Positions 1 through 47,019 of a stretch of 47,019 nucleotides of DNA are shown here, piece by piece (within the stretch, counting starts at the first letter, position 1; every line of letters begins with the position of its first letter). Origin of the DNA: Candidatus Aenigmatarchaeota archaeon (GTDB taxonomy: Archaea; Aenigmatarchaeota; Aenigmatarchaeia; GW2011-AR5). The stretch spans positions 78,107-125,125 of the forward strand of contig JACPDL010000004.1 of the NCBI GenBank assembly GCA_016184005.1, in the 5' to 3' direction. The notes beneath the pieces were generated by a model, which searched no databases, was not told the origin of the DNA, and saw only the letters and a list, made by a program, of their open reading frames with translations. The position numbers were made by a program, and so were the translations under genes.

Positions 1-39
1 AGAAACCGGATGATAGCTGATCTGGCTGTCCTCTATATA

Positions 40-75
40 AAAAGAATCCACCATCTGAAGATAGTGGATTCTTTT
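40..75. terminator. Long hairpin, possible bidirectional terminator
   Basis: The arms AAAAGAATCCACCATCT and AGATAGTGGATTCTTTT form a 17-bp stem with one mismatch and a 2-nt loop. Because the arms begin with A and end with T, each strand has a T-run after the stem. It lies downstream of the minus-strand gene at 107-397, so it could end that transcript. Function is inferred from shape only. Confidence 0.5.
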
Positions 76-80
76 ATACC

Positions 81-122
81 GGAATACCACAGATAATATT
101 CGGTGTTTAACAGTGGTATTCC
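81..122. repeat. Inverted repeat over the stop codon of the first gene
   Basis: GGAATACCAC (81-90) and GTGGTATTCC (113-122) are perfect complements separated by 22 nt. The repeat spans the stop codon of the minus-strand gene ending at 107. Together with the hairpin at 40-75 it gives two consecutive structures at the 3' end of that transcript. Confidence 0.5.
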
Positions 123-397
123 TTGTATAAAAAATTCCAAAATATAGGCCGGTCCTCGTAGGCTAGTCCTGAGAATAATCTGTCTGCATATCTCATTGCG
201 CTGTTTTCGCTTTCCGTCTCTACAAGAAGCCAGCTTACACCAATCCCGGGACGATAGTGCAGGCATGGTTTGTTCGCCGGCTCGACCCTACCGCTGTTCA
301 TGAACCGGACATCCATACCGTGTTGTTTTGCTCTGGACTCCATAAGAGCCAATTCTTCCTTCCCCGGGTCTGCGATGAAAAATGCAAAATAGCGCAT
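107..397 (-). CDS. Small conserved-looking protein of unknown function
   Basis: This 96-residue soluble protein has no signal peptide or membrane segment. I do not recognise the family. It begins MRYFAFFIADPGKEELALME and has a tryptophan/aromatic-rich C-terminus. The start at 397 lies about 90 nt after a TATA-like TTTTAATAG (plus 481-489) in a duplicated upstream region that also precedes the TspO gene. It is the last gene before a hairpin pair at 40-122. The length and the fitting promoter support a real gene. Confidence 0.55.
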   Translation of the reverse strand: MRYFAFFIADPGKEELALMESRAKQHGMDVRFMNSGRVEPANKPCLHYRPGIGVSWLLVETESENSAMRYADRLFSGLAYEDRPIFWNFLYKEYHC

Positions 398-406
398 AGT
401 TCTCCC

Positions 407-537
407 TTAAAAATGCTCCCGGCGAGCCCAGAATGAAAAAACAGGCGCCCACTTTTCAGCTGAATTGTCAGCAGAGAACTATTAAAACATCGCATCCGGC
501 TACTCGGGAATAGAAGAAATCGATTGTTATTGACAGT
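407..537. repeat. Duplicated upstream region, copy A (shares sequence with tRNA-Glu 3' end)
   Basis: This 131-bp region resembles 1093-1231. The conserved blocks are TTAAA(AA)TGCTCCCGGCGAGC at the left, ATTAAAA in the middle, and TACTCGGG-ATAGAAGAAATCGAT at the right; the sequence between the first two differs. Its left 18 bp (407-424) are identical to 10314-10331, the 3' end of the tRNA-Glu gene plus its flank. On the minus strand it contains the TATA-like element and leader of the gene at 107-397. Confidence 0.6.
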
Positions 538-555
538 AAATTAATTATGCGACCT

Positions 556-1062
556 TCAAGCCACGTTCAACAGCCAGACCCCGGCATTAAGCGCCGTAGC
601 AACTGTGACCCACAAAATGTAAGGGACCAAGAGCATGGCCGCATTCTTTGAGATAGGGTAGAATGCCCTTATCGTAAGTGCTATGGCAATCCACAAGACG
701 ACAATCTCGCCTAGTGCGTACAATGGCGAGCGTAGGCCAAAGAACAGCAACGACCATATCACGTTAAGGCCAAGCTGCCCGAAGTAGAGATTCAGCGCTG
801 TTTGCCTTTTTTCCGCTTTCGTGTGCCAAACAATGCCTGCCGCAATGCCCATCAAAGCATACAGTGTCGTCCATACAGGTCCAAAGACCCATGACGACGG
901 CGTGAACCACGGCTTGACGAGAGAAGCATACCATGATCCGATTGCAGGCAGCGTAAACACGGAGCCTATTACCCCCGCGAGCTCTGCGACAACAACCATT
1001 ACGATTACTTTTGTGAGCAGGCCTTTGGAGCTCTTCTTGCCGCTCCTGCCTCTGGGTGCCAT
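556..1062 (-). CDS. tspO: TspO/MBR family membrane protein
   Basis: This 168-residue protein matches the TspO/translocator protein family, five-helix membrane proteins that bind tetrapyrroles and are tied to oxygen or stress responses. Visible hallmarks are WFTPSSWVFGPVWTTLY (52-68), QLGLNVIWSLLFFGL (96-110) and PYILWVTVATALNAGVWLLN (147-166). A basic tail of about 17 residues precedes helix 1. The length is typical for the family (about 155-170). Its promoter lies in duplicated region B (1093-1231). It sits in a group of thiol and redox genes, which fits a stress role; the physiological ligand here is unknown. Confidence 0.9.
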   Translation of the reverse strand: MAPRGRSGKKSSKGLLTKVIVMVVVAELAGVIGSVFTLPAIGSWYASLVKPWFTPSSWVFGPVWTTLYALMGIAAGIVWHTKAEKRQTALNLYFGQLGLNVIWSLLFFGLRSPLYALGEIVVLWIAIALTIRAFYPISKNAAMLLVPYILWVTVATALNAGVWLLNVA

Positions 1063-1092
1063 GATAATACATGCAGGCTGCCGTAAATAAAG

Positions 1093-1231
1093 TTAAATGC
1101 TCCCGGCGAGCGTGAAACGATTATTTCGGTTGCTCATCGTGACCAAATAACAAGGATTCCTGTCCCAGAGAAGAATTAAAAGCTTGCATCTGGATACTCG
1201 GGGATAGAAGAAATCGATAGCTATTGATAGC
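1093..1231. repeat. Duplicated upstream region, copy B
   Basis: This is the diverged second copy of the region at 407-537, with the same order of blocks and nearly the same spacing. TTAAATGCTCCCGGCG (1093-1108) matches the tRNA-Glu 3' end. On the minus strand the TATA-like CTTTTAATTC (plus 1171-1180) would serve the TspO gene starting at 1062. Between TATA and gene, GCTC-GCCGG-GAGC can form a small hairpin followed by ATTTAA. Confidence 0.6.
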
Positions 1232-1275
1232 AACTGATATCAAATGACGCTTGTGACGCACTCTTTCTATTTTTC

Positions 1276-1689
1276 CTAAAAACTCGATTCAGCAAGTTTG
1301 ATGAGGGGCAAAACAGCCTTCCTAACTTTTTGTCCGTTGTGGGTTAAAGAGTATTCGACGCGTGGCGGCTTCTCGGCAAAAGATTGTCTAGACACCAGCT
1401 TATATCTTTCAAGCTCCTGTAGCCTTTCTGACAATGTTTTCTGTGTTATGCCGTCTATTCTTCTAAGCAGGTCATTGAACCTCAGGCTGCCGAAATTGCC
1501 GATGGTCACAATTATGCTTAGCGTCCACTTTCTGCTCAGGAAAGTGGTCTTTTCCAGAGGCCTCGGGCAATAGCCGCTACCTTTCATCCTGCAAGAATCG
1601 GTTGACATCTGAACGAACTGACGCCGAAGGCGTCGATTTACTCGCGTCTGTCTGCCTTTAGTTACCGCATGTAAACTGGTTTCTGCCAT
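1276..1689 (-). CDS. HxlR-family winged-helix transcriptional regulator
   Basis: HxlR-type MarR-like regulators are dimeric winged-helix proteins that often sense thiol oxidants or reactive electrophiles. The family core is CPRPLEKTTFLSRKWTLSII, then GSLRFNDLLRRIDGITQKTLSERLQELE (recognition helix) and a wing PPRVEYSLTHNGQ. I chose the ATG at 1689 (137 aa), because the longer frame to 1731 needs a TTG start. Met codons 27 and 34 residues further in are alternatives, since the family usually has a shorter N-terminus. Divergent from it are a Cys-rich micro-protein and a CxxC membrane protein, which are the obvious candidates for its regulon. Confidence 0.85.
   Translation of the reverse strand: MAETSLHAVTKGRQTRVNRRLRRQFVQMSTDSCRMKGSGYCPRPLEKTTFLSRKWTLSIIVTIGNFGSLRFNDLLRRIDGITQKTLSERLQELERYKLVSRQSFAEKPPRVEYSLTHNGQKVRKAVLPLIKLAESSF
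1621..1635. repeat. Short palindrome with GAA loop
   Basis: GACGCC-GAA-GGCGTC is a perfect 6-bp stem with a 3-nt loop. It lies inside the N-terminal extension of the HxlR frame. The stem-plus-3-nt-loop form resembles the hairpins of the intergenic arrays in this window, but the sequence is different. Confidence 0.35.
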
Positions 1690-1719
1690 GAAACTGTTCA
1701 CCTTATATTTCACTTTTGA

Positions 1720-1742
1720 AATAGTATACAAAAGAAACTATT
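1720..1742. promoter_or_regulatory. Inverted repeat between HxlR gene and micro-protein gene
   Basis: AATAGT (1720-1725) and ACTATT (1737-1742) form a perfect inverted repeat with an 11-nt spacer. It lies in the divergent promoter between the HxlR regulator and the genes starting at 1760 and overlaps the TATA-like TATTAAAA. It is a plausible operator for the HxlR protein, inferred from position. Confidence 0.5.
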
Positions 1743-1759
1743 AAAATGGAGGCGATGTT

Positions 1760-1894
1760 ATGGCAAGAAGAAAACCATGCTGCACTGGAGGAGTATGCCC
1801 GTCATGCGACTGCTGTATCTGCATATGCACGAAGGACTTGAAGAAAGTCTTGACGCCAGAAGCACGAAAGTTGCTGGTTGAGGCTCTAAGCTAG
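1760..1894 (+). CDS. 44-aa cysteine-rich micro-protein
   Basis: A strong Shine-Dalgarno GGAGG (1748-1752) stands before ATG 1760. The 44-residue product has nine cysteines packed into its first half, including CCTGGVCPSCDCCICIC, followed by a short helical tail. It has no signal peptide. The cysteine spacing suggests metal or persulfide binding. It is divergent from the HxlR regulator and 14 nt upstream of the CxxC membrane protein at 1909, so the two probably form an operon. I do not recognise a named family. Confidence 0.7.
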   Translation: MARRKPCCTGGVCPSCDCCICICTKDLKKVLTPEARKLLVEALS

Positions 1895-1908
1895 GACGCG
1901 GACATAGT

Positions 1909-2424
1909 ATGAAGGAAGGAAAACTAAAACCTATATTTGGTACGATAAAAATTACGCTTAAATCGAGAAAATATTTTTCAGTTGCAATCATATCAGCTCT
2001 TTTCATGCTGTCTCTTTCTGTCTACATCCCTTCAATAATCACGCCAGGAAATTCAATTGGTTACCAGCTTTCTTTGATAACATGGGAAAACGCGCTTCTT
2101 ATACTCTTGTTCTCGGCTTTATTTGGCATTTCTATGGCCATGCACGTCCATGCCACAAAACTGAAAAGAGCTAACAAGGGACTGATGGCGGGCGAAAGCG
2201 CCGCAACCGGAATTTTCGGCATGGTTGGTGCCATGTTCTCAGGGCCTTTGTGCGCCTCTTGCATAAGCATCATCTTCAGCACAATCGGCTTGGGTGGCTC
2301 AGCTGCATTAGCATTGTTTTCTCACCGGACAGAAATTCTTGCTGCGAGCATGATGCTTATAATTGTTTCCATCTACTTCGCCGGAAAAAGAATAAATAGG
2401 TTTTGCGAACACTGTAAAATATGA
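1909..2424 (+). CDS. Integral membrane protein with CxxC motifs
   Basis: This 171-residue protein has about four hydrophobic segments (roughly 22-45, 58-80, 97-135, 143-160). A CASC motif (115-118) sits in the middle of a membrane segment after SGPL, and a second pair, CEHC (166-169), is at the cytoplasmic C-terminal end. The CxxC in a helix resembles the CPFC of the membrane protein at 8606-9109, so both may be thiol-active membrane proteins. It follows the Cys-rich micro-protein by 14 nt and is divergent from the HxlR regulator. Substrate unknown. Confidence 0.75.
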   Translation: MKEGKLKPIFGTIKITLKSRKYFSVAIISALFMLSLSVYIPSIITPGNSIGYQLSLITWENALLILLFSALFGISMAMHVHATKLKRANKGLMAGESAATGIFGMVGAMFSGPLCASCISIIFSTIGLGGSAALALFSHRTEILAASMMLIIVSIYFAGKRINRFCEHCKI

Positions 2425-2470
2425 ATGAAAGCGAAAGATGAAACTGGTGTTGCGCCACATTACTTACGCT

Positions 2471-2608
2471 TCACTTTTTTACAGCGTATTTGATGATTTC
2501 CAGATTGCAGGACTTGTGCTCTGCGCACCATTTCCTGCATTTCTCAGATATAGACTTGTCCTTGTAAAACAGCTTACATTCAGGGCACTGGAAAAGCTTT
2601 GTTTTCAT
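2471..2608 (-). CDS. 45-aa CPEC-type small protein
   Basis: A GGTGAT Shine-Dalgarno precedes the ATG at 2608. The protein starts MKTKLFQCPECKLFYKD and continues through CRKWCAEHKSCNL. The five cysteines (CPEC, C-x3-C, C) suggest a small zinc or metal site. I recall similar small proteins near redox genes in other archaea and bacteria, but cannot name a function. It follows the CDGSH gene by 14 nt in the same orientation. Confidence 0.7.
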   Translation of the reverse strand: MKTKLFQCPECKLFYKDKSISEKCRKWCAEHKSCNLEIIKYAVKK

Positions 2609-2622
2609 GTTACATCACCGCT

Positions 2623-2811
2623 TCAAACTTCGACGCGCTTCTCCTTATCATACGCGTATACTTTATTCTCGTCCTCGTCTTTTGTTCTTTTGTGCGAGCC
2701 GTCACAAAAAGGCTTGCTCCCTGAAAGGCCGCACATGCAGACCCACTTGCTCTCGTTTCCAACTTTAATTTCCATCGGCTGCTGGGATTCGTGCTTGACT
2801 AATCTTGCCAT
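2623..2811 (-). CDS. CDGSH iron-sulfur domain protein
   Basis: This 62-residue protein carries one complete CDGSH domain. The ligand set reads CMCGLSGSKPFCDGSH, giving the C-x-C...C...H ligands of the redox-active 2Fe-2S cluster of the MitoNEET type. It is soluble, with no membrane anchor, as is usual for stand-alone archaeal members. GGTGAG precedes its ATG. It sits between a 2-helix membrane protein with CVTC and the CPEC micro-protein, downstream of thioredoxin reductase. A redox-sensing or electron-transfer role is inferred. Confidence 0.92.
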   Translation of the reverse strand: MARLVKHESQQPMEIKVGNESKWVCMCGLSGSKPFCDGSHKRTKDEDENKVYAYDKEKRVEV

Positions 2812-2815
2812 TATC

Positions 2816-2995
2816 TCACCTCTTTTTTCCTATCATCTTCGATTTTATAAAGGGATAAGCATACGAAAGCAAAATCAGGGCTATTCCTGTTAATTTCATG
2901 CCAAGAACAAAAATAAGGGCAAAACCAATCAGAAGCAGAGCAATCCCTGCTTTCGAACTCGTAGGGCACGTTACACATGTATTTTTTCTGGCCAT
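2816..2995 (-). CDS. Small membrane protein with CVTC motif
   Basis: I start at the ATG 2995 (59 aa) because AGGTG lies just upstream; the GTG at 3007 overlaps that ribosome site. The N-terminus MARKNTCVTCPTSSK carries a CxxC, followed by two predicted transmembrane helices (about 17-33 and 35-50) and a basic tail. It ends 5 nt before the CDGSH gene and follows trxB, so it is probably co-transcribed. The family is unknown to me. Confidence 0.7.
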   Translation of the reverse strand: MARKNTCVTCPTSSKAGIALLLIGFALIFVLGMKLTGIALILLSYAYPFIKSKMIGKKR

Positions 2996-3007
2996 ATTTA
3001 TCAGCAC

Positions 3008-3988
3008 CTATTTTGCTAATTCCTCGTCATTACAGGGGCATACGAATTCATTCTCATTAACATATATGTATGAGGAATAAACACCCACAACAGCCTCGCC
3101 CACACCTGTGATTGCCTGCTTGAATTCTGCGTCGCCGACATCGCCAGCTGCGAATAAGCCTGGTAAATTCGTTTGCGCTTTCCTGTCTATGGTAATTTCT
3201 CCTTTTGCGTTAGTTTTTACGCCGATTGACTGCGCAAGCTGGCTGTTTGGAATCATTCCTATCTCTACGAACACAGCATCTACCACGAATTTTTTGCTGC
3301 CCCTATATTCTTTGTCCAATATAACGTATTCAACTTTGCCAGCGCCGTGAATTTCTTTTACATTTGTGCTACTGATTATCTCGATTTTGCCTTCAGCCAT
3401 TTTCTGTTCTACACGCCTCATGTTCACAGGCTCAGCCCTTATCTTCTCGCCGCGATAAATTATGTACACCTTTCTTGCCCACTGCGTCAGCACAAGCGCC
3501 TCCTTTGCCGCGCTGTCAGAGCCTCCGATCACGGCCACAATTTTATCCCTGTACATAGGGCCGTCGCACAGTCCGCACGAATGCACGCCCTTGTTCTTAA
3601 GCTCTTTTTCACCAGGAACACCAAGCTCGCGATGCTTTGCTCCTGTTGCAAACAGTATAGTTTTTGTGTGAAAGCTTTGATCTTCTGTGAAAACAGTGTA
3701 ACATGACTCACTGCATTTCTCTATTTTTACCGCTTTCTCTTCCACAAGATTCACATCATATTCCATCGCATGCTCCTGAACCTTATCCGCGAGTTCCTGC
3801 CCGGTGATTTTCTTGAATCCGGGATAGTTTTCCACGATGTCAGTCAGCACTATAGTTCCCCCGCTCATTTCCGACAGCACAAGTGTTTTCATGCCCAGCC
3901 TGCCGGCGTACATGGCCCCAGCCATGCCTACGATGCCGCCGCCTATGATTAGAATATCATGTGTAATGTGTTCATGTTTGGTATCCAT
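3008..3988 (-). CDS. trxB: Thioredoxin reductase-like FAD/NADPH oxidoreductase
   Basis: This 326-aa flavoprotein of the low-Mr thioredoxin reductase family reduces a thioredoxin or glutaredoxin with NADPH. It has the FAD motif ILIIGGGIVGMAGAMYAG (13-30), the redox-active CGLCDG (138-143), where CATCDG is more common, the NADPH motif GGSDSA (155-160) and AAGDVGD near 290. The C-terminus carries an unusual CPC pair. It is about the normal length. It heads a minus-strand run to the CVTC membrane protein, CDGSH protein and CPEC micro-protein. The probable partner is the glutaredoxin-like protein at 5403. Confidence 0.9.
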   Translation of the reverse strand: MDTKHEHITHDILIIGGGIVGMAGAMYAGRLGMKTLVLSEMSGGTIVLTDIVENYPGFKKITGQELADKVQEHAMEYDVNLVEEKAVKIEKCSESCYTVFTEDQSFHTKTILFATGAKHRELGVPGEKELKNKGVHSCGLCDGPMYRDKIVAVIGGSDSAAKEALVLTQWARKVYIIYRGEKIRAEPVNMRRVEQKMAEGKIEIISSTNVKEIHGAGKVEYVILDKEYRGSKKFVVDAVFVEIGMIPNSQLAQSIGVKTNAKGEITIDRKAQTNLPGLFAAGDVGDAEFKQAITGVGEAVVGVYSSYIYVNENEFVCPCNDEELAK

Positions 3989-4002
3989 GCTATATCGCCT
4001 TA

Positions 4003-5010
4003 TTAAATTTTATGCTCCTGTTTTTTAACAAGGTTGTCCATCATGTCATAAACAGTCCTTTCCAAACTCCAATCCGGTTTCCAACCCCATTCACTTCGTG
4101 CTGCAGAGTCGTCCATGGAGTCTGCCCAAGAATCAGCTATTCTTTGCCTGACTGGATCTAATTTGAACTCCATTTGGAAATCAGAAATGCCAAATTGTGA
4201 GCCTACTTTTCTGACGACGCCTGCAAGTTCATCTGGTGTAAAGCTGTACGCAGCTACGTTGTAGTCTCCATGATGTTCCAGTCTTTTTCTATCGGCTTCT
4301 GCAAGGTTTATGAGAGCCTTTATGGCATCAGGCATGTACATCATAGGAAGCCTTGTGTCTGCGCCCAGCGGACACTCAAGATACCGGCCTTTACGCACCG
4401 CATCAAAAATCATGTAATTGGCATAATCCGTAGTGCCTGCTGGATTGGGATCTGTTTTCCACGTTAGCAAGCCGGGAAATCTGACGCCTCTTACATCCAG
4501 ATTTACTTCCTGATCTTCGTGTTCAGAGTAGTAATCTGCCCACAGTTCCCCATTGACCTTGGCCATCCCGTACATTGTTCTTGGTCTCTGGCGCGTGTCA
4601 TTCGGCGTATTCTGTCTTGGGGTTTCCATGCCAAACGGTCCCAAGGCAGCTATGGAACTTGGAACAATAACCTTCCCGACATTATTGGCTATACTCGCCT
4701 CCAGAACATTGAACAAACCCAGATAATTCACGTTAAAACCAAGCCTGCGGTTATCCTCTGCGCTTTTAGAAAGCAGGCCTGACATGTGATAAATCGTGTC
4801 AATTCCGTGTTCGGCCAGCGCTTCTTGCAAGCGGCTATAATCAGTGATGTCGAGCGATATAACCGGCCCTGCCTCCGCTATATCTCTTGCGAGAGGCGTT
4901 CTGCCGCTTCCAGCAGCTATTACATTCTCGTACCCATATTTTTTTCTAAGCGCGGGCACAAGCTCTGACCCTATCTGTCCTGCAGCACCTGTTACTAAAA
5001 TTTTTCCCAT
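4003..5010 (-). CDS. L-threonine 3-dehydrogenase (SDR/epimerase type)
   Basis: This 335-aa member of the extended short-chain dehydrogenase family oxidises L-threonine to 2-amino-3-ketobutyrate with NAD+. It shows GAAGQIG (8-14), the catalytic pair Tyr147/Lys151 in YGMAK, and the signatures GTTDYA, DTRLPMMYMPDA and SWADSMDDSAARSEWGWK, which distinguish it from plain UDP-glucose epimerases. ATG 5010 has GGTGAT upstream; an upstream GTG at 5022 overlaps the previous gene. It follows the zinc-ribbon protein and is 14 nt before trxB. Confidence 0.88.
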   Translation of the reverse strand: MGKILVTGAAGQIGSELVPALRKKYGYENVIAAGSGRTPLARDIAEAGPVISLDITDYSRLQEALAEHGIDTIYHMSGLLSKSAEDNRRLGFNVNYLGLFNVLEASIANNVGKVIVPSSIAALGPFGMETPRQNTPNDTRQRPRTMYGMAKVNGELWADYYSEHEDQEVNLDVRGVRFPGLLTWKTDPNPAGTTDYANYMIFDAVRKGRYLECPLGADTRLPMMYMPDAIKALINLAEADRKRLEHHGDYNVAAYSFTPDELAGVVRKVGSQFGISDFQMEFKLDPVRQRIADSWADSMDDSAARSEWGWKPDWSLERTVYDMMDNLVKKQEHKI

Positions 5011-5021
5011 TCTTATCACCA

Positions 5022-5258
5022 CTATCCAACTTTTTCGTATCCTACAACCTCAGTTTTGTTGTATTTACTTGCTGCATAATAAGCCCTTACAGTCTCGCCT
5101 TTGTTATTTATGAAATCAAAATGGCTGGAATTATCGAAGTACGCAATTTTTTGGCAGTTACCACATCTGTATAGCGCCAGCTTCCCGTTTTCCGTTGTTT
5201 CAATTCTATTTCGATGCCCGCATCCCTGGCATGTCAGCGACATAATTTTCTTTTCCAT
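5022..5258 (-). CDS. Small zinc-ribbon-like protein
   Basis: This 78-residue protein has two CxxC knuckles, CQGC near residue 10 and CGNC near residue 32, typical of a zinc ribbon. The rest is mixed and hydrophilic. GGTGAT precedes the ATG at 5258, and a TATA-like TTTAATAGT (plus 5273-5281) lies just upstream, so it appears to head the minus-strand run through ThrDH and trxB. The family is not recognised. Confidence 0.65.
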   Translation of the reverse strand: MEKKIMSLTCQGCGHRNRIETTENGKLALYRCGNCQKIAYFDNSSHFDFINNKGETVRAYYAASKYNKTEVVGYEKVG

Positions 5259-5311
5259 TTCAGATCACCGAACAACTATTAAATTTGCCTAAGAAAAAAA
5301 CCAAAAAAACT

Positions 5312-5377
5312 TCACGCGCCGCAGCATTTGCTCGCTGGCTTGCCTGAGCCGCAACTGCATTTCTTTTCTTTTTTCAT
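5312..5377 (-). CDS. 21-aa SEC-C-motif micro-protein
   Basis: A strong GGAGGTG Shine-Dalgarno stands before the ATG at 5377. The 21-codon frame encodes a basic start followed by CSCGSGKPASKCCG, which is the SEC-C zinc-binding motif (CxCGSG...CC) found at the C-terminus of SecA and in small proteins. Here the motif is almost the whole protein. It lies 25 nt after the glutaredoxin gene. The ribosome site and motif support translation, though no homolog search was possible. Confidence 0.6.
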   Translation of the reverse strand: MKKEKKCSCGSGKPASKCCGA

Positions 5378-5402
5378 ACAAGACACCTCCACAAAATTTC
5401 AA

Positions 5403-5639
5403 TTATGCTTTCACTGCAAGCGCATTTTCAATTGCTTGCTTGTCGAAGCCGGTTATTATTTTTCCGTTTATGTCTATCACCGGCACACCCATCTGATGAC
5501 TTTTCGCCACCATCTCTGCTGCAGCCTTCGGATTTGTCTCCACGTTAAGCTCTTCATACTTGACGCCTTTTTTCTTGAAGAAATCCTTTGCCATCCTGCA
5601 GTAGGGACATGTTGTTGTCGTGTAAATCTTTACCGTCAT
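5403..5639 (-). CDS. Glutaredoxin/NrdH-like redoxin
   Basis: This 78-aa thioredoxin-fold protein starts MTVKIYTTTTCPYCRMAKDF, with the CPYC dithiol at the end of strand 1 and the cis-proline motif GVPVIDINGK near residue 52. The length is that of NrdH/glutaredoxin 3. ATG 5639 is preferred because the upstream GTG at 5648 is itself part of the AGGTGA ribosome site. It probably accepts electrons from the trxB product. A palindromic sequence at 5695-5711 lies upstream. Confidence 0.9.
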   Translation of the reverse strand: MTVKIYTTTTCPYCRMAKDFFKKKGVKYEELNVETNPKAAAEMVAKSHQMGVPVIDINGKIITGFDKQAIENALAVKA

Positions 5640-5694
5640 GCTAATCACCTATTATAGAATGAGCTTTGGGGTGTATAAACTTTGTATTTTAGTA

Positions 5695-5711
5695 TTAAAT
5701 CTAAGATTTAA
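5695..5711. promoter_or_regulatory. Palindromic operator-like site upstream of the redoxin gene
   Basis: TTAAATC-TAA-GATTTAA is a perfect 7-bp inverted repeat with a 3-nt spacer, about 56 nt upstream of the redoxin ATG. A near copy, TTAAATTTCGGATTTAA, occurs at 8563-8579 between two other thiol genes. The pairing suggests a shared regulator, but AT-rich promoter sequence can match by chance. Confidence 0.4.
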
Positions 5712-5770
5712 CTGCGAAATTGGCACAGCAGGTATAGAAAAATAAAAAATTCTCTTGATAGTGACTATAA

Positions 5771-5983
5771 TTACACGATGCTCCAAGATATCCGAAGAAA
5801 ATAGCTAGCCAGGATAAGTGCAATGCCTGCTATTACAATGTACTTTTCTTTTTTCATTTCCCTGAACGCATGTTTGTCGATCTTCTTTTCACTCGATACT
5901 CTGCCATGGACAAGCAGGACACTTACTGCTATAAGTAACTCGCCTATGATCTCGATTGTCAGCGCAATAAATTCTAGTGACAT
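5771..5983 (-). CDS. Small two-helix membrane protein
   Basis: This 70-residue protein has two hydrophobic helices (about 4-26 and 48-66) separated by a charged loop, HGRVSSEKKIDKHAFREMKKEK. There are no cysteines or catalytic motifs. It is 16 nt downstream of the alpha/beta hydrolase gene in the same direction. Function unknown. Confidence 0.6.
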   Translation of the reverse strand: MSLEFIALTIEIIGELLIAVSVLLVHGRVSSEKKIDKHAFREMKKEKYIVIAGIALILASYFLRISWSIV

Positions 5984-5999
5984 ACTTTATCCTTATTTT

Positions 6000-6767
6000 C
6001 TAATGACATGTTTTCCTGAACCAGTCCAAAATTATTTTCTGCGCCATCTCCAAATGTCCTGGGTCTGAGAACATATGATCGGCGCCGTCTATTATATGAA
6101 TCTCTTTCTGCCCCTTTGCATAAGAGTACAATTTCATTGCGTTTTCAACAGGAATAATGCTGTCAAGGCCTCCATGAACAACACAAAATGGCTTCGTGAA
6201 GGTTCTCAGCGACTTCTCTATACTGTGTTTTTCAGCGTCATCAAAAAATTCCTTTGTCATTGTAAGTTTTCTTGAGAATATATTTACTTCCGCCCTTCCT
6301 TTCGAATAGATTTCTTTCAGCGTGGCATCAGAAAATATGGTTTTTATTGATGAGGATTCTGCCGGGCTGCCTACAACACACAGTGAAGATACTCTGGTGT
6401 CTATGGCACTGTGTAGTATCGAAACAGCAGCACCCATGGAATGCCCCAAAACACCAAAACTGCTGGCATTTTTTGTCGACAGAAAGGAAATAGCCGATTT
6501 CAGGTCGCTTATTTCCTTTGAGTAAGTTGCGTCTTCGAACCTGCCCTCACTCTCCCCATTGCCTGAGAAATCAAACCGGAGGACAAGAAAACCGCTTTCT
6601 GCCAGCGTATCGCAAATATTGCGCATTATTTTCTGGTGCCTGGAACACGTAAAGCAGTGCGCAAGCGCAATGCTTTTATCGTAGTCACCTGCTGGTAAAT
6701 GAAGAAAGCCTGACAGTCTTTCTTTCGACGCATTATAAAAATATACGGATTCTTCCATAATAACCAT
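6000..6767 (-). CDS. Alpha/beta hydrolase
   Basis: This 255-aa protein is a serine hydrolase of the alpha/beta fold. The nucleophile elbow GHSMG is near residue 109, the acid Asp lies in HGGLDSIIP and the catalytic His in GADHMF near the C-terminus. LRFDFSGNGESEG is a typical oxyanion-side loop of the family sometimes fused to or near OsmC proteins. There is no signal peptide, so it should be cytoplasmic. The substrate, an ester or acyl compound, cannot be told from sequence. Confidence 0.88.
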   Translation of the reverse strand: MVIMEESVYFYNASKERLSGFLHLPAGDYDKSIALAHCFTCSRHQKIMRNICDTLAESGFLVLRFDFSGNGESEGRFEDATYSKEISDLKSAISFLSTKNASSFGVLGHSMGAAVSILHSAIDTRVSSLCVVGSPAESSSIKTIFSDATLKEIYSKGRAEVNIFSRKLTMTKEFFDDAEKHSIEKSLRTFTKPFCVVHGGLDSIIPVENAMKLYSYAKGQKEIHIIDGADHMFSDPGHLEMAQKIILDWFRKTCH

Positions 6768-6804
6768 TCACGGCTGCATTAAAATAAATAAAAAACAAAA
6801 AAGA

Positions 6805-6879
6805 CTAGCAACCACAACTGCTTGTTTTAGAGCTGTGTCTGCTGTGCGCTTCGTCGGAATGCTTCAACTTTTTCTTCAT
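6805..6879 (-). CDS. 24-aa micro-ORF ending in CGC
   Basis: GGTGATTG sits two bases before the ATG at 6879. The 24-codon frame is rich in Lys, His and Ser and ends SSCGC. It is short and has no known domain, but the ribosome site is as strong as those of neighbouring genes. It lies between the hydrolase and the TlpA-DUF3179 gene. Treat it as a candidate. Confidence 0.4.
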   Translation of the reverse strand: MKKKLKHSDEAHSRHSSKTSSCGC

Positions 6880-6956
6880 TTCAATCACCGTCTATGAATT
6901 ATTTCCACTATAGATGAAGCTGATCTTGAAGAGTACAATTTATGCTTTAAGAAAAA

Positions 6957-8450
6957 TCATTTGTATAATTTCGTATCTGGATAGAAAGCCGCCCATGCAA
7001 ACCAGAAATGCGGAAAGCTATCAACGCGCGCCAGCACCCTATCTAATTCTTCTATTGTCCATATCTTGCCCGAAGAATCCGTCAATATTCCATTTTTAAT
7101 GGAGAAATCGCCTGGAGAATGGTATATTCGACCTGTGGCCAGCGACTGATCCCACAATACAAGTACCTTCTGCCCGCCCACATTATCATTTATTGCGACT
7201 GCAGATTTGATAGCCTGCTCCTCATACGCTTTTGCTTTGCCGTTAATCACAATACCATACACTATCGAATTTGAAGGAAGCCGTGTATCCGTGAAGCTCA
7301 CGCCTATGCCCGAGAATCCAGGCCTGTCTGTGCCGTAAAGATCTACAATATCGTAGCGGCCTGTTGTCAGATAGGTGGGAAAGCCTGTGTCTCTTGACAG
7401 TACCAGAGTATCAGGATGCTGCGCTCTCCAGTCTTTCCATCTCACAGTGTCGACAGGTATGGCTTTTAGTTTCACGCCTGCTAGATCGCCTTTTATTCCC
7501 TGGCCGAGTACCTGCGACCAGTATGTTTCTGTTTTTCTGTCGTACATGACCAAATCAGATTTGTATAACTTCCCAGATGTCCCAAATTCTACGGTTTCGC
7601 CGTTAATAATTCTTTCATAAACAATCCCGGTCCTGCACAATGGGCAGTACGTAACAGCAATAGGCGTGTTATTTGCAAAGTCATTCACAATTTCATGCCA
7701 GTTGAGAATTCTGTGCGGATATGCTTTGACAGCGCCATTAAAAGAAAGCCCAAGCACAAGGTCGTCATCATTCAGCCATTTGTCTGCTTCTGCCACGTTT
7801 TCGAATTTCGGGCTGTCTATGCTTGGTATGCCGTCCTTCGGCGGGCCGCCTGACAATATTTCTGCCGGGTTAACAGATGCAAGATATTTCTCGCCGTTTA
7901 TGATTTTTACCCCTGCCGACGCTGCGATGGCGACTTTAAGAGATCCTATTTTTTGAAGCAGTTCTTCTTCTGTCAATGGGCCAAATTTTTTATCAACAAT
8001 TATGCCGTTAGCATCAATAAAGTAAGTGACAGGCTGGGTGAATACATTATACTTCTTCTTAGCGTCTGCCTCCGGGTCAAGCAATATCGGAGATTTTATC
8101 CCAAGCTTGTTTGCAAAACTCATTGCAGCGTCTCTGCTCTCCTGCAGATTGATAAACAAAAGTTGCGCATCATTTTCTTTCGCTACCCGCTCAAGCAGCG
8201 GCATTTCCTCGACGCAAAACGGACACCAAGAAGCCCAGAAGTTAACTATCAAAGGCTTTCCACGAAAGTCTGACAAAGAAACAGGTCTGCCATCAGGCGT
8301 TTGCAGCGTGAAGTCAGGCGCCTGCTCGCTTGTCTGGCTTTCTTCAGACTTCTCTACAGGCTTTGCGGCGTAGAAAATGATTGCAGCCAGAACAATTAAC
8401 GCTACAGCACCATAGGTGTATTTTTTATATGAAATGCGCTTCTTTTTCAT
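6957..8450 (-). CDS. Membrane-anchored TlpA-like thioredoxin fused to DUF3179
   Basis: The 497-aa protein has an N-terminal anchor (about 13-30) and then a TlpA/ResA-type thioredoxin domain with FWASWCPFC (CPFC at 76-79) and TQPVTYFID (cis-Pro). A DUF3179 domain covers roughly 205-490. It includes YCPLCRTG (CPLC at 269-272), paired cysteines that may be substrates of the thioredoxin domain. The domains would lie outside the membrane. ATG 8450 follows GGGGTCGTGA; a GTG at 8456 is an alternative. DUF3179 has no assigned reaction; the fusion links it to extracytoplasmic dithiol chemistry. Confidence 0.88.
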   Translation of the reverse strand: MKKKRISYKKYTYGAVALIVLAAIIFYAAKPVEKSEESQTSEQAPDFTLQTPDGRPVSLSDFRGKPLIVNFWASWCPFCVEEMPLLERVAKENDAQLLFINLQESRDAAMSFANKLGIKSPILLDPEADAKKKYNVFTQPVTYFIDANGIIVDKKFGPLTEEELLQKIGSLKVAIAASAGVKIINGEKYLASVNPAEILSGGPPKDGIPSIDSPKFENVAEADKWLNDDDLVLGLSFNGAVKAYPHRILNWHEIVNDFANNTPIAVTYCPLCRTGIVYERIINGETVEFGTSGKLYKSDLVMYDRKTETYWSQVLGQGIKGDLAGVKLKAIPVDTVRWKDWRAQHPDTLVLSRDTGFPTYLTTGRYDIVDLYGTDRPGFSGIGVSFTDTRLPSNSIVYGIVINGKAKAYEEQAIKSAVAINDNVGGQKVLVLWDQSLATGRIYHSPGDFSIKNGILTDSSGKIWTIEELDRVLARVDSFPHFWFAWAAFYPDTKLYK

Positions 8451-8452
8451 AT

Positions 8453-8518
8453 TCACGACCCCTTAAGAATGCTACAGAATGTGCAAGCAGATTTTCGCCT
8501 TGATTTTTTCTTTTCCAT
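8453..8518 (-). CDS. 21-aa micro-ORF with CTFC motif
   Basis: This 21-codon frame encodes a very basic start (MEKKKSRRKS) and then ACTFC. It ends inside the start region of the TlpA-DUF3179 gene, in an overlapping arrangement that suggests translational coupling. It has no clear ribosome site and could be leaderless. Low confidence, but it fits the pattern of CxxC micro-proteins in this island. Confidence 0.3.
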   Translation of the reverse strand: MEKKKSRRKSACTFCSILKGS

Positions 8519-8562
8519 ACAATACAAATGCCTTTGGCAAATAATAATCTTGTGATTTGCAA

Positions 8563-8579
8563 TTAAATTTCGGATTTAA
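8563..8579. promoter_or_regulatory. Palindromic operator-like site, second copy
   Basis: TTAAATTTCGGATTTAA is an imperfect inverted repeat nearly identical to the palindrome at 5695-5711. It is centred between the divergent genes at 8518 (minus) and 8606 (plus). A shared thiol-stress regulator, perhaps the HxlR protein, could bind here; this is inference. Confidence 0.4.
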
Positions 8580-8605
8580 GTTTAAACTAAACCTTCATAT
8601 TTGAA

Positions 8606-9109
8606 ATGGCGGAATTTATGAGCCGCATTGATATGACTACGATAAAACAATTCCTGACTGTGATGTTCCAAGCCATAGACGAACATCCCAAGCGGTTTTT
8701 TCTTGGCTTTGCGATAATGGGGCTCGTTCAATACATATTCCTCACGCCCAGCATATGGCCGATCAGGGCGCCGAATAATCCGGTAGTAACTAATGACTGG
8801 GTATTCGCATTCCTGTTCGCATTTTTCACAGGCGCATTTCTCGCCATGCGAAGGCATATCAAGGACAAGCCAAAAGTATGCTCTGTTACTGGGGGAATAG
8901 GCAGCGTAATCGGGATATGGGGAGCAACATGTCCGTTCTGTACGCTTTTCATACTGGTATGGTTAGGCGTGCCGGCAGCAACCGGCGTGCTTAGCGCACC
9001 GTTCCTGGAAAGCTACCTCGACCTAATAAGACTAGGTGCGCTTGCCGTAATGATATACGGCATGAGCCTTCTGGTTAAAAAGCAAAATATTGTGCCTGAA
9101 GTTAGTTAA
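8606..9109 (+). CDS. Membrane protein with CPFC motif
   Basis: This 167-residue protein has about four transmembrane segments (near 32-50, 67-83, 95-128, 138-156). CPFC lies inside the third, in WGATCPFCTLFILVWLGVPA. The same CxxC-in-helix layout occurs in the protein at 1909-2424, and CPFC repeats the motif of the divergent thioredoxin-fusion gene. It may exchange electrons or disulfides across the membrane, somewhat as CcdA/DsbD proteins do, but it is not recognisably of that family. Confidence 0.72.
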   Translation: MAEFMSRIDMTTIKQFLTVMFQAIDEHPKRFFLGFAIMGLVQYIFLTPSIWPIRAPNNPVVTNDWVFAFLFAFFTGAFLAMRRHIKDKPKVCSVTGGIGSVIGIWGATCPFCTLFILVWLGVPAATGVLSAPFLESYLDLIRLGALAVMIYGMSLLVKKQNIVPEVS

Positions 9110-9166
9110 ATTTTAGTTTTAATAATTAAATCATGCTTTAAGACTGCTCTTTTTCCTATAATTCAT

Positions 9167-9829
9167 ATGAAACATACAGTCGTCGCTCCTGCAGGCGACA
9201 ACATCGATGCGCTTTTCATCGGCGTCAGGGAATTTCCCACGGAAAAAGTAGTGTTGATTACGCCAAAAAGATACGCAAGCGAAGCTGCTCGTGCGCAAAA
9301 GGAGCTGAAGAAATTCAGGATACCCGTCAAGATAATCGACATCGATGAATCATGGGAGTCCATCTTCAGGGCAATTGCGGAGATAAAATCCAGCGCTGAA
9401 AATATTCTTGTGAACGTTGCCACAGGGGACAGGGACGGCCAGTGTGCCGCCACTTCTGCTGCTTTTGTAAACGGCCTCAAGGCCTTTTCCATAGACAAGG
9501 GCGAGGCGATGATGCTGCCAGTCCTGAAATTCTCGTACTACAAAATGATACCAGAGAGGAAGCTCCTGATATTGAAAACATTGAAGCAGGACAAGACATG
9601 CTGCGCGTCCTTTGAGGAGCTTTCGCGCAGGCTGAATATGAGCCTGCCGCTTGTGTCGTACCATATAAACGGGAATGCGAAATCAGAGGGTCTTGTACAG
9701 ATGGGGCTTGCAGATGTTACAGAGAAAAAAGGCAGAATGGAAATAACATTAACACCGCTTGGCAAACTTCTCATTGATGGCCACATAGAAACTAAAGACG
9801 ACAAACGGTGGTTCCGACGCGCAAAATGA
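9167..9829 (+). CDS. DUF6293/Csa3-like regulator with CARF-like and winged-helix domains
   Basis: This 220-aa protein has an N-terminal Rossmann-like domain that resembles CARF sensors. It opens with MKHTVVAPAGDNIDAL, and VNVATGDRDGQCAATSAAF (about 84-102) is the expected ligand loop. A winged-helix domain follows, with CCASFEELSRRLNMSLPLVSYHI as helix-turn-helix. Such haloarchaeal and euryarchaeal regulators (HFX_2341 type) are relatives of Csa3, but not all are CRISPR-linked, and no CRISPR or cas gene lies in this window. The nucleotide ligand is unknown. An IS605-like palindrome lies just downstream. Confidence 0.75.
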   Translation: MKHTVVAPAGDNIDALFIGVREFPTEKVVLITPKRYASEAARAQKELKKFRIPVKIIDIDESWESIFRAIAEIKSSAENILVNVATGDRDGQCAATSAAFVNGLKAFSIDKGEAMMLPVLKFSYYKMIPERKLLILKTLKQDKTCCASFEELSRRLNMSLPLVSYHINGNAKSEGLVQMGLADVTEKKGRMEITLTPLGKLLIDGHIETKDDKRWFRRAK

Positions 9830-9830
9830 T

Positions 9831-9877
9831 ATGCTCTTAATACTCCCACGACTAAAGTCGTGGGTTTCTGAGAGCAT
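9831..9877. repeat. IS605-like double palindrome
   Basis: The inner stem is CCCACGACT-AA-AGTCGTGGG (9845-9864), nested in an outer stem ATGCTCT/AGAGCAT (9831-9837, 9871-9877). The GACT(A/T)(A/T)AGTC core is typical of hairpins at the ends of IS200/IS605 elements. No transposase is present, so this would be a solo end or a small passenger element. Alternatively it is the terminator of the regulator gene that ends at 9829. Confidence 0.5.
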
Positions 9878-9934
9878 GTCATCCCAACATTGTTTATGTA
9901 ATATCTGCTGTCTAACGACCAGCAGTTTTAAGCA

Positions 9935-10072
9935 ATGTTGCGGATAAAACTATGCCCGCGCTGCAGAAAGGCTAAACTTGAATTATACGCAGGCCGGCAG
10001 ACAGGAAATTACATTTGTCGAGATTGCGGATATCTTGGTCCTCTTGTTATGGAAATTGAAAAGAAAAAATAG
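9935..10072 (+). CDS. 45-aa zinc-ribbon protein
   Basis: The 45-residue frame encodes one zinc ribbon: LCPRC near the start and CRDCGYLGPLV in the second half, with basic residues between and after. Proteins like this are often nucleic-acid-binding ribbons in archaea. It is too short for most gene callers. A TATA-like TTTTAAGC lies a few bases before the ATG, so the promoter is unclear. Confidence 0.6.
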   Translation: MLRIKLCPRCRKAKLELYAGRQTGNYICRDCGYLGPLVMEIEKKK

Positions 10073-10130
10073 CCGCAGTTTTTACCCTTAAACATCTCTT
10101 ATAAGTCCTGCTTTGTGAAACAAATATTTC

Positions 10131-10256
10131 ATGACATGCATTATATGCGGAAGCCCGTCAAACCTTTTTGGCACAAAAGGATGCATAACCGTTTCTTACT
10201 GCATCTATCACGCGGAAGACTGCGTGAGTGCTGACGCATCCTGCAAGTGTGGATAA
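10131..10256 (+). CDS. 41-aa cysteine-rich protein
   Basis: Starting at ATG 10131, this 41-codon frame has seven cysteines: CIIC, a single C, C near His (YCIYHAEDC), and CKCG at the very end. It probably binds zinc, in two sites. CTTATAAG about 30 nt upstream could be a TATA box. No family is recognised. Confidence 0.5.
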   Translation: MTCIICGSPSNLFGTKGCITVSYCIYHAEDCVSADASCKCG

Positions 10257-10320
10257 AAACCTAGTTTTAGCGTTAATTTTTGCTTTCATAGCTGAAGAAT
10301 TAGGCACAAATGATTAAAAA

Positions 10321-10471
10321 TGCTCCCGGCGGGATTTGAACCCGCGCCATCGGCTTTCTTCCACCAAGTTTGTCATCATTCGCTTCGCGAACTCATACCT
10401 TTCAAACAGGAAAGTTTTTTGCTTATCCTCTCGAAAGGCCGAAATCCTTGACCGGGCTAGACGACGGGAGC
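10321..10471 (-). tRNA. tRNA-Glu (UUC) with a 76-nt intron
   Basis: Read on the minus strand, the 5' exon starts GCTCCCGTCG and the 3' exon ends CCGCCGGGAGC plus discriminator A at 10321. The anticodon stem TCGGC/GCCGA closes the loop C-U-UUC-G-A. The intron occupies 10356-10431, at the canonical position between 37 and 38. CCA is not encoded. The T-loop TTCAAAT and the acceptor stem are complete. A TATA box TTTTTAAAA (10497-10505) is centred about 30 nt upstream. Confidence 0.93.
10356..10431 (-). other. tRNA-Glu intron (canonical 37/38 site)
   Basis: This is the sequence between G37 and A38 of tRNA-Glu. It contains a small hairpin TTCGC-TTC-GCGAA (plus strand) and a second pairing CTTTC/GAAAG. 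Removal by the archaeal splicing endonuclease requires a bulge-helix-bulge at the junctions, which I have not modelled in full. Confidence 0.8.
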
Positions 10472-10474
10472 TTG

Positions 10475-10522
10475 AAAGGGATTATAGAAGGAATGATTTT
10501 TAAAATCATTTTCTATCCCTTT
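10475..10522. repeat. Long inverted repeat upstream of tRNA-Glu
   Basis: Three blocks pair across the centre: AAAGGGA/TCCCTTT, TAGAA/TTCTA and AATGATTTT/AAAATCATT, interrupted only by small bulges (TTA and GG) on one side. That makes about 21 bp. The repeat covers the presumed TATA box of tRNA-Glu and lies at the edge of the AT-rich module. Confidence 0.55.
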
Positions 10523-10527
10523 TTTAT

Positions 10528-10593
10528 TCACTTCAAATACTTTATCCTCTTTAACAAGTCTTCATTGCGTTTCAGCGTATCCACTTCCTTCAT
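10528..10593 (-). CDS. 21-aa micro-ORF in the AT-rich module
   Basis: The minus-strand ATG at 10593 has GAGG six bases upstream. The 21-residue product (MKEVDTLKRNEDLLKRIKYL...) is charged and helical. It resembles the C-terminal tail of small antitoxin-type proteins, but that is only an impression. It might be a remnant of a longer gene. Confidence 0.3.
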   Translation of the reverse strand: MKEVDTLKRNEDLLKRIKYLK

Positions 10594-10617
10594 ATGTTCC
10601 TCAAACGAAATAATAAA

Positions 10618-10815
10618 TCACTGAATTATTTTGTAAACAACTTTGTTGCCTTTTATTATCTTTTTGATTTTTTGGGTTCCGATAAGCCAGATAAGATGTT
10701 TGTCTACAGTCCTATAATCAGCTTTAATGGTCTTGGCAATTTCCATTTTTGATAGTGGCTTTTTAGAGACTGCTACAAATATCTTGTTTCTGATATCTTG
10801 GAATTTTCTTTTCAT
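10618..10815 (-). CDS. 65-aa winged-helix protein divergent from the homing endonuclease
   Basis: This small basic protein reads as one winged-helix domain. Residues about 6-18 form helix 1, LSKMEIAKTIKADYRTVDKHLIWL forms the helix-turn-helix, and KKIIKGNKVVYKI forms the wing. The start codon at 10815 overlaps an ATAGT-N9-ACTAT site (10814-10832). The divergent endonuclease gene starts 51 bp away at a second identical-pattern site. This suggests self-regulation and control of the endonuclease, as controller proteins do in restriction systems. Both genes are much richer in A+T than the rest of the window. Confidence 0.75.
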   Translation of the reverse strand: MKRKFQDIRNKIFVAVSKKPLSKMEIAKTIKADYRTVDKHLIWLIGTQKIKKIIKGNKVVYKIIQ

Positions 10816-10832
10816 AGTAAAAAATATACTAT
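10814..10832. promoter_or_regulatory. Operator site 1, ATAGT-N9-ACTAT
   Basis: ATAGT (10814-10818) and ACTAT (10828-10832) are inverted repeats with a 9-nt A/T spacer. The left arm contains part of the start codon of the winged-helix gene (minus, 10815), read as ACTATG on that strand. It is the mirror image of site 2. Confidence 0.6.
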
Positions 10833-10849
10833 AGGCTTAAATAATTATA

Positions 10850-10868
10850 ATAGTATAAAATAGACTAT
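10850..10868. promoter_or_regulatory. Operator site 2, ATAGT-N9-ACTAT
   Basis: ATAGT (10850-10854) and ACTAT (10864-10868) repeat the exact pattern and spacing of site 1. The right arm runs into the ATG of the endonuclease gene at 10867 (ACTATG). Centres of the two sites are 36 bp apart. Binding here would block the TATA-like GTATAAAATAG and the start codon. Confidence 0.6.
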
Positions 10869-11601
10869 GATTAATTTATCAAAGGTTATTTTTAGCCATA
10901 ATGATAAGAAAAGATCTATAGTTCTTCCTGATAATTTTACTCCTGAATTAGCTGAAGATGTAGGTTTTCACATTGGTGATGGATATATGAAAAATCGTGT
11001 TGAGAAAACTGGTATTCATTATGAATTTGCTTATTCTGGGAATTATCCAGAAGATATTGATTATTTTAAGAATATATTAATTCCACGAAAACACGTTCTA
11101 TTTAACCTAACTAATTTAGAAATAAAGAAAGAAAAGAAGAACGCAATAATCCTAAAGATACGATCTAAAGCTATTTTTTTGTATTATAGAGACATCTTAA
11201 AGGTAAAAGAGTCTCCTAAAACTGATATAGAAATTCCTAAGTGGGTTTACAGTTCACTTGAGTTACAAAAATCTGTTTTCCGCGGCTTAATTGATTCTGA
11301 TGGGAATTTCAGAATAGTCAAGAAAGGATACCCAATTATTGACTTGCAAGTTCAGAGCCAGCACGTTGTAGAAGGAATGGGAAAAATATTGAAAACGCTT
11401 GAAATACCATTTAGTTCCTTTAGAATAAAACAATTAGATAAAAGAAGCGGTAAAATTTGTATTAAGTTTAGAATTCAGATTAGTGGTAGGAAAAATGTAA
11501 CTAAATGGATAAGTCTAGTAGGGTTCAATAACCCAAAACATATTCGGAAATATGATAAATGGGTCGAGGCGGATTCGAACCGCCGGTCTTCGCCTCATTA
11601 G
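10867..11601 (+). CDS. Free-standing LAGLIDADG homing endonuclease
   Basis: The 244-aa protein has two LAGLIDADG helices: DVGFHIGDGYM (about 31-41) and FRGLIDSDGNF (about 138-148), each with the acidic metal ligand. That is a monomeric two-motif layout. It is not in frame with an intein and not inside a tRNA intron. Its last 14 codons (WVEADSNRRSSPH) are antisense to the 3' exon of tRNA-Val, and its TAG stop lies in that tRNA intron, so the gene apparently inserted against the tRNA and reads into it. AT-rich codon use marks it as acquired. Confidence 0.88.
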   Translation: MINLSKVIFSHNDKKRSIVLPDNFTPELAEDVGFHIGDGYMKNRVEKTGIHYEFAYSGNYPEDIDYFKNILIPRKHVLFNLTNLEIKKEKKNAIILKIRSKAIFLYYRDILKVKESPKTDIEIPKWVYSSLELQKSVFRGLIDSDGNFRIVKKGYPIIDLQVQSQHVVEGMGKILKTLEIPFSSFRIKQLDKRSGKICIKFRIQISGRKNVTKWISLVGFNNPKHIRKYDKWVEADSNRRSSPH

Positions 11602-11696
11602 GAAAGAAGTAATTTGCTTCTTTCTTTCCTACGTCCCAAAAAGCAAAGCTTTTTGAGGATGTAAAGGCGACGTCATAGCCGCTAGACTACCGACCC
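11560..11696 (-). tRNA. tRNA-Val (UAC) with a 64-nt intron
   Basis: On the minus strand the acceptor GGGTCGG (from 11696) pairs with TCGACCC, with discriminator A at 11560. The anticodon stem TCGCC/GGCGA encloses U-U-UAC-A-A after splicing, and the T-arm is GGCGG-TTCGAAT-CCGCC. The intron (11596-11659) is at 37/38. Anticodon bases UAC pair with GTA in the intron, as in the canonical exon-intron helix. The 5' end overlaps the Nudix gene, whose stop TAG is tRNA bases 8-10, and the 3' end is antisense to the endonuclease gene. Confidence 0.93.
11596..11659 (-). other. tRNA-Val intron containing an array-type hairpin
   Basis: The intron contains CAAAAAGC-AAA-GCTTTTTG (plus 11637-11655), the same stem as hairpin H1 of the intergenic arrays at 12593, 15684, 19602 and 23360. 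It also has a second stem, GAAAGAAG/CTTCTTTC. The first hairpin extends the helix that follows the anticodon pairing. Confidence 0.8.
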
Positions 11697-12112
11697 CCGA
11701 TCGTTTTGAATGCATTGCTAATGAAATTCTGGGTGTTCTTGTGCTTAAATTCCATCTTTTGTAATTCCATTGAATCGGGCAGGAGCCATTTAAAGTCTAT
11801 ATGTTCTTCGCTCAGTTTTATTTCATCATTACTTCTAAAGGCATGATGAAGCACAAGCCAATTTTCGTTGTTTTCTGTCCTAAAGCTGTGATAACCAACA
11901 AGCCATGGGCCTTCGTACTCTTCAATTCCCGTTTCCTCATGAAGTTCTCTGATAATTGCTTCCTTCAGGTCTTCGCCTTCTTGAACCCTGCCTCCGGGCA
12001 CGTCCCATTTATTTGATCCATGCTTAAGATAATCTGACTGCTTGATTAGCAATACCTCGTCTTTTTTATTGAAAACAAATGCCTTTTGGCCGATGTTTGC
12101 GTGAAACTGCAT
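11687..12112 (-). CDS. Nudix hydrolase (1 of 3)
   Basis: This 141-aa hydrolase of a nucleoside diphosphate linked to another moiety has a complete Nudix box starting GGRVQEGEDLKEAIIRELHE and ending ETGI, with all the metal-binding glutamates. WDVPGG precedes the box. It follows the paralogous Nudix gene at 12116 by three bases, and the two look like a tandem duplication that has diverged. Its last codons run into the tRNA-Val gene, so the tRNA probably lies on the same transcript. The substrate is not predictable. Confidence 0.92.
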   Translation of the reverse strand: MQFHANIGQKAFVFNKKDEVLLIKQSDYLKHGSNKWDVPGGRVQEGEDLKEAIIRELHEETGIEEYEGPWLVGYHSFRTENNENWLVLHHAFRSNDEIKLSEEHIDFKWLLPDSMELQKMEFKHKNTQNFISNAFKTIGGR

Positions 12113-12115
12113 TGT

Positions 12116-12538
12116 TTATCTACCCGATCTTATATCTTTTGCCGCCTCGATCCATTGTACTGTGTTTTTGAAGGCAAACTTCTTGCCATTAATTTTCTTG
12201 ACATCTAGCCATTGAAAATCAGAATGTTCCATGGGATCTATTCTAATTTGCGTTTTCTTTGATTCCGCGAAATATATTAATCCCAGTCTTTTCCCTTTAG
12301 GCTTGAAGCGTTCTATGCTTCCTGTTACAAGAATAAAGTCATTTATCTCTAACCCGGTTTCTTCCCTGACCTCTCTTCTTATCGCCTTTTGCAGCAGCTC
12401 ACCTTTCTTTAGTTTTCCGCCCGGCAAATCCCATTGATCACCTTTAATCATGCCGCCCCTGCTGGATTGTTTGAGAATTAGCACTTTATCTCCGTTGAAA
12501 ATGACAGCCTTTTGAAATATTCCGTCTAGTTTCTCCAT
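12116..12538 (-). CDS. Nudix hydrolase (2 of 3)
   Basis: This 140-aa protein has WDLPGGKLKKGELLQKAIRR continuing to EVREETGLE, a full Nudix box at about 37-59. It is similar in length and layout to its downstream neighbour. The gene starts just after a hairpin array (12593-12690), so the array lies in its 5' leader if it is transcribed with the upstream Nudix gene. Confidence 0.92.
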   Translation of the reverse strand: MEKLDGIFQKAVIFNGDKVLILKQSSRGGMIKGDQWDLPGGKLKKGELLQKAIRREVREETGLEINDFILVTGSIERFKPKGKRLGLIYFAESKKTQIRIDPMEHSDFQWLDVKKINGKKFAFKNTVQWIEAAKDIRSGR

Positions 12539-12592
12539 CTAAATTCTCCTTAACCTTCTCTGTCGTGTTTCCTGTCTCGTTCATAATCTTGG

Positions 12593-12690
12593 GAGAAGCG
12601 AAGCTTCTCTGAGATCTTCGGAGAAACGGAGTTTCTCTGAGATTCCGAAATCCTTTGGATTTCGAGAATTCCAAAAAGCTGCGCTTTTTG
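12593..12690. repeat. Modular hairpin array 1 (four hairpins)
   Basis: Four perfect palindromes in plus order: GAGAAGC-GAA-GCTTCTC (12593-12609), GAGAAAC-GGA-GTTTCTC (12621-12637), GAAATCC-TTT-GGATTTC (12647-12663) and CAAAAAGC-TGC-GCTTTTTG (12672-12690). Each has a 7-8 bp stem and a 3-nt loop. Spacers of 8-11 nt carry the shared theme GAGAT(C)TTC/GAGAATTC. It is the reverse complement of array 3, with all four modules in the same order. The outer edge is CATAATCTTG. Confidence 0.85.
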
Positions 12691-12713
12691 AGAATTGAGT
12701 TCTGCGAATTCGT

Positions 12714-13193
12714 TTATTTCCATCCAGCTGCCTCCTTTCTTTTTATTTCTTCAATCTCGTAGCCAAGCATGTTCTTGTACCCGTCATCATAATAGAATTT
12801 TCCCTGGAAGCTTTTGCCTTCAAGCATGACAGGTATCCATATTTCATCGTCGGGCCACATCGCATCCAGCGGGATGCCGTCAAGCGGGAACCATTCCGGC
12901 ACGCCTTCGTCTGTTTCCGTTGGAGTCCCGGAAAAATCATTTGCAACGAAAATGTGGGCTTCCATCGCACACTCGCCTCCGATGTAGAATTCATTGCGGC
13001 CCACATGCTTTATACCGAGAGGCGTTACGCCGGTTTCTTCGATTGTTTCCCTTATTGCAGCATCGGCAGGCGATTCCCCCTTCTCAATGTGGCCGCCGGG
13101 GCCGTTCCATTTGCCTTCGCTTATGCCGCGCTTGCTCTTTATGAGAAGTATCCTGCCATCTTTTATCACATAAAGAAGGGTTACGTCTTTCAT
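12714..13193 (-). CDS. Nudix hydrolase (3 of 3), 8-oxo-dGTPase-like
   Basis: The 159-aa protein has KWNGPGGHIEKGES followed by AAIRETIEETG, the Nudix box in a context (WNGPGGH.E.GE) close to MTH1/MutT-type 8-oxo-dGTP diphosphatases. The C-terminal half contains MWPDDEIWIP and FQGKFYYDDG, also seen in that subgroup. It overlaps the histidine phosphatase gene by 4 nt (ATGA), so the two are translationally coupled. A nucleotide-pool-cleaning role is inferred. Confidence 0.9.
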   Translation of the reverse strand: MKDVTLLYVIKDGRILLIKSKRGISEGKWNGPGGHIEKGESPADAAIRETIEETGVTPLGIKHVGRNEFYIGGECAMEAHIFVANDFSGTPTETDEGVPEWFPLDGIPLDAMWPDDEIWIPVMLEGKSFQGKFYYDDGYKNMLGYEIEEIKRKEAAGWK

Positions 13194-13771
13194 AGTTTAT
13201 AGCTCCATCCGGGTCTCCATTCTTTAGGCACCTTTCGCCTCCAGTCCTCTTTGATAGCCTGCTTCCACGTCTTTCCTTTAATAATCACATCCAGAGCCAG
13301 CTGCGGCGCCTGATGGGCAACTACGGCTATTCTCTTTCCTGCGTAATCCTTCTTCAGGTCTTTGATGAAATCCCTGATGCGCTTTTCCACGTCCCTGTAG
13401 CTTTCTCCTTCAGGAAAAGGCTTGTTTATGTGCTTTTCCATCAGGGAAGCTACTTTGCCCGCATCTTTGCCTGTAAACACGCCGTAATTGCATTCTCTCA
13501 GTCTTTTGTCCCTGACAACAGGAATCTTATTCCTGAACGTTAATCTGGCCGATTCTGCCGCCCTTTTCAGGTCAGAGCAGAAAACATTGTCAAACCTTTT
13601 TCCTTTGACCAGTCCCCTTAATTTAATGGACTGTTCTATTCCGAGTTTTGACAGCCTGCCCGGCTTCCAGCCTGTGGCTATTCCGTTCTCATTGTCTGTT
13701 GTGGTTCCGTGCACAAAATAAGTTATGCTAACCGTCTTCTTTCTTCTCATTTCGTCACGTCTTGTCTTCAT
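13190..13771 (-). CDS. Histidine phosphatase superfamily protein lacking the RHG arginine
   Basis: This 193-aa protein is of the phosphoglycerate-mutase-like histidine phosphatase type. The catalytic His is in YFVHGTTTDNE, where nearly all members read VRHG. The arginine before the His is absent, and the rest of the phosphate pocket is present (CSDLKRAAESA, the acid in LRECNYG, second His in VAHQAPQ). ATGW at 32-35 is a family feature. It overlaps its neighbours on both sides by 4 nt. The activity may be altered or specific to one subfamily. Confidence 0.85.
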   Translation of the reverse strand: MKTRRDEMRRKKTVSITYFVHGTTTDNENGIATGWKPGRLSKLGIEQSIKLRGLVKGKRFDNVFCSDLKRAAESARLTFRNKIPVVRDKRLRECNYGVFTGKDAGKVASLMEKHINKPFPEGESYRDVEKRIRDFIKDLKKDYAGKRIAVVAHQAPQLALDVIIKGKTWKQAIKEDWRRKVPKEWRPGWSYKL

Positions 13772-15651
13772 TTCAATCCTATAGCCTTCTCGGCCCCTTC
13801 AACAAGCTTGTGTTTGTTGAAATACAGGATGCGCCTGAGGTCGTCGAACTTGGGGTCGAAGATATTGAGCATGTGAAGCATGCTTTTCCTTTCTTTCATG
13901 TTAAGGAGCTGCTCGATGAACATCGCTGAGTTGAACGCCTGCGGAAAATTGCCGTGCTGCAAATTGCGTTGCGGGTCAAAGTGTTCCGCAACGAGGCAAA
14001 GGTCTGTGGAGGAGTTTATGCAGGTTTGTAGAAGTTCTTCAGCTCTGTCTTTGTTGTCTGTTCTGATGTAATGCGAAACCAGCCAGAGGGTGGGTAGGTA
14101 AAACGGCAGCGTAGCGTCCTCGTAGCGCAATACGGCGCTGTTCTTTACAAGCTTTTGTTCCATAAGCCTGACTGTTTTCTTCATCCTCGAATCATCGGGC
14201 CTTACGATGCCGTAGTCTTCCAGCGCAAGAACGGAAATGTCTATTGGCGCATCTTTATCAAACGTCTGCAGAAACGCCTGGCGCTGCTCAGACCAGGCGT
14301 TTTTGAGTATGAGCTTCTTCAGCCTTTCCCGCGGGGATTTCCACCCATCCTTTTTCCCGAGTATATTGGCAATCTTCGAGGCAGACTCCAGGCCGACATA
14401 GCACATCACCTTCCCGTATGTGTAATGCTTTATTTTGTCGCGTGATTCCCATATGCCATTTTCCTTTCTGCTGTAGTTTTTTGAAATCCAGTCTGAGGCT
14501 TTTTTTATCTTCTTCCAGTTTTGCCTGAGAATATCATCCTCTCCTGTAAAGAGATAGTAAAGATATGTTGCGTGCAGGACGCTTCCTTCGCTGTCAAGCT
14601 GCAGCTGCTTAGAAGCGGCGTTGCCAAGCCTTATCTGGTCCTCTTCGTTCGGTCCTGTCATTTCTTCTACGACAACCTCCTCTCCCAGCTTTTTGCCGTC
14701 GCTTGTATAAATCGGTGACTCCCAGTGACCGTTTCTTCCGTGGATGCCGTAAAAGAACTTGAGCATCTTCTCCACTTCATCGTAATGTCCTGACCTAAGA
14801 AGGGCGCGCATTGCAAAATAGCAGTCCCTTATCCAAGCATAGCGGTAATCCCAGTTTTCCAATCCTCCTGGGGTTGCCGGAAAAGAGGCGGTAGGGGCTG
14901 CCAACATAGCGCCTGTTTTATGATAGATAAGCAGTTTTATTGTAGTAAGGGAAGCGTGATAAATATTAGCAAAATCCCTGTTTTCGAACCACACATGCTT
15001 TCCGCGGTCAAACCAGTTCACCCAAAAGCCAACGCATGACTGCAGTTCTTTCTCAGGATTGATGTCTTTCAGTTTCCTGATTTCTTTCTCTGTTTCTTTT
15101 GCAGTTGTTCCGTAGACGATTGCAAAGGAAAATTTGGCCTCTTTTCTTGGCGGTATAGTGACCTGCTGTTGGGAGTAAGGGATCATGCCAAGAAAGATCT
15201 TATCGGAGAAGAATATGCCATGGTGCACATCTTTGTGCTTTTCTGAGCTTATACCCGAATACACCTTTATTTCAACAATGCGTTCCTTATCGCCGACGTT
15301 TTTTATTTTAATTATGCGAAATATTTTCCTCTGGTTGGTCCTGAATATTGACTCTTGATTAAAAGGCATGAAGTCTGTTATCTCTGCGCTAAGGCTTCCA
15401 AGTCGTAGAAGGGTCTGGAGAACAGCGGTCCTGCTTATATACCGTTGCGAGGAGTTCTGGATAATGGGCTCCTTTCCGTTTTCCAGTATCTTGAACTCTA
15501 TTGCTTCTCCGCGGGTAGGGTCTAGGGCTTTGCTGTATACTATCTTCCCGTCGAATCTCGGCAGGCATAACCACTCGATGCTGCCTTTGGGTGATATGAG
15601 TGCGCATGTCTCGCCATTTCCTATAATGCCATAGTATGGTTTTCTTGGCAT
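13768..15651 (-). CDS. Glycoside hydrolase family 15 (glucoamylase/trehalase-like)
   Basis: The 627-aa protein has the bacterial/archaeal GH15 layout: an N-terminal beta-sandwich (about 1-240) and an (alpha/alpha)6 barrel. Signatures are NWDYRYAWIRDCYFAM, the acid region EEMTGPNEED and GIWESRDKIKHYTYGKVMCY, and the C-terminal base region LVAEHFDP...GNFPQAFNSA. Family members hydrolyse alpha-glucans or trehalose. There is no signal peptide, so it acts inside the cell. It heads the run to the phosphatase and Nudix genes (overlap ATGA). The upstream region is hairpin array 2. Confidence 0.92.
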   Translation of the reverse strand: MPRKPYYGIIGNGETCALISPKGSIEWLCLPRFDGKIVYSKALDPTRGEAIEFKILENGKEPIIQNSSQRYISRTAVLQTLLRLGSLSAEITDFMPFNQESIFRTNQRKIFRIIKIKNVGDKERIVEIKVYSGISSEKHKDVHHGIFFSDKIFLGMIPYSQQQVTIPPRKEAKFSFAIVYGTTAKETEKEIRKLKDINPEKELQSCVGFWVNWFDRGKHVWFENRDFANIYHASLTTIKLLIYHKTGAMLAAPTASFPATPGGLENWDYRYAWIRDCYFAMRALLRSGHYDEVEKMLKFFYGIHGRNGHWESPIYTSDGKKLGEEVVVEEMTGPNEEDQIRLGNAASKQLQLDSEGSVLHATYLYYLFTGEDDILRQNWKKIKKASDWISKNYSRKENGIWESRDKIKHYTYGKVMCYVGLESASKIANILGKKDGWKSPRERLKKLILKNAWSEQRQAFLQTFDKDAPIDISVLALEDYGIVRPDDSRMKKTVRLMEQKLVKNSAVLRYEDATLPFYLPTLWLVSHYIRTDNKDRAEELLQTCINSSTDLCLVAEHFDPQRNLQHGNFPQAFNSAMFIEQLLNMKERKSMLHMLNIFDPKFDDLRRILYFNKHKLVEGAEKAIGLK

Positions 15652-15683
15652 GTTTGTCGTCTCCGGTTGCTATGCTAATTTCT

Positions 15684-15943
15684 CAAAAATCGTAGCTTTT
15701 TGGAATTCTCGGAAATCCAAAGGATTTCGGAACATGGCGGAGCTTTGCTCCGCCTGTATAGGCAGAAACGAAGTTTCTGCCATATATCTCGGAGAAGCTT
15801 CACTTCTCCTAAGATAAGCGCTGGGGGAGGGATTTTCACAGCCGTTGCGGAAAATAAGTTTCCGCAAGCGCTTTGCACGTTTATCGTGTGCAAAGGGCTT
15901 TTTGAACCCTCGTTAGGCTTGCGCCTAACAGGTTTAGCAAACC
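15684..15943. repeat. Modular hairpin array 2 (nine or more hairpins)
   Basis: Hairpins at 15684-15702 (CAAAAATC/GCTTTTTG), 15712-15728 (GAAATCC-AAA-GGATTTC), 15736-15754 (GGCGGAGC-TTT-GCTCCGCC), 15761-15781 (GGCAGAAAC-GAA-GTTTCTGCC), 15791-15809 (GGAGAAGCTTCACTTCTCC), 15845-15867 (TTGCGGAAA/TTTCCGCAA), 15870-15896 (CTTTGCAC/GTGCAAAG), 15912-15929 (GTTAGGC-TTGC-GCCTAAC) and 15931-15943 (GGTTT/AAACC). It fills the divergent region between the GH15 and PRC-barrel genes. The first, second and fifth modules match arrays 1 and 3; the others are new. Confidence 0.85.
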
Positions 15944-16034
15944 GTGGCGTCTTATAGATTGCGCCGTAGACCAAACTTGGCTACCCCAGCACAGATAATT
16001 TTTCTTCTTTCTAACCACTTTTCCCCAGAAGAAT

Positions 16035-16072
16035 CTTTAAATGTTTGAGGCGCTATAATACTAAAACGAGGG
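16035..16072 (+). promoter_or_regulatory. Promoter and ribosome site of the PRC-barrel gene
   Basis: CTTTAAATG (16035-16043) is a good archaeal TATA box. GAGGG (16068-16072) lies 6 nt before the ATG at 16079. The distance allows a short leader beginning near 16065. Confidence 0.55.
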
Positions 16073-16078
16073 ATAGTC

Positions 16079-16381
16079 ATGCCGATAAACGTGAAATCAT
16101 TTTCTGAACTGACAAAGAAAGACGTATTTACTGCAAAGGGCGCTTACTGCGGAAAAATAACTGATGTCGAGGTAGACCTTGAGAAATTCCGCGTTAAATC
16201 CCTTGTTGTAGACGCAGTCCACGGATCATACCTTTCAAACCTGGTCGGCAACAAGAAAGGCGTCGTAGTGCCTTTTTCCATGGTCCAAAGCGTCGGCGAT
16301 ATAGTGCTTATAAAACACGTCCAGCCGACAGTTGAAGAAGACCAGCCGGTTGAGGAAAAGCCCACGGCAAAGTACGTTTGA
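16079..16381 (+). CDS. PRC-barrel domain protein
   Basis: The 100-residue protein is a single PRC-barrel (about 5-85): FSELTKKDVFTAKGAYCGKI, then a VVDAVHGS strand and VVVPFSMVQSVGDIVLIK. PRC-barrels are small beta-barrels seen in RimM, photosynthetic reaction centres and archaeal stand-alone proteins, some linked to RNA processing or cell division. A charged, proline-rich tail follows. No partner is evident here. Confidence 0.85.
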   Translation: MPINVKSFSELTKKDVFTAKGAYCGKITDVEVDLEKFRVKSLVVDAVHGSYLSNLVGNKKGVVVPFSMVQSVGDIVLIKHVQPTVEEDQPVEEKPTAKYV

Positions 16382-16449
16382 TTTCTTTCAAACAAATAAT
16401 TCTTTCTATTATTCTAACTTTTATATCCTGCCTTTTGCGATAGTTATTC

Positions 16450-17082
16450 ATGACCAGCATGCTTTCTGCCGAGCAGGCTTATGCGCTCCTTAGAAAGTAC
16501 AGGATAAAGGCGGTTAATACAGGCCTGGCAAAGACTTTTCCGGAAGTTGAGCTGCTTGCTGAAAACATCGGCTTTCCGCTGGTTCTCAAGATAGACGCGG
16601 CGCAAATAGTGCATAAGACAGATGTTGGCTGCGTCAAGATCGCTTACAGCCAGGACAAGCTTGAGGAGGTCTACAAGAAAGTAACCAGCAACGCAAAGAA
16701 GATCACGAAGGAGATAAACGGCGTGCTGGTCCAGGAATTTGTGCGCGGGCTTGAAGCCATCACCGGCTCTGCCATGGACGACCAGTTTGGCAAAGTCATG
16801 ATGTTCGGCTCGGGTGGCGTTCTGACGCAAATATTCAAGGATGTATCATTCAGGCTTGTGCCCATAAGCAAGGAAGACGCCGAAAGCATGATAGATGACA
16901 CCAAGGTGTCCCAGCTTCTCAACTACAGGGGCAACAATATAGACAAAAACAAGATAGTGGATGTTCTGCTTAAGCTGAACAATCTTGTGCAGAACGAGAA
17001 CATTCATGAAATGGACATAAACCCGCTATTTCTCAACGACAACGGCGCCTTTGCAGCTGATGTAAGAATTGTCAAGAATTGA
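16450..17082 (+). CDS. acdB: Acetyl/acyl-CoA synthetase (ADP-forming) beta subunit
   Basis: This 210-residue ATP-grasp subunit is of the ADP-forming acyl-CoA synthetase type, which makes ATP while converting acyl-CoA to the acid. Motifs include GFPLVLKIDAAQIVHKTDVG and VLVQEFVRG..AITGSAMDDQFGKVMMFGSGG, then EMDINPLFLND. The length fits separate beta subunits (about 230). The alpha subunit is at 22014, separated by oxidoreductase genes. A TATA-like CTTTTATATCC stands about 25 nt before the ATG. Confidence 0.92.
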   Translation: MTSMLSAEQAYALLRKYRIKAVNTGLAKTFPEVELLAENIGFPLVLKIDAAQIVHKTDVGCVKIAYSQDKLEEVYKKVTSNAKKITKEINGVLVQEFVRGLEAITGSAMDDQFGKVMMFGSGGVLTQIFKDVSFRLVPISKEDAESMIDDTKVSQLLNYRGNNIDKNKIVDVLLKLNNLVQNENIHEMDINPLFLNDNGAFAADVRIVKN

Positions 17083-17198
17083 GCTGAAGCCCAAGACTTC
17101 AGGATACTGCCCCGGCTCTCCAGGGCTTCCAATCGTGCGGCCTTTTGTGCAAACCTTTAAAGAATTGCTTTACAAATCTATACAGGCAGGGGCTTGTG

Positions 17199-17708
17199 AT
17201 GATTGTTTCTATATTATATGGGAGAAGTTGGCAGGGAGTCTCTGAGGCGACGAATATGCTGGGAAATGCCGCCTTTTCTTCAAAGTTCCAGGTTCAGGAG
17301 ATCGTTGAGGTTGCCGATAAGTCGCTTCCTGTTCTCGGATCAGTGGCTATGGACAAGCAAGCCATAGAATCCCGGCAGCATGAAGCTTCTGACTATCTGC
17401 TTGTATTCGACAGCAAAATGGATATCAGCAGGGTGCTGAAACAGGCAAAGGACAAGTCTGTCGTTATATTAAATTCACAAGAGAAAATAAAGAATCCGCT
17501 GCTGGTAAAGAAGGGACTCAGGGCTTTTTTTGTTGATGCGACAGGCTTGGCTATCACAGCCACGCTTAAGGCTTCTCCCTATGCTGCAATGATGGGCGCT
17601 TTTGCAAAAATAGCCGGTATTATTCCTGCGAAATACATAAGGTCTCAGATGACGGGCGGGAATTTGGCGGCTTTTGATGAAGGCTTCAAAGGCGTGAAAA
17701 GGAACTGA
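17199..17708 (+). CDS. 2-oxoacid:ferredoxin oxidoreductase gamma subunit, divergent
   Basis: The ATG at 17199 (169 aa) is preferred over an earlier start at 17145 because the family begins with the strand MIVSILYGR. The pattern YGRSWQGVSEATNMLGNAAF corresponds to the usual GRGGQG...A...A motif of gamma subunits, but GRGGQG is altered to GRSWQG. The C-terminal half (NPLLVKKGLRAFFVDATGLA, ANMMGAFAK-like) fits the family. It is followed directly by delta- and alpha-type genes. Confidence 0.8.
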   Translation: MIVSILYGRSWQGVSEATNMLGNAAFSSKFQVQEIVEVADKSLPVLGSVAMDKQAIESRQHEASDYLLVFDSKMDISRVLKQAKDKSVVILNSQEKIKNPLLVKKGLRAFFVDATGLAITATLKASPYAAMMGAFAKIAGIIPAKYIRSQMTGGNLAAFDEGFKGVKRN

Positions 17709-17716
17709 GGATACCA

Positions 17717-17983
17717 ATGAAGACAGACGCAGATATAAGATACGAGGAAAAAAAGGACATGAAGAACCAGGAACTTGAAAAGACGGCAAACTGGCGCGTT
17801 TTCATACCAAAAATAGACCTGAAAAGATGTAACAAGAACTACAGATGTTTTGTTGTTTGCCCGCACGACGCCGTAGATATAAAGAAAGACGGCTTTCCGG
17901 CAATAGATGCGTCTAAATGCACGGGCTGTCTCATATGCCTGAGAGAATGCGAACCTGCTGCAATAAGCGAAGAGCGTGAATAA
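17717..17983 (+). CDS. Oxidoreductase delta subunit (2x4Fe-4S ferredoxin) with altered first motif
   Basis: The 88-aa ferredoxin-like protein corresponds to the delta subunit that carries electrons out of 2-oxoacid oxidoreductases. The second cluster motif is complete (CTGCLICLRECEP). The first reads CNKNYRCFVVCP, where CxxCxxCxxxCP is expected, so the second cysteine is Asn. Cluster I may be a 3Fe-4S centre or use another ligand. The stop abuts the alpha-subunit ATG (17984). Confidence 0.85.
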   Translation: MKTDADIRYEEKKDMKNQELEKTANWRVFIPKIDLKRCNKNYRCFVVCPHDAVDIKKDGFPAIDASKCTGCLICLRECEPAAISEERE

Positions 17984-19024
17984 ATGGCACAAAAGCAATT
18001 GTTGTTGGGTGGTCAGGAAAGCGCGGCGCATGCGGCGCAATTATGTAAAGCAGAAAGCGTGCCACATTTTCCCGCGCCTCTCTCGAAAGATATTGCTGTC
18101 GCGCTCTCGAAGATCCACAAATGTGACTTATACGATGTTGAATCCCAGTCGTCTGCCGTGACAGCTGCAATAGCCGCTTCTCTGACTGAAAAGAGGGCTT
18201 TCCTGCCTCTGTCAAAAATCAGGGATATTGAAGCTTTATGTTCGGCATCGTCCTTGAGGGCGCCTTTGGTTTCTGTACAAGCAGCAAGCCAGGATAACTT
18301 TATGCTTTTGCGTGATGCGGGCTGGCTCATGTTTTCAGCTTCGACAAACCAGGAAGTCCTGGACAGCGTTGTTCAGGCCTATCTTGTATCAGAAGACCAG
18401 AAGGTGGCACTGCCAAGCATGATTAACATGGACATGTGCCTGCGCGAAATAGTTTCCCTGTCGGGCGAACAGATGATCAGCAGCACGCTGCCGAGACTGA
18501 AGCTGGCAAGAAAACTTTCCACCAGAGACGCGCAATCTTTTGACTATGAGGAAAGAAACCACGAGCAAATTCACAAGGCTATGGAAAACGCCCTGCGCCT
18601 TCTTCACAAAAGCAGCGAAAAGATGGGCAAGAAATTCAAAAGAAACTTTGGTTTGCTTGAAAATTTTATGCTGTCGGATGCGGAATACGTCTTCGTCGTC
18701 GCGGGATACCAGAGCGGCACTGCAAAATCTGCTGTCAGGAAACTCAGAAATCAGGGAGAGAAAGTCGGCCTGCTGCGCCCGCGCGTACTGCGGCCCTGGC
18801 CTTCTGAAGAGATATCCAGGGCGCTATCTAATGCCAAACGCATAGCTGTTGTAGAATCAGCCATATCCCTGGGTGCTTCCGGGGTTTTGCATGCTCACAT
18901 TAAAGCGGCATTACAGGGCCACATATCTTCCTTCATTTCACAGAAGCATCTCGCAGAAAAAGACTTTTCAGACATACTGGTGCATCTGAAAAGGCAGGAA
19001 AAACCTGAAAGAATCTGGATGTAG
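17984..19024 (+). CDS. 2-oxoacid:ferredoxin oxidoreductase alpha-like subunit, strongly divergent
   Basis: This 346-aa protein is placed by context and by C-terminal similarity: GEKVGLLRPRVLRPWPSEEI and IAVVESAISLGASG match the domain where alpha subunits have G.K.G..R...LRPFP...I and ..V.E...S.G. The N-terminal half lacks the usual GN.A...G...A.....YPITP and T.TSS.G motifs. VESQSSAVTAAIA stands where VE.E.AA is expected. It may be a non-canonical or degenerate subunit. It is coupled to the delta gene without a gap. Confidence 0.75.
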   Translation: MAQKQLLLGGQESAAHAAQLCKAESVPHFPAPLSKDIAVALSKIHKCDLYDVESQSSAVTAAIAASLTEKRAFLPLSKIRDIEALCSASSLRAPLVSVQAASQDNFMLLRDAGWLMFSASTNQEVLDSVVQAYLVSEDQKVALPSMINMDMCLREIVSLSGEQMISSTLPRLKLARKLSTRDAQSFDYEERNHEQIHKAMENALRLLHKSSEKMGKKFKRNFGLLENFMLSDAEYVFVVAGYQSGTAKSAVRKLRNQGEKVGLLRPRVLRPWPSEEISRALSNAKRIAVVESAISLGASGVLHAHIKAALQGHISSFISQKHLAEKDFSDILVHLKRQEKPERIWM

Positions 19025-19073
19025 CTATTCAAAGATGAGCAATTTCTGATCAGACTCGACTGGCTTTTGGTGT

Positions 19074-19403
19074 TCAAGGAGAAGAAGATTTGTTGTAATT
19101 TAGTTTATATGCAATGTTTCTTCCAGTTTTTGTTCCTATCAACAATAAATCTGCAGCTATTGGATTAGGCTTAGATCCAGCGCGCCATTCCTTTTCAATT
19201 TGTTGTTCGCATTCTGCTGGCGTATTTCCTTTTTCTATACATGATTTTGCAATTTGATAACCACCAATATAGTTATAAAAACCCAAAACTAAAACAGTCG
19301 ATATCAGAGACGGACTTGTTATTGTTTGCCTAATCAGTCTCTTTGTAGACGCGGAAACATAAGGTTCCGGTTCTAATGGTTTCGGTCTGTCAGGTGATTG
19401 CAT
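19074..19403 (-). CDS. Single-pass membrane protein of unknown function
   Basis: The 109-residue protein has one hydrophobic stretch (ITSPSLISTVLVLGFYNYIGGY, about 28-49) and a hydrophilic C-terminus with two cysteines (CIEKGNTPAEC). It is convergent with the alpha-subunit gene. The family is not recognised. The codon pattern and ATG are plausible; there is no strong ribosome site. Confidence 0.5.
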   Translation of the reverse strand: MQSPDRPKPLEPEPYVSASTKRLIRQTITSPSLISTVLVLGFYNYIGGYQIAKSCIEKGNTPAECEQQIEKEWRAGSKPNPIAADLLLIGTKTGRNIAYKLNYNKSSSP

Positions 19404-19520
19404 AGCTACTTGTTGATAGTAACTTATTTAACCTTTTTCTCCTCCACGGATTTCATCCCTAACTACATGTCACCCGACTGGTTTGATTCTTTTAAATCTC
19501 TTTTTCCGAAACTATTTCTT

Positions 19521-19582
19521 GGCAATGAAGAGACCGACCCAGTTTGACGGAAACGGATGATTAACAGGGTAGCTCCTGAGCC
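19521..19582 (+). ncRNA. Possible C/D box small RNA
   Basis: The order of short motifs fits an archaeal C/D guide RNA: box C-like ATGAAGA (19525-19531), D'-like TTGA (19544-19547), C'-like ATGATTA (19557-19563) and box D CTGA (19576-19579). The spacers are 12 nt each and a GGC/GCC end stem encloses it. Only box D is perfect; each other box has one mismatch. No target is claimed. Confidence 0.3.
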
Positions 19583-19601
19583 ATTATTTATTCAAAATTC
19601 T

Positions 19602-19700
19602 CAAAAAGCGTAGCTTTTTGGAATTCTCGAAATCCAAAGGATTTCGGAATCTCGGAGAAACGGAGTTTCTCTGAAGATCTCGGAGAAGCTTCGCTTCTCC
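19602..19700. repeat. Modular hairpin array 3 (four hairpins)
   Basis: In plus order: CAAAAAGC-GTA-GCTTTTTG (19602-19620), GAAATCC-AAA-GGATTTC (19629-19645), GAGAAAC-GGA-GTTTCTC (19655-19671) and GGAGAAGCTTCGCTTCTCC (19682-19700). The spacers are GAATTCTC, GGAATCTCG and TGAAGATCTCG. It ends CAAGATTA directly at the stop codon of the arginine decarboxylase gene. It is the same four-module unit as array 1, in the opposite orientation. Confidence 0.88.
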
Positions 19701-19705
19701 CAAGA

Positions 19706-20227
19706 TTAGAGTTCTCTTATGAAACTCGGCAATTCTTCTTCTATGCTGGTTTCTTTCTGCGCCCATCCCTCTGTCGCATAGACGGCTGCAACCAGTACGC
19801 AGGCAGTAACACCCCTGCATTCAGTGCTTTCAATCTTGTAATTTATCATTCCGTGCTCTTCCGGCCTGTAACGGACAAGGCTCATGATGCTTGCCTCTAT
19901 CTGCTTCCTGACCTCTTCTTCGTCGCTGCCATGATGCTCAACGAATATGCCGCGGCCTATGCCATCCACGCTTGCCCAGCCCAAGCCGGCGCATATCTTT
20001 CTGCCGATAACGTCTGTAACAGCCTGCGATACCACGGAGTAAAGCCTGTAGCCGTGCTCTTTATCATTCCAATTAAGCCTCTTTACAGCTACCTGCGAAT
20101 TATCCGGTATCACGGACGATAGCTTGATTATGTTGTAATTGCCTATGCCGGCATCCCAAAGAGCCGCGTCAAACGCGGCTAGTTTGGTTGCTCCCTCGCC
20201 TTTTCCATAAGTCACGAAAATTCGCAT
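19706..20227 (-). CDS. pdaD: Pyruvoyl-dependent arginine decarboxylase
   Basis: This 173-aa enzyme converts arginine to agmatine, the first step of archaeal polyamine synthesis. It self-cleaves at Ser37-Ser38 in KLSSVIP to make the N-terminal pyruvoyl group. Other family features are MRIFVTYGKGEGATKLAAFD and the GLGWASVDG...GIFVEHHG region. The length matches PvlArgDC proteins (about 160-180). The gene ends against hairpin array 3. It is divergent from the HTH gene at 20266. Confidence 0.92.
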   Translation of the reverse strand: MRIFVTYGKGEGATKLAAFDAALWDAGIGNYNIIKLSSVIPDNSQVAVKRLNWNDKEHGYRLYSVVSQAVTDVIGRKICAGLGWASVDGIGRGIFVEHHGSDEEEVRKQIEASIMSLVRYRPEEHGMINYKIESTECRGVTACVLVAAVYATEGWAQKETSIEEELPSFIREL

Positions 20228-20265
20228 ATCGTTCTTTATATTTTCACAATTTAAAAATATTTATT

Positions 20266-20694
20266 ATGCGTCGGGGGAAGGAATTTTACGGCAAGCAGTA
20301 TGAAGAAGCGGTGAAACTCTACAAAGAAGGCAGGAGTATACCCGAAATATCCAAGGAACTGAAACTGTCTTATTCGGCAGCATATCACTGGCTGAAAGGC
20401 TTGAGGAAGCCTGATATCGGCAATGTAAATGCCTTCGGGAAATTTCTTGCGGAAAATGGCCCGCAGCCGGCTGAAGAGATCAAGGACAACTTTCCCAAGC
20501 ACAACGAGTTATTCTTAATAGCTTCCCGCCGCGGGCTGCGGGTGAAAAGGCTTATAATAAACAAGAAATTCAAGGGATATTCAGTGTGGTACTTCATTGA
20601 AGGCCAGGAAGAAGAGCTGGAAAAAAGGGTGCATGAAATGCTAGGCAAGGTCAAGGAAGTAAAGGACAAGCTCCGCAACTTACTGGGTGTTTGA
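20266..20694 (+). CDS. Helix-turn-helix protein
   Basis: The ATG at 20266 (142 aa) follows TTTAAAAATATTTATT. The N-terminal helix-turn-helix reads YEEAVKLYKEGRSIPEISKE followed by LKLSYSAAYHWLKG, the Hin/homeodomain-like type that binds DNA as a small module. The middle resembles a second winged domain, and a coiled-coil-like C-terminus (EEELEKRVHEMLGKVKEVK) may dimerise. The stop is directly joined to the next ATG. The target is unknown. Confidence 0.75.
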   Translation: MRRGKEFYGKQYEEAVKLYKEGRSIPEISKELKLSYSAAYHWLKGLRKPDIGNVNAFGKFLAENGPQPAEEIKDNFPKHNELFLIASRRGLRVKRLIINKKFKGYSVWYFIEGQEEELEKRVHEMLGKVKEVKDKLRNLLGV

Positions 20695-20916
20695 ATGGGT
20701 GTTGGACGAAGGCAAAGAAAGATCATAAAATACGAGCTTAAGCACATGGACAAAATAGTGCTGGGAGTTATCGGTTTCGTCGGTCTTATCTTGTTCTGGA
20801 AAGGCCTTGCGACCGTGCTGGATGAAATAGACAAGTCTTATCCGCTTGATCCCGTCGTCCTTTTATTCTTTGGTCTTGTAATAATCTTCTTGACAGGTGC
20901 AATGATCAAGAGATAA
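20695..20916 (+). CDS. Small two-helix membrane protein
   Basis: The 73-residue product begins with a basic stretch (MGVGRRQRKIIKYELKH), followed by helices at about 20-38 and 52-70. It starts immediately after the stop of the HTH gene, so the two are co-translated. Family unknown. Confidence 0.65.
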   Translation: MGVGRRQRKIIKYELKHMDKIVLGVIGFVGLILFWKGLATVLDEIDKSYPLDPVVLLFFGLVIIFLTGAMIKR

Positions 20917-21032
20917 AGCCCCTTTCTTTTCACTAAAAAGAAAGGCAAATTTTATTTTGTTTAAATAATACCTGTTCGATAGAACCTTAGAGGGAAGAGA
21001 TCAAGGAAGAGAAACCGCAGGTGTCTTGTCTT

Positions 21033-21800
21033 ATGGAGCTAAAAGAAATTGTCGAACAGATGGAAGGCAAGGAGTTTGTGGGGTACTGCACGCCCGGTTG
21101 CGGATCTTTGCTGGGCCTCCGGCTTCTGGTGCAGAGCCTCGGTAAATTCATACTTGTAAACTCGCCGGGCTGTGTCTCAATAAACAAGAATTCGCTGAAA
21201 ATGCCTTATGCGAATCTTGGTTTCAACGCCGCAGCAGCCGCAAGCGGCATAGCCAGATCAACAAATGAGCTTGTAGTGGTGTATTCGGGCGATGGCGCCA
21301 CGCAGATGCACGTCAGCTCCCTTATAGAAGCCTGCAACAGAAATGACAAAATACTGTACGTATGCTATAACAACATGGCTTATTCTGCCATTGATTATCT
21401 GTCGCCAGAAAGAAGTTTGGTGAAGTCTGTTGCTCCTTACGCAAGGTATGCAGCCACAGCGTCTGTAGCTTACGCAGAGGATTTTATAGAAAAGATAAAC
21501 AAAGCTGTTCTTCTTGATGGCGTGAAATTCATAGAAGTTCTAGCTCCCTGCCCGAGTGTAACGGGCTTCGATATGTCAAATACAGTAGAAGTTGCAAGGC
21601 TCGCTACGGAATGCGGCATCTGGCCTGTCTTTGATGTTGAGAGCAAGAAGCTGGGCATGACTAAAAGGCCGTTGAGAATGGAGCCTGTTTCAAGGTTCTA
21701 TTCTGCAATAAAGATACATCTCAAAGATGAAGAAATGCAAAGACTCCAAGACAAGACAAACAAAAACTGGAAATCTTTGTCAGAAGGAAAACTTCTATAA
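21033..21800 (+). CDS. 2-oxoacid:ferredoxin oxidoreductase beta subunit (TPP-binding)
   Basis: The 255-aa TPP-binding beta subunit has CTPGCGS (the CAGCG region), NSPGCVSINKNSLKMPYAN, NAAAAASGIA and the TPP/Mg motif GDGATQMHVSSLIEACNRND ending YVCYNNMAYSAI. AGGTG lies 9 nt before ATG 21033; a GTG at 21021 overlaps that site. It is 2 kb from its probable partners at 17199-19024, an unusual split. acdA follows. Confidence 0.88.
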   Translation: MELKEIVEQMEGKEFVGYCTPGCGSLLGLRLLVQSLGKFILVNSPGCVSINKNSLKMPYANLGFNAAAAASGIARSTNELVVVYSGDGATQMHVSSLIEACNRNDKILYVCYNNMAYSAIDYLSPERSLVKSVAPYARYAATASVAYAEDFIEKINKAVLLDGVKFIEVLAPCPSVTGFDMSNTVEVARLATECGIWPVFDVESKKLGMTKRPLRMEPVSRFYSAIKIHLKDEEMQRLQDKTNKNWKSLSEGKLL

Positions 21801-21837
21801 GTAAAAATAGAAAAATTAAAAATTCAATGCCAAAACT

Positions 21838-21864
21838 TTACCGCTTCTTTTTTTTCTTTGCCAT
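21838..21864 (-). CDS. 8-aa lysine-rich micro-ORF
   Basis: The frame MAKKKKKR has GGGGGAGTG three bases before its ATG, as strong a ribosome site as any in the window. It is far too short for domain evidence. It could be a leader peptide or chance. It lies between porB-like and acdA genes on the opposite strand. Confidence 0.2.
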   Translation of the reverse strand: MAKKKKKR

Positions 21865-22013
21865 TTTCACTCCCCCATTTTTGAAAATAAGTAATTAGTT
21901 TATTACCATGGCTTACTTAAATAGTTTTTGCAATTTTGCGCGGCGGTCACCGCTGTTTTTGCTTTTTGTTGATGCAGCGAAATACATTTTATTGCAGGCA
22001 ACAAGTGGTTATA

Positions 22014-23354
22014 ATGCATGAACTTGACTTTTTCTTCAATCCGGGCAGCATAGCTGTCATAGGCGTCAGCAGAAGTCCCGATAAGATAGGAAGCGTGATT
22101 TTCCAGAATTTCTTTGATTCAACGTATACAGGCGATGTTTACGCCGTTAATCCTAATGCGGAGAGCGTTTTTGAAAGAAAATGTTATCCGTCTGTAAAAG
22201 ACATAGAAGCCGGTGTTGATCTTGCCGTTATTGCCATCCCCGCCTCCGGTGTTCTTCAATCGCTCAAAGACTGCATTGAGAAGGGCGTGAAGGGGTGCGT
22301 TGTCATCACTGCCGGATTCTCTGAAATCGGCGACAAAAAAATTGAGGAAGAAATGGCAAAAATTGCAAAAGGGAAGATAAGGATCATTGGCCCCAATGTC
22401 ATAGGATTATATGATTCTTACAGCGGCGTCGACACGATTTTCAATGCAAAATACAGGCAGGGAAGGCCTGGAAAAGGCGGGATAGCGTTCGTTTCCCAGT
22501 CGGGCGCTTTCGGCTCTGCCCTGATGGATTGGTGCGTCAACGAGGGCGTGGGCCTCTCTAAGTTTGTATCAATAGGCAACCGTGTGGACGTTGATGAAAC
22601 AGATCTTTTGGACTATCTCGCGGAAGATGAAGCGACAAAAGTTATAGCTGTGTATTTAGAGAGCACTAAAAACGGCAGAAGATTTTATGAGAAGCTGAAA
22701 TCCGTGACAAAAAAGAAACCCGTCATTATTATGAAAGTGGGCAGGAGTGCTGAAGGCGTCAAGGCCGCCAAGTCGCATACGGGCAGCTTGGCTGGGTCGG
22801 CGGGGATTTATTCCGGGCTTTTCCGCCAGGCGGGGGCGATAGAAGCCAAAGACACAGAGGATCTTTTTGATTTTGCAAAGGCGCTGGCGCTGCCCCGGCT
22901 GCGTTCCGGCAGGGTGCAAATAATCACTAATGGCGGCGGCTTCGGCGTTATCGCTGCAGATGCTGTTGTGCAAAACGGTCTTAAACTGGCCGGGCTGGGA
23001 GAGAATTCCAGAAAGGCCATTAAAAGAATTGTTCCGGAATTTGCAACTGTAAGCAATCCCATCGACCTTACAGGCAATTCAACAAGCAAGATGTACGAAA
23101 ACACGCTGAAAGCTGTTCTGGAAGACGGAAATGTAGATGCGGTGATAATCATACTCTTGCTGCAGGTTTCAAGCCTGGAAAGTAATGTGATAGAGTCTAT
23201 AATAAGAATGAAAAGCTATGGCAAGCCTATTGTTGTCTGCTCAACTGGCGGCGAGTTCACGGACCTGCACAAAAAACTCCTGGAAGGATCTTCAGTGCCC
23301 GTGTATCCGACCCCGGAACGCGCCGTGAAAGCAATCAGGTCCCTGTCCCTGTAA
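22014..23354 (+). CDS. acdA: Acetyl/acyl-CoA synthetase (ADP-forming) alpha subunit
   Basis: The 446-aa subunit begins MHELDFFFNPGSIAVIGVSR, the CoA-binding domain, followed by the two succinyl-CoA-ligase-like domains. The phosphohistidine region is KSHTGSLAGSAGIYSGLFRQ (about 250), and GPNVIGLYDSY marks the first His/CoA site. The usual length is about 450. ATG 22014 is chosen over a frame opening at 21936 because it begins the conserved domain. With AcdB (16450) it converts acyl-CoA made by the oxidoreductase to acid plus ATP. Confidence 0.93.
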   Translation: MHELDFFFNPGSIAVIGVSRSPDKIGSVIFQNFFDSTYTGDVYAVNPNAESVFERKCYPSVKDIEAGVDLAVIAIPASGVLQSLKDCIEKGVKGCVVITAGFSEIGDKKIEEEMAKIAKGKIRIIGPNVIGLYDSYSGVDTIFNAKYRQGRPGKGGIAFVSQSGAFGSALMDWCVNEGVGLSKFVSIGNRVDVDETDLLDYLAEDEATKVIAVYLESTKNGRRFYEKLKSVTKKKPVIIMKVGRSAEGVKAAKSHTGSLAGSAGIYSGLFRQAGAIEAKDTEDLFDFAKALALPRLRSGRVQIITNGGGFGVIAADAVVQNGLKLAGLGENSRKAIKRIVPEFATVSNPIDLTGNSTSKMYENTLKAVLEDGNVDAVIIILLLQVSSLESNVIESIIRMKSYGKPIVVCSTGGEFTDLHKKLLEGSSVPVYPTPERAVKAIRSLSL

Positions 23355-23359
23355 ATTCT

Positions 23360-23405
23360 CAAAAAGCGTTAGCTTTTTGGAATCTCGGAGAAGCTTCGCT
23401 TCTCC
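23360..23405. repeat. Modular hairpin array 4 (two hairpins)
   Basis: CAAAAAGC-GTTA-GCTTTTTG (23360-23379), the spacer GAATCTC, then GGAGAAGCTTCGCTTCTCC (23387-23405). These are modules 1 and 4 of the full unit, joined with modules 2 and 3 absent, starting directly after the acdA stop codon. The edge CAAGA follows. Confidence 0.85.
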
Positions 23406-23453
23406 CAAGAAACTATTTAAACTCCACAAATGCATAATAGAAGATAGATTTTC

Positions 23454-23801
23454 ATGAAAGGAATAACTCCCGTAATTGCTGTTATCCTTCTGCTTCTGAT
23501 AACTGTATCCCTTGTTGCTTTTGCATACACATGGTTCACAAGAGTAGCGACAACTGCAGCGACCGGTATTGAAAATCAAACAAGCAAGCTTCTGGCAACA
23601 AAGTCTATAAGGATAGAAAATGCGAAGGTTTCCGGGACGACAACGAACATTGACCTGAGAAACACAGGGGATGTCATAATTAACAGCGGTGAACTGGCAT
23701 TTTACATTGAAGATGGAAGGGTGGTAGGTTCTCTGGGATGCCCTGCAAGCATAGCACCGGGTTCCGTAGTCACTTGCTCGCCGCCTGCAAAGGAATTGTA
23801 A
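23454..23801 (+). CDS. Type IV pilin-like protein, copy 1
   Basis: The 115-residue protein starts MKGITPVIAVILLLLITVSL, the archaellin/pilin N-terminal domain: a short basic leader cut after Gly by a class III (PibD/EppA-like) peptidase, then a hydrophobic assembly helix. The exposed domain is a small beta fold with a disulfide pair (GCPAS...VTCSPP). ACTATTTAAAC (23412-23422) is the TATA box. Its last 142 nt of shared sequence are identical to copy 2. Confidence 0.85.
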   Translation: MKGITPVIAVILLLLITVSLVAFAYTWFTRVATTAATGIENQTSKLLATKSIRIENAKVSGTTTNIDLRNTGDVIINSGELAFYIEDGRVVGSLGCPASIAPGSVVTCSPPAKEL

Positions 23802-23851
23802 AATCTATTTAAATAGGTAAAATGAATATATCAAAAAAGAGGTTTAGAAAA

Positions 23852-24223
23852 ATGAAAGGAATAACGCCCGTAATTGCAGTCATTCTTTTGCTTCTGATAA
23901 CTGTATCCTTGGTTGGTTTCGCTTTTGTCTGGTTCACTCGTGTTGCGACGACTGCAGCGACCGGTATTGAAAATCAAACAGGCAAGCTTCTGGCAACAAA
24001 GTCTATAAGGATAGAGAATGCGAAGGTTTCTGGGGTAATTCCGACAGCAACAACACGCATTGACCTGAGAAACACAGGGGATGTCATAATTAACAGCGGT
24101 GAACTGGCATTTTACATTGAAGATGGAAGGGTGGTAGGTTCTCTGGGATGCCCTGCAAGCATAGCACCGGGTTCCGTAGTCACTTGCTCGCCGCCTGCAG
24201 CTAATAAATTAGTTTTATTTTGA
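23852..24223 (+). CDS. Type IV pilin-like protein, copy 2
   Basis: This tandem paralog of the previous gene is 123 aa, with the same MKGITPVIAVILLLLITVSL start. The ATG at 23852 is chosen because the TATA box CTATTTAAATAG is only about 15 nt before the earlier in-frame ATG at 23822. The two proteins differ mainly in the linker after residue 60 (VIPTATTR here) and the extreme C-terminus. The 142-nt identical tract (24058-24199 and 23648-23789) suggests recent duplication or gene conversion. Confidence 0.85.
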   Translation: MKGITPVIAVILLLLITVSLVGFAFVWFTRVATTAATGIENQTGKLLATKSIRIENAKVSGVIPTATTRIDLRNTGDVIINSGELAFYIEDGRVVGSLGCPASIAPGSVVTCSPPAANKLVLF

Positions 24224-24236
24224 AGTATTCCGAAAA

Positions 24237-24259
24237 CCATCAGCTTTAGCTGAGGATGG
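24237..24259. repeat. Palindrome CCATCAGCTTTAGCTGAGGATGG
   Basis: The core CAGCT-TT-AGCTG is flanked by CCAT/ATGG. It is just downstream of the second pilin gene and 30 bp from an IS605-like palindrome. It may be its left partner, or a terminator. Confidence 0.4.
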
Positions 24260-24274
24260 GGGAAGACTTCGAAA

Positions 24275-24326
24275 GAAATGCTCAAAGAAACCACCGACTT
24301 TAGTCGGTGGTAACAAAGGGCATTTC
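24275..24326. repeat. IS605-like double palindrome, second copy
   Basis: Inner stem CCACCGACT-TT-AGTCGGTGG (24291-24310) within an outer stem GAAATGC/GCATTTC (24275-24281, 24320-24326). The two-level design and the GACTTTAGTC core match the element at 9831-9877. It lies between the convergent pilin and metK genes. No transposase is nearby. Confidence 0.5.
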
Positions 24327-24344
24327 ATTTCCTTTTTATTAATG

Positions 24345-26867
24345 TCAATAAACTTTAGCTTTTAGAATAAGTTCTGCTTCCTTTCTCAGTGCTTCTGCCT
24401 TGTCTGTTTTTTCCCAGGAGAATGTGTCTTCCTCGCGTCCGAAGTGGCCGTAAGCTGCTGTCTTCTGGTATATGGGCCTTCTAAGCTGCAGCGTGTCTAT
24501 TATGCCTTTTGGTCTCAGGTCAAAATGCTTTCTCACTATCTCCGATATCTTATCTTCAGGTATTTTGTTTGTGCCAAAGCAGTCAACATTCACCGAAATT
24601 GGCTGGGCAACTCCAATGGCATATGATATCTGGACCTCGCATTTGTCGGCAAGGCCTGCTGCTACAATATTCTTTGCAACATAGCGCGCAGCGTAAGCAC
24701 CGCTTCTGTCGACCTTTGTAGGATCTTTTCCTGAATTATGGCAGACAAATCCGTTAGCCACAAAAGTATGGGCTCCCGGAACTGTTATATCAAATACATC
24801 CGACCTTGAGTTCTCCGTACGATGAATTCTTGTATAGTAATGGCCCATGATGTATAGCGTACGCAGGTACTCGAAATCTAAATCGCCTTCGAAAAGGTCT
24901 GCATACGTGTCCAAGAAATCCCTTAATTTGTGGTAAGTCAGTTCTTTTGTAGCCTTTCCTTCAGAGCTTCTCGCAAGCCTGCCGATTTTGCATTTGTCTG
25001 CCTGTTTTGTTCTGGTTGGGAGCTTGTTCCAAAGTTTCCTTATACGCTCTCTTTGATGCGGTACTATAATTCTATCTGATTTTGTAGACAGTGCGATAGA
25101 GTTCAAGATCCTTTTCTTTCTGTTCAAATTAAAACCTATGTTATCCTTGAACAATTTTACACTTTCGTGGCCTTTAATGCGAAGATGATATAATGTCCTC
25201 CGGGAGGTTACTTTTCTTCCTTTGATTTCTGCTGATTTCCCATTTGTGAATACAGTCTGAATATTAGATATTATGCCGAAATTAAGCAGAAGCTGCTGTA
25301 CAGAAGTCGCAATGTCAAAAGATGTGGTTGTGAGCTTCACATCCAGAGAATTTTTACTCCTGCCTGTTTTTCTTACAGTGCCGTCTGTATCAAAAAGCCC
25401 GCGCAAAAATGCTGCCACAACGTTGCTTGGAGATTTGAATAAAGAATGCGGAACTTTCTTCTGCCATGATCGCCATTTTCCTAGGCCTAAGTATTCTAGG
25501 AAAGCCCTTAACTCAATGCCACCGAAATATGCCCAATGGCCGAATACCTTTCCTTCTTTTCCAAAAAGCTTGTTGAAAAGGCCCTGCACATTTTTCTTTT
25601 GCTCATCTTCACAAACACATACTGCTATAGCGCCGTTCATCATGCAGTTGCCGTCTCCGACAAGTAAGCCCAGCAGGTATGCATAGTCTTCTGTTAATAA
25701 ACTCGGAAACTGGAAGACATTGTGTCTCCTTGTGCCTTTTTTGTGCAGGAATTTAAAGGCAGAAGCATCGAAGCCTTTCCCAAAAAGTCTGTTCTTCTTT
25801 TGGATTGCGATCCAGTCAGAAGGCTTTAGCTCGTCGAGCCTTCGCCATTTATAGTTGCCGTTTTCGTCGATGAGCCTTATTGCCTGATTTTCTGTCCCTT
25901 CCAGTTCATAGCCATCTTTTGTAAAAACCTTTATGGTTTCCATTTCACCATTGTTAAACCATTTTTCTGCATTTGTTGGTGATATATCAGTCTTTACGGT
26001 CAGTTTTTCTCCTACGATTTCTTTGAGTCTTTCTATTGGTATAAGGCCATTTTCTGTATTTACCAAACTATTGCCTGATATGCAAAATGCGCCGCCGCCA
26101 TGACGGCCTACGCCGCCATAAGTATCAACTATGATCTTCCTGCCTGTCAGTCCTGTGTCGCCCTCGGGTCCGCCGATCACGAATTTTCCCGTAGGATTCA
26201 CAAAGAACTTAGTATTTTCATCTATGTAATCTCCGCATATAGGCTTGATGACTTTCTCAATCATGTCGTTCCTGATTGTTTCGATCTCGACGTGTTCCTT
26301 GTGCTGTGTAGAAATAACAACCGTATCCACTCTCTGGGGCTTTCCGTTGCTGTATTCGACAGTGACCTGCGACTTGCCGTCTGGACCAATATAATCGACT
26401 GTTCCTGACTTCCTAACCTCTGCCAGGCGGCGAACAAGCTTGTGTGCTAATATTATAGGCAACGGCATCAGTTCCTTCGTCTCATTGGTCGCAAAACCAT
26501 ACATCATTCCCTGATCGCCTGCGCCTTGTTCTTTTCCTTCTTTTTCATCAACCCCCGTGGCTATGTCAGGCGATTGCTCATGAATTGAAACTAGAACGCC
26601 TGCGTCATTGCAGTCTATTCCGTATGTTGGATCCGTATAACCTATTTCTCTTAGTGTTTGCCTCACTATTCTTTGCACGTCAACGAAGCCTTTCGTGGTT
26701 ACTTCCCCGGCAACAACAACAAGGCCTGTTGTTGTCAACGACTCTACAGCTACACGAGAATAAGGATCCTGCTTGTAAAGTTCGTCAAGGATGGCGTCGC
26801 TGATTTGGTCGCATATTTTATCAGGGTGACCTTCTGTCACACTCTCGCTTGTTACAAACTCTTTCAT
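24345..26867 (-). CDS. metK: S-adenosylmethionine synthetase, bacterial type, with intein
   Basis: After splicing this would be a 390-aa MetK making SAM from methionine and ATP. The N-extein starts [20 protein letters not shown] and carries [20 protein letters not shown] and [12 protein letters not shown]. The C-extein has [20 protein letters not shown] and [15 protein letters not shown]. This is the bacterial/eukaryotic MetK family, not the divergent archaeal MAT. A 450-aa intein splits the GGGAF|SGKDP ATP-binding loop. ATG 26867 begins the conserved start. Confidence 0.95.
24735..26084 (-). other. MetK intein with LAGLIDADG domain (450 aa)
   Basis: The intein starts [20 protein letters not shown] (Cys1, block A) and ends with [10 protein letters not shown], followed by Ser+1 of the extein. 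Thr and His of block B can be placed near GTENQAIRL. It contains two endonuclease motifs, [11 protein letters not shown] and [11 protein letters not shown], so it appears to be a full homing intein. Removal restores the unbroken [14 protein letters not shown] loop, which is nearly invariant in MetK. I know of no commonly listed MetK intein. Confidence 0.93.
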
Positions 26868-26956
26868 TCTGCTCGGTTTTATATTCAGCAACTGCGCTTA
26901 AATATGTATCAGAAAATTTTATTCAGATAGGAATAAGTTATCCATTGGTGCATCAA
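26868..26956. promoter_or_regulatory. Divergent promoter between metK and the HTH-CBS gene
   Basis: This 89-bp region serves both genes. On the minus strand ATATTTAAGC (plus 26898-26907) is a TATA box about 30 nt before metK. On the plus strand AAATTTTATTC and a GGTG ribosome site precede ATG 26957. Confidence 0.5.
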
Positions 26957-27508
26957 ATGAACCTTTCAGAAATAAAAGATATCAGAAGAAGCCTCGGCCT
27001 TACACAGTCAGAACTGGCTAAGATGGCTGGAATAAGCCAGGCAACAATTGCAAGGATAGAAGCTGGCAACGTCGATCCTGCTTTTGCCAACGCACAGAGG
27101 GTGTTTTCTGCGCTGGACAAAGTGAAGAAGACGCAACTGCCCAAGCATGTCAGTTTGCAGGATATAATGTCGAGAAAGGTCATATACATAGAAAGCACGG
27201 CTAATCTGAGAAAGGCTGCAATCATCATGAAAAGGAAGAATATTTCGCAAATGCCTGTGATAGAAAAAGGCGTGATAGTCGGTTCGATAACAGAGGCGGA
27301 CATATCTCACGCGGTTTTTTCGAGAAATCCTGAAAAGCTTTCGGTGAAAGATGTTATGAAATCTCCTATGCCGGCCATAGACATAAATTCCAGCATAGAT
27401 CTCGTTGTCGGGCTTCTAGATTACTCGCCTGCGCTGCTTATAACCAAGAGAGGCTCTGCGGCAAGCATCATTACCCGTGCGGACATGCTGAAGATAATCA
27501 AGAGATAA
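26957..27508 (+). CDS. XRE-type HTH plus CBS-pair regulator
   Basis: This 183-aa protein has an N-terminal Cro/C1-type helix-turn-helix (IKDIRRSLGLTQSELAKMAG then ISQATIARIE, about 5-38) followed by two CBS domains (about 66-122 and 127-182; DIMSRKVIYIES, VKDVMKSPMPAID). CBS pairs bind adenosyl ligands such as AMP, ATP or SAM. It is transcribed divergently from metK, which makes SAM sensing a reasonable idea. GGTG precedes the ATG; the longer frame from 26849 reads through the promoter. Confidence 0.88.
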   Translation: MNLSEIKDIRRSLGLTQSELAKMAGISQATIARIEAGNVDPAFANAQRVFSALDKVKKTQLPKHVSLQDIMSRKVIYIESTANLRKAAIIMKRKNISQMPVIEKGVIVGSITEADISHAVFSRNPEKLSVKDVMKSPMPAIDINSSIDLVVGLLDYSPALLITKRGSAASIITRADMLKIIKR

Positions 27509-27523
27509 ACTTTTATTGGTAAG

Positions 27524-29800
27524 ATGTATACTGTCTTAATGAGGCTTTTAGCGCCTGTATTCTTTATTTCTCTCTTTGCAAGTTTATCGAATGCCGTCGT
27601 CATTAATGAAATAATGTACAACCCAGCAGGGGACGACAACAACAACGAATGGGTTGAGCTATACAACAACGACAGCATAAGCTACAACATGAGCGGCTGG
27701 ACAATAGGGGATATGAACTCGAACGATTCACTACAGAGGCTGCAAGGGAATGATATTCTGCCTGCAGGCGGCTATGCACTCATAGGCGAGGAAGGAGTAA
27801 ATCTTTCTTTGTATCCGAACACGATATTTTTCTCCGCCGGGGCTGCCATAGGAAACGGTCTTGGAAACACAAATGATGCGGTGTTTCTGTTTTCCGACAG
27901 ACTGCTAGACAACATAAGCTATTCCTCCTCACAAGGAGGAAATGAAAACGGCAAGACATTGTGCAGGCTGCTTGGTGGCATAGCCGAATGCCAGCCAACG
28001 CCAGCGGCTTCCAATATCGCGAGCAACCAGGATGTAAAGCTTGAGATTCTATTGCCCGGCGCCGTAGTTGTCAGTCAGAACTACACGTCGCTTTTCAAAA
28101 TAGAGATAGACAACAAGAACTGCGCCGCAATGGACAATATTTCTGTTTCTTATAACATAACAAACGCAACCTCAGTAATCAAACAGGGCAGCTTTACGAA
28201 AGGCGTCGGCTGCACAGCTACATCGGATACAGGCGACTGGGTGCCGGATAAAGAAGGCGGTTTCGCGCTTTGCGGAATAATATCACAGACGACATCCGGC
28301 GACGCCTTGGCATCAAACAACGTTGCCTGCAGGAACGTAACGGTCATGGCTTCAGCAGCATGCAGCCTCAACATATGGCTTGAGGCGAATTCTGTAGTAA
28401 ATGCAGCCTCAACGATGAATTATAAAATACTTGTTAACGATACAGGCTGCAGCAACAGCTCGCATTCACTGTCAGTATCATATTGGATAGAGGATCTGTT
28501 TGGCAAAATTGTCAGGAATGAAACAACAGATCAGAGCATGACATGTTTCATAAGCATCGACAGGCAGTGGACGCCGGGAGGCATCGAAGGCTCAGAGGCA
28601 TTCATGATAAACGCAGGCATAACAAACCCTTATTGTACGGACACGGACAGCAGCAACAATTTCAATACAAAGCTGATAGCAGTCAGGGGCTTGGCAGGCG
28701 AGGCGGAAAAGGAATCGTACATCAAAATCAACGGCGTGGACGCCGGCTCTGACAATGTTGCACAATACGGCGAAACGGTTGACGTGACCGCCGAGGTTTA
28801 CAGGAACAGCACCGCCAAATATGCGGTGAATGCGTGGATTAAGAATTCTAACGGGACAGGAATAAGCGGGGTATCGACGATTCATGCAAACAAGAAGCTT
28901 GCAACATACGTGCTGAAGATTCCTATACAGCTTAAGCCGAACTGCGACAGCGCCTTTGCCGACGGGGTACACACAATAGTTTTTGAAGGCCTGGACACAA
29001 ACGCAAACGCGGCCGTGAACATAAGCGGCATATCCGGCTCGACATGCAAAACGGCCGCGGTTTCCGGTGGTTCTGGCAGCGTCTCCGATGGCGGCAGTTC
29101 AGCCGGCGGCTCCAATACAATCTCCTTGCCATACGAGATCATATCCTATCCAGACCGCGTTTACGTGGGACAGAAATTCTTTGTCAGACTGAAACTCATG
29201 AATGTGTGGGGTGCAGAAAAAAACCTTTCAGTTTATTCGTATGTGTACAGGAACAATACGCCCGTAAGCATCGGCTTCGGTAACGGCAGGTGGTCAGGCA
29301 GCTGGGATGCGAACAAGCGCAATATAAAACTCCTGCCCAACGAATCCGTAATAGTTAACCTTGAAAGTCAAATAGAAAATACAACAGAACCCGGCAAATA
29401 CGTTCTAAACGCAAGGGTGCAGGCTGACAAGGACTACGATTTCAAGAGAGACTTGGACGTTGTGTCTCAGCCGCATCTAATGGTCACAAAAGACGGAAAA
29501 TCCATCAGTCTTGAGACAGACTGCACTGGCTGCAGTATCTTGGTGCTGCCCGAGGATATTGTATTTAACACCACAAGCGCGAGCATGGAGGCAAGCGCTG
29601 GCCTGCATAGTATCATGCTTTTAACGGGTGGCGTGATACTGGAAAAAGTATCCATTGACGTTGATGATAGAGAGAACCGCACAGAAAGAGCTGAAACAAG
29701 CAATATTGTAACCGGGTCCTCAACAAAAGCGGATTTTATCTTTGACATACGTGACGTGGCAAAAGCTTTTGTTCTTGTTTTCATCCAAAGGTTTGCTTAA
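27524..29800 (+). CDS. Secreted lamin-tail-domain protein
   Basis: This 758-aa protein has a signal peptide (about 1-24, cut near SNA-VV). A lamin-tail domain (LTD, about 25-165) follows: VVINEIMYNPAGDDNNNEWV, GWTIGD, LPAGGYALIG. The rest is a series of CARDB-like beta-sandwich repeats (about 170-270, 275-390, 395-515, 530-650) rich in Asn/Ser glycosylation sequons, with paired cysteines. A Gly/Ser linker (SGGSGSVSDGGSSAGGS) splits the halves. It is probably a cell-surface protein. LTD domains are known in prokaryotic surface proteins and near nucleases. Confidence 0.85.
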   Translation: MYTVLMRLLAPVFFISLFASLSNAVVINEIMYNPAGDDNNNEWVELYNNDSISYNMSGWTIGDMNSNDSLQRLQGNDILPAGGYALIGEEGVNLSLYPNTIFFSAGAAIGNGLGNTNDAVFLFSDRLLDNISYSSSQGGNENGKTLCRLLGGIAECQPTPAASNIASNQDVKLEILLPGAVVVSQNYTSLFKIEIDNKNCAAMDNISVSYNITNATSVIKQGSFTKGVGCTATSDTGDWVPDKEGGFALCGIISQTTSGDALASNNVACRNVTVMASAACSLNIWLEANSVVNAASTMNYKILVNDTGCSNSSHSLSVSYWIEDLFGKIVRNETTDQSMTCFISIDRQWTPGGIEGSEAFMINAGITNPYCTDTDSSNNFNTKLIAVRGLAGEAEKESYIKINGVDAGSDNVAQYGETVDVTAEVYRNSTAKYAVNAWIKNSNGTGISGVSTIHANKKLATYVLKIPIQLKPNCDSAFADGVHTIVFEGLDTNANAAVNISGISGSTCKTAAVSGGSGSVSDGGSSAGGSNTISLPYEIISYPDRVYVGQKFFVRLKLMNVWGAEKNLSVYSYVYRNNTPVSIGFGNGRWSGSWDANKRNIKLLPNESVIVNLESQIENTTEPGKYVLNARVQADKDYDFKRDLDVVSQPHLMVTKDGKSISLETDCTGCSILVLPEDIVFNTTSASMEASAGLHSIMLLTGGVILEKVSIDVDDRENRTERAETSNIVTGSSTKADFIFDIRDVAKAFVLVFIQRFA

Positions 29801-29824
29801 GAGCTTTTCCGCGTCTTTCATAGA

Positions 29825-30502
29825 ATGTTTGTTCTTAACGAGCCTGCAATGGTTGTGAGAGACTATCTGGTAATAGCTGACGTACATATAGGAATAACAA
29901 AAGCGCTGAAGGATGCAGGGGTTATGCTGCCTTCGCAGGTAGAAAAGCTGGCTGGAAAAATAAACGCGCTGAAGCGCGCGTCAGATGCAAGAAACCTGAT
30001 AATCCTTGGAGACTTCAAGCACGAGATACCCAGGATATCGTGGCAGGAAAGGATGGAAATACCGCAGATACTTTCGCTGCTTGCTTTTGAAAAAATAATA
30101 ATAACAAAGGGCAATCACGACGGTAACATAGAAAGAATAGTGAAGGATAAGAGGGTAAAAATAAGAAAGTCCTTTGCTGTCGGCGGCTATATTTTCACCC
30201 ACGGCCACAGGCGGATTAAAGCTGGAAAAAAGACAGTAGTTATGGGTCACAATCATCCGCACGTGAAGTTTGTTGATGACATAGGGACGTCTTATGTGAA
30301 TCCTTGCTGGGTTGTAGGCAGGTCATTGAAGCACCGCCTGGTTCTGGTGCCTGCTTTCAACGAATTGTGCGGTGCAACTGTTGTAAACGGCAAAGATGAG
30401 TTTCTGGGCCCGATAGCAAGGACCATGGACAGGAAGAATGCAAGGGTTTATCTTCTTGATGGCACGTATATCGGCAGAATAAAAAATATAATGGTGAAAT
30501 GA
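29825..30502 (+). CDS. Calcineurin-like metallophosphoesterase
   Basis: This 225-aa two-metal phosphoesterase shows ADVHIG (D-x-H), LGDFKHE, GNHD, THGHR and MGHNHPH in order. It belongs to the archaeal group that stands beside Lhr-type helicases, with a C-terminal extension of about 50 residues (NELCGATVVNGKDEF...). Its stop overlaps the helicase start (ATGATG), so the two are translationally coupled. A role in DNA or RNA repair with the helicase is inferred from this association. Nuclease activity is not shown by sequence alone. Confidence 0.9.
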   Translation: MFVLNEPAMVVRDYLVIADVHIGITKALKDAGVMLPSQVEKLAGKINALKRASDARNLIILGDFKHEIPRISWQERMEIPQILSLLAFEKIIITKGNHDGNIERIVKDKRVKIRKSFAVGGYIFTHGHRRIKAGKKTVVMGHNHPHVKFVDDIGTSYVNPCWVVGRSLKHRLVLVPAFNELCGATVVNGKDEFLGPIARTMDRKNARVYLLDGTYIGRIKNIMVK

Positions 30503-33285
30503 TGGCATTCCAGTTATTTTCAGAAAAATTAAAACATTTGCTGAAGCAGAGGGGATTTAGCGAGCCGACGCTGCCGCAAAAGATGGGAATACCAAGCATA
30601 CTTGAAGGGAAAAATGTACTGATAATCGCGCCAACCGGCTCTGGAAAAACAGAAGTCGCATGCCTGCCTCTGTTTGATTTGATTCATACCAAACAGCTTG
30701 CGCCTATAAGCATGCTTTACATAAATCCTCTGCGCTCTCTGTCACGGGACTTGATGGACAGGCTTGTGTGGTGGGCTGATAAGCTTGACCTGGAAATAGC
30801 CGTGCGCCACGGCGATGTCAGCACGCGTGAACGCGCTGCGCAAGCAGAGATGCCGCCGCATATTCTGATAACAACCCCCGAAACACTTGGAGCAATGCTT
30901 ACCGGCAAAAGGATGCGCGAACACTTGAAAAACGTGAAGTACGTTGTTGTTGACGAGATTCACGAGCTTGTAGAAAGCAAAAGAGGCATACAGATGTCGC
31001 TGCTGCTTGAGCGCTTGCGCGAGTTTGCGGGAGACTTTCAGCGAATAGGGCTTTCAGCCACCGTAGGTTCTCCTGACAGGGTTGCGGCGTTTTTAGGCGG
31101 CAATATAAACATAATCAGGGCAGAGCTTGAAAAAAGATATGAAATAAGCGTCGAGAACCCGAGGCCCGGTATCAAAGACAAAGCGGTATCCGATGACCTG
31201 TTCATAGGGCCTGAAACAACAGCAAGGCTTCGGAGACTTCACGATCTTATAACATCGCATAAAAGCGTTCTGGCGTTCACGAACACCCGCGAAACTGCAG
31301 AGGTTTTGTCATCCAGACTGCGGTCCCTGAACAAGGAGCTGAAGCAGGCGGTGCACCATGGCTCGCTTGCAAAGGAAAAGAGAATAAAAAGCGAGCAGGA
31401 ATTCAAGCAGCGAATCCTGAAATCATTAATAGCAACAAGCAGCCTGGAACTCGGGATTGACATAGGTTCTATAGATCTGGTTGTCCAATACCTGTCGCCG
31501 CGTCAGGTAACGCGCCTGATCCAGCGTGTCGGGAGAAGCGGCCATCGTGTTGGGGAAGTCAGCAGGGGCGTCATATTATCTGGCGCAGAAGACCTCTTTG
31601 AATCTACAGCAATTGCAAACAACGCGATGGAAGGAAGGCTTGAGCAGGTAAAGATGCACAGCATGGCTTTAGATGTCCTGGCTTCACAGATTGTAGGCAT
31701 AGTTTTTGACAAGAACCAGGCAAATCCGGATGAAATATACAGCATAGTGAAAAGGAGCTATCCGTACAAAGATATAGAAAAGAAGGACGTGGAGGAAATA
31801 ATAAAGTTCCTGGAAACATTGCGGATCTTGTGGATAAATCCCGCGGAGGAAAGTTATTCTGTGCGGAGAAGGAGAAGGGCTTTCCCATATTATTTTGAGA
31901 ACCTTTCGACAATACCAATGAAGAAACAATATCGCGTTATTTCTATTATAGAAAACGAACCAATAGGTTTTCTTGACGAGGAATTTGTTGCAGAGCACGG
32001 CCAGCCCGGGGAAAAATTCGTGGTCTCCGGGCGCGCATGGAGGATCATCCAGACAGATGCCCAGAAAGTGATGGTTGAGCCAGTGGAAGACATAGAGTCT
32101 GCAATACCTGCCTGGGAAGGCGAGCTGATCCCGGTGCCGTTCCGCATCGCCCAGGATGTCGGCAGACTGCGCCGGAGAATCCTTCACATGAGCGTGGCCG
32201 AGGCCGGCGAAAAGTACAAGATTAATTCACATGCCGCCGAAGAAATGAAGGAGCTGATGCGCAACCAGTCAAAATTCATGATACCTGACGAGAAGAATTT
32301 CCTTATGGAAACCTACAAAGATTTCATAATAATGCATGCATGCCTGGGTTCGATGGTCAATGACACGCTTGGAAGATATATAGCTGCCATCCTCACAGAA
32401 GAAACCGGCGTCTCTGTCAATGTGAAGGCGGATCCTTACAGAATAATACTGCAGACGGTGGTGAAGCCGGAGAAGATAGTGAAAATATTGCTGTCGGGCG
32501 GCGGGAACGGCGGCATAGAAGAAACCCTCACACGCGCCATAGAGCGTTCAACGCTTTTCAAGTACAGGTTCATTCATGTTGCAAGGCGCTTTGGCATCAT
32601 ATCCAAGCAGGCGGATTATGACAGGATAAACATGAGTAAAATAATCATGCAATATGCAAACACGCCGTGCTACAAGGAAACGCTGAGAGAGATATTCCTC
32701 GACAAGATGGATATCCCCCAGGCGGAAACGGTGCTTCAGGCAATAGCAAAGAACGAGATAACAATAAAGATCATGGGGGGCTTGAGCCCGCTCGGTGAAC
32801 TTGGAATTGCACACCAGTTCGGCGATGTCCTGAAGCCGCGGACGCCTGAAAAGGAAATATTCAACGCCTTCAGGAGGCGCCTCATGCTGACAAGAGTGCG
32901 GATACTCTGCATGAACTGCGGTGACTATAACCTGATAAGGACGGTAAAAGACATGGAAGACCAGCCTGAATGCCCTAAATGCAATTCAAGGTTAATAGCA
33001 GTCGTACGTAAAGGACAGACAAATTCCATTGAACTGGTAAAGAAAAAACTAAGAAAAAAGGAGCTGACTGGAGATGAAATGCGCGAGTTCCAGACAATCC
33101 GAAGAAGTGCTGACCTTGTTATTGTCTATGGCAAGCGCGCTGTTATTGTTTTGGCTGGACATGGCGTAGGTCCACAAACTGCAGCTCGAATTTTAGCTAA
33201 TTTGCAACCAACCAAAGAAAAGCTTCTCAGAGATGTACTAGAAGCTGAAAAACAATTCGTAAAAACTAAGAAATTTTGGAAATAA
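30499..33285 (+). CDS. lhr: Lhr-like superfamily 2 helicase
   Basis: The 928-aa helicase has the Lhr core order: Walker A APTGSGKTE (44-52), TPETLGAML, DEIHEL, LSATVG, then the second RecA domain with LATSSLELGIDIG and QRVGRSGHRVGE. A winged-helix and Lhr-specific region follows. At the C-terminus is a zinc ribbon (CMNCGDYN...CPKC) and a tail. Archaeal Lhr unwinds forked DNA and RNA hybrids 3' to 5' and is linked to replication-coupled repair. It is coupled to the metallophosphoesterase gene. PolX follows 64 nt later. Confidence 0.94.
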   Translation: MMAFQLFSEKLKHLLKQRGFSEPTLPQKMGIPSILEGKNVLIIAPTGSGKTEVACLPLFDLIHTKQLAPISMLYINPLRSLSRDLMDRLVWWADKLDLEIAVRHGDVSTRERAAQAEMPPHILITTPETLGAMLTGKRMREHLKNVKYVVVDEIHELVESKRGIQMSLLLERLREFAGDFQRIGLSATVGSPDRVAAFLGGNINIIRAELEKRYEISVENPRPGIKDKAVSDDLFIGPETTARLRRLHDLITSHKSVLAFTNTRETAEVLSSRLRSLNKELKQAVHHGSLAKEKRIKSEQEFKQRILKSLIATSSLELGIDIGSIDLVVQYLSPRQVTRLIQRVGRSGHRVGEVSRGVILSGAEDLFESTAIANNAMEGRLEQVKMHSMALDVLASQIVGIVFDKNQANPDEIYSIVKRSYPYKDIEKKDVEEIIKFLETLRILWINPAEESYSVRRRRRAFPYYFENLSTIPMKKQYRVISIIENEPIGFLDEEFVAEHGQPGEKFVVSGRAWRIIQTDAQKVMVEPVEDIESAIPAWEGELIPVPFRIAQDVGRLRRRILHMSVAEAGEKYKINSHAAEEMKELMRNQSKFMIPDEKNFLMETYKDFIIMHACLGSMVNDTLGRYIAAILTEETGVSVNVKADPYRIILQTVVKPEKIVKILLSGGGNGGIEETLTRAIERSTLFKYRFIHVARRFGIISKQADYDRINMSKIIMQYANTPCYKETLREIFLDKMDIPQAETVLQAIAKNEITIKIMGGLSPLGELGIAHQFGDVLKPRTPEKEIFNAFRRRLMLTRVRILCMNCGDYNLIRTVKDMEDQPECPKCNSRLIAVVRKGQTNSIELVKKKLRKKELTGDEMREFQTIRRSADLVIVYGKRAVIVLAGHGVGPQTAARILANLQPTKEKLLRDVLEAEKQFVKTKKFWK

Positions 33286-33349
33286 GAGCCCGATTTCTCT
33301 GCACCCTCTTCCTTTTAGAAGAAAAAAGAACAACTATTTGCTGATAGCA

Positions 33350-35065
33350 ATGAAAAACCAGGAACTTGCCCGGATTTTTCGCCACATCGCGCTCTACTTG
33401 GAGATGGATAATGAAATAATTTTCAAGATTAGGGCTTACGAGAACGCGGCAAATTCTCTGGAATCGCTTCCGGAAGACATTGAGAACATTTACAAAAAAG
33501 GCGGCGTCAAAGCCCTGGAGGATGTGCAGGGCGTTGGCAGGGGCATAGCAGAGAAGATAGAGGAATACCTGAAGACCGGAAAGATAAAACACTATGAAGA
33601 AATGAAAAAGCGGGTGCCGGTCGATATAGACTCTTTGTCCGCAGTCGAAGGCTTGGGGCCTAAAAAGATACTTATCCTTTACAAAAAACTGAAGATAAAA
33701 AATCTCAAGGACTTGGAAAACTCTGCACAAGCAGGGAAGATAAGGAAGCTGGCGGGGTTTGGCGCAAAAACAGAAGAAAATATTCTCAAAGGCATTGGCT
33801 TCGCAAAGACGAGCAACGAAAGGTTTCCTATTGGCGTTGTTCTTCCTGTCGCCGTCGAGATAGAAAAGCGCCTGCAGTCACTGCCTTATGTAAAGCGCGC
33901 CATTGTCGCAGGTTCCATTAGAAGGCGGAAGGAAACAATAGGCGACGCAGATTTTCTTGTTGTCTCGGAACAGCCAAAGAAAGTGATGGATTATTTTGTC
34001 TCGATGCCGGATATTGCGCGTGTCTATGGCAGGGGTGAAACAAAATCGATGATCAAGCTCAAGAACGGGCTTGACGCTGATCTGCGCGTCGTGCCTGAAA
34101 GAAGCCTGGGCGCGGCTTTGAATTATTTCACGGGGAGCAAGGAGCACAACGTTGCCTTGCGCACAATAGCAATAAAAAAGGGGATGAAACTTAACGAGTA
34201 CGGCTTGTTCAGGGGCCCGAGGTTTACTGCCGGCAAAGACGAAGAGGAGTTGTACAAGGCCCTGGGCCTGCATTACATCGAACCTGAAATCCGCGAGAAT
34301 ACAGGAGAGATAGAAGCTTCCCGGAAAAACACTCTTCCCAATTTAATAAGCTGCGATGATCTCAAAGGAGACCTGCAGGTGCAAACAGCATGGACAGACG
34401 GCGCAAACAGCATTGAAGAAATGGCTGTTGCAGCGAAACAGCACGGACTTTCTTACATAGTGATAACAGACCACACAAAATCGCTGGCAGTAGCCGGCGG
34501 CTTGGACGAGAAAAGACTGGCGCAGCAATCAAAGGAGATAGACAGGCTCAACGGCAGGCTGGACGGCATAACGGTGCTGAAGGGCGCGGAAGTGAACATA
34601 ATGAAAGACGGGTCGCTCGACATAGACAACCCGGCTCTCCGAGAGCTGGATGTTGTCGGCTTTGCAGTGCATTCGCTTTTCAAGATGCCAAAAAAAGAAA
34701 TGACCGAACGGATAATCAGGGCGATGAACAACGAGCATGCAGATATTTTATTCCATCCAACCGGCAGGGAGATTGGCAAGCGCCCGCCTTTCGACATAGG
34801 CATTGAAAAGATAATTGATGCTGCAAAGGAAACAGGCACTGTGCTGGAGATAGACGCCTATCCTAGCCGCTTGGATCTGAAGGACGAGCACATAAGGCTC
34901 GCAATTAAGAATGGCGTGAAGCTCTCGATCGACAGCGACGCGCACAACAAAAACCATTTTCGCTTCCTGGAATTCGGCATCGCCCAGGCGCGCCGCGGCT
35001 GGGCTGAGAAGAAAGACATAATCAATGCCTGGCCCCTCGGCAAGATGAAGAAGATGCTGAAATAG
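33350..35065 (+). CDS. polX: Family X DNA polymerase with PHP domain
   Basis: This 571-aa protein has N-terminal helix-hairpin-helix motifs (VQGVGRGIAEKI, VEGLGPKKI), the polymerase palm with GSIRRRKETIGDADFLV and LDADLRV (three Asp ligands), and a C-terminal PHP domain (about 335-565). The PHP motif reads DLQVQTAWTDG: the second metal-binding His of HxH is Gln. Some PolX have Gln in the first place only. The remaining PHP ligands (DH, E, HS, HP, DAH) are present. Gap-filling repair is the expected role. Confidence 0.93.
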   Translation: MKNQELARIFRHIALYLEMDNEIIFKIRAYENAANSLESLPEDIENIYKKGGVKALEDVQGVGRGIAEKIEEYLKTGKIKHYEEMKKRVPVDIDSLSAVEGLGPKKILILYKKLKIKNLKDLENSAQAGKIRKLAGFGAKTEENILKGIGFAKTSNERFPIGVVLPVAVEIEKRLQSLPYVKRAIVAGSIRRRKETIGDADFLVVSEQPKKVMDYFVSMPDIARVYGRGETKSMIKLKNGLDADLRVVPERSLGAALNYFTGSKEHNVALRTIAIKKGMKLNEYGLFRGPRFTAGKDEEELYKALGLHYIEPEIRENTGEIEASRKNTLPNLISCDDLKGDLQVQTAWTDGANSIEEMAVAAKQHGLSYIVITDHTKSLAVAGGLDEKRLAQQSKEIDRLNGRLDGITVLKGAEVNIMKDGSLDIDNPALRELDVVGFAVHSLFKMPKKEMTERIIRAMNNEHADILFHPTGREIGKRPPFDIGIEKIIDAAKETGTVLEIDAYPSRLDLKDEHIRLAIKNGVKLSIDSDAHNKNHFRFLEFGIAQARRGWAEKKDIINAWPLGKMKKMLK

Positions 35066-35134
35066 GTAATTAGTTAGTAATGTTTTCGTAATGTCTTCTA
35101 ATTAATAAATAGTTTGGGTTGGATAGAAAGATCG

Positions 35135-36151
35135 ATGAGAAATTTTTCTGACAGATTGATTGACGAAATTGACAAATATGACAATCCCTCTTGTGTTGGC
35201 CTTGATCCGCGCATTGACGAGATTCCAACCTTTTTGGCAGAAGCGGCTATGAAAGAATGCGATGTGAAGCCGGGAGAAAGTAGCAATGCTGCCTGGGCAG
35301 CTTCTGCAAGGGCAATAGAAATGTTTAATGAAAGGCTAATAGACTCAACTCATGACCTTGTCCCTGGCTATAAATTGCAGTGGGCTTTTTACGAACCTTT
35401 CAAAGAGCATGGTGTAAGGGCTTTCGAGAAGACGGCAAATTATGCAAAGTCCAAAGGAAAGATAGTGATTGGTGACGGCAAAAGAAACGACATAGCGGAT
35501 ACCGCCGAGGCATATGCGGACGCGCATCTGGGTGTTGTTGGTCTCGTGACTGGTGTTTATGTGTCCGGTCTTAATGAAGATGCGTTGACTGTTACTCCTT
35601 ACCTGGGATCTGACGGATTGAGGCCTTTCATAGACGTCTGTAAAAGATTTGGAAAGGGAATATTTGTCTTGACAAAGACATCTAACAATTCTGGAGTTGA
35701 AATCCAGGACCTGATGCTTGCTGAAAATCATGGCGGTAGGAGAGTTTTTGAACAAGTCGCGCTTAAGGCAGAAATATTAGGCCGTGATCTTCTAGGCAAA
35801 CGCGGGTATTCAAGCGTTGGAATTGTTGTCGGTGCAACTGGAAATACTCCTGAGGAATTAAGACAGCAGGCAAAGAGAATCAGAGAACTAAATCCTTTCG
35901 CAATAACCCTTGTACCAGCTTATGGCCAGCAAGGAGGAACTGCAAAAGATACTGTCCCCGCTTTTACTGGCGAAGGGTATGGTGCCATAGTCAATAATTC
36001 TAGGGGAATCATGTTCGCTTATCAGAGAGAGCCGTACAAAGACAAATATAGGCCGGAAGAATTTGAAAAGGCTTCACGAGATGCTGCGCTTGCCATGAAA
36101 GATGATATGAGAAATACTTTGAAAGCGTCTGGATTTAGGAGATGGGTTTAA
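35135..36151 (+). CDS. pyrF: Orotidine 5'-phosphate decarboxylase, type 2
   Basis: This 338-aa enzyme of pyrimidine synthesis converts OMP to UMP. The catalytic motif is GDGKRNDIADTAEAYADA (about 114-131), in the D-x-K-R-x-D form of type 2 (longer) enzymes, not the short archaeal form. The N-terminus CVGLDPRID and C-terminal VPAYGQQGGTAKD plus VNNSRGI agree. The ATG at 35135 is chosen over a TTG at 35114. It overlaps the phosphoribosyltransferase-like gene (TAATG). Confidence 0.9.
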   Translation: MRNFSDRLIDEIDKYDNPSCVGLDPRIDEIPTFLAEAAMKECDVKPGESSNAAWAASARAIEMFNERLIDSTHDLVPGYKLQWAFYEPFKEHGVRAFEKTANYAKSKGKIVIGDGKRNDIADTAEAYADAHLGVVGLVTGVYVSGLNEDALTVTPYLGSDGLRPFIDVCKRFGKGIFVLTKTSNNSGVEIQDLMLAENHGGRRVFEQVALKAEILGRDLLGKRGYSSVGIVVGATGNTPEELRQQAKRIRELNPFAITLVPAYGQQGGTAKDTVPAFTGEGYGAIVNNSRGIMFAYQREPYKDKYRPEEFEKASRDAALAMKDDMRNTLKASGFRRWV

Positions 36152-36843
36152 TGGTTTTCGATCAACAGGCGTATGGGGAATTTCTTGTTTCTAACCGTGT
36201 TGTAGGCCTCTTAGAAGATCCGATTGTACTGAGATCCGGTGGTTTAAGTTATTGGTATGCAAATTTCCGCACTCTGTTGGGTGATTTGAAAAACGTTGAC
36301 AGAGCCGCAAGATTTATATACGACTTTCTGGAAGATAGAAAAGTTAAACCTACAAATGCTTTTGCTGTCCCTGAAGGGCCGAGAGAATTTGCAAGCGCCG
36401 TGAATAGATTATTAAGGGATGCGGGCGACGGGCAAGATTTAATTGTTTCAGCAACAAGTCTTCGTGCAGGATATAAAAGTCACGGGAGTCCTCTTGACAG
36501 GTATTCTGTAGGGCCTTTGTCGCCGTCAATGAAGCCGGTGTTAATAGAAGATGTGAGCACGACAGGCAATTCATCTACAGAATATGTTATGAACTTGCAA
36601 GAACAGGGCATACCGATACTGCTCCTTTTATCGATGTTGAACCGACAGGAAAGAAGGAAAGACGGCAAAACAGTCAAACAGCTTGTTGAAGATAACTATG
36701 GAGTAACATATGCTGCCATGGCAGCGGCCGAAACAGTATTACCAGTAGCAGTAGATATGTTAAAGCCCGGCGAAAGAATTTTGAAAGGTCTCAGGGAAGA
36801 ATTCAGAGACCGCGAAAGATACATAGCAGAAATCCGTATATGA
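36151..36843 (+). CDS. pyrE: Orotate phosphoribosyltransferase-like protein
   Basis: The 230-aa type I phosphoribosyltransferase has the PRPP loop VLIEDVSTTGNSS (about 132-144). VLRSGGLSYWYANFRTLL at the N-terminus fits OPRTase, where F.L.SG..S..Y.D is usual. Between them lies FAVPEGPREFASAVNRLL. ATG 36151 lies in the PyrF stop (TAATG); a start at 36142 is possible. Together with PyrF it would make UMP from orotate. Confidence 0.85.
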   Translation: MVFDQQAYGEFLVSNRVVGLLEDPIVLRSGGLSYWYANFRTLLGDLKNVDRAARFIYDFLEDRKVKPTNAFAVPEGPREFASAVNRLLRDAGDGQDLIVSATSLRAGYKSHGSPLDRYSVGPLSPSMKPVLIEDVSTTGNSSTEYVMNLQEQGIPILLLLSMLNRQERRKDGKTVKQLVEDNYGVTYAAMAAAETVLPVAVDMLKPGERILKGLREEFRDRERYIAEIRI

Positions 36844-36874
36844 CAAATTTAAAGATTATTTCTTAACGTAGCTT

Positions 36875-37546
36875 ATGCCAAAAAGATTCGACCTTGTTAT
36901 CTTTGACGCAGACGGCACGCTGGTTGACAACAGGCATGCCATCCGGTCAAATTTTAATTACGCGCGGCAGGCGCATGGCTATCCGCCTTTGCCGGAAAGC
37001 GAAATAGACGCCATGATAGGCACGCCGCTAGTAGAGATGTACGAGAGAACACTGCCAGAATCTGCCCGTCACATTGCGCCGCAAATGGCCAAAATGCATG
37101 CTGAACGCTACCTTACTAATTGCGATAAAGGTGCTGTAATCCTGGACGGCGCCGCTTCAACATTGGAATATCTGCGGCAGAACGGATTCAGGTCGGCGGT
37201 GGCTACTACAAAGTCGACTGGTGGCGTGCGGCATCTCTTCCAAAAAATAGGGCTTTATGATAGTTTTGACATGGTGGTTGGCGTGCAGGACGGTATAAAA
37301 CCGAAGCCTCATCCTGACATGATTCACTATATCTTGGAGCAGCTGCAAACCGTAAAAGAAAGGGCTGTATTTGTCGGTGACACGCCGACAGACATTGAAA
37401 CGGCAAGAAACGCCGGGATACAGATAATTGTTGTAACAACCGGAGTAAAATTAGGCTTCGCGGATTTCAGGGAAATACGCGCTTTGCAGCCCGATCTTAT
37501 AGTTCCATCTTTGCCTGACGTGGTTGATTATCTTTACACAGAATGA
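36875..37546 (+). CDS. HAD-superfamily phosphatase, phosphoglycolate-type
   Basis: The 223-aa hydrolase has the four HAD motifs: DADGTLVDN (about 10-18), the Thr of ATTKSTGG (about 110), the Lys in KPKPHPD (about 147) and GDTPTDIETA (about 165-174). A helical C1 cap lies between motifs I and II. This pattern is that of phosphoglycolate or nucleotide phosphatases (Gph/PpaX-like). It follows pyrE by 31 nt with a possible promoter (AAATTTAAAG) between. Confidence 0.88.
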   Translation: MPKRFDLVIFDADGTLVDNRHAIRSNFNYARQAHGYPPLPESEIDAMIGTPLVEMYERTLPESARHIAPQMAKMHAERYLTNCDKGAVILDGAASTLEYLRQNGFRSAVATTKSTGGVRHLFQKIGLYDSFDMVVGVQDGIKPKPHPDMIHYILEQLQTVKERAVFVGDTPTDIETARNAGIQIIVVTTGVKLGFADFREIRALQPDLIVPSLPDVVDYLYTE

Positions 37547-37582
37547 GATTATAATTTAAGCCTAATTCTTTATTGTATTCTG

Positions 37583-38473
37583 ATGTATTCACCTGAAGAA
37601 CTCGAAAAAGCCAGGCAGGCTGGCCGCGTCACCGCTGAGGTTCTTGAAGCAGCAATGAGTCTCGTGAAGCCCGGCGCGAAGCTGCTTGACATAGCCGAGA
37701 GAATAGAAGCAATGATGCGCGAGAAAGGGGCCGAGCCCGCCTTTCCGGCAAATCTTTCCTTGAACAGCACGGCTGCGCATTACACGCCGCCGAAGAACGA
37801 TGCAACGATAGTGCAGGAAAATGATATTATCAAGATAGATATAGGCGCCCACATAGACGGCTATGCGGGCGACACAGCAGTAACCATCTGCTTCAACAAG
37901 GATTACGGGAAGATGACAGAAGCTTCGCAGCGCGCGCTGGAAGAAGCGATAAAGGAGTGCAAGCCGGAAGCGAGGCTCAGCGATCTTTCGGATGCAATTG
38001 AGAATACAATAACGAGCTATGGCTACAAGCCTGTAAGCAACCTGACTGGCCATGGCATCGAACGCTATCACCTGCATGCTGACCCGCAGGTGCCGAATGT
38101 GAAGACTGCAACGAATTACAGGCTGCAGGAGAATCAGGTTATTGCCATAGAGCCGTTTGCAACCGACGGCGCAGGGCGCATAAAGGAAGCTGAGCAGGTT
38201 TTTATTTACATGCTCCTGAAGCCTGCAGCTGTAAGGAATCCTGACGCCAGAAAGATTCTTGATTTTGCGCAACAATTCAACGGCCTGCCCTTCGCTGAGC
38301 GCTGGCTGCCCGTAGACTCTCAAATAAAGCTGAGGATAGCGATGAAAGAATTGCGCGAGCGCAATGCGATATATAATTACGCAGTGCTTAAGGAAATCGG
38401 GGGTGGAATGGTCTCCCAGTCCGAGCATACGGTGATCATACAGGATCCGCCGATAGTCACGACAAGGATCTAA
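37583..38473 (+). CDS. map: Methionine aminopeptidase, type II
   Basis: The 296-aa enzyme removes the initiator methionine. The dinuclear metal ligands are visible: Asp86, Asp97, His157, Glu190 and Glu281, in IDIGAHIDGYAGDTAV, LTGHGIERYHLHADP, IEPFATDG and SQSEHTVII. His66 (AAHYTP) is the substrate His. A helical insert near 210-265 defines type II archaeal/eukaryotic enzymes. The length is as expected (about 295). Confidence 0.96.
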   Translation: MYSPEELEKARQAGRVTAEVLEAAMSLVKPGAKLLDIAERIEAMMREKGAEPAFPANLSLNSTAAHYTPPKNDATIVQENDIIKIDIGAHIDGYAGDTAVTICFNKDYGKMTEASQRALEEAIKECKPEARLSDLSDAIENTITSYGYKPVSNLTGHGIERYHLHADPQVPNVKTATNYRLQENQVIAIEPFATDGAGRIKEAEQVFIYMLLKPAAVRNPDARKILDFAQQFNGLPFAERWLPVDSQIKLRIAMKELRERNAIYNYAVLKEIGGGMVSQSEHTVIIQDPPIVTTRI

Positions 38474-38534
38474 GTTTGAGTTCTTGGCCGCAGATAACAA
38501 TATAAAAGCTTCCGACACACTGTTAAAATGATAG

Positions 38535-39083
38535 ATGGTGCGTATGATACTGATAATTGACAACGGCAAAGGGGTGCAGGAAATATCTGCATTCTTGAGG
38601 GCGAAAAACTCTGTAGTGAAGCCGAACCAGATAACTGCAAAGGCTGCAGGCTACATAATTTCTGACGGCAAGCTCAGCAAGGACTCGCAAAAAATTATAG
38701 CAGACCTGCTGAAAAAAACGGACAAGCCCGTGCTGGGCATAGGCCTTGGTCATGCATACGTTGCTGCGGCCTTCGGTGCAGCAATCAAGGAAAACAAGAA
38801 ACCTCATAGGCAAGACAGCGTTGCAATAAAGAAGCCGTGCCCGCTGCTTCTGGATCTCAAGAGGGTTTTCACGGTCATGGACGAGTGCAACTACATATTC
38901 GAAGAACTTCCAGAAAACTTTTCTGTTGCCGGCTCGTCATCAAAGCACGAATTTGAAGTCATACAACACATGGAAAGCCCTTTCTTCGGCGTGCACTTCA
39001 ATCCGGAGCTTGGCATGGAAGGCAGAAAAGTCCTGGATAACTTCGCCCACTTCATCAAGATGTGGGAGACGTACCACAAATAA
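38535..39083 (+). CDS. GuaA-type class I glutamine amidotransferase without its catalytic triad
   Basis: The 182-aa protein follows the separate GMP synthase glutaminase subunit (GuaAA): ILIIDNG start, GIGLGH and GVHFNPE. The nucleophile Cys of the GICLGHQ pattern is Gly70, and the catalytic His of GVQFHPE is Asn157. The Glu (159) remains. It is therefore unlikely to hydrolyse glutamine but keeps the fold. Met4 (38544) is an alternative start. A TATA box ATATAAAAG stands at about 38500. It may be a regulatory pseudo-enzyme. Confidence 0.75.
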   Translation: MVRMILIIDNGKGVQEISAFLRAKNSVVKPNQITAKAAGYIISDGKLSKDSQKIIADLLKKTDKPVLGIGLGHAYVAAAFGAAIKENKKPHRQDSVAIKKPCPLLLDLKRVFTVMDECNYIFEELPENFSVAGSSSKHEFEVIQHMESPFFGVHFNPELGMEGRKVLDNFAHFIKMWETYHK

Positions 39084-39135
39084 GAAGAGAACAAATCTAC
39101 GGTTTTTCTCTTTCTAATCTCTTTTCCCTTTAAAA

Positions 39136-39654
39136 TTAGCCTATGTAATCAAGATCGTCTACTTCAATTACTTGGACCTGTTTATTGCCCGGATGCCCGC
39201 CCGGATAAAGCAGGTATGGGAAGAATTTTTTCATGTCAAAGCTTATCCGGGTTGCAGGATGCTCGTCTCCGAAAAGGTGTTTACAAATTTTGAATGACAG
39301 CTGTCTTGTTTCTGCTTCGTTTACGTAACCCAAACTGTGCAAATATTCGTGAAGCAGCACTGAGAACAAGTAAGGTTTGAACAATGCAGGTTCCGTCTCC
39401 ATTATTCTTCTCAGAGGCGTCGTGTTAAGCATGATTATGTTTGAGCCGACAGGATAAAATGCGCTTAGGAGTCCATCGTCCTTGTTGCCCATCTCTGCAA
39501 GCCCTATGTCCAGACCTGCCCTGTTTTCTCTTAGTGTCTTTTCAACACACTCTTTGACAAATCCAAACACTTCTTTCAAAGAATTGCATTTTTCGAGTTC
39601 TTCGGCTAGATGGCTACTTGACCTGAGAAACAATATTTGTTCCATGTTCATCAC
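39136..39654 (-). CDS. Small HExxH metalloprotease-like protein
   Basis: The 172-aa soluble protein has HEYLHSLGYVNEAETRQLS (102-120), which is the zinc-binding HExxH helix with downstream acidic residues suited to a gluzincin-type third ligand. Its small size resembles minigluzincins. No signal peptide is seen. Its ATG overlaps the stop of the preceding small gene (39651-39654), so the two form an operon downstream of CDC48. Confidence 0.75.
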   Translation of the reverse strand: MMNMEQILFLRSSSHLAEELEKCNSLKEVFGFVKECVEKTLRENRAGLDIGLAEMGNKDDGLLSAFYPVGSNIIMLNTTPLRRIMETEPALFKPYLFSVLLHEYLHSLGYVNEAETRQLSFKICKHLFGDEHPATRISFDMKKFFPYLLYPGGHPGNKQVQVIEVDDLDYIG

Positions 39655-39863
39655 AAATACTTCTGAACAGAACTATATGGCGATTCTGCAATAAGCCGCT
39701 TGAATCTTCTGGTTCTGTATTCTCTTTTTTCTGCCTCGGTTAAAGTTAACCTCAGTCCTGTGCTGCTCCCGATGCCGTCGAGTTCCGTATCAATAATGCG
39801 GTTTGTATGTATTACTGCAATGTAAAATCCCGAAATCACTTCTAAAAACCGCTTTCCTGACAT
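39651..39863 (-). CDS. Small protein upstream of the metalloprotease gene
   Basis: The 70-residue protein starts MSGKRFLEVISGFYIAVIHT and ends with a basic Arg/Lys-rich helix (EKREYRTRRFKRLIAESPY). It begins 4 nt after the CDC48 stop and overlaps the protease gene by 4 nt. No family is recognised. It may act with the protease. Confidence 0.65.
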   Translation of the reverse strand: MSGKRFLEVISGFYIAVIHTNRIIDTELDGIGSSTGLRLTLTEAEKREYRTRRFKRLIAESPYSSVQKYL

Positions 39864-39867
39864 TTTA

Positions 39868-42800
39868 TTACCCTGTATACGAGACCTCTTCTTCTATCTT
39901 CTGCGCTTTCCTTTTTTTCATTATCGATTCGTAGAAGGCGTTCATGTCTTCTGTGACAGAGGGCTTTACATATTTCAGCGCGGCGGCAAAGTCGCGGTTT
40001 GTAACGATATCGGCGTCTAGGTTCCTTCTCATGGCATTGATAGCGGCTTCCCTGACAAGGGCTTCCAGGTCTGCGCCTGAGTAGCCTTCCGTATCTTGCG
40101 CAAGTTTTTTGAGATCCACGTCCTTCGCCAGTGGAACGTTTGCCGTATGCACCTTGAGTATTTCATATCTTGATTTTTCCTGGGGCGTCGGTACAAGAAC
40201 CTGCCTGTCAAACCTGCCCGGTCTCAGAAGAGCCGGATCTATTATGTCCGGCCTGTTTGTTGCAGCTATCACGACAACGTCGTGTAAATCCTCAAGTCCG
40301 GATATTTCTGCAAGAAGCTGTGAAACTACGCGCTCAGTGACGTTCGACTCGGATCCATAGCTTCTTCTGGGTACAAGCGCGTCTATCTCGTCGAAAAATA
40401 TAATGCACGGTGCGACTTGCTTCGCCCGGCGGAAAACGTCCCTTACATGATGCTCGCTTTCGCCTACCCACATTGAAAGGAGCTCGGGGCCTTTTACTGA
40501 AATGAAATTAGCTCCGCTCTCGTTTGCGACTGCTTTTGCAAGCAATGTTTTTCCGCATCCAGGCGGGCCATAAATCAGGACGCCTACAGGCGGCCTTATG
40601 CCAAGCTTTGTGAAAGACTCCGGGCGCTTCAGCGGCCACTCAACAACTTCTTTCAGTTCCTGCTTGATGTTTTCCAGGCCGCCGATATCATCCCACTTTA
40701 CCTTCGGGACTTCTATGAGGACCTCTCTCATGGCTGAAGGCTCTACCATTTTCAGCGCATATTCGAAGTCTTCCTTGTTGACTATAAGTTTTTTCAGAAC
40801 GTCCTGGGGGATTGGCTTGTCCTCGCGCATCGCTTCCATGTCAGGCAACACCCTGCGCAATGCGTGCATGGCTCCTTCCTTGCACAACGCATTAAGATCT
40901 GCCCCTACATAACCGTACGTTATCTCGGCTATCTTGTCCAGCTCCACGTCTTTTGCAAGCGGCATTCCCCTTGTGTGAATCTGGAGTATCTCCAGCCTTC
41001 CCTGCTTGGACGGAACGCCAAGCTCTATTTCCCTGTCGAATCTTCCCGGCCTTCTCAATGCAGGATCCAGTGAGTTGGGTATGTTTGTGGCGCCTATGAC
41101 TATTACTTTTCCCCTTGACTTCAACCCGTCCATCAGCGTAAGCAGCTGCGACACCACTCGTTTTTCCACTTCGCCTTTCACCTCTTCCCGCTTCGGCGCA
41201 ATGGCGTCTATCTCGTCGATGAAAATTATGCTTGGAGAATTTTTGTCTGCCTGCTCGAATACCTTCCTTAGATTTTCCTCGCTGTTGTGAGCAAAAAGAC
41301 CTCCGAAGCCCGCTACAAAGTTTTCATTTGGGTTAACTGAAACGTCGTATACGTTTCCCGAATAGTTTATCTCGTTCTTTTGCGTTACCTTATCCCAGAA
41401 GATGTCAGACTCTATGATCTTCCAGACATCCGCATGCTTTTCCTTCTGTGGATCTATTTTTGCCATCTCTTTTTTAAGAATTTCCTTTCCAATTCTTTTC
41501 GAGTTTGACCAGGCATTTAGTTTTTTATTTGACTTGATTATTTCCCTGAGCCCAGGCCAAATAGGTACCGGTTGCGTCTTGTCGAATTTCTTATTTTGCA
41601 GATAATTCCTTATCCTGTCATTCCTTTTCTCGTCAAGGAAGCCTGTTTTTGAGAATTTTTCAAAGCCTTCAGGGCTCTGTATCAGTACGCGATACTTTGT
41701 CTTGCCGTTGTATTTCTCCTTGGTTTCGACGCACTTTGCAACTATCCCGAAATAAAGCAGCGTGTACATAAGGCTGTTTGCAAGCTTTTTGCTGTGTGTG
41801 CTTCCTTCGATAGTATGCGCCATTTTCGGCGGATAGACACTACCGTCGCCTGTGAAGTAGCCGCGCAGCATAGCTTCTACAAGGTTCAGCGGCATAGACA
41901 TAAGCTTGGATGTGATTTCCTTATTCTCCGCACCAGTTTGAATGCCAAGTATCTTTTCAAAAACAATTTTCAGTGGCTTTGAATTTAGCAGCATATCATC
42001 CTGATATTCAGTCAGCTTTATGCCATATTTCTTGCAAAGCCTTCTTACAACTTCTTTGGATTCCTGCAACTGGTTAGTTATCCTTATAGCGTCTTTTGTC
42101 GTATAGGAGCCTTCTGCCAAAAATAAACCGATAACCGTGGCCAAATCTTCGTCTATTTTGATTGTTGGTGGCAGCTTGCCAGCGTTTTGCTTTGCGACTA
42201 TTCCAAGTTCATCGTAAGCAATGCTCATCCCGCTTTCTTTTGCAAGCGAAAGGAAGTTCTTGATGCTTATGCACACGTTCTTTCCGTAGACGTCATAAAC
42301 ATATTTTTCTTTTATCCTGAGTATTTCGGCCGCCTTCTTTATTCCGACTTTCTTTACAAATTCCTTTATCTGCGGGCTTCTTACTTTCAGCTCTTCGCTT
42401 TCAGAAAGCTCTTGAAGTATATTTATTTCTTTGTAGCTTTGTGGCGCAGGCAGTATTGAAGGAACAGCTAGGTAAGTTTCTCCTGGTTTTATCTCTTTTG
42501 TTTTTAGATCCGATACCTTCCCATCTTTGAGCGCAAATAAAGAGTGGTAATCTGTGACCTTGATCGTTCTTCCAGTCGATGTCTTAATCTCATATATTTT
42601 CTTGCCTTTCTGGAAAGGATGCTCAATGAAGCCCTTAATTTGTCCTTTCTCTACTTGCCCTTTTTTGTCAAATTCAGCGACGTTTTCTGCTGATTTTGAT
42701 TTCACTACTTCCCCGATGCTCTTCAACGACGCATGGCCATTTTCTATTGTGAATATGCTCTCGTCAGGTGTCAGCGACTCGCCATAAAATTTGGACATTA

Positions 42801-43629
42801 CCTCCGGGCCATTGATGACCAGGAACCTGGCGCCCGATTCGTTTGCTACTGCCTTGGCCAGAAGCGTCTTCCCGGTGCCGGGCGGCCCGTGCAGTAATAT
42901 TCCTCTTGGCGGCTCTATCCCCAGTCTCTCAAAGAGCTCGGGGTGTTTCAGCGGCAGCTCTATAAGCTCCCGCACTTTCTTGACTTCTTCGTGCAGGCCT
43001 CCAAGGTCTTCATATGTTACTTCCGGTATCTTGTCTTCCTCTAACGGCTTCGTGGCCTGCGGCAGCAATTCTACTTCTGTTGCCCTTGTAATCCTTACCG
43101 TGCCTTTCGGTTCCGTGCTGACTACAACGAATTTTTCCTCGCCGAACGGCGTGAAGAAGAATTCCCCGAAATCCACCCCGAAGAACTGCTCGAAAAGGGT
43201 TGTCTGTGTTTTCCTGTCCTGCACAACAGGGTTTGGTATGATTATATCGCCGACGACCAGGGGCCTCATGAGAAGGTTTTGCTTTATCAGGTTGCCGCCC
43301 ATGTGGATTATGATGCCGCGTCTTGCAGGTGCTATAGTCACGGCCTTTGCTTCTTTTCCGTCCGCTTTGATGATTTTTACGGGCTCGCTTATGCCTGCGC
43401 CGCAATTCCTTCTTACAAGGCCGTCCATGCGTATGATATCCAGGCCTATATCGGCCGGATAGGACCTGACGGCAATGGCGGCTGTCTTTCGTTTGCCCTC
43501 GAGTTCTACTATATCGCCTTCCGTGACACCCACGCGCTTCATGTCGCGGGCGGAGATCCTTATGATGCCTCTTCCGAAGTCTCCTCTTTCAGTGAGTTCT
43601 CCTACCTTAAGCCTTATTTCCTCGCCCAT
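39868..43629 (-). CDS. CDC48/VCP AAA+ ATPase with intein
   Basis: The spliced protein would be 755 aa: an N-domain (about 1-185: [22 protein letters not shown]), D1 with Walker [10 protein letters not shown] (247-255) and [11 protein letters not shown], and D2 with YGPPGCGKT and [11 protein letters not shown]. It unfolds ubiquitin-like or damaged proteins for degradation in archaea. A 498-aa intein interrupts D1 after FYGE, just before [10 protein letters not shown]. It is followed by the small gene and metalloprotease. The C-terminus ends EVSYTG. Confidence 0.97.
41284..42777 (-). other. CDC48 intein with LAGLIDADG domain (498 aa)
   Basis: The intein begins with Ser1 ([14 protein letters not shown]) and ends GGLFAHN, followed by Ser+1. 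The use of Ser1 instead of Cys is a less common class. Two endonuclease motifs are present: [11 protein letters not shown] and [11 protein letters not shown]. The site, between FYGE and SEENL in D1 after the Walker A helix, is a conserved place where inteins have been found in archaeal CDC48. The reading frame is uninterrupted. Confidence 0.94.
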
Positions 43630-43631
43630 AT

Positions 43632-44003
43632 CTACTCACTTATTTTCCTGTTTTTATTTAAAAGCTTGTCAAATTCCATCATGACCTCGTACATCTCCCA
43701 TTCTATCTTGTCGTCCCACTCCTGGAAGTACTCTTCAACCTTTTTCATGTTCTCCATGGCAACCGCAAAGACCGAATCGGAAATCTTCACGTGCGGCACA
43801 TCATCAAGCACGCCGGAGCGCCAGTATTTGTACACCCTGCTGTTCCCGGGCACCGTCTGCTCCCAGCCGTAAAGCCCGTGGAAGAACTTGTTGCGCTCTG
43901 AAGCCGATTCAAAGTTCTGGCTGTGCGTGTCGAATGAAATTATCACGGCACTCGTCTTTCCCCTTCGTATCTCAATCCGCATGTCCAGCACCATCCCAGC
44001 CAT
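43632..44003 (-). CDS. Small acidic protein upstream of CDC48
   Basis: The 123-aa protein reads [20 protein letters not shown] after a short start (Met8), then [20 protein letters not shown], and a highly charged helical end. It lies 2 nt before the CDC48 gene, so it is co-transcribed with it. I do not recognise the family. The tryptophan-rich centre and [17 protein letters not shown] look conserved. A link to CDC48 function is possible by position only. Confidence 0.7.
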
Positions 44004-44136
44004 CAGTTTAGTATCACGTACACACTAAAAAGTATTAAAGGCTTTTGGTGGGCGGTGTCCCATCTGTGAATGATTTTAGAGACCGTTCATTCGGACGATA
44101 AAATGAATTTAAGAAATTTGCAGTATTTTGAATATT

Positions 44137-44475
44137 ATGTTGATCAAAAAATCAGAGTCCACTAAAATAGAAAATTCTAAGGAATGCATTGTTTGGGAGT
44201 ATGAATATCCGAGTAGATATTTCAGTTTTGCCACTGCGTTAATTGATGGCAGATACCCAGAAGAAAAACAGGTAACTAATTTGGAATGCGAAGAAATTTA
44301 TTATGTTATTTCTGGTTCTGGAACTGTGCATTCGGAGAAAGGCAACTTTGAAATTAATGAAGGAGATTTGTACTTTTTTGAAAAAGGCGAAGTATACTGG
44401 GTTGAGGGTGATAAACTATTACTGGCTTTAGTCAATGCTCCAAAGTGGACACCTGAACAGCATAAAGTTGTTTGA
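44137..44475 (+). CDS. Small cupin-domain protein
   Basis: The 112-aa single cupin barrel shows EEIYYVISGSGTVH (motif 1, with Glu but few His) and EGDLYFFEKGEVYWVEG (motif 2). Few metal-binding histidines are present, so metal binding is uncertain. The ATG at 44137 is preferred over TTG at 44128. GAATTTAAG near 44104 is the TATA box. No neighbours point to a substrate. Confidence 0.8.
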   Translation: MLIKKSESTKIENSKECIVWEYEYPSRYFSFATALIDGRYPEEKQVTNLECEEIYYVISGSGTVHSEKGNFEINEGDLYFFEKGEVYWVEGDKLLLALVNAPKWTPEQHKVV

Positions 44476-44527
44476 TCAGCCGAGTGAGGCCGTACTGTGG
44501 CAATATCCTTTTTTAGAATAAGTGAGT

Positions 44528-44830
44528 TTATTGTGGTATAGGAAAGGGGTTTACAAAATATTGTGCTGTCTGGTTTGGAGTGCAGCAGTTTGACCTGCAT
44601 TGTTCAAGGCTTATATTCCCGTATACCTTTGTGCATTGAGCGTATGTAGAATTGAAGGCGTCTAGCGGGCAGCCTTGCAGGATTGCGTTGCCGCATGCAT
44701 CACTGAATTGTATTTCGGCCATTGCTGTTTGATAGTCTTCTTCAGAGACATTAAAATCACCGAGCGGCAGGAAAAACATAATAGGAAGTGATATTAGAGA
44801 AATTATTATGATCCACTTCATAAAGCCCAT
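44528..44830 (-). CDS. Secreted or membrane-anchored Cys-rich small protein
   Basis: The 100-aa protein has a signal-anchor (MKWIIIISLISLPIMFFLPL, from Met4) and then an extracellular domain with six cysteines (C-x7-C, C, C-x3-CC) that could form three disulfides, and N-linked sequons (NVS, NST, NIS). The short length and proline end suggest a surface peptide. Family unknown. Confidence 0.6.
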   Translation of the reverse strand: MGFMKWIIIISLISLPIMFFLPLGDFNVSEEDYQTAMAEIQFSDACGNAILQGCPLDAFNSTYAQCTKVYGNISLEQCRSNCCTPNQTAQYFVNPFPIPQ

Positions 44831-44941
44831 TTTTCTCAGCTAATAAATTTAGAATTCTCGAATATAAATAAAACCTTAAATGCAACAAAACGTATCATGT
44901 TTTTCCAAGAGTTTTAAATAGCTTGCAATCTTTCATTTTCT

Positions 44942-45250
44942 ATGTCAATCGTATTGATAGCGTACAGGTCGGGAAGCGTGGTGTACTTTGACCAGCAAAG
45001 GGAGGAATTCTATCGGGCAGACCTGGATGTTAACGGGCAGGCGAGGCCTGCGCAACTGGAAAAAGATTTCTATGCGATAGACGCCATGGCTGAATTCGGG
45101 GATTTTAATTATTTCGCTGGGGTTTTTGTCGACCCGATAGATGAAAAAATAATGATGATGGAAGGCTCCGGCCTTGTCATTGATTACAGGGGTTTGCTTC
45201 CGGTCTTAAGAGGCACTGTAAGAAAAGTACCGGCTGATTCTAAAGAATAA
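44942..45250 (+). CDS. Small protein upstream of RadB, unknown
   Basis: The 102-aa protein is hydrophilic, starting MSIVLIAYRSGSVVYFDQQR, with MMMEGSGLVIDYRGLLP in the second half. TTTTAAATAG (about 44912-44921) is a good TATA box about 25 nt upstream, so the mRNA may be leaderless. It ends 37 nt before radB. No family is recognised. Confidence 0.65.
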   Translation: MSIVLIAYRSGSVVYFDQQREEFYRADLDVNGQARPAQLEKDFYAIDAMAEFGDFNYFAGVFVDPIDEKIMMMEGSGLVIDYRGLLPVLRGTVRKVPADSKE

Positions 45251-45286
45251 GCCTCGTTTTAAATCCATTCCGAGGATACTTGCTCT

Positions 45287-45961
45287 ATGCAGGAACTGGG
45301 CAAACTTGCGACAAACACGCCGCTCGACAAGATCCTCAACGGCGGGCTGGACAGGGATGCGATAACCAACGTGTATGGCCCTGCTGGCAGCGGCAAGACG
45401 AACATCGGGTTGTCTGCTTCCATCTCTTGCCCAGAGAAAGTTATCTACATCGACACCGAGGGCTCTTTTTCCTTGGAGCGCTTCAGGCAGATGGGCGGCG
45501 AGAAGAAGCTGGCAAGCATCATCATGCTTGATGTCCACACATGGGATGAGCAGCACAAGACCGTGATGAAGCTGGAAAAGATTGTGGAAAAGGAAAAGAT
45601 CGGCCTGATCGTCGTCGATTCGCTTGTCAACCTGTACAGGCTTGAGCTGGATTCCGCTAATTTCCAGCAGACAAACAGGCAACTGGCAACCCAGTATTCC
45701 GTGCTGTCAAGGATAACAAGAAAATTCAAGATACCCGTGCTCGTCACAAACCAGGTTTACTCCCGCGGCGAGGAGATAGAGCTCACGTCAAGGATGATTG
45801 CGCGTTACTGGTCAAAGACACTTGTCGAGCTCAAGAAGACCGACAAGGAAAACTGCAGGATTGCCATCATACGCAAGCACCGGAGCGTGGCCGAAGGCAG
45901 GAAAATAGAATTTGAGATCACTGAAAAAGGCCTGAAGCAGGTTGGGATATTCAGTTTATAG
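45287..45961 (+). CDS. radB: RadB recombinase paralog
   Basis: This 224-aa RecA-family protein has Walker A GPAGSGKT (31-38) and Walker B IGLIVVDS (about 105-112). It lacks the N-terminal helix-hairpin-helix domain of RadA, which identifies it as RadB. NQVYSRG is the loop after the core strand. RadB regulates or assists RadA in archaeal recombination. The length matches (about 220-230). Confidence 0.93.
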   Translation: MQELGKLATNTPLDKILNGGLDRDAITNVYGPAGSGKTNIGLSASISCPEKVIYIDTEGSFSLERFRQMGGEKKLASIIMLDVHTWDEQHKTVMKLEKIVEKEKIGLIVVDSLVNLYRLELDSANFQQTNRQLATQYSVLSRITRKFKIPVLVTNQVYSRGEEIELTSRMIARYWSKTLVELKKTDKENCRIAIIRKHRSVAEGRKIEFEITEKGLKQVGIFSL

Positions 45962-46005
45962 TCCTGTTTGGATTATTATTAAAATGCTGTCGCGCATGAT
46001 TTATC

Positions 46006-46311
46006 ATGGTTGTGACGCCGGAAAAGATGACAAAGGCTTCTGTTTTTCTGCTCTTTATTTTTCTGACCCTGATAATTGCCGCGGCGCTTTACCTGCCCAT
46101 AAAGAGCGTCTTTATCAGCGTCGGCGCGGCGCTGCTGATAGTCTCGGCCCTGATGATAATATTTTATTCGCAGGAACTGGGCATTTTTGCCATTGTCATT
46201 TTCGCCGTATTTGCTGTAGCCGCTTCCCTGATAACGCTTAGGATTGACATAGGGTTTCTCTTCGGATCCTTGGCGGCAGGTGCTTTCATTGTTTACGCCT
46301 TCGTCAGGTAA
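46006..46311 (+). CDS. Small four-helix membrane protein
   Basis: The 101-residue protein is almost wholly hydrophobic: helices at about 11-30, 33-52, 55-73 and 79-98, preceded by MVVTPEKMTKA. No motif. It follows RadB by 44 nt. Function unknown. Confidence 0.65.
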   Translation: MVVTPEKMTKASVFLLFIFLTLIIAAALYLPIKSVFISVGAALLIVSALMIIFYSQELGIFAIVIFAVFAVAASLITLRIDIGFLFGSLAAGAFIVYAFVR

Positions 46312-46347
46312 GAAATCCTATAAAAGCTTTGTGGGTAATCCAGACCG

Positions 46348-46491
46348 ATGGGACTGATAGTAAAGATTTACGGCACAGTTGACATCGTTGCGGGCCTGCT
46401 CATTTACTTCTACGCGCCGCTGCCGGATATAATAAAATTAATCATCTTGGGCATTATGCTCTTCAAGGGCATACCTAGTTTGTTCGGGTAA
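46348..46491 (+). CDS. 47-aa membrane micro-protein
   Basis: This 47-codon frame starts MGLIVKIYGTVDIVAGLLIY and has one or two hydrophobic helices ending LFKGIPSLFG. CTATAAAAGC about 25 nt before the ATG is a good TATA box, so it has its own promoter and could be leaderless. Too short for most gene callers. Confidence 0.6.
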   Translation: MGLIVKIYGTVDIVAGLLIYFYAPLPDIIKLIILGIMLFKGIPSLFG

Positions 46492-46637
46492 GGCTTTTCT
46501 TTCTTTGGAAGAAAGAACTATACGATTTCATATCTGTCTCCTCCAAGACGATATGCATTATATGTGTTATCGCTTGTAACGCAGCATATCACATTAACTA
46601 TTTGCAAACGAATACAGAAACAGGCGCCATTCATCGG

Positions 46638-46651
46638 CGGGCTAAAGTCCG
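46638..46651. repeat. Short palindrome with GCTAAAGT core
   Basis: CGGGCT-AA-AGTCCG pairs with one G-T. Its core resembles the IS605-like palindromes at 9831 and 24275, but there is no outer stem. It lies in the 233-bp gap 46492-46724, which otherwise holds no gene I can support. Confidence 0.3.
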
Positions 46652-46724
46652 TAGAACTCTGGCCATGAAATTGGTTTGTTTTCATCCATTTTCCATTTTA
46701 TTGCGAAAACAACAATTATGATAT

Positions 46725-47019
46725 TTATTCCAGATTATTGCAAACAAGATTATCCGGATACACAATTTTAAATAGCTTAACTTCACCGCCCCACGAATTG
46801 ACAAATTCAAACCTTTCCAATCCGGCACCGTTGAACAAGAACATCCTGGTGAAGAGAGAGTTAGCAAGTTCAGGCGGTATGAAAACCATTACCTGCTTGC
46901 TTGGATCCATCCAAATGAGGCCTTTCAGTTCGGAGTCTGGTGCTGTTCTTATCTGGCCTGCACCTTCCTTAGTGAAATAAAAAATGCTTTCTACTGTTGC
47001 AAGCTGGTTGTCTTGCTGG
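46725..47019 (-). CDS. C-terminal end of a larger protein, possibly AglB/STT3
   Basis: An open minus-strand frame of 98 codons runs off the right end of the window. It reads PPELANSLFTRMFLFNGAGL, then RFEFVNSWGGEVKLFKIVYP. Oligosaccharyltransferase (AglB/STT3) C-termini have a similar S.F.RL....G.GL..F..V....V..Y.V pattern, so I offer that as a tentative call. The upstream part is needed to settle it. The gene ends at 46725. Confidence 0.45.
   Translation of the reverse strand, partial: QQDNQLATVESIFYFTKEGAGQIRTAPDSELKGLIWMDPSKQVMVFIPPELANSLFTRMFLFNGAGLERFEFVNSWGGEVKLFKIVYPDNLVCNNLE

Follow-up and report, generated by a model that had tools for sequence, protein, structure and literature searches.

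A 44-residue protein with eight cysteines, designated m1, apparently represents an undescribed family within a conserved regulator-microprotein-membrane protein module. It was found in a window of 47,019 nucleotides, the whole stretch of DNA analysed here, from a 0.92-Mb, 94% complete MAG of a Candidatus Aenigmatarchaeota archaeon. No Pfam family is matched by any of the 22 members of the m1 family, the window copy has no NCBIfam match, and no paper on the family was found in the literature searched. We consider m1 the most valuable part of the finding; what it binds or carries is something that we infer.

The m1 gene is one of five very small frames (m1 to m5; 44, 45, 21, 24 and 21 codons) which a first-pass annotation had reported as one set of cysteine microproteins, four with Shine-Dalgarno (SD) sites, interleaved with redox genes. 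Checked against the sequence and its ORFs, all five are present at the coordinates in Table 1, with the Cys motifs first described. SD sites were confirmed for m1, m2, m3 and m4, and m5 has none. The redox neighbours were also as described, with the glutaredoxin, CDGSH and HxlR genes assigned by PF00462, PF09360 and PF01638, the TrxB-type gene by Pyr_redox_2, and the TlpA-DUF3179 gene confirmed as a fusion. The comparison was with 300 dinucleotide shuffles of the island's intergenic DNA (1,295 bases). Counting frames with an ATG start and a Cys pair and taking at least 5 matching bases as an SD, four such frames with an SD were observed versus 0.02 expected (0.02-0.07 as a range), and 0 of 300 shuffles reached four. 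Taken as a set, m1 to m4 are therefore not random. With the SD criterion dropped, five Cys-pair frames were observed versus 0.98 expected, which places m5 alone within chance. The shuffle test bears on the occurrence of frames and is silent on function.

Table 1. Features of the window discussed in the text, in order of position.
Feature	Position	Strand	Remarks
HxlR-family regulator	1276..1689	-	winged-helix domain present; PF01638 E 2.3e-22, 79.1 bits (cutoff 20.8)
Candidate operator AATAGTATACAAAAGAAACTATT	1720..1742		between HxlR and m1; near-identical block in L066, L067, L068, L071, L045
m1	1760..1894	+	44-aa microprotein, 8 Cys; 22 homologous loci, purifying selection, conserved neighbours
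4-TM membrane protein	1909..2424	+	14 bp after m1; intramembrane CxxC and C-terminal CxxC, by alignment
m2	2471..2608	-	45-aa protein, CxxC...CxxWCxxHxSCN; conserved frame
CDGSH iron-sulfur protein	2623..2811	-	PF09360 E 3.9e-10, above cutoff
59-aa membrane protein	2816..2995	-	N-terminal CVTC, from sequence; no Pfam match
TrxB-type flavoprotein	3008..3988	-	CGLC; PF07992 E 4.5e-43; 80% identical copy in L050
78-aa zinc-ribbon-like protein	5022..5258	-	weak zinc-ribbon matches only
m3	5312..5377	-	21-aa stand-alone SEC-C-like peptide, CxCGSGx5CCG; homologues in several relatives
Glutaredoxin	5403..5639	-	CPYC; PF00462 E 2.3e-20
m4	6805..6879	-	24-aa frame ending SSCGC, directly downstream of TlpA-DUF3179; good SD; status uncertain
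TlpA-like thioredoxin fused to DUF3179	6957..8450	-	PF11376 E 4.3e-91 and AhpC-TSA
m5	8453..8518	-	21-aa frame; no SD; count within shuffles
Second CPFC membrane protein	8606..9109	+	same broad family as the 1909..2424 protein, by alignment
CARF-like (HFX_2341/Csa3-type) regulator	9167..9829	+	HTH; PF19810 E 3.5e-7; in 5/22 m1 loci
m6	10131..10256	+	sixth Cys microprotein, 41 aa, outside the original five

On the sequence evidence, m1, m2 and m3 are genuine genes, and their conservation extends across DPANN archaea from groundwater. The grouping of all five frames as a single set therefore stands in part: m1, m2 and m3 recur in other families with neighbours of similar types (HxlR, CPxC membrane protein, TrxB, glutaredoxin, CDGSH and TlpA-DUF3179), m1 and m2 also in other phyla, whereas membership is unsupported for m5, lacking both an SD and conservation, and so far for m4. 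A check of frame conservation divides the frames in the same way, with no convincing homologue of m4 or m5 in any locus read and none of m5 upstream of other DUF3179 genes.

The m1 protein has the pattern CCx4CPxCxCCICIC followed by an LTPEARKLL helix; its eight Cys fall within 17 residues, and the conserved C-terminal helix is Cys-free. When the 22 loci, which are spread over two DPANN phyla, are aligned, seven Cys are invariant and the eighth is nearly so. Ten loci, on contigs of DPANN MAGs from the public set, hold homologues 67-84% identical to the window's m1; the contig titles read Woesearchaeota, Aenigmatarchaeota or DPANN group, in most cases one of the first two. Whole-genome searches detected m1 in 4 of the 156 genomes of the window's class, leaving out a discounted match in G080 (E 0.0066, with a stop inside), and in 15 of the 371 genomes of the Woesearchaeota phylum set. 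The other member of the genus that was searched (one genome, 84% complete) gave no match to m1, and neither did a viral scan or plasmid scans, the last of which were negative for m2 as well. The distribution is patchy and likely reflects gain and loss or transfer. High Ka/Ks or broken frames had been named as the mark of chance frames, and this does not hold for m1, in which nonsynonymous change is far below synonymous: pN/pS is 0.08-0.22 against the window copy and averages 0.17 over all pairs, with synonymous sites near saturation. The copy in L072 has no in-frame ATG and was read as a frameshift or assembly error. The structure model of m1 has a pLDDT of 70 and no PDB fold match; a profile search of the PDB returned only CagY repeats, aligned to the LTPEARKLL helix at an i-Evalue of 4.8 or worse, and this was taken as convergence.

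Genes within 5 kb of m1 were compared between the 22 loci and 20 control regions from m1-bearing genomes, one of which (L169) itself holds a similar island. HxlR is found near m1 in 17/22 loci and the CPxC 4-TM membrane family likewise in 17/22, each versus 0/20 controls, and m2 in 10/22 versus 1/20. In 12 of the 13 loci with a divergent HxlR gene, 69-92 bp separate it from m1, the thirteenth having m2 in between, and the membrane gene lies 0-48 bp downstream of m1 in 10 loci. Three loci with no HxlR nearby (L064, L073 and L146) carry an ArsR-type gene directly upstream of m1, and the L064 regulator scores above the HTH_metalloreg cutoff. The true start of the window HxlR is probably the ATG at 1689, and residues C33 and C41 are invariant in all 15 m1-linked HxlR proteins aligned. 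The block between HxlR and m1 is put forward as a candidate operator solely by virtue of its cross-species conservation, AATAGTATAYAAAAGAAACTATT recurring with slight changes in six loci. The window's own genome has one exact copy only of the operator-like block, and palindromes within single intergenic regions were mostly no more frequent than in shuffles. In the m1-linked membrane protein the intramembrane CxxC is CASC in the window and CPxC in most homologues; the model of this protein (pLDDT 72) has no structure match at E ≤ 0.001. A profile comparison of this family with MerC-like proteins, at 79% probability, spanned just 31 columns around the CPxC, too few to assign homology, and the window's own membrane proteins matched no MerT/MerC/MerP-type family.

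The m2 gene was detected in 23 of the 97 genomes searched, its own included, and in six of eight further m1-bearing genomes. It is constrained (dN 0.12, dS 2.0 against G010) and matches no curated family above the cutoff. Of the 17 loci read, 12 have m2 at most 3 kb from TrxB, glutaredoxin, P-ATPase, HMA, HxlR or a CPxC protein, a count made without a matched control. The SEC-C motif (PF02810) is the C-terminal zinc site of SecA. The m3 peptide is like it in having CxCGSGx5CC and unlike the usual SEC-C in that the motif makes up nearly the whole protein, including relatives of 18-39 aa in other genomes. Against PF02810, m3 itself reaches 16.2 bits (cutoff 20.4), and its relatives in L091 and L084 reach 21.8 and 23.7. 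The relative in G051 is beside CDGSH, and that in G030 adjoins a CARF/HTH gene and a run of CPxC, TlpA, MerA-like and ArsR-like genes.

At the m4 position in G114, between TlpA-DUF3179 and glutaredoxin, is a 23-aa six-Cys frame with a strong SD, MECSMCGHEHEGKVCDCGCQPPQ (L151:7395-7466 (+), also L099:2995-3066), which is unrelated to m4 and is suggestive only. The m5 frame is probably a chance frame or untranslated leader; a weak match within a larger ORF of L069 (E 0.015) was taken as chance. Additionally, m6 has a homologue in G030 (L149:5156-5296; 46% identical, E 2e-8), located between a CARF-like gene and a CPxC membrane/TlpA/MerA-like cluster, next to the m3 relative. Two 42-aa frames with an N-terminal CPMxxC and a hydrophobic tail are present at L050:9341-9469 and 12862-12990 (-), one adjoining TrxB and the other glutaredoxin.

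The related islands have a soft-metal and thiol context. L067 and L070 each have a MerA that passes the NCBIfam cutoff and carries a CC pair at its C terminus, and a third, unscored, is found in L066; at 3/22 loci MerA is not significant versus controls, and the same is true of MerT-like genes (3/22) and P-ATPases (2/22). GDCCVxC is above cutoff in L147 and L148, which also hold MerC-like genes; MerT-like genes occur in L145 and L148, L071 has a MerT above the Pfam cutoff, and L072 a near-cutoff MerC match beside HxlR. The MerT/MerC-like matches in several related loci are mostly below NCBIfam cutoffs. Heavy-metal P-type ATPases are above cutoff in L068 and L073, and other m1-linked genes encode HMA, cupredoxin, DsbD, TlpA, TrxB and glutaredoxin. 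DsbD/CcdA, present in 6/22 m1 loci, is the exception among the rare individual neighbours, with p = 0.014 uncorrected versus controls. A caveat for reading these genes as mercury genes is that in Staphylococcus a MerA under HypR control acts on thiol stress as a flavin disulfide reductase (PMC6943732). The MerA-type proteins scored here exceed the cutoff for mercury(II) reductase and fall well short of that of the hypothiocyanous acid reductase MerA model. In the window's own genome merA, a gene expected in a mer operon, was not found (no MerA-like match at E ≤ 1e-50), and a P-type-ATPase-like gene with a YHS-like start, named from its sequence only, is located in L062 beside a paralogous CPxC membrane protein. 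The first-pass annotation had proposed a thiol or metal-persulfide system. Its metal and thiol part agrees with the MerA, MerT/MerC-like, GDCCVxC, CopA-type ATPase, HMA, DsbD and ArsR neighbours, and its persulfide part is unsupported: rhodanese, TusA and DsrE are absent among the 25 most frequent of the 65 Pfam families in 91 neighbour proteins.

Judged from its residues and surroundings, the probable role of m1 is soft-metal binding or thiol handling. The reading that we favour, with somewhat better than even confidence, is an HxlR-controlled module in which m1 would buffer a soft metal (Hg/Cu) or pass it to the membrane protein, both the metal and the carrier role being inferred. The core of such an inducible module would be a two-Cys HxlR (ArsR/SmtB-type in some genomes), m1 and a CxxC/CPxC 4-TM protein, and m2 often comes next. 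Modification of the two HxlR Cys, whether by soft metals (Hg(II), Cu(I)) or by thiol-reactive agents, may release the operator, and this would induce m1 together with the membrane protein. Metal could then be bound by the eight clustered m1 thiolates in the manner of a metallothionein and be handed over, or the cytosol be protected from it, and the C-terminal helix may dock on the membrane protein or on some other partner. The module thiols would be kept reduced by TrxB and glutaredoxin, and m2 and m3 might act in these islands as small accessory proteins that bind metal. A bolder form, which we advance only tentatively, is that m1 is the founder of a new archaeal family of micro-metallothioneins or soft-metal chaperones which, with its CPxC partner under HxlR, provides DPANN archaea with mercury or copper tolerance in the absence of a mercuric reductase.

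A carrier, a buffer and a regulatory co-factor would all fit the m1 data. Counting against a metal role, no one metal gene is shared by most m1 loci, the window's own genome lacks MerA, and the DsbD/CcdA, TrxB and glutaredoxin neighbours fit pure thiol redox chemistry equally well. The m1 peptide might instead be redox-cycling, or the electron acceptor of a CPxC/DsbD-type membrane conduit fed by TrxB and glutaredoxin, in a thiol-disulfide module that answers disulfide stress, not metals. This is in keeping with DsbD/CcdA adjoining m1 in several loci, with TrxB and glutaredoxin in the window, L064, L065 and L067, and with the HxlR/DUF24 regulators YodB and HypR, which sense disulfide or electrophile stress via an N-terminal Cys (PMC6943732). 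However, eight clustered thiolates with CC and CxC motifs would be unusual in a redox carrier, HxlR is replaced by an ArsR-type regulator in three loci, and mercury and copper genes recur; we regard the redox explanation as rather unlikely. The constant presence of m1 beside a regulator gene, with few exceptions, and its conserved non-Cys C-terminal helix would also suit a co-factor delivering a metal or thiol signal to HxlR/ArsR, like the role proposed for small TRASH proteins in Sulfolobus mer operons, but the downstream membrane protein is linked to m1 equally tightly and m1 is unchanged with two unrelated regulator families, making this improbable. Chance ORFs or untranslated leaders would be a suitable reading of m5, with neither SD nor homologue, and of m4, with no homologue; for m1, m2 and m3, constrained and conserved across families, m1 and m2 across phyla, this reading is hardly credible.

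Metallothioneins are small, Cys-rich soft-metal proteins. Like them, m1 is small and dense in CC, CxC and CxxC thiolates (8 Cys in 17 residues); unlike them, it has no Pfam family match in 22 members, carries a conserved Cys-free C-terminal helix and is linked to HxlR and a CPxC membrane protein, and its metal binding is putative. The mer operons of archaea have been characterized as simple, those of Sulfolobus having stand-alone TRASH proteins (PMC3466566). In some m1 loci, too, a small Cys protein is next to MerA or an ArsR-type regulator, but m1 matches neither TRASH nor any other Pfam domain, MerA is missing from most m1 loci, and the usual partner of m1 is a membrane protein. The HxlR/DUF24 thiol-stress regulons of YodB and HypR in Bacillus (PMC6943732) share an HxlR-family regulator, a conserved N-terminal Cys and local targets with the m1 module, in which the regulator differs in having two invariant Cys 8-9 residues apart and a Cys microprotein and a membrane protein take the place of detoxifying oxidoreductases as local targets. 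The C(P)XCG zinc-finger micro-proteins of Haloferax, for many of which metal binding has been shown (PMC11241148), are likewise archaeal proteins of <70 aa with Cys pairs, although m1 and m2 lack two C(P)XCG motifs and the Cys pattern of m1 is denser. Annotation readily overlooks very small genes, and genetic work on DPANN archaea is scarcely possible; the m1 family, at 44 residues, with constant neighbours, seven or eight constant Cys and a candidate operator, can be made and tested cheaply. The m1 family could show how archaea with reduced genomes handle toxic soft metals or thiol stress.

N-terminal Cys-cluster proteins (CACC, CSCC), divergent to an HxlR gene that m1 does not directly adjoin, are encoded at L072:8669-9115 (+), this being the near-cutoff MerC match, and L045:8308-9576 (-). 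Elsewhere in the window, Rfam tRNA matches at 10321-10471 and 11560-11696 (-) span 151 and 137 bases, long enough for introns, and ARAGORN in bacterial mode finds neither; the ORF between them (10867-11601, +) has no Pfam match at 1e-5. Two inteins with LAGLIDADG domains are also present, one in an S-adenosylmethionine synthetase of 840 aa (24345-26867, -) and one at the N terminus of an AAA+ ATPase ORF of 976 aa (39868-42798, -).

Follow-up and report, generated by a model that had tools for sequence, protein, structure and literature searches.

Hairpin arrays in the window

The window, by which we mean the whole 47,019-nucleotide stretch of DNA analyzed here, comes from the small groundwater genome of a member of the Aenigmatarchaeota (DPANN), 919 kb in 5 contigs (G000). 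Four loci in the window carry arrays of short perfect hairpins (Table 1), all four as described in the original prediction. Arrays 1 and 3, read on the minus and plus strands, respectively, share four modules in identical order (CAAAAAGC, CGAAATCC, TCRGAGAAAC, and GGAGAAGC), and array 4 has the outer two only, missing the middle modules as had been proposed. For array 2, the claim of three retained modules and some new ones is correct as to content (the first, second, and last modules are kept, and GGCGGAGC and GGCAGAAAC are new) but not as to extent, the array proper ending near 15814. The hairpin set that directly follows does not belong to the window-array family, which we call family A; it has no Rfam match and is possibly an independent structured RNA. 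Across the window, Rfam identifies two intron-bearing tRNAs and nothing else.

As RNA, array 3 has a predicted fold of -53.7 kcal/mol (z = -7.7). Array 4 is 55 bp long because one of its loops has 4 nt. The intron of the tRNA-Val gene contains a single family A hairpin, and many other tRNAs in the G000 stretches have long, hairpin-rich introns of up to 212 nt.

Table 1. Positions of hairpin elements and neighboring features in the window
Feature	Position	Strand	Description
tRNA-Glu	10321..10471	minus	Intron of 76 nt
tRNA-Val	11560..11696	minus	Intron of 64 nt
Single CAAAAAGC-TTT-GCTTTTTG hairpin	11637..11655	minus	Within the tRNA-Val intron
Array 1	12587..12694	minus	108 bp; four hairpins forming two nested doublets; flanked by a pair of Nudix-like genes on the same strand
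Array 2	15680..15814	plus	Five-hairpin variant with nested GGCGGAGC/GGCAGAAAC doublet; lacks the GAGAAAC hairpin
Doublet nested in array 2	15732..15785	plus	Matches the 54-bp insert polymorphic at C4:104539; boundaries inferred from the C4:104539/L074:6628 pair
Separate hairpin set	15845..15943		Directly after array 2
Array 3	19598..19705	plus	108-bp element; four hairpins
Array 4	23356..23410	plus	Basic two-hairpin doublet; immediately 3′ of a stop codon
Second element family	9845..9864; 24290..24311		Hairpins of a separate, polymorphic family
S-adenosylmethionine synthetase gene	24345..26891		Apparent intein of ~1.35 kb

Hairpin anatomy and abundance

Each basic unit spans 54 bp and forms a double hairpin, with two perfect stems of 8-10 bp and 3-nt loops, and the centers of neighboring hairpins are most often 26 bp apart. 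Outer arms prolong the stems past a bulge of 1-2 nt, usually 1 nt: complementary flanks of at least 3 bp accompany 72% of distinct clustered hairpins, against 22% in a shuffled control. The short conserved spacers noted earlier between the palindromes are therefore present but consist in part of these outer arms. Since adjacent arms share spacer bases, the outer arms of neighboring hairpins compete, as is likewise visible when the doublet is folded as DNA.

Our hairpin statistics for G000 come from stretches totaling ~785 of the 919 kb (~85%), and genome-wide statements come from searches of the whole genome. The 785 kb contain 399 perfect hairpins (stem of 8 or more, loop of 3-5) and 96 clusters of at least two hairpins. 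This abundance is about eight times that expected: 400 kb of real sequence contain 209 perfect hairpins, and the same length of Markov sequence contains 26. Family A occupies 32 loci in the G000 stretches, and a BLAST search of the whole genome returns 61 pieces that match array 1. The genome-wide module search suggested alongside the original prediction thus finds a recurrent family that is not confined to the four loci in the window.

Occupied and empty sites

Arrays are also present in a congeneric sister species, Candidatus Aenigmatarchaeota AR5_44_11 (G001), the only genome to match the exact module pattern. The two genomes, both metagenome assemblies, are syntenic and ~94% identical in DNA. 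In 174 kb of aligned sequence, the distribution of indel lengths peaks at 54 bp (16 indels) and 108 bp (10 indels) over a background of ~0-6 per length. Hairpin doublets or arrays account for 13 of the 16 54-bp indels and for all 10 of the 108-bp indels.

Both states of the site can be compared directly, as had been recommended. There are 14 clean family A pairs of occupied and empty sites, among them array 1, whose orthologous site in G001 is precisely empty (net insertion of 108 bp). In these pairs the inserted unit reads TTCTC...CAAGA and is flush with its flanks. Insertion favors A^T: the empty junction is A^T in eight of the 14 and A^N in 11. We see no clear target duplication, although a duplication of 2-3 bp (AT, ATT, or ATC) describes the data equally well.

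Some loci are occupied in both species by arrays of different size. The G001 counterpart of array 2 is a shorter, degenerate array (L078:7791-7889). At L077:556/C5:5279 there are four hairpins in G001 and two in G000, and the difference is exactly the middle 54-bp doublet; at C4:104539/L074:6628 there are six in G000 and four in G001, and the difference is exactly the doublet seen in array 2. These comparisons show that arrays gain or lose whole doublets within existing spacers, giving arrays of 108 and 162 bp. The conserved order of the modules follows from this nesting. The suggestion of exchangeable hairpins is accordingly right about modularity but not about the unit, which is the 54-bp doublet and not the single hairpin.

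The empty and occupied sites in two close genomes, together with arrays of different size at one locus, show the arrays to be mobile elements, as first supposed. Insertion and excision are mostly unpolarized, and only the insertions within conserved protein domains are clearly gains.

Other polymorphic sequences are visible in the same comparison. A second element family of ~111-170 bp (Table 1) shows indels in L066, L069, L074, and L081; its hairpins (e.g., CTGCTGTC-TTTA-GACAGCAG and CCCACGAC-TTTA-GTCGTGGG) each stand on a longer outer stem, and the family is possibly derived from IS200/605. The S-adenosylmethionine synthetase gene of the sister genome has no intein (L073:8168-8173), and a different intein-like insert of 1.2 kb occurs in G001 at L069:4407.

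Insertions within protein genes

The elements were originally placed between genes, where we do find them, but others interrupt protein-coding sequences, and one module is located within a tRNA intron. Alignments of orthologs show four in-frame inserts. An MFS transporter gains 18 residues in its central loop region (390 to 408 amino acids [aa]), AlkD ~36 residues within the DNA_alkylation domain (231 to 268 aa), PDH-E2 36 residues in the stretch that links its lipoyl domain to the E3-binding domain (433 to 468 aa), and an uncharacterized ORF 36 residues (186 to 222 aa). By inspection, the family A peptide also occurs at the N terminus of a DNA methyltransferase and in three other proteins: FtsY, one PKD protein, and one membrane protein. 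Because genes were called with simple ORF rules, the methyltransferase N terminus is uncertain, as are ORFs below ~100 aa. Six of the seven internal family A inserts, again by inspection, use one frame (LGRSE...).

The in-frame inserts follow from element lengths that are multiples of 27 bp and from mostly open frames: both 54 and 108 are such multiples, so the reading frame is kept automatically. Stop codons are fewer than in simple shuffles (77 observed, 239 in the shuffles). Strong selection against stop codons is nevertheless a weakened proposition, since the simple shuffle overstates the effect and a null model that preserves structure leaves P = 0.025 for the 108-bp form and P = 0.24 for the 54-bp form. 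Purine-rich stem arms largely account for the avoidance.

The methionyl-tRNA synthetase gene carries different hairpin inserts in each of the sister species, in the linker that precedes the tRNA-binding domain (L083:4437 and C4:398177).

Conservation of the fold

Among 30 family A copies within the genus, 96.7% of cells in the alignment pair, and 14 pairs have changed on both sides. The number of doubly changed cells is 44, compared with 10 in shuffled alignments and 0-6 in slid controls. In G021, which belongs to another family of the order, the four-position element recurs with identical spacers (AAATTCT, GAATC, and AGATCT) but different stems. Counted jointly across the two families, 12 pairs are double-changed and 98.9% pair, with 39 doubly changed cells against 13.5 in shuffled alignments and 0-5 in slid controls. 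The conserved feature is the fold, which compensatory change retains as the sequence drifts.

Distribution among genomes

A covariance model built on the 108-bp form detects relatives in 21 of the 31 genomes of the order (E ≤ 1e-4); its E-values are rough and its counts are lower bounds, so these results are qualitative. The distribution is patchy. Two genomes, G005 and G015, have zero matches at this threshold, and G021 has at least 45 where its congener G020 has zero. Hairpin density is 14 per 10 kb in the G021 stretches and 2 in those of G020, a ratio inflated by the choice of G021 stretches around model matches. This element-rich and element-free pair within one genus is a natural place to seek a mobilizing enzyme. 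At stricter settings, 17 of 145 genomes sampled across the phylum match: 15 of the 31 in the order and two of the 114 outside it. A search of viral contigs for two element patterns found none.

Mode of mobilization

We think it probable (roughly 0.8) that the arrays are copies of a tiny nonautonomous selfish mobile element whose unit is the 54-bp double hairpin and which would be mobilized in trans as a folded strand. Stems, loops, and outer arms are maintained by compensatory change, and length is fixed despite differences in sequence; from this we infer that a folded single-stranded nucleic acid is the moving form of the unit, the single-strand step resting on the conservation of the fold. 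An enzyme supplied in trans would recognize the folded unit and join it to the target. The element may persist because its 27-bp periodicity and stop-poor sequence would render many insertions harmless, such an insert encoding a short polar peptide (e.g., LGRSEASPRSSEKPRFSEIPKSFGFREFQKAALFEN). Among the large indels between G000 and G001, none of those examined has the ends of the element, as a larger autonomous copy would. Of the mobilizing enzymes considered (Y1 transposase, Cas12f/TnpB-like proteins, and reverse transcriptase), none fits, and G000 has no Cas12f/TnpB-like family.

The alternative that fares best, although we consider it improbable, is that these are REP/REPIN-type elements moved by an IS200/IS605-type Y1 transposase (RAYT). 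Such enzymes recognize hairpins in single-stranded DNA and insert without target duplication, and the hairpins, flush insertion, and absent target duplication seen here suit that chemistry. Y1 genes are present in G001, and Y1 fragments lie at three G000 contig ends. However, Y1 was not detected in the element-rich genomes G007, G008, G009, G011, G019, and G022, and elements are almost absent from the Y1-bearing G018 and G016. The element ends carry neither a GTAG nor a CGTC tag, the doublet pairs two different hairpins instead of an inverted REP pair, and the hairpin at the IS end (CCACCGTAT...) is unlike family A. The three G000 contigs in question end within Y1 transposase copies of IS200/605 type at C2:6-98, C3:117685-117783, and C4:548760-548858 (L049-L051); as these are copies of one transposase, the assembly evidently breaks at a recent multicopy IS.

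Less probable again is that the arrays are vertically inherited structured RNAs with a regulatory or terminator role at gene ends, such as attenuators or mRNA stabilizers. The strong RNA fold, the base-pair covariation, and the mostly tandem intergenic gaps are what such RNAs would show, but orientation is random (17 plus and 15 minus; in tandem gaps, eight in the same direction as the genes and 11 opposite), and convergent gaps are not preferred, holding three of 25 copies compared with 83 of all 451 gaps. Moreover, copies are polymorphic between sister species and lie inside proteins. Nor do the elements resemble intrinsic terminators, that is, GC-rich hairpins followed by a T run and oriented with the upstream gene: family A hairpins have no T run after them except for one chance-like match. 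The earlier judgment that these are not simple terminators therefore stands.

We give equally little credence to attC-like recombination, in which a tyrosine recombinase acts on folded hairpins with extrahelical bases, as in integrons. attC sites carry extrahelical bases, which the conserved 1-nt bulges at a fixed stem position recall, but stems and loops here are far shorter than those of attC and there are no cassette ORFs. Retroposition, in which a reverse transcriptase copies structured RNA into DNA, is a shade less credible still: the degree of fold conservation would suit an RNA intermediate, but there is no RVT_1 match in the element-rich G000, G001, G009, and G011, and RVT_1 is present in the element-free G020. 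Finally, the sequences are metagenome assemblies and some G021 arrays lie near contig ends, but an assembly artefact is next to impossible: every copy has flanking sequence and loop and stem changes of its own, and the 108-bp form is found with contiguous open frames in at least two separate assemblies. For copies within aligned orthologous genes, an artefact is refuted.

Returning to the selfish double-hairpin element, we raise tentatively, and at somewhat less than even odds, that it represents an undescribed class of transposition. Such a class would have a 54-bp quantum measured by structure, would move as a folded single strand through neither Y1 transposase nor reverse transcriptase, and would nest in itself and enter essential proteins across an archaeal order.

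Comparison with known systems

MITEs are similarly small, nonautonomous, and dispersed, with possible in-frame fusions (PMC10969869). They differ from the archaeal element in their terminal inverted repeats of 15-30 bp and consistent target duplication; here we find neither, barring the inseparable 2- to 3-bp AT/ATT duplication, and no parent IS was found. REP, REPIN, and BIME elements with RAYTs share paired and arrayed hairpins, some of them intragenic (PMC3733652), but the archaeal element has no GTAG-type tag beside the palindrome and no associated Y1 transposase on which it depends, and it joins two different hairpins.

The double-hairpin elements (DHE) and repetitive hairpin-forming elements (RHE) of fungal and sponge mitochondria are closer. 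They too are single, double, and multiple hairpins spread through a small genome with complementary stem substitutions; they form doublets and arrays by tandem insertion and occasionally occur in rRNA and protein genes (PMC2800124). The archaeal unit likewise consists of two adjacent hairpins, shows compensatory substitutions, and is mobile. Compared by description, it differs in its cellular archaeal genome, strict 54-bp quantum, and many in-frame insertions in protein genes. Common descent with the mitochondrial elements is unlikely, given the different compartment.

Rickettsia palindromic elements (RPEs) are also short, dispersed palindromic repeats of several families that lie in frame within unrelated protein genes (PMC10969869, PMC3733652), and the MFS, AlkD, and PDH-E2 ortholog pairs provide the archaeal equivalent, an in-frame palindromic insert within a functional protein gene. 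An inserted RPE dimer or group codes for 20-30 amino acids (PMC10969869, PMC3733652), and one end of an RPE carries a CGTC tetranucleotide (PMC3733652), where the archaeal element has TTCTC...CAAGA and no such tag. Again compared by description, the archaeal element is set apart by its host, its fixed 54-bp nesting double hairpin, its tight stem covariation, and its conserved spacers, and the encoded peptides are unrelated as far as we can see.

A literature search that covered mostly freely readable papers found no earlier description in archaea. Most of what is known of selfish palindromes inserted in frame comes from Rickettsia, and an archaeal counterpart is now available. It offers reduced symbiotic genomes a route by which to gain segments of 18, 36, and 54 residues in core proteins, and its mechanism is testable by comparative genomics because of the site pairs, exact length quantum, whole-doublet changes, and strong covariation. 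We therefore regard the element as kin to RPEs and to the mitochondrial double-hairpin elements, with a real chance that it moves by a new mechanism.
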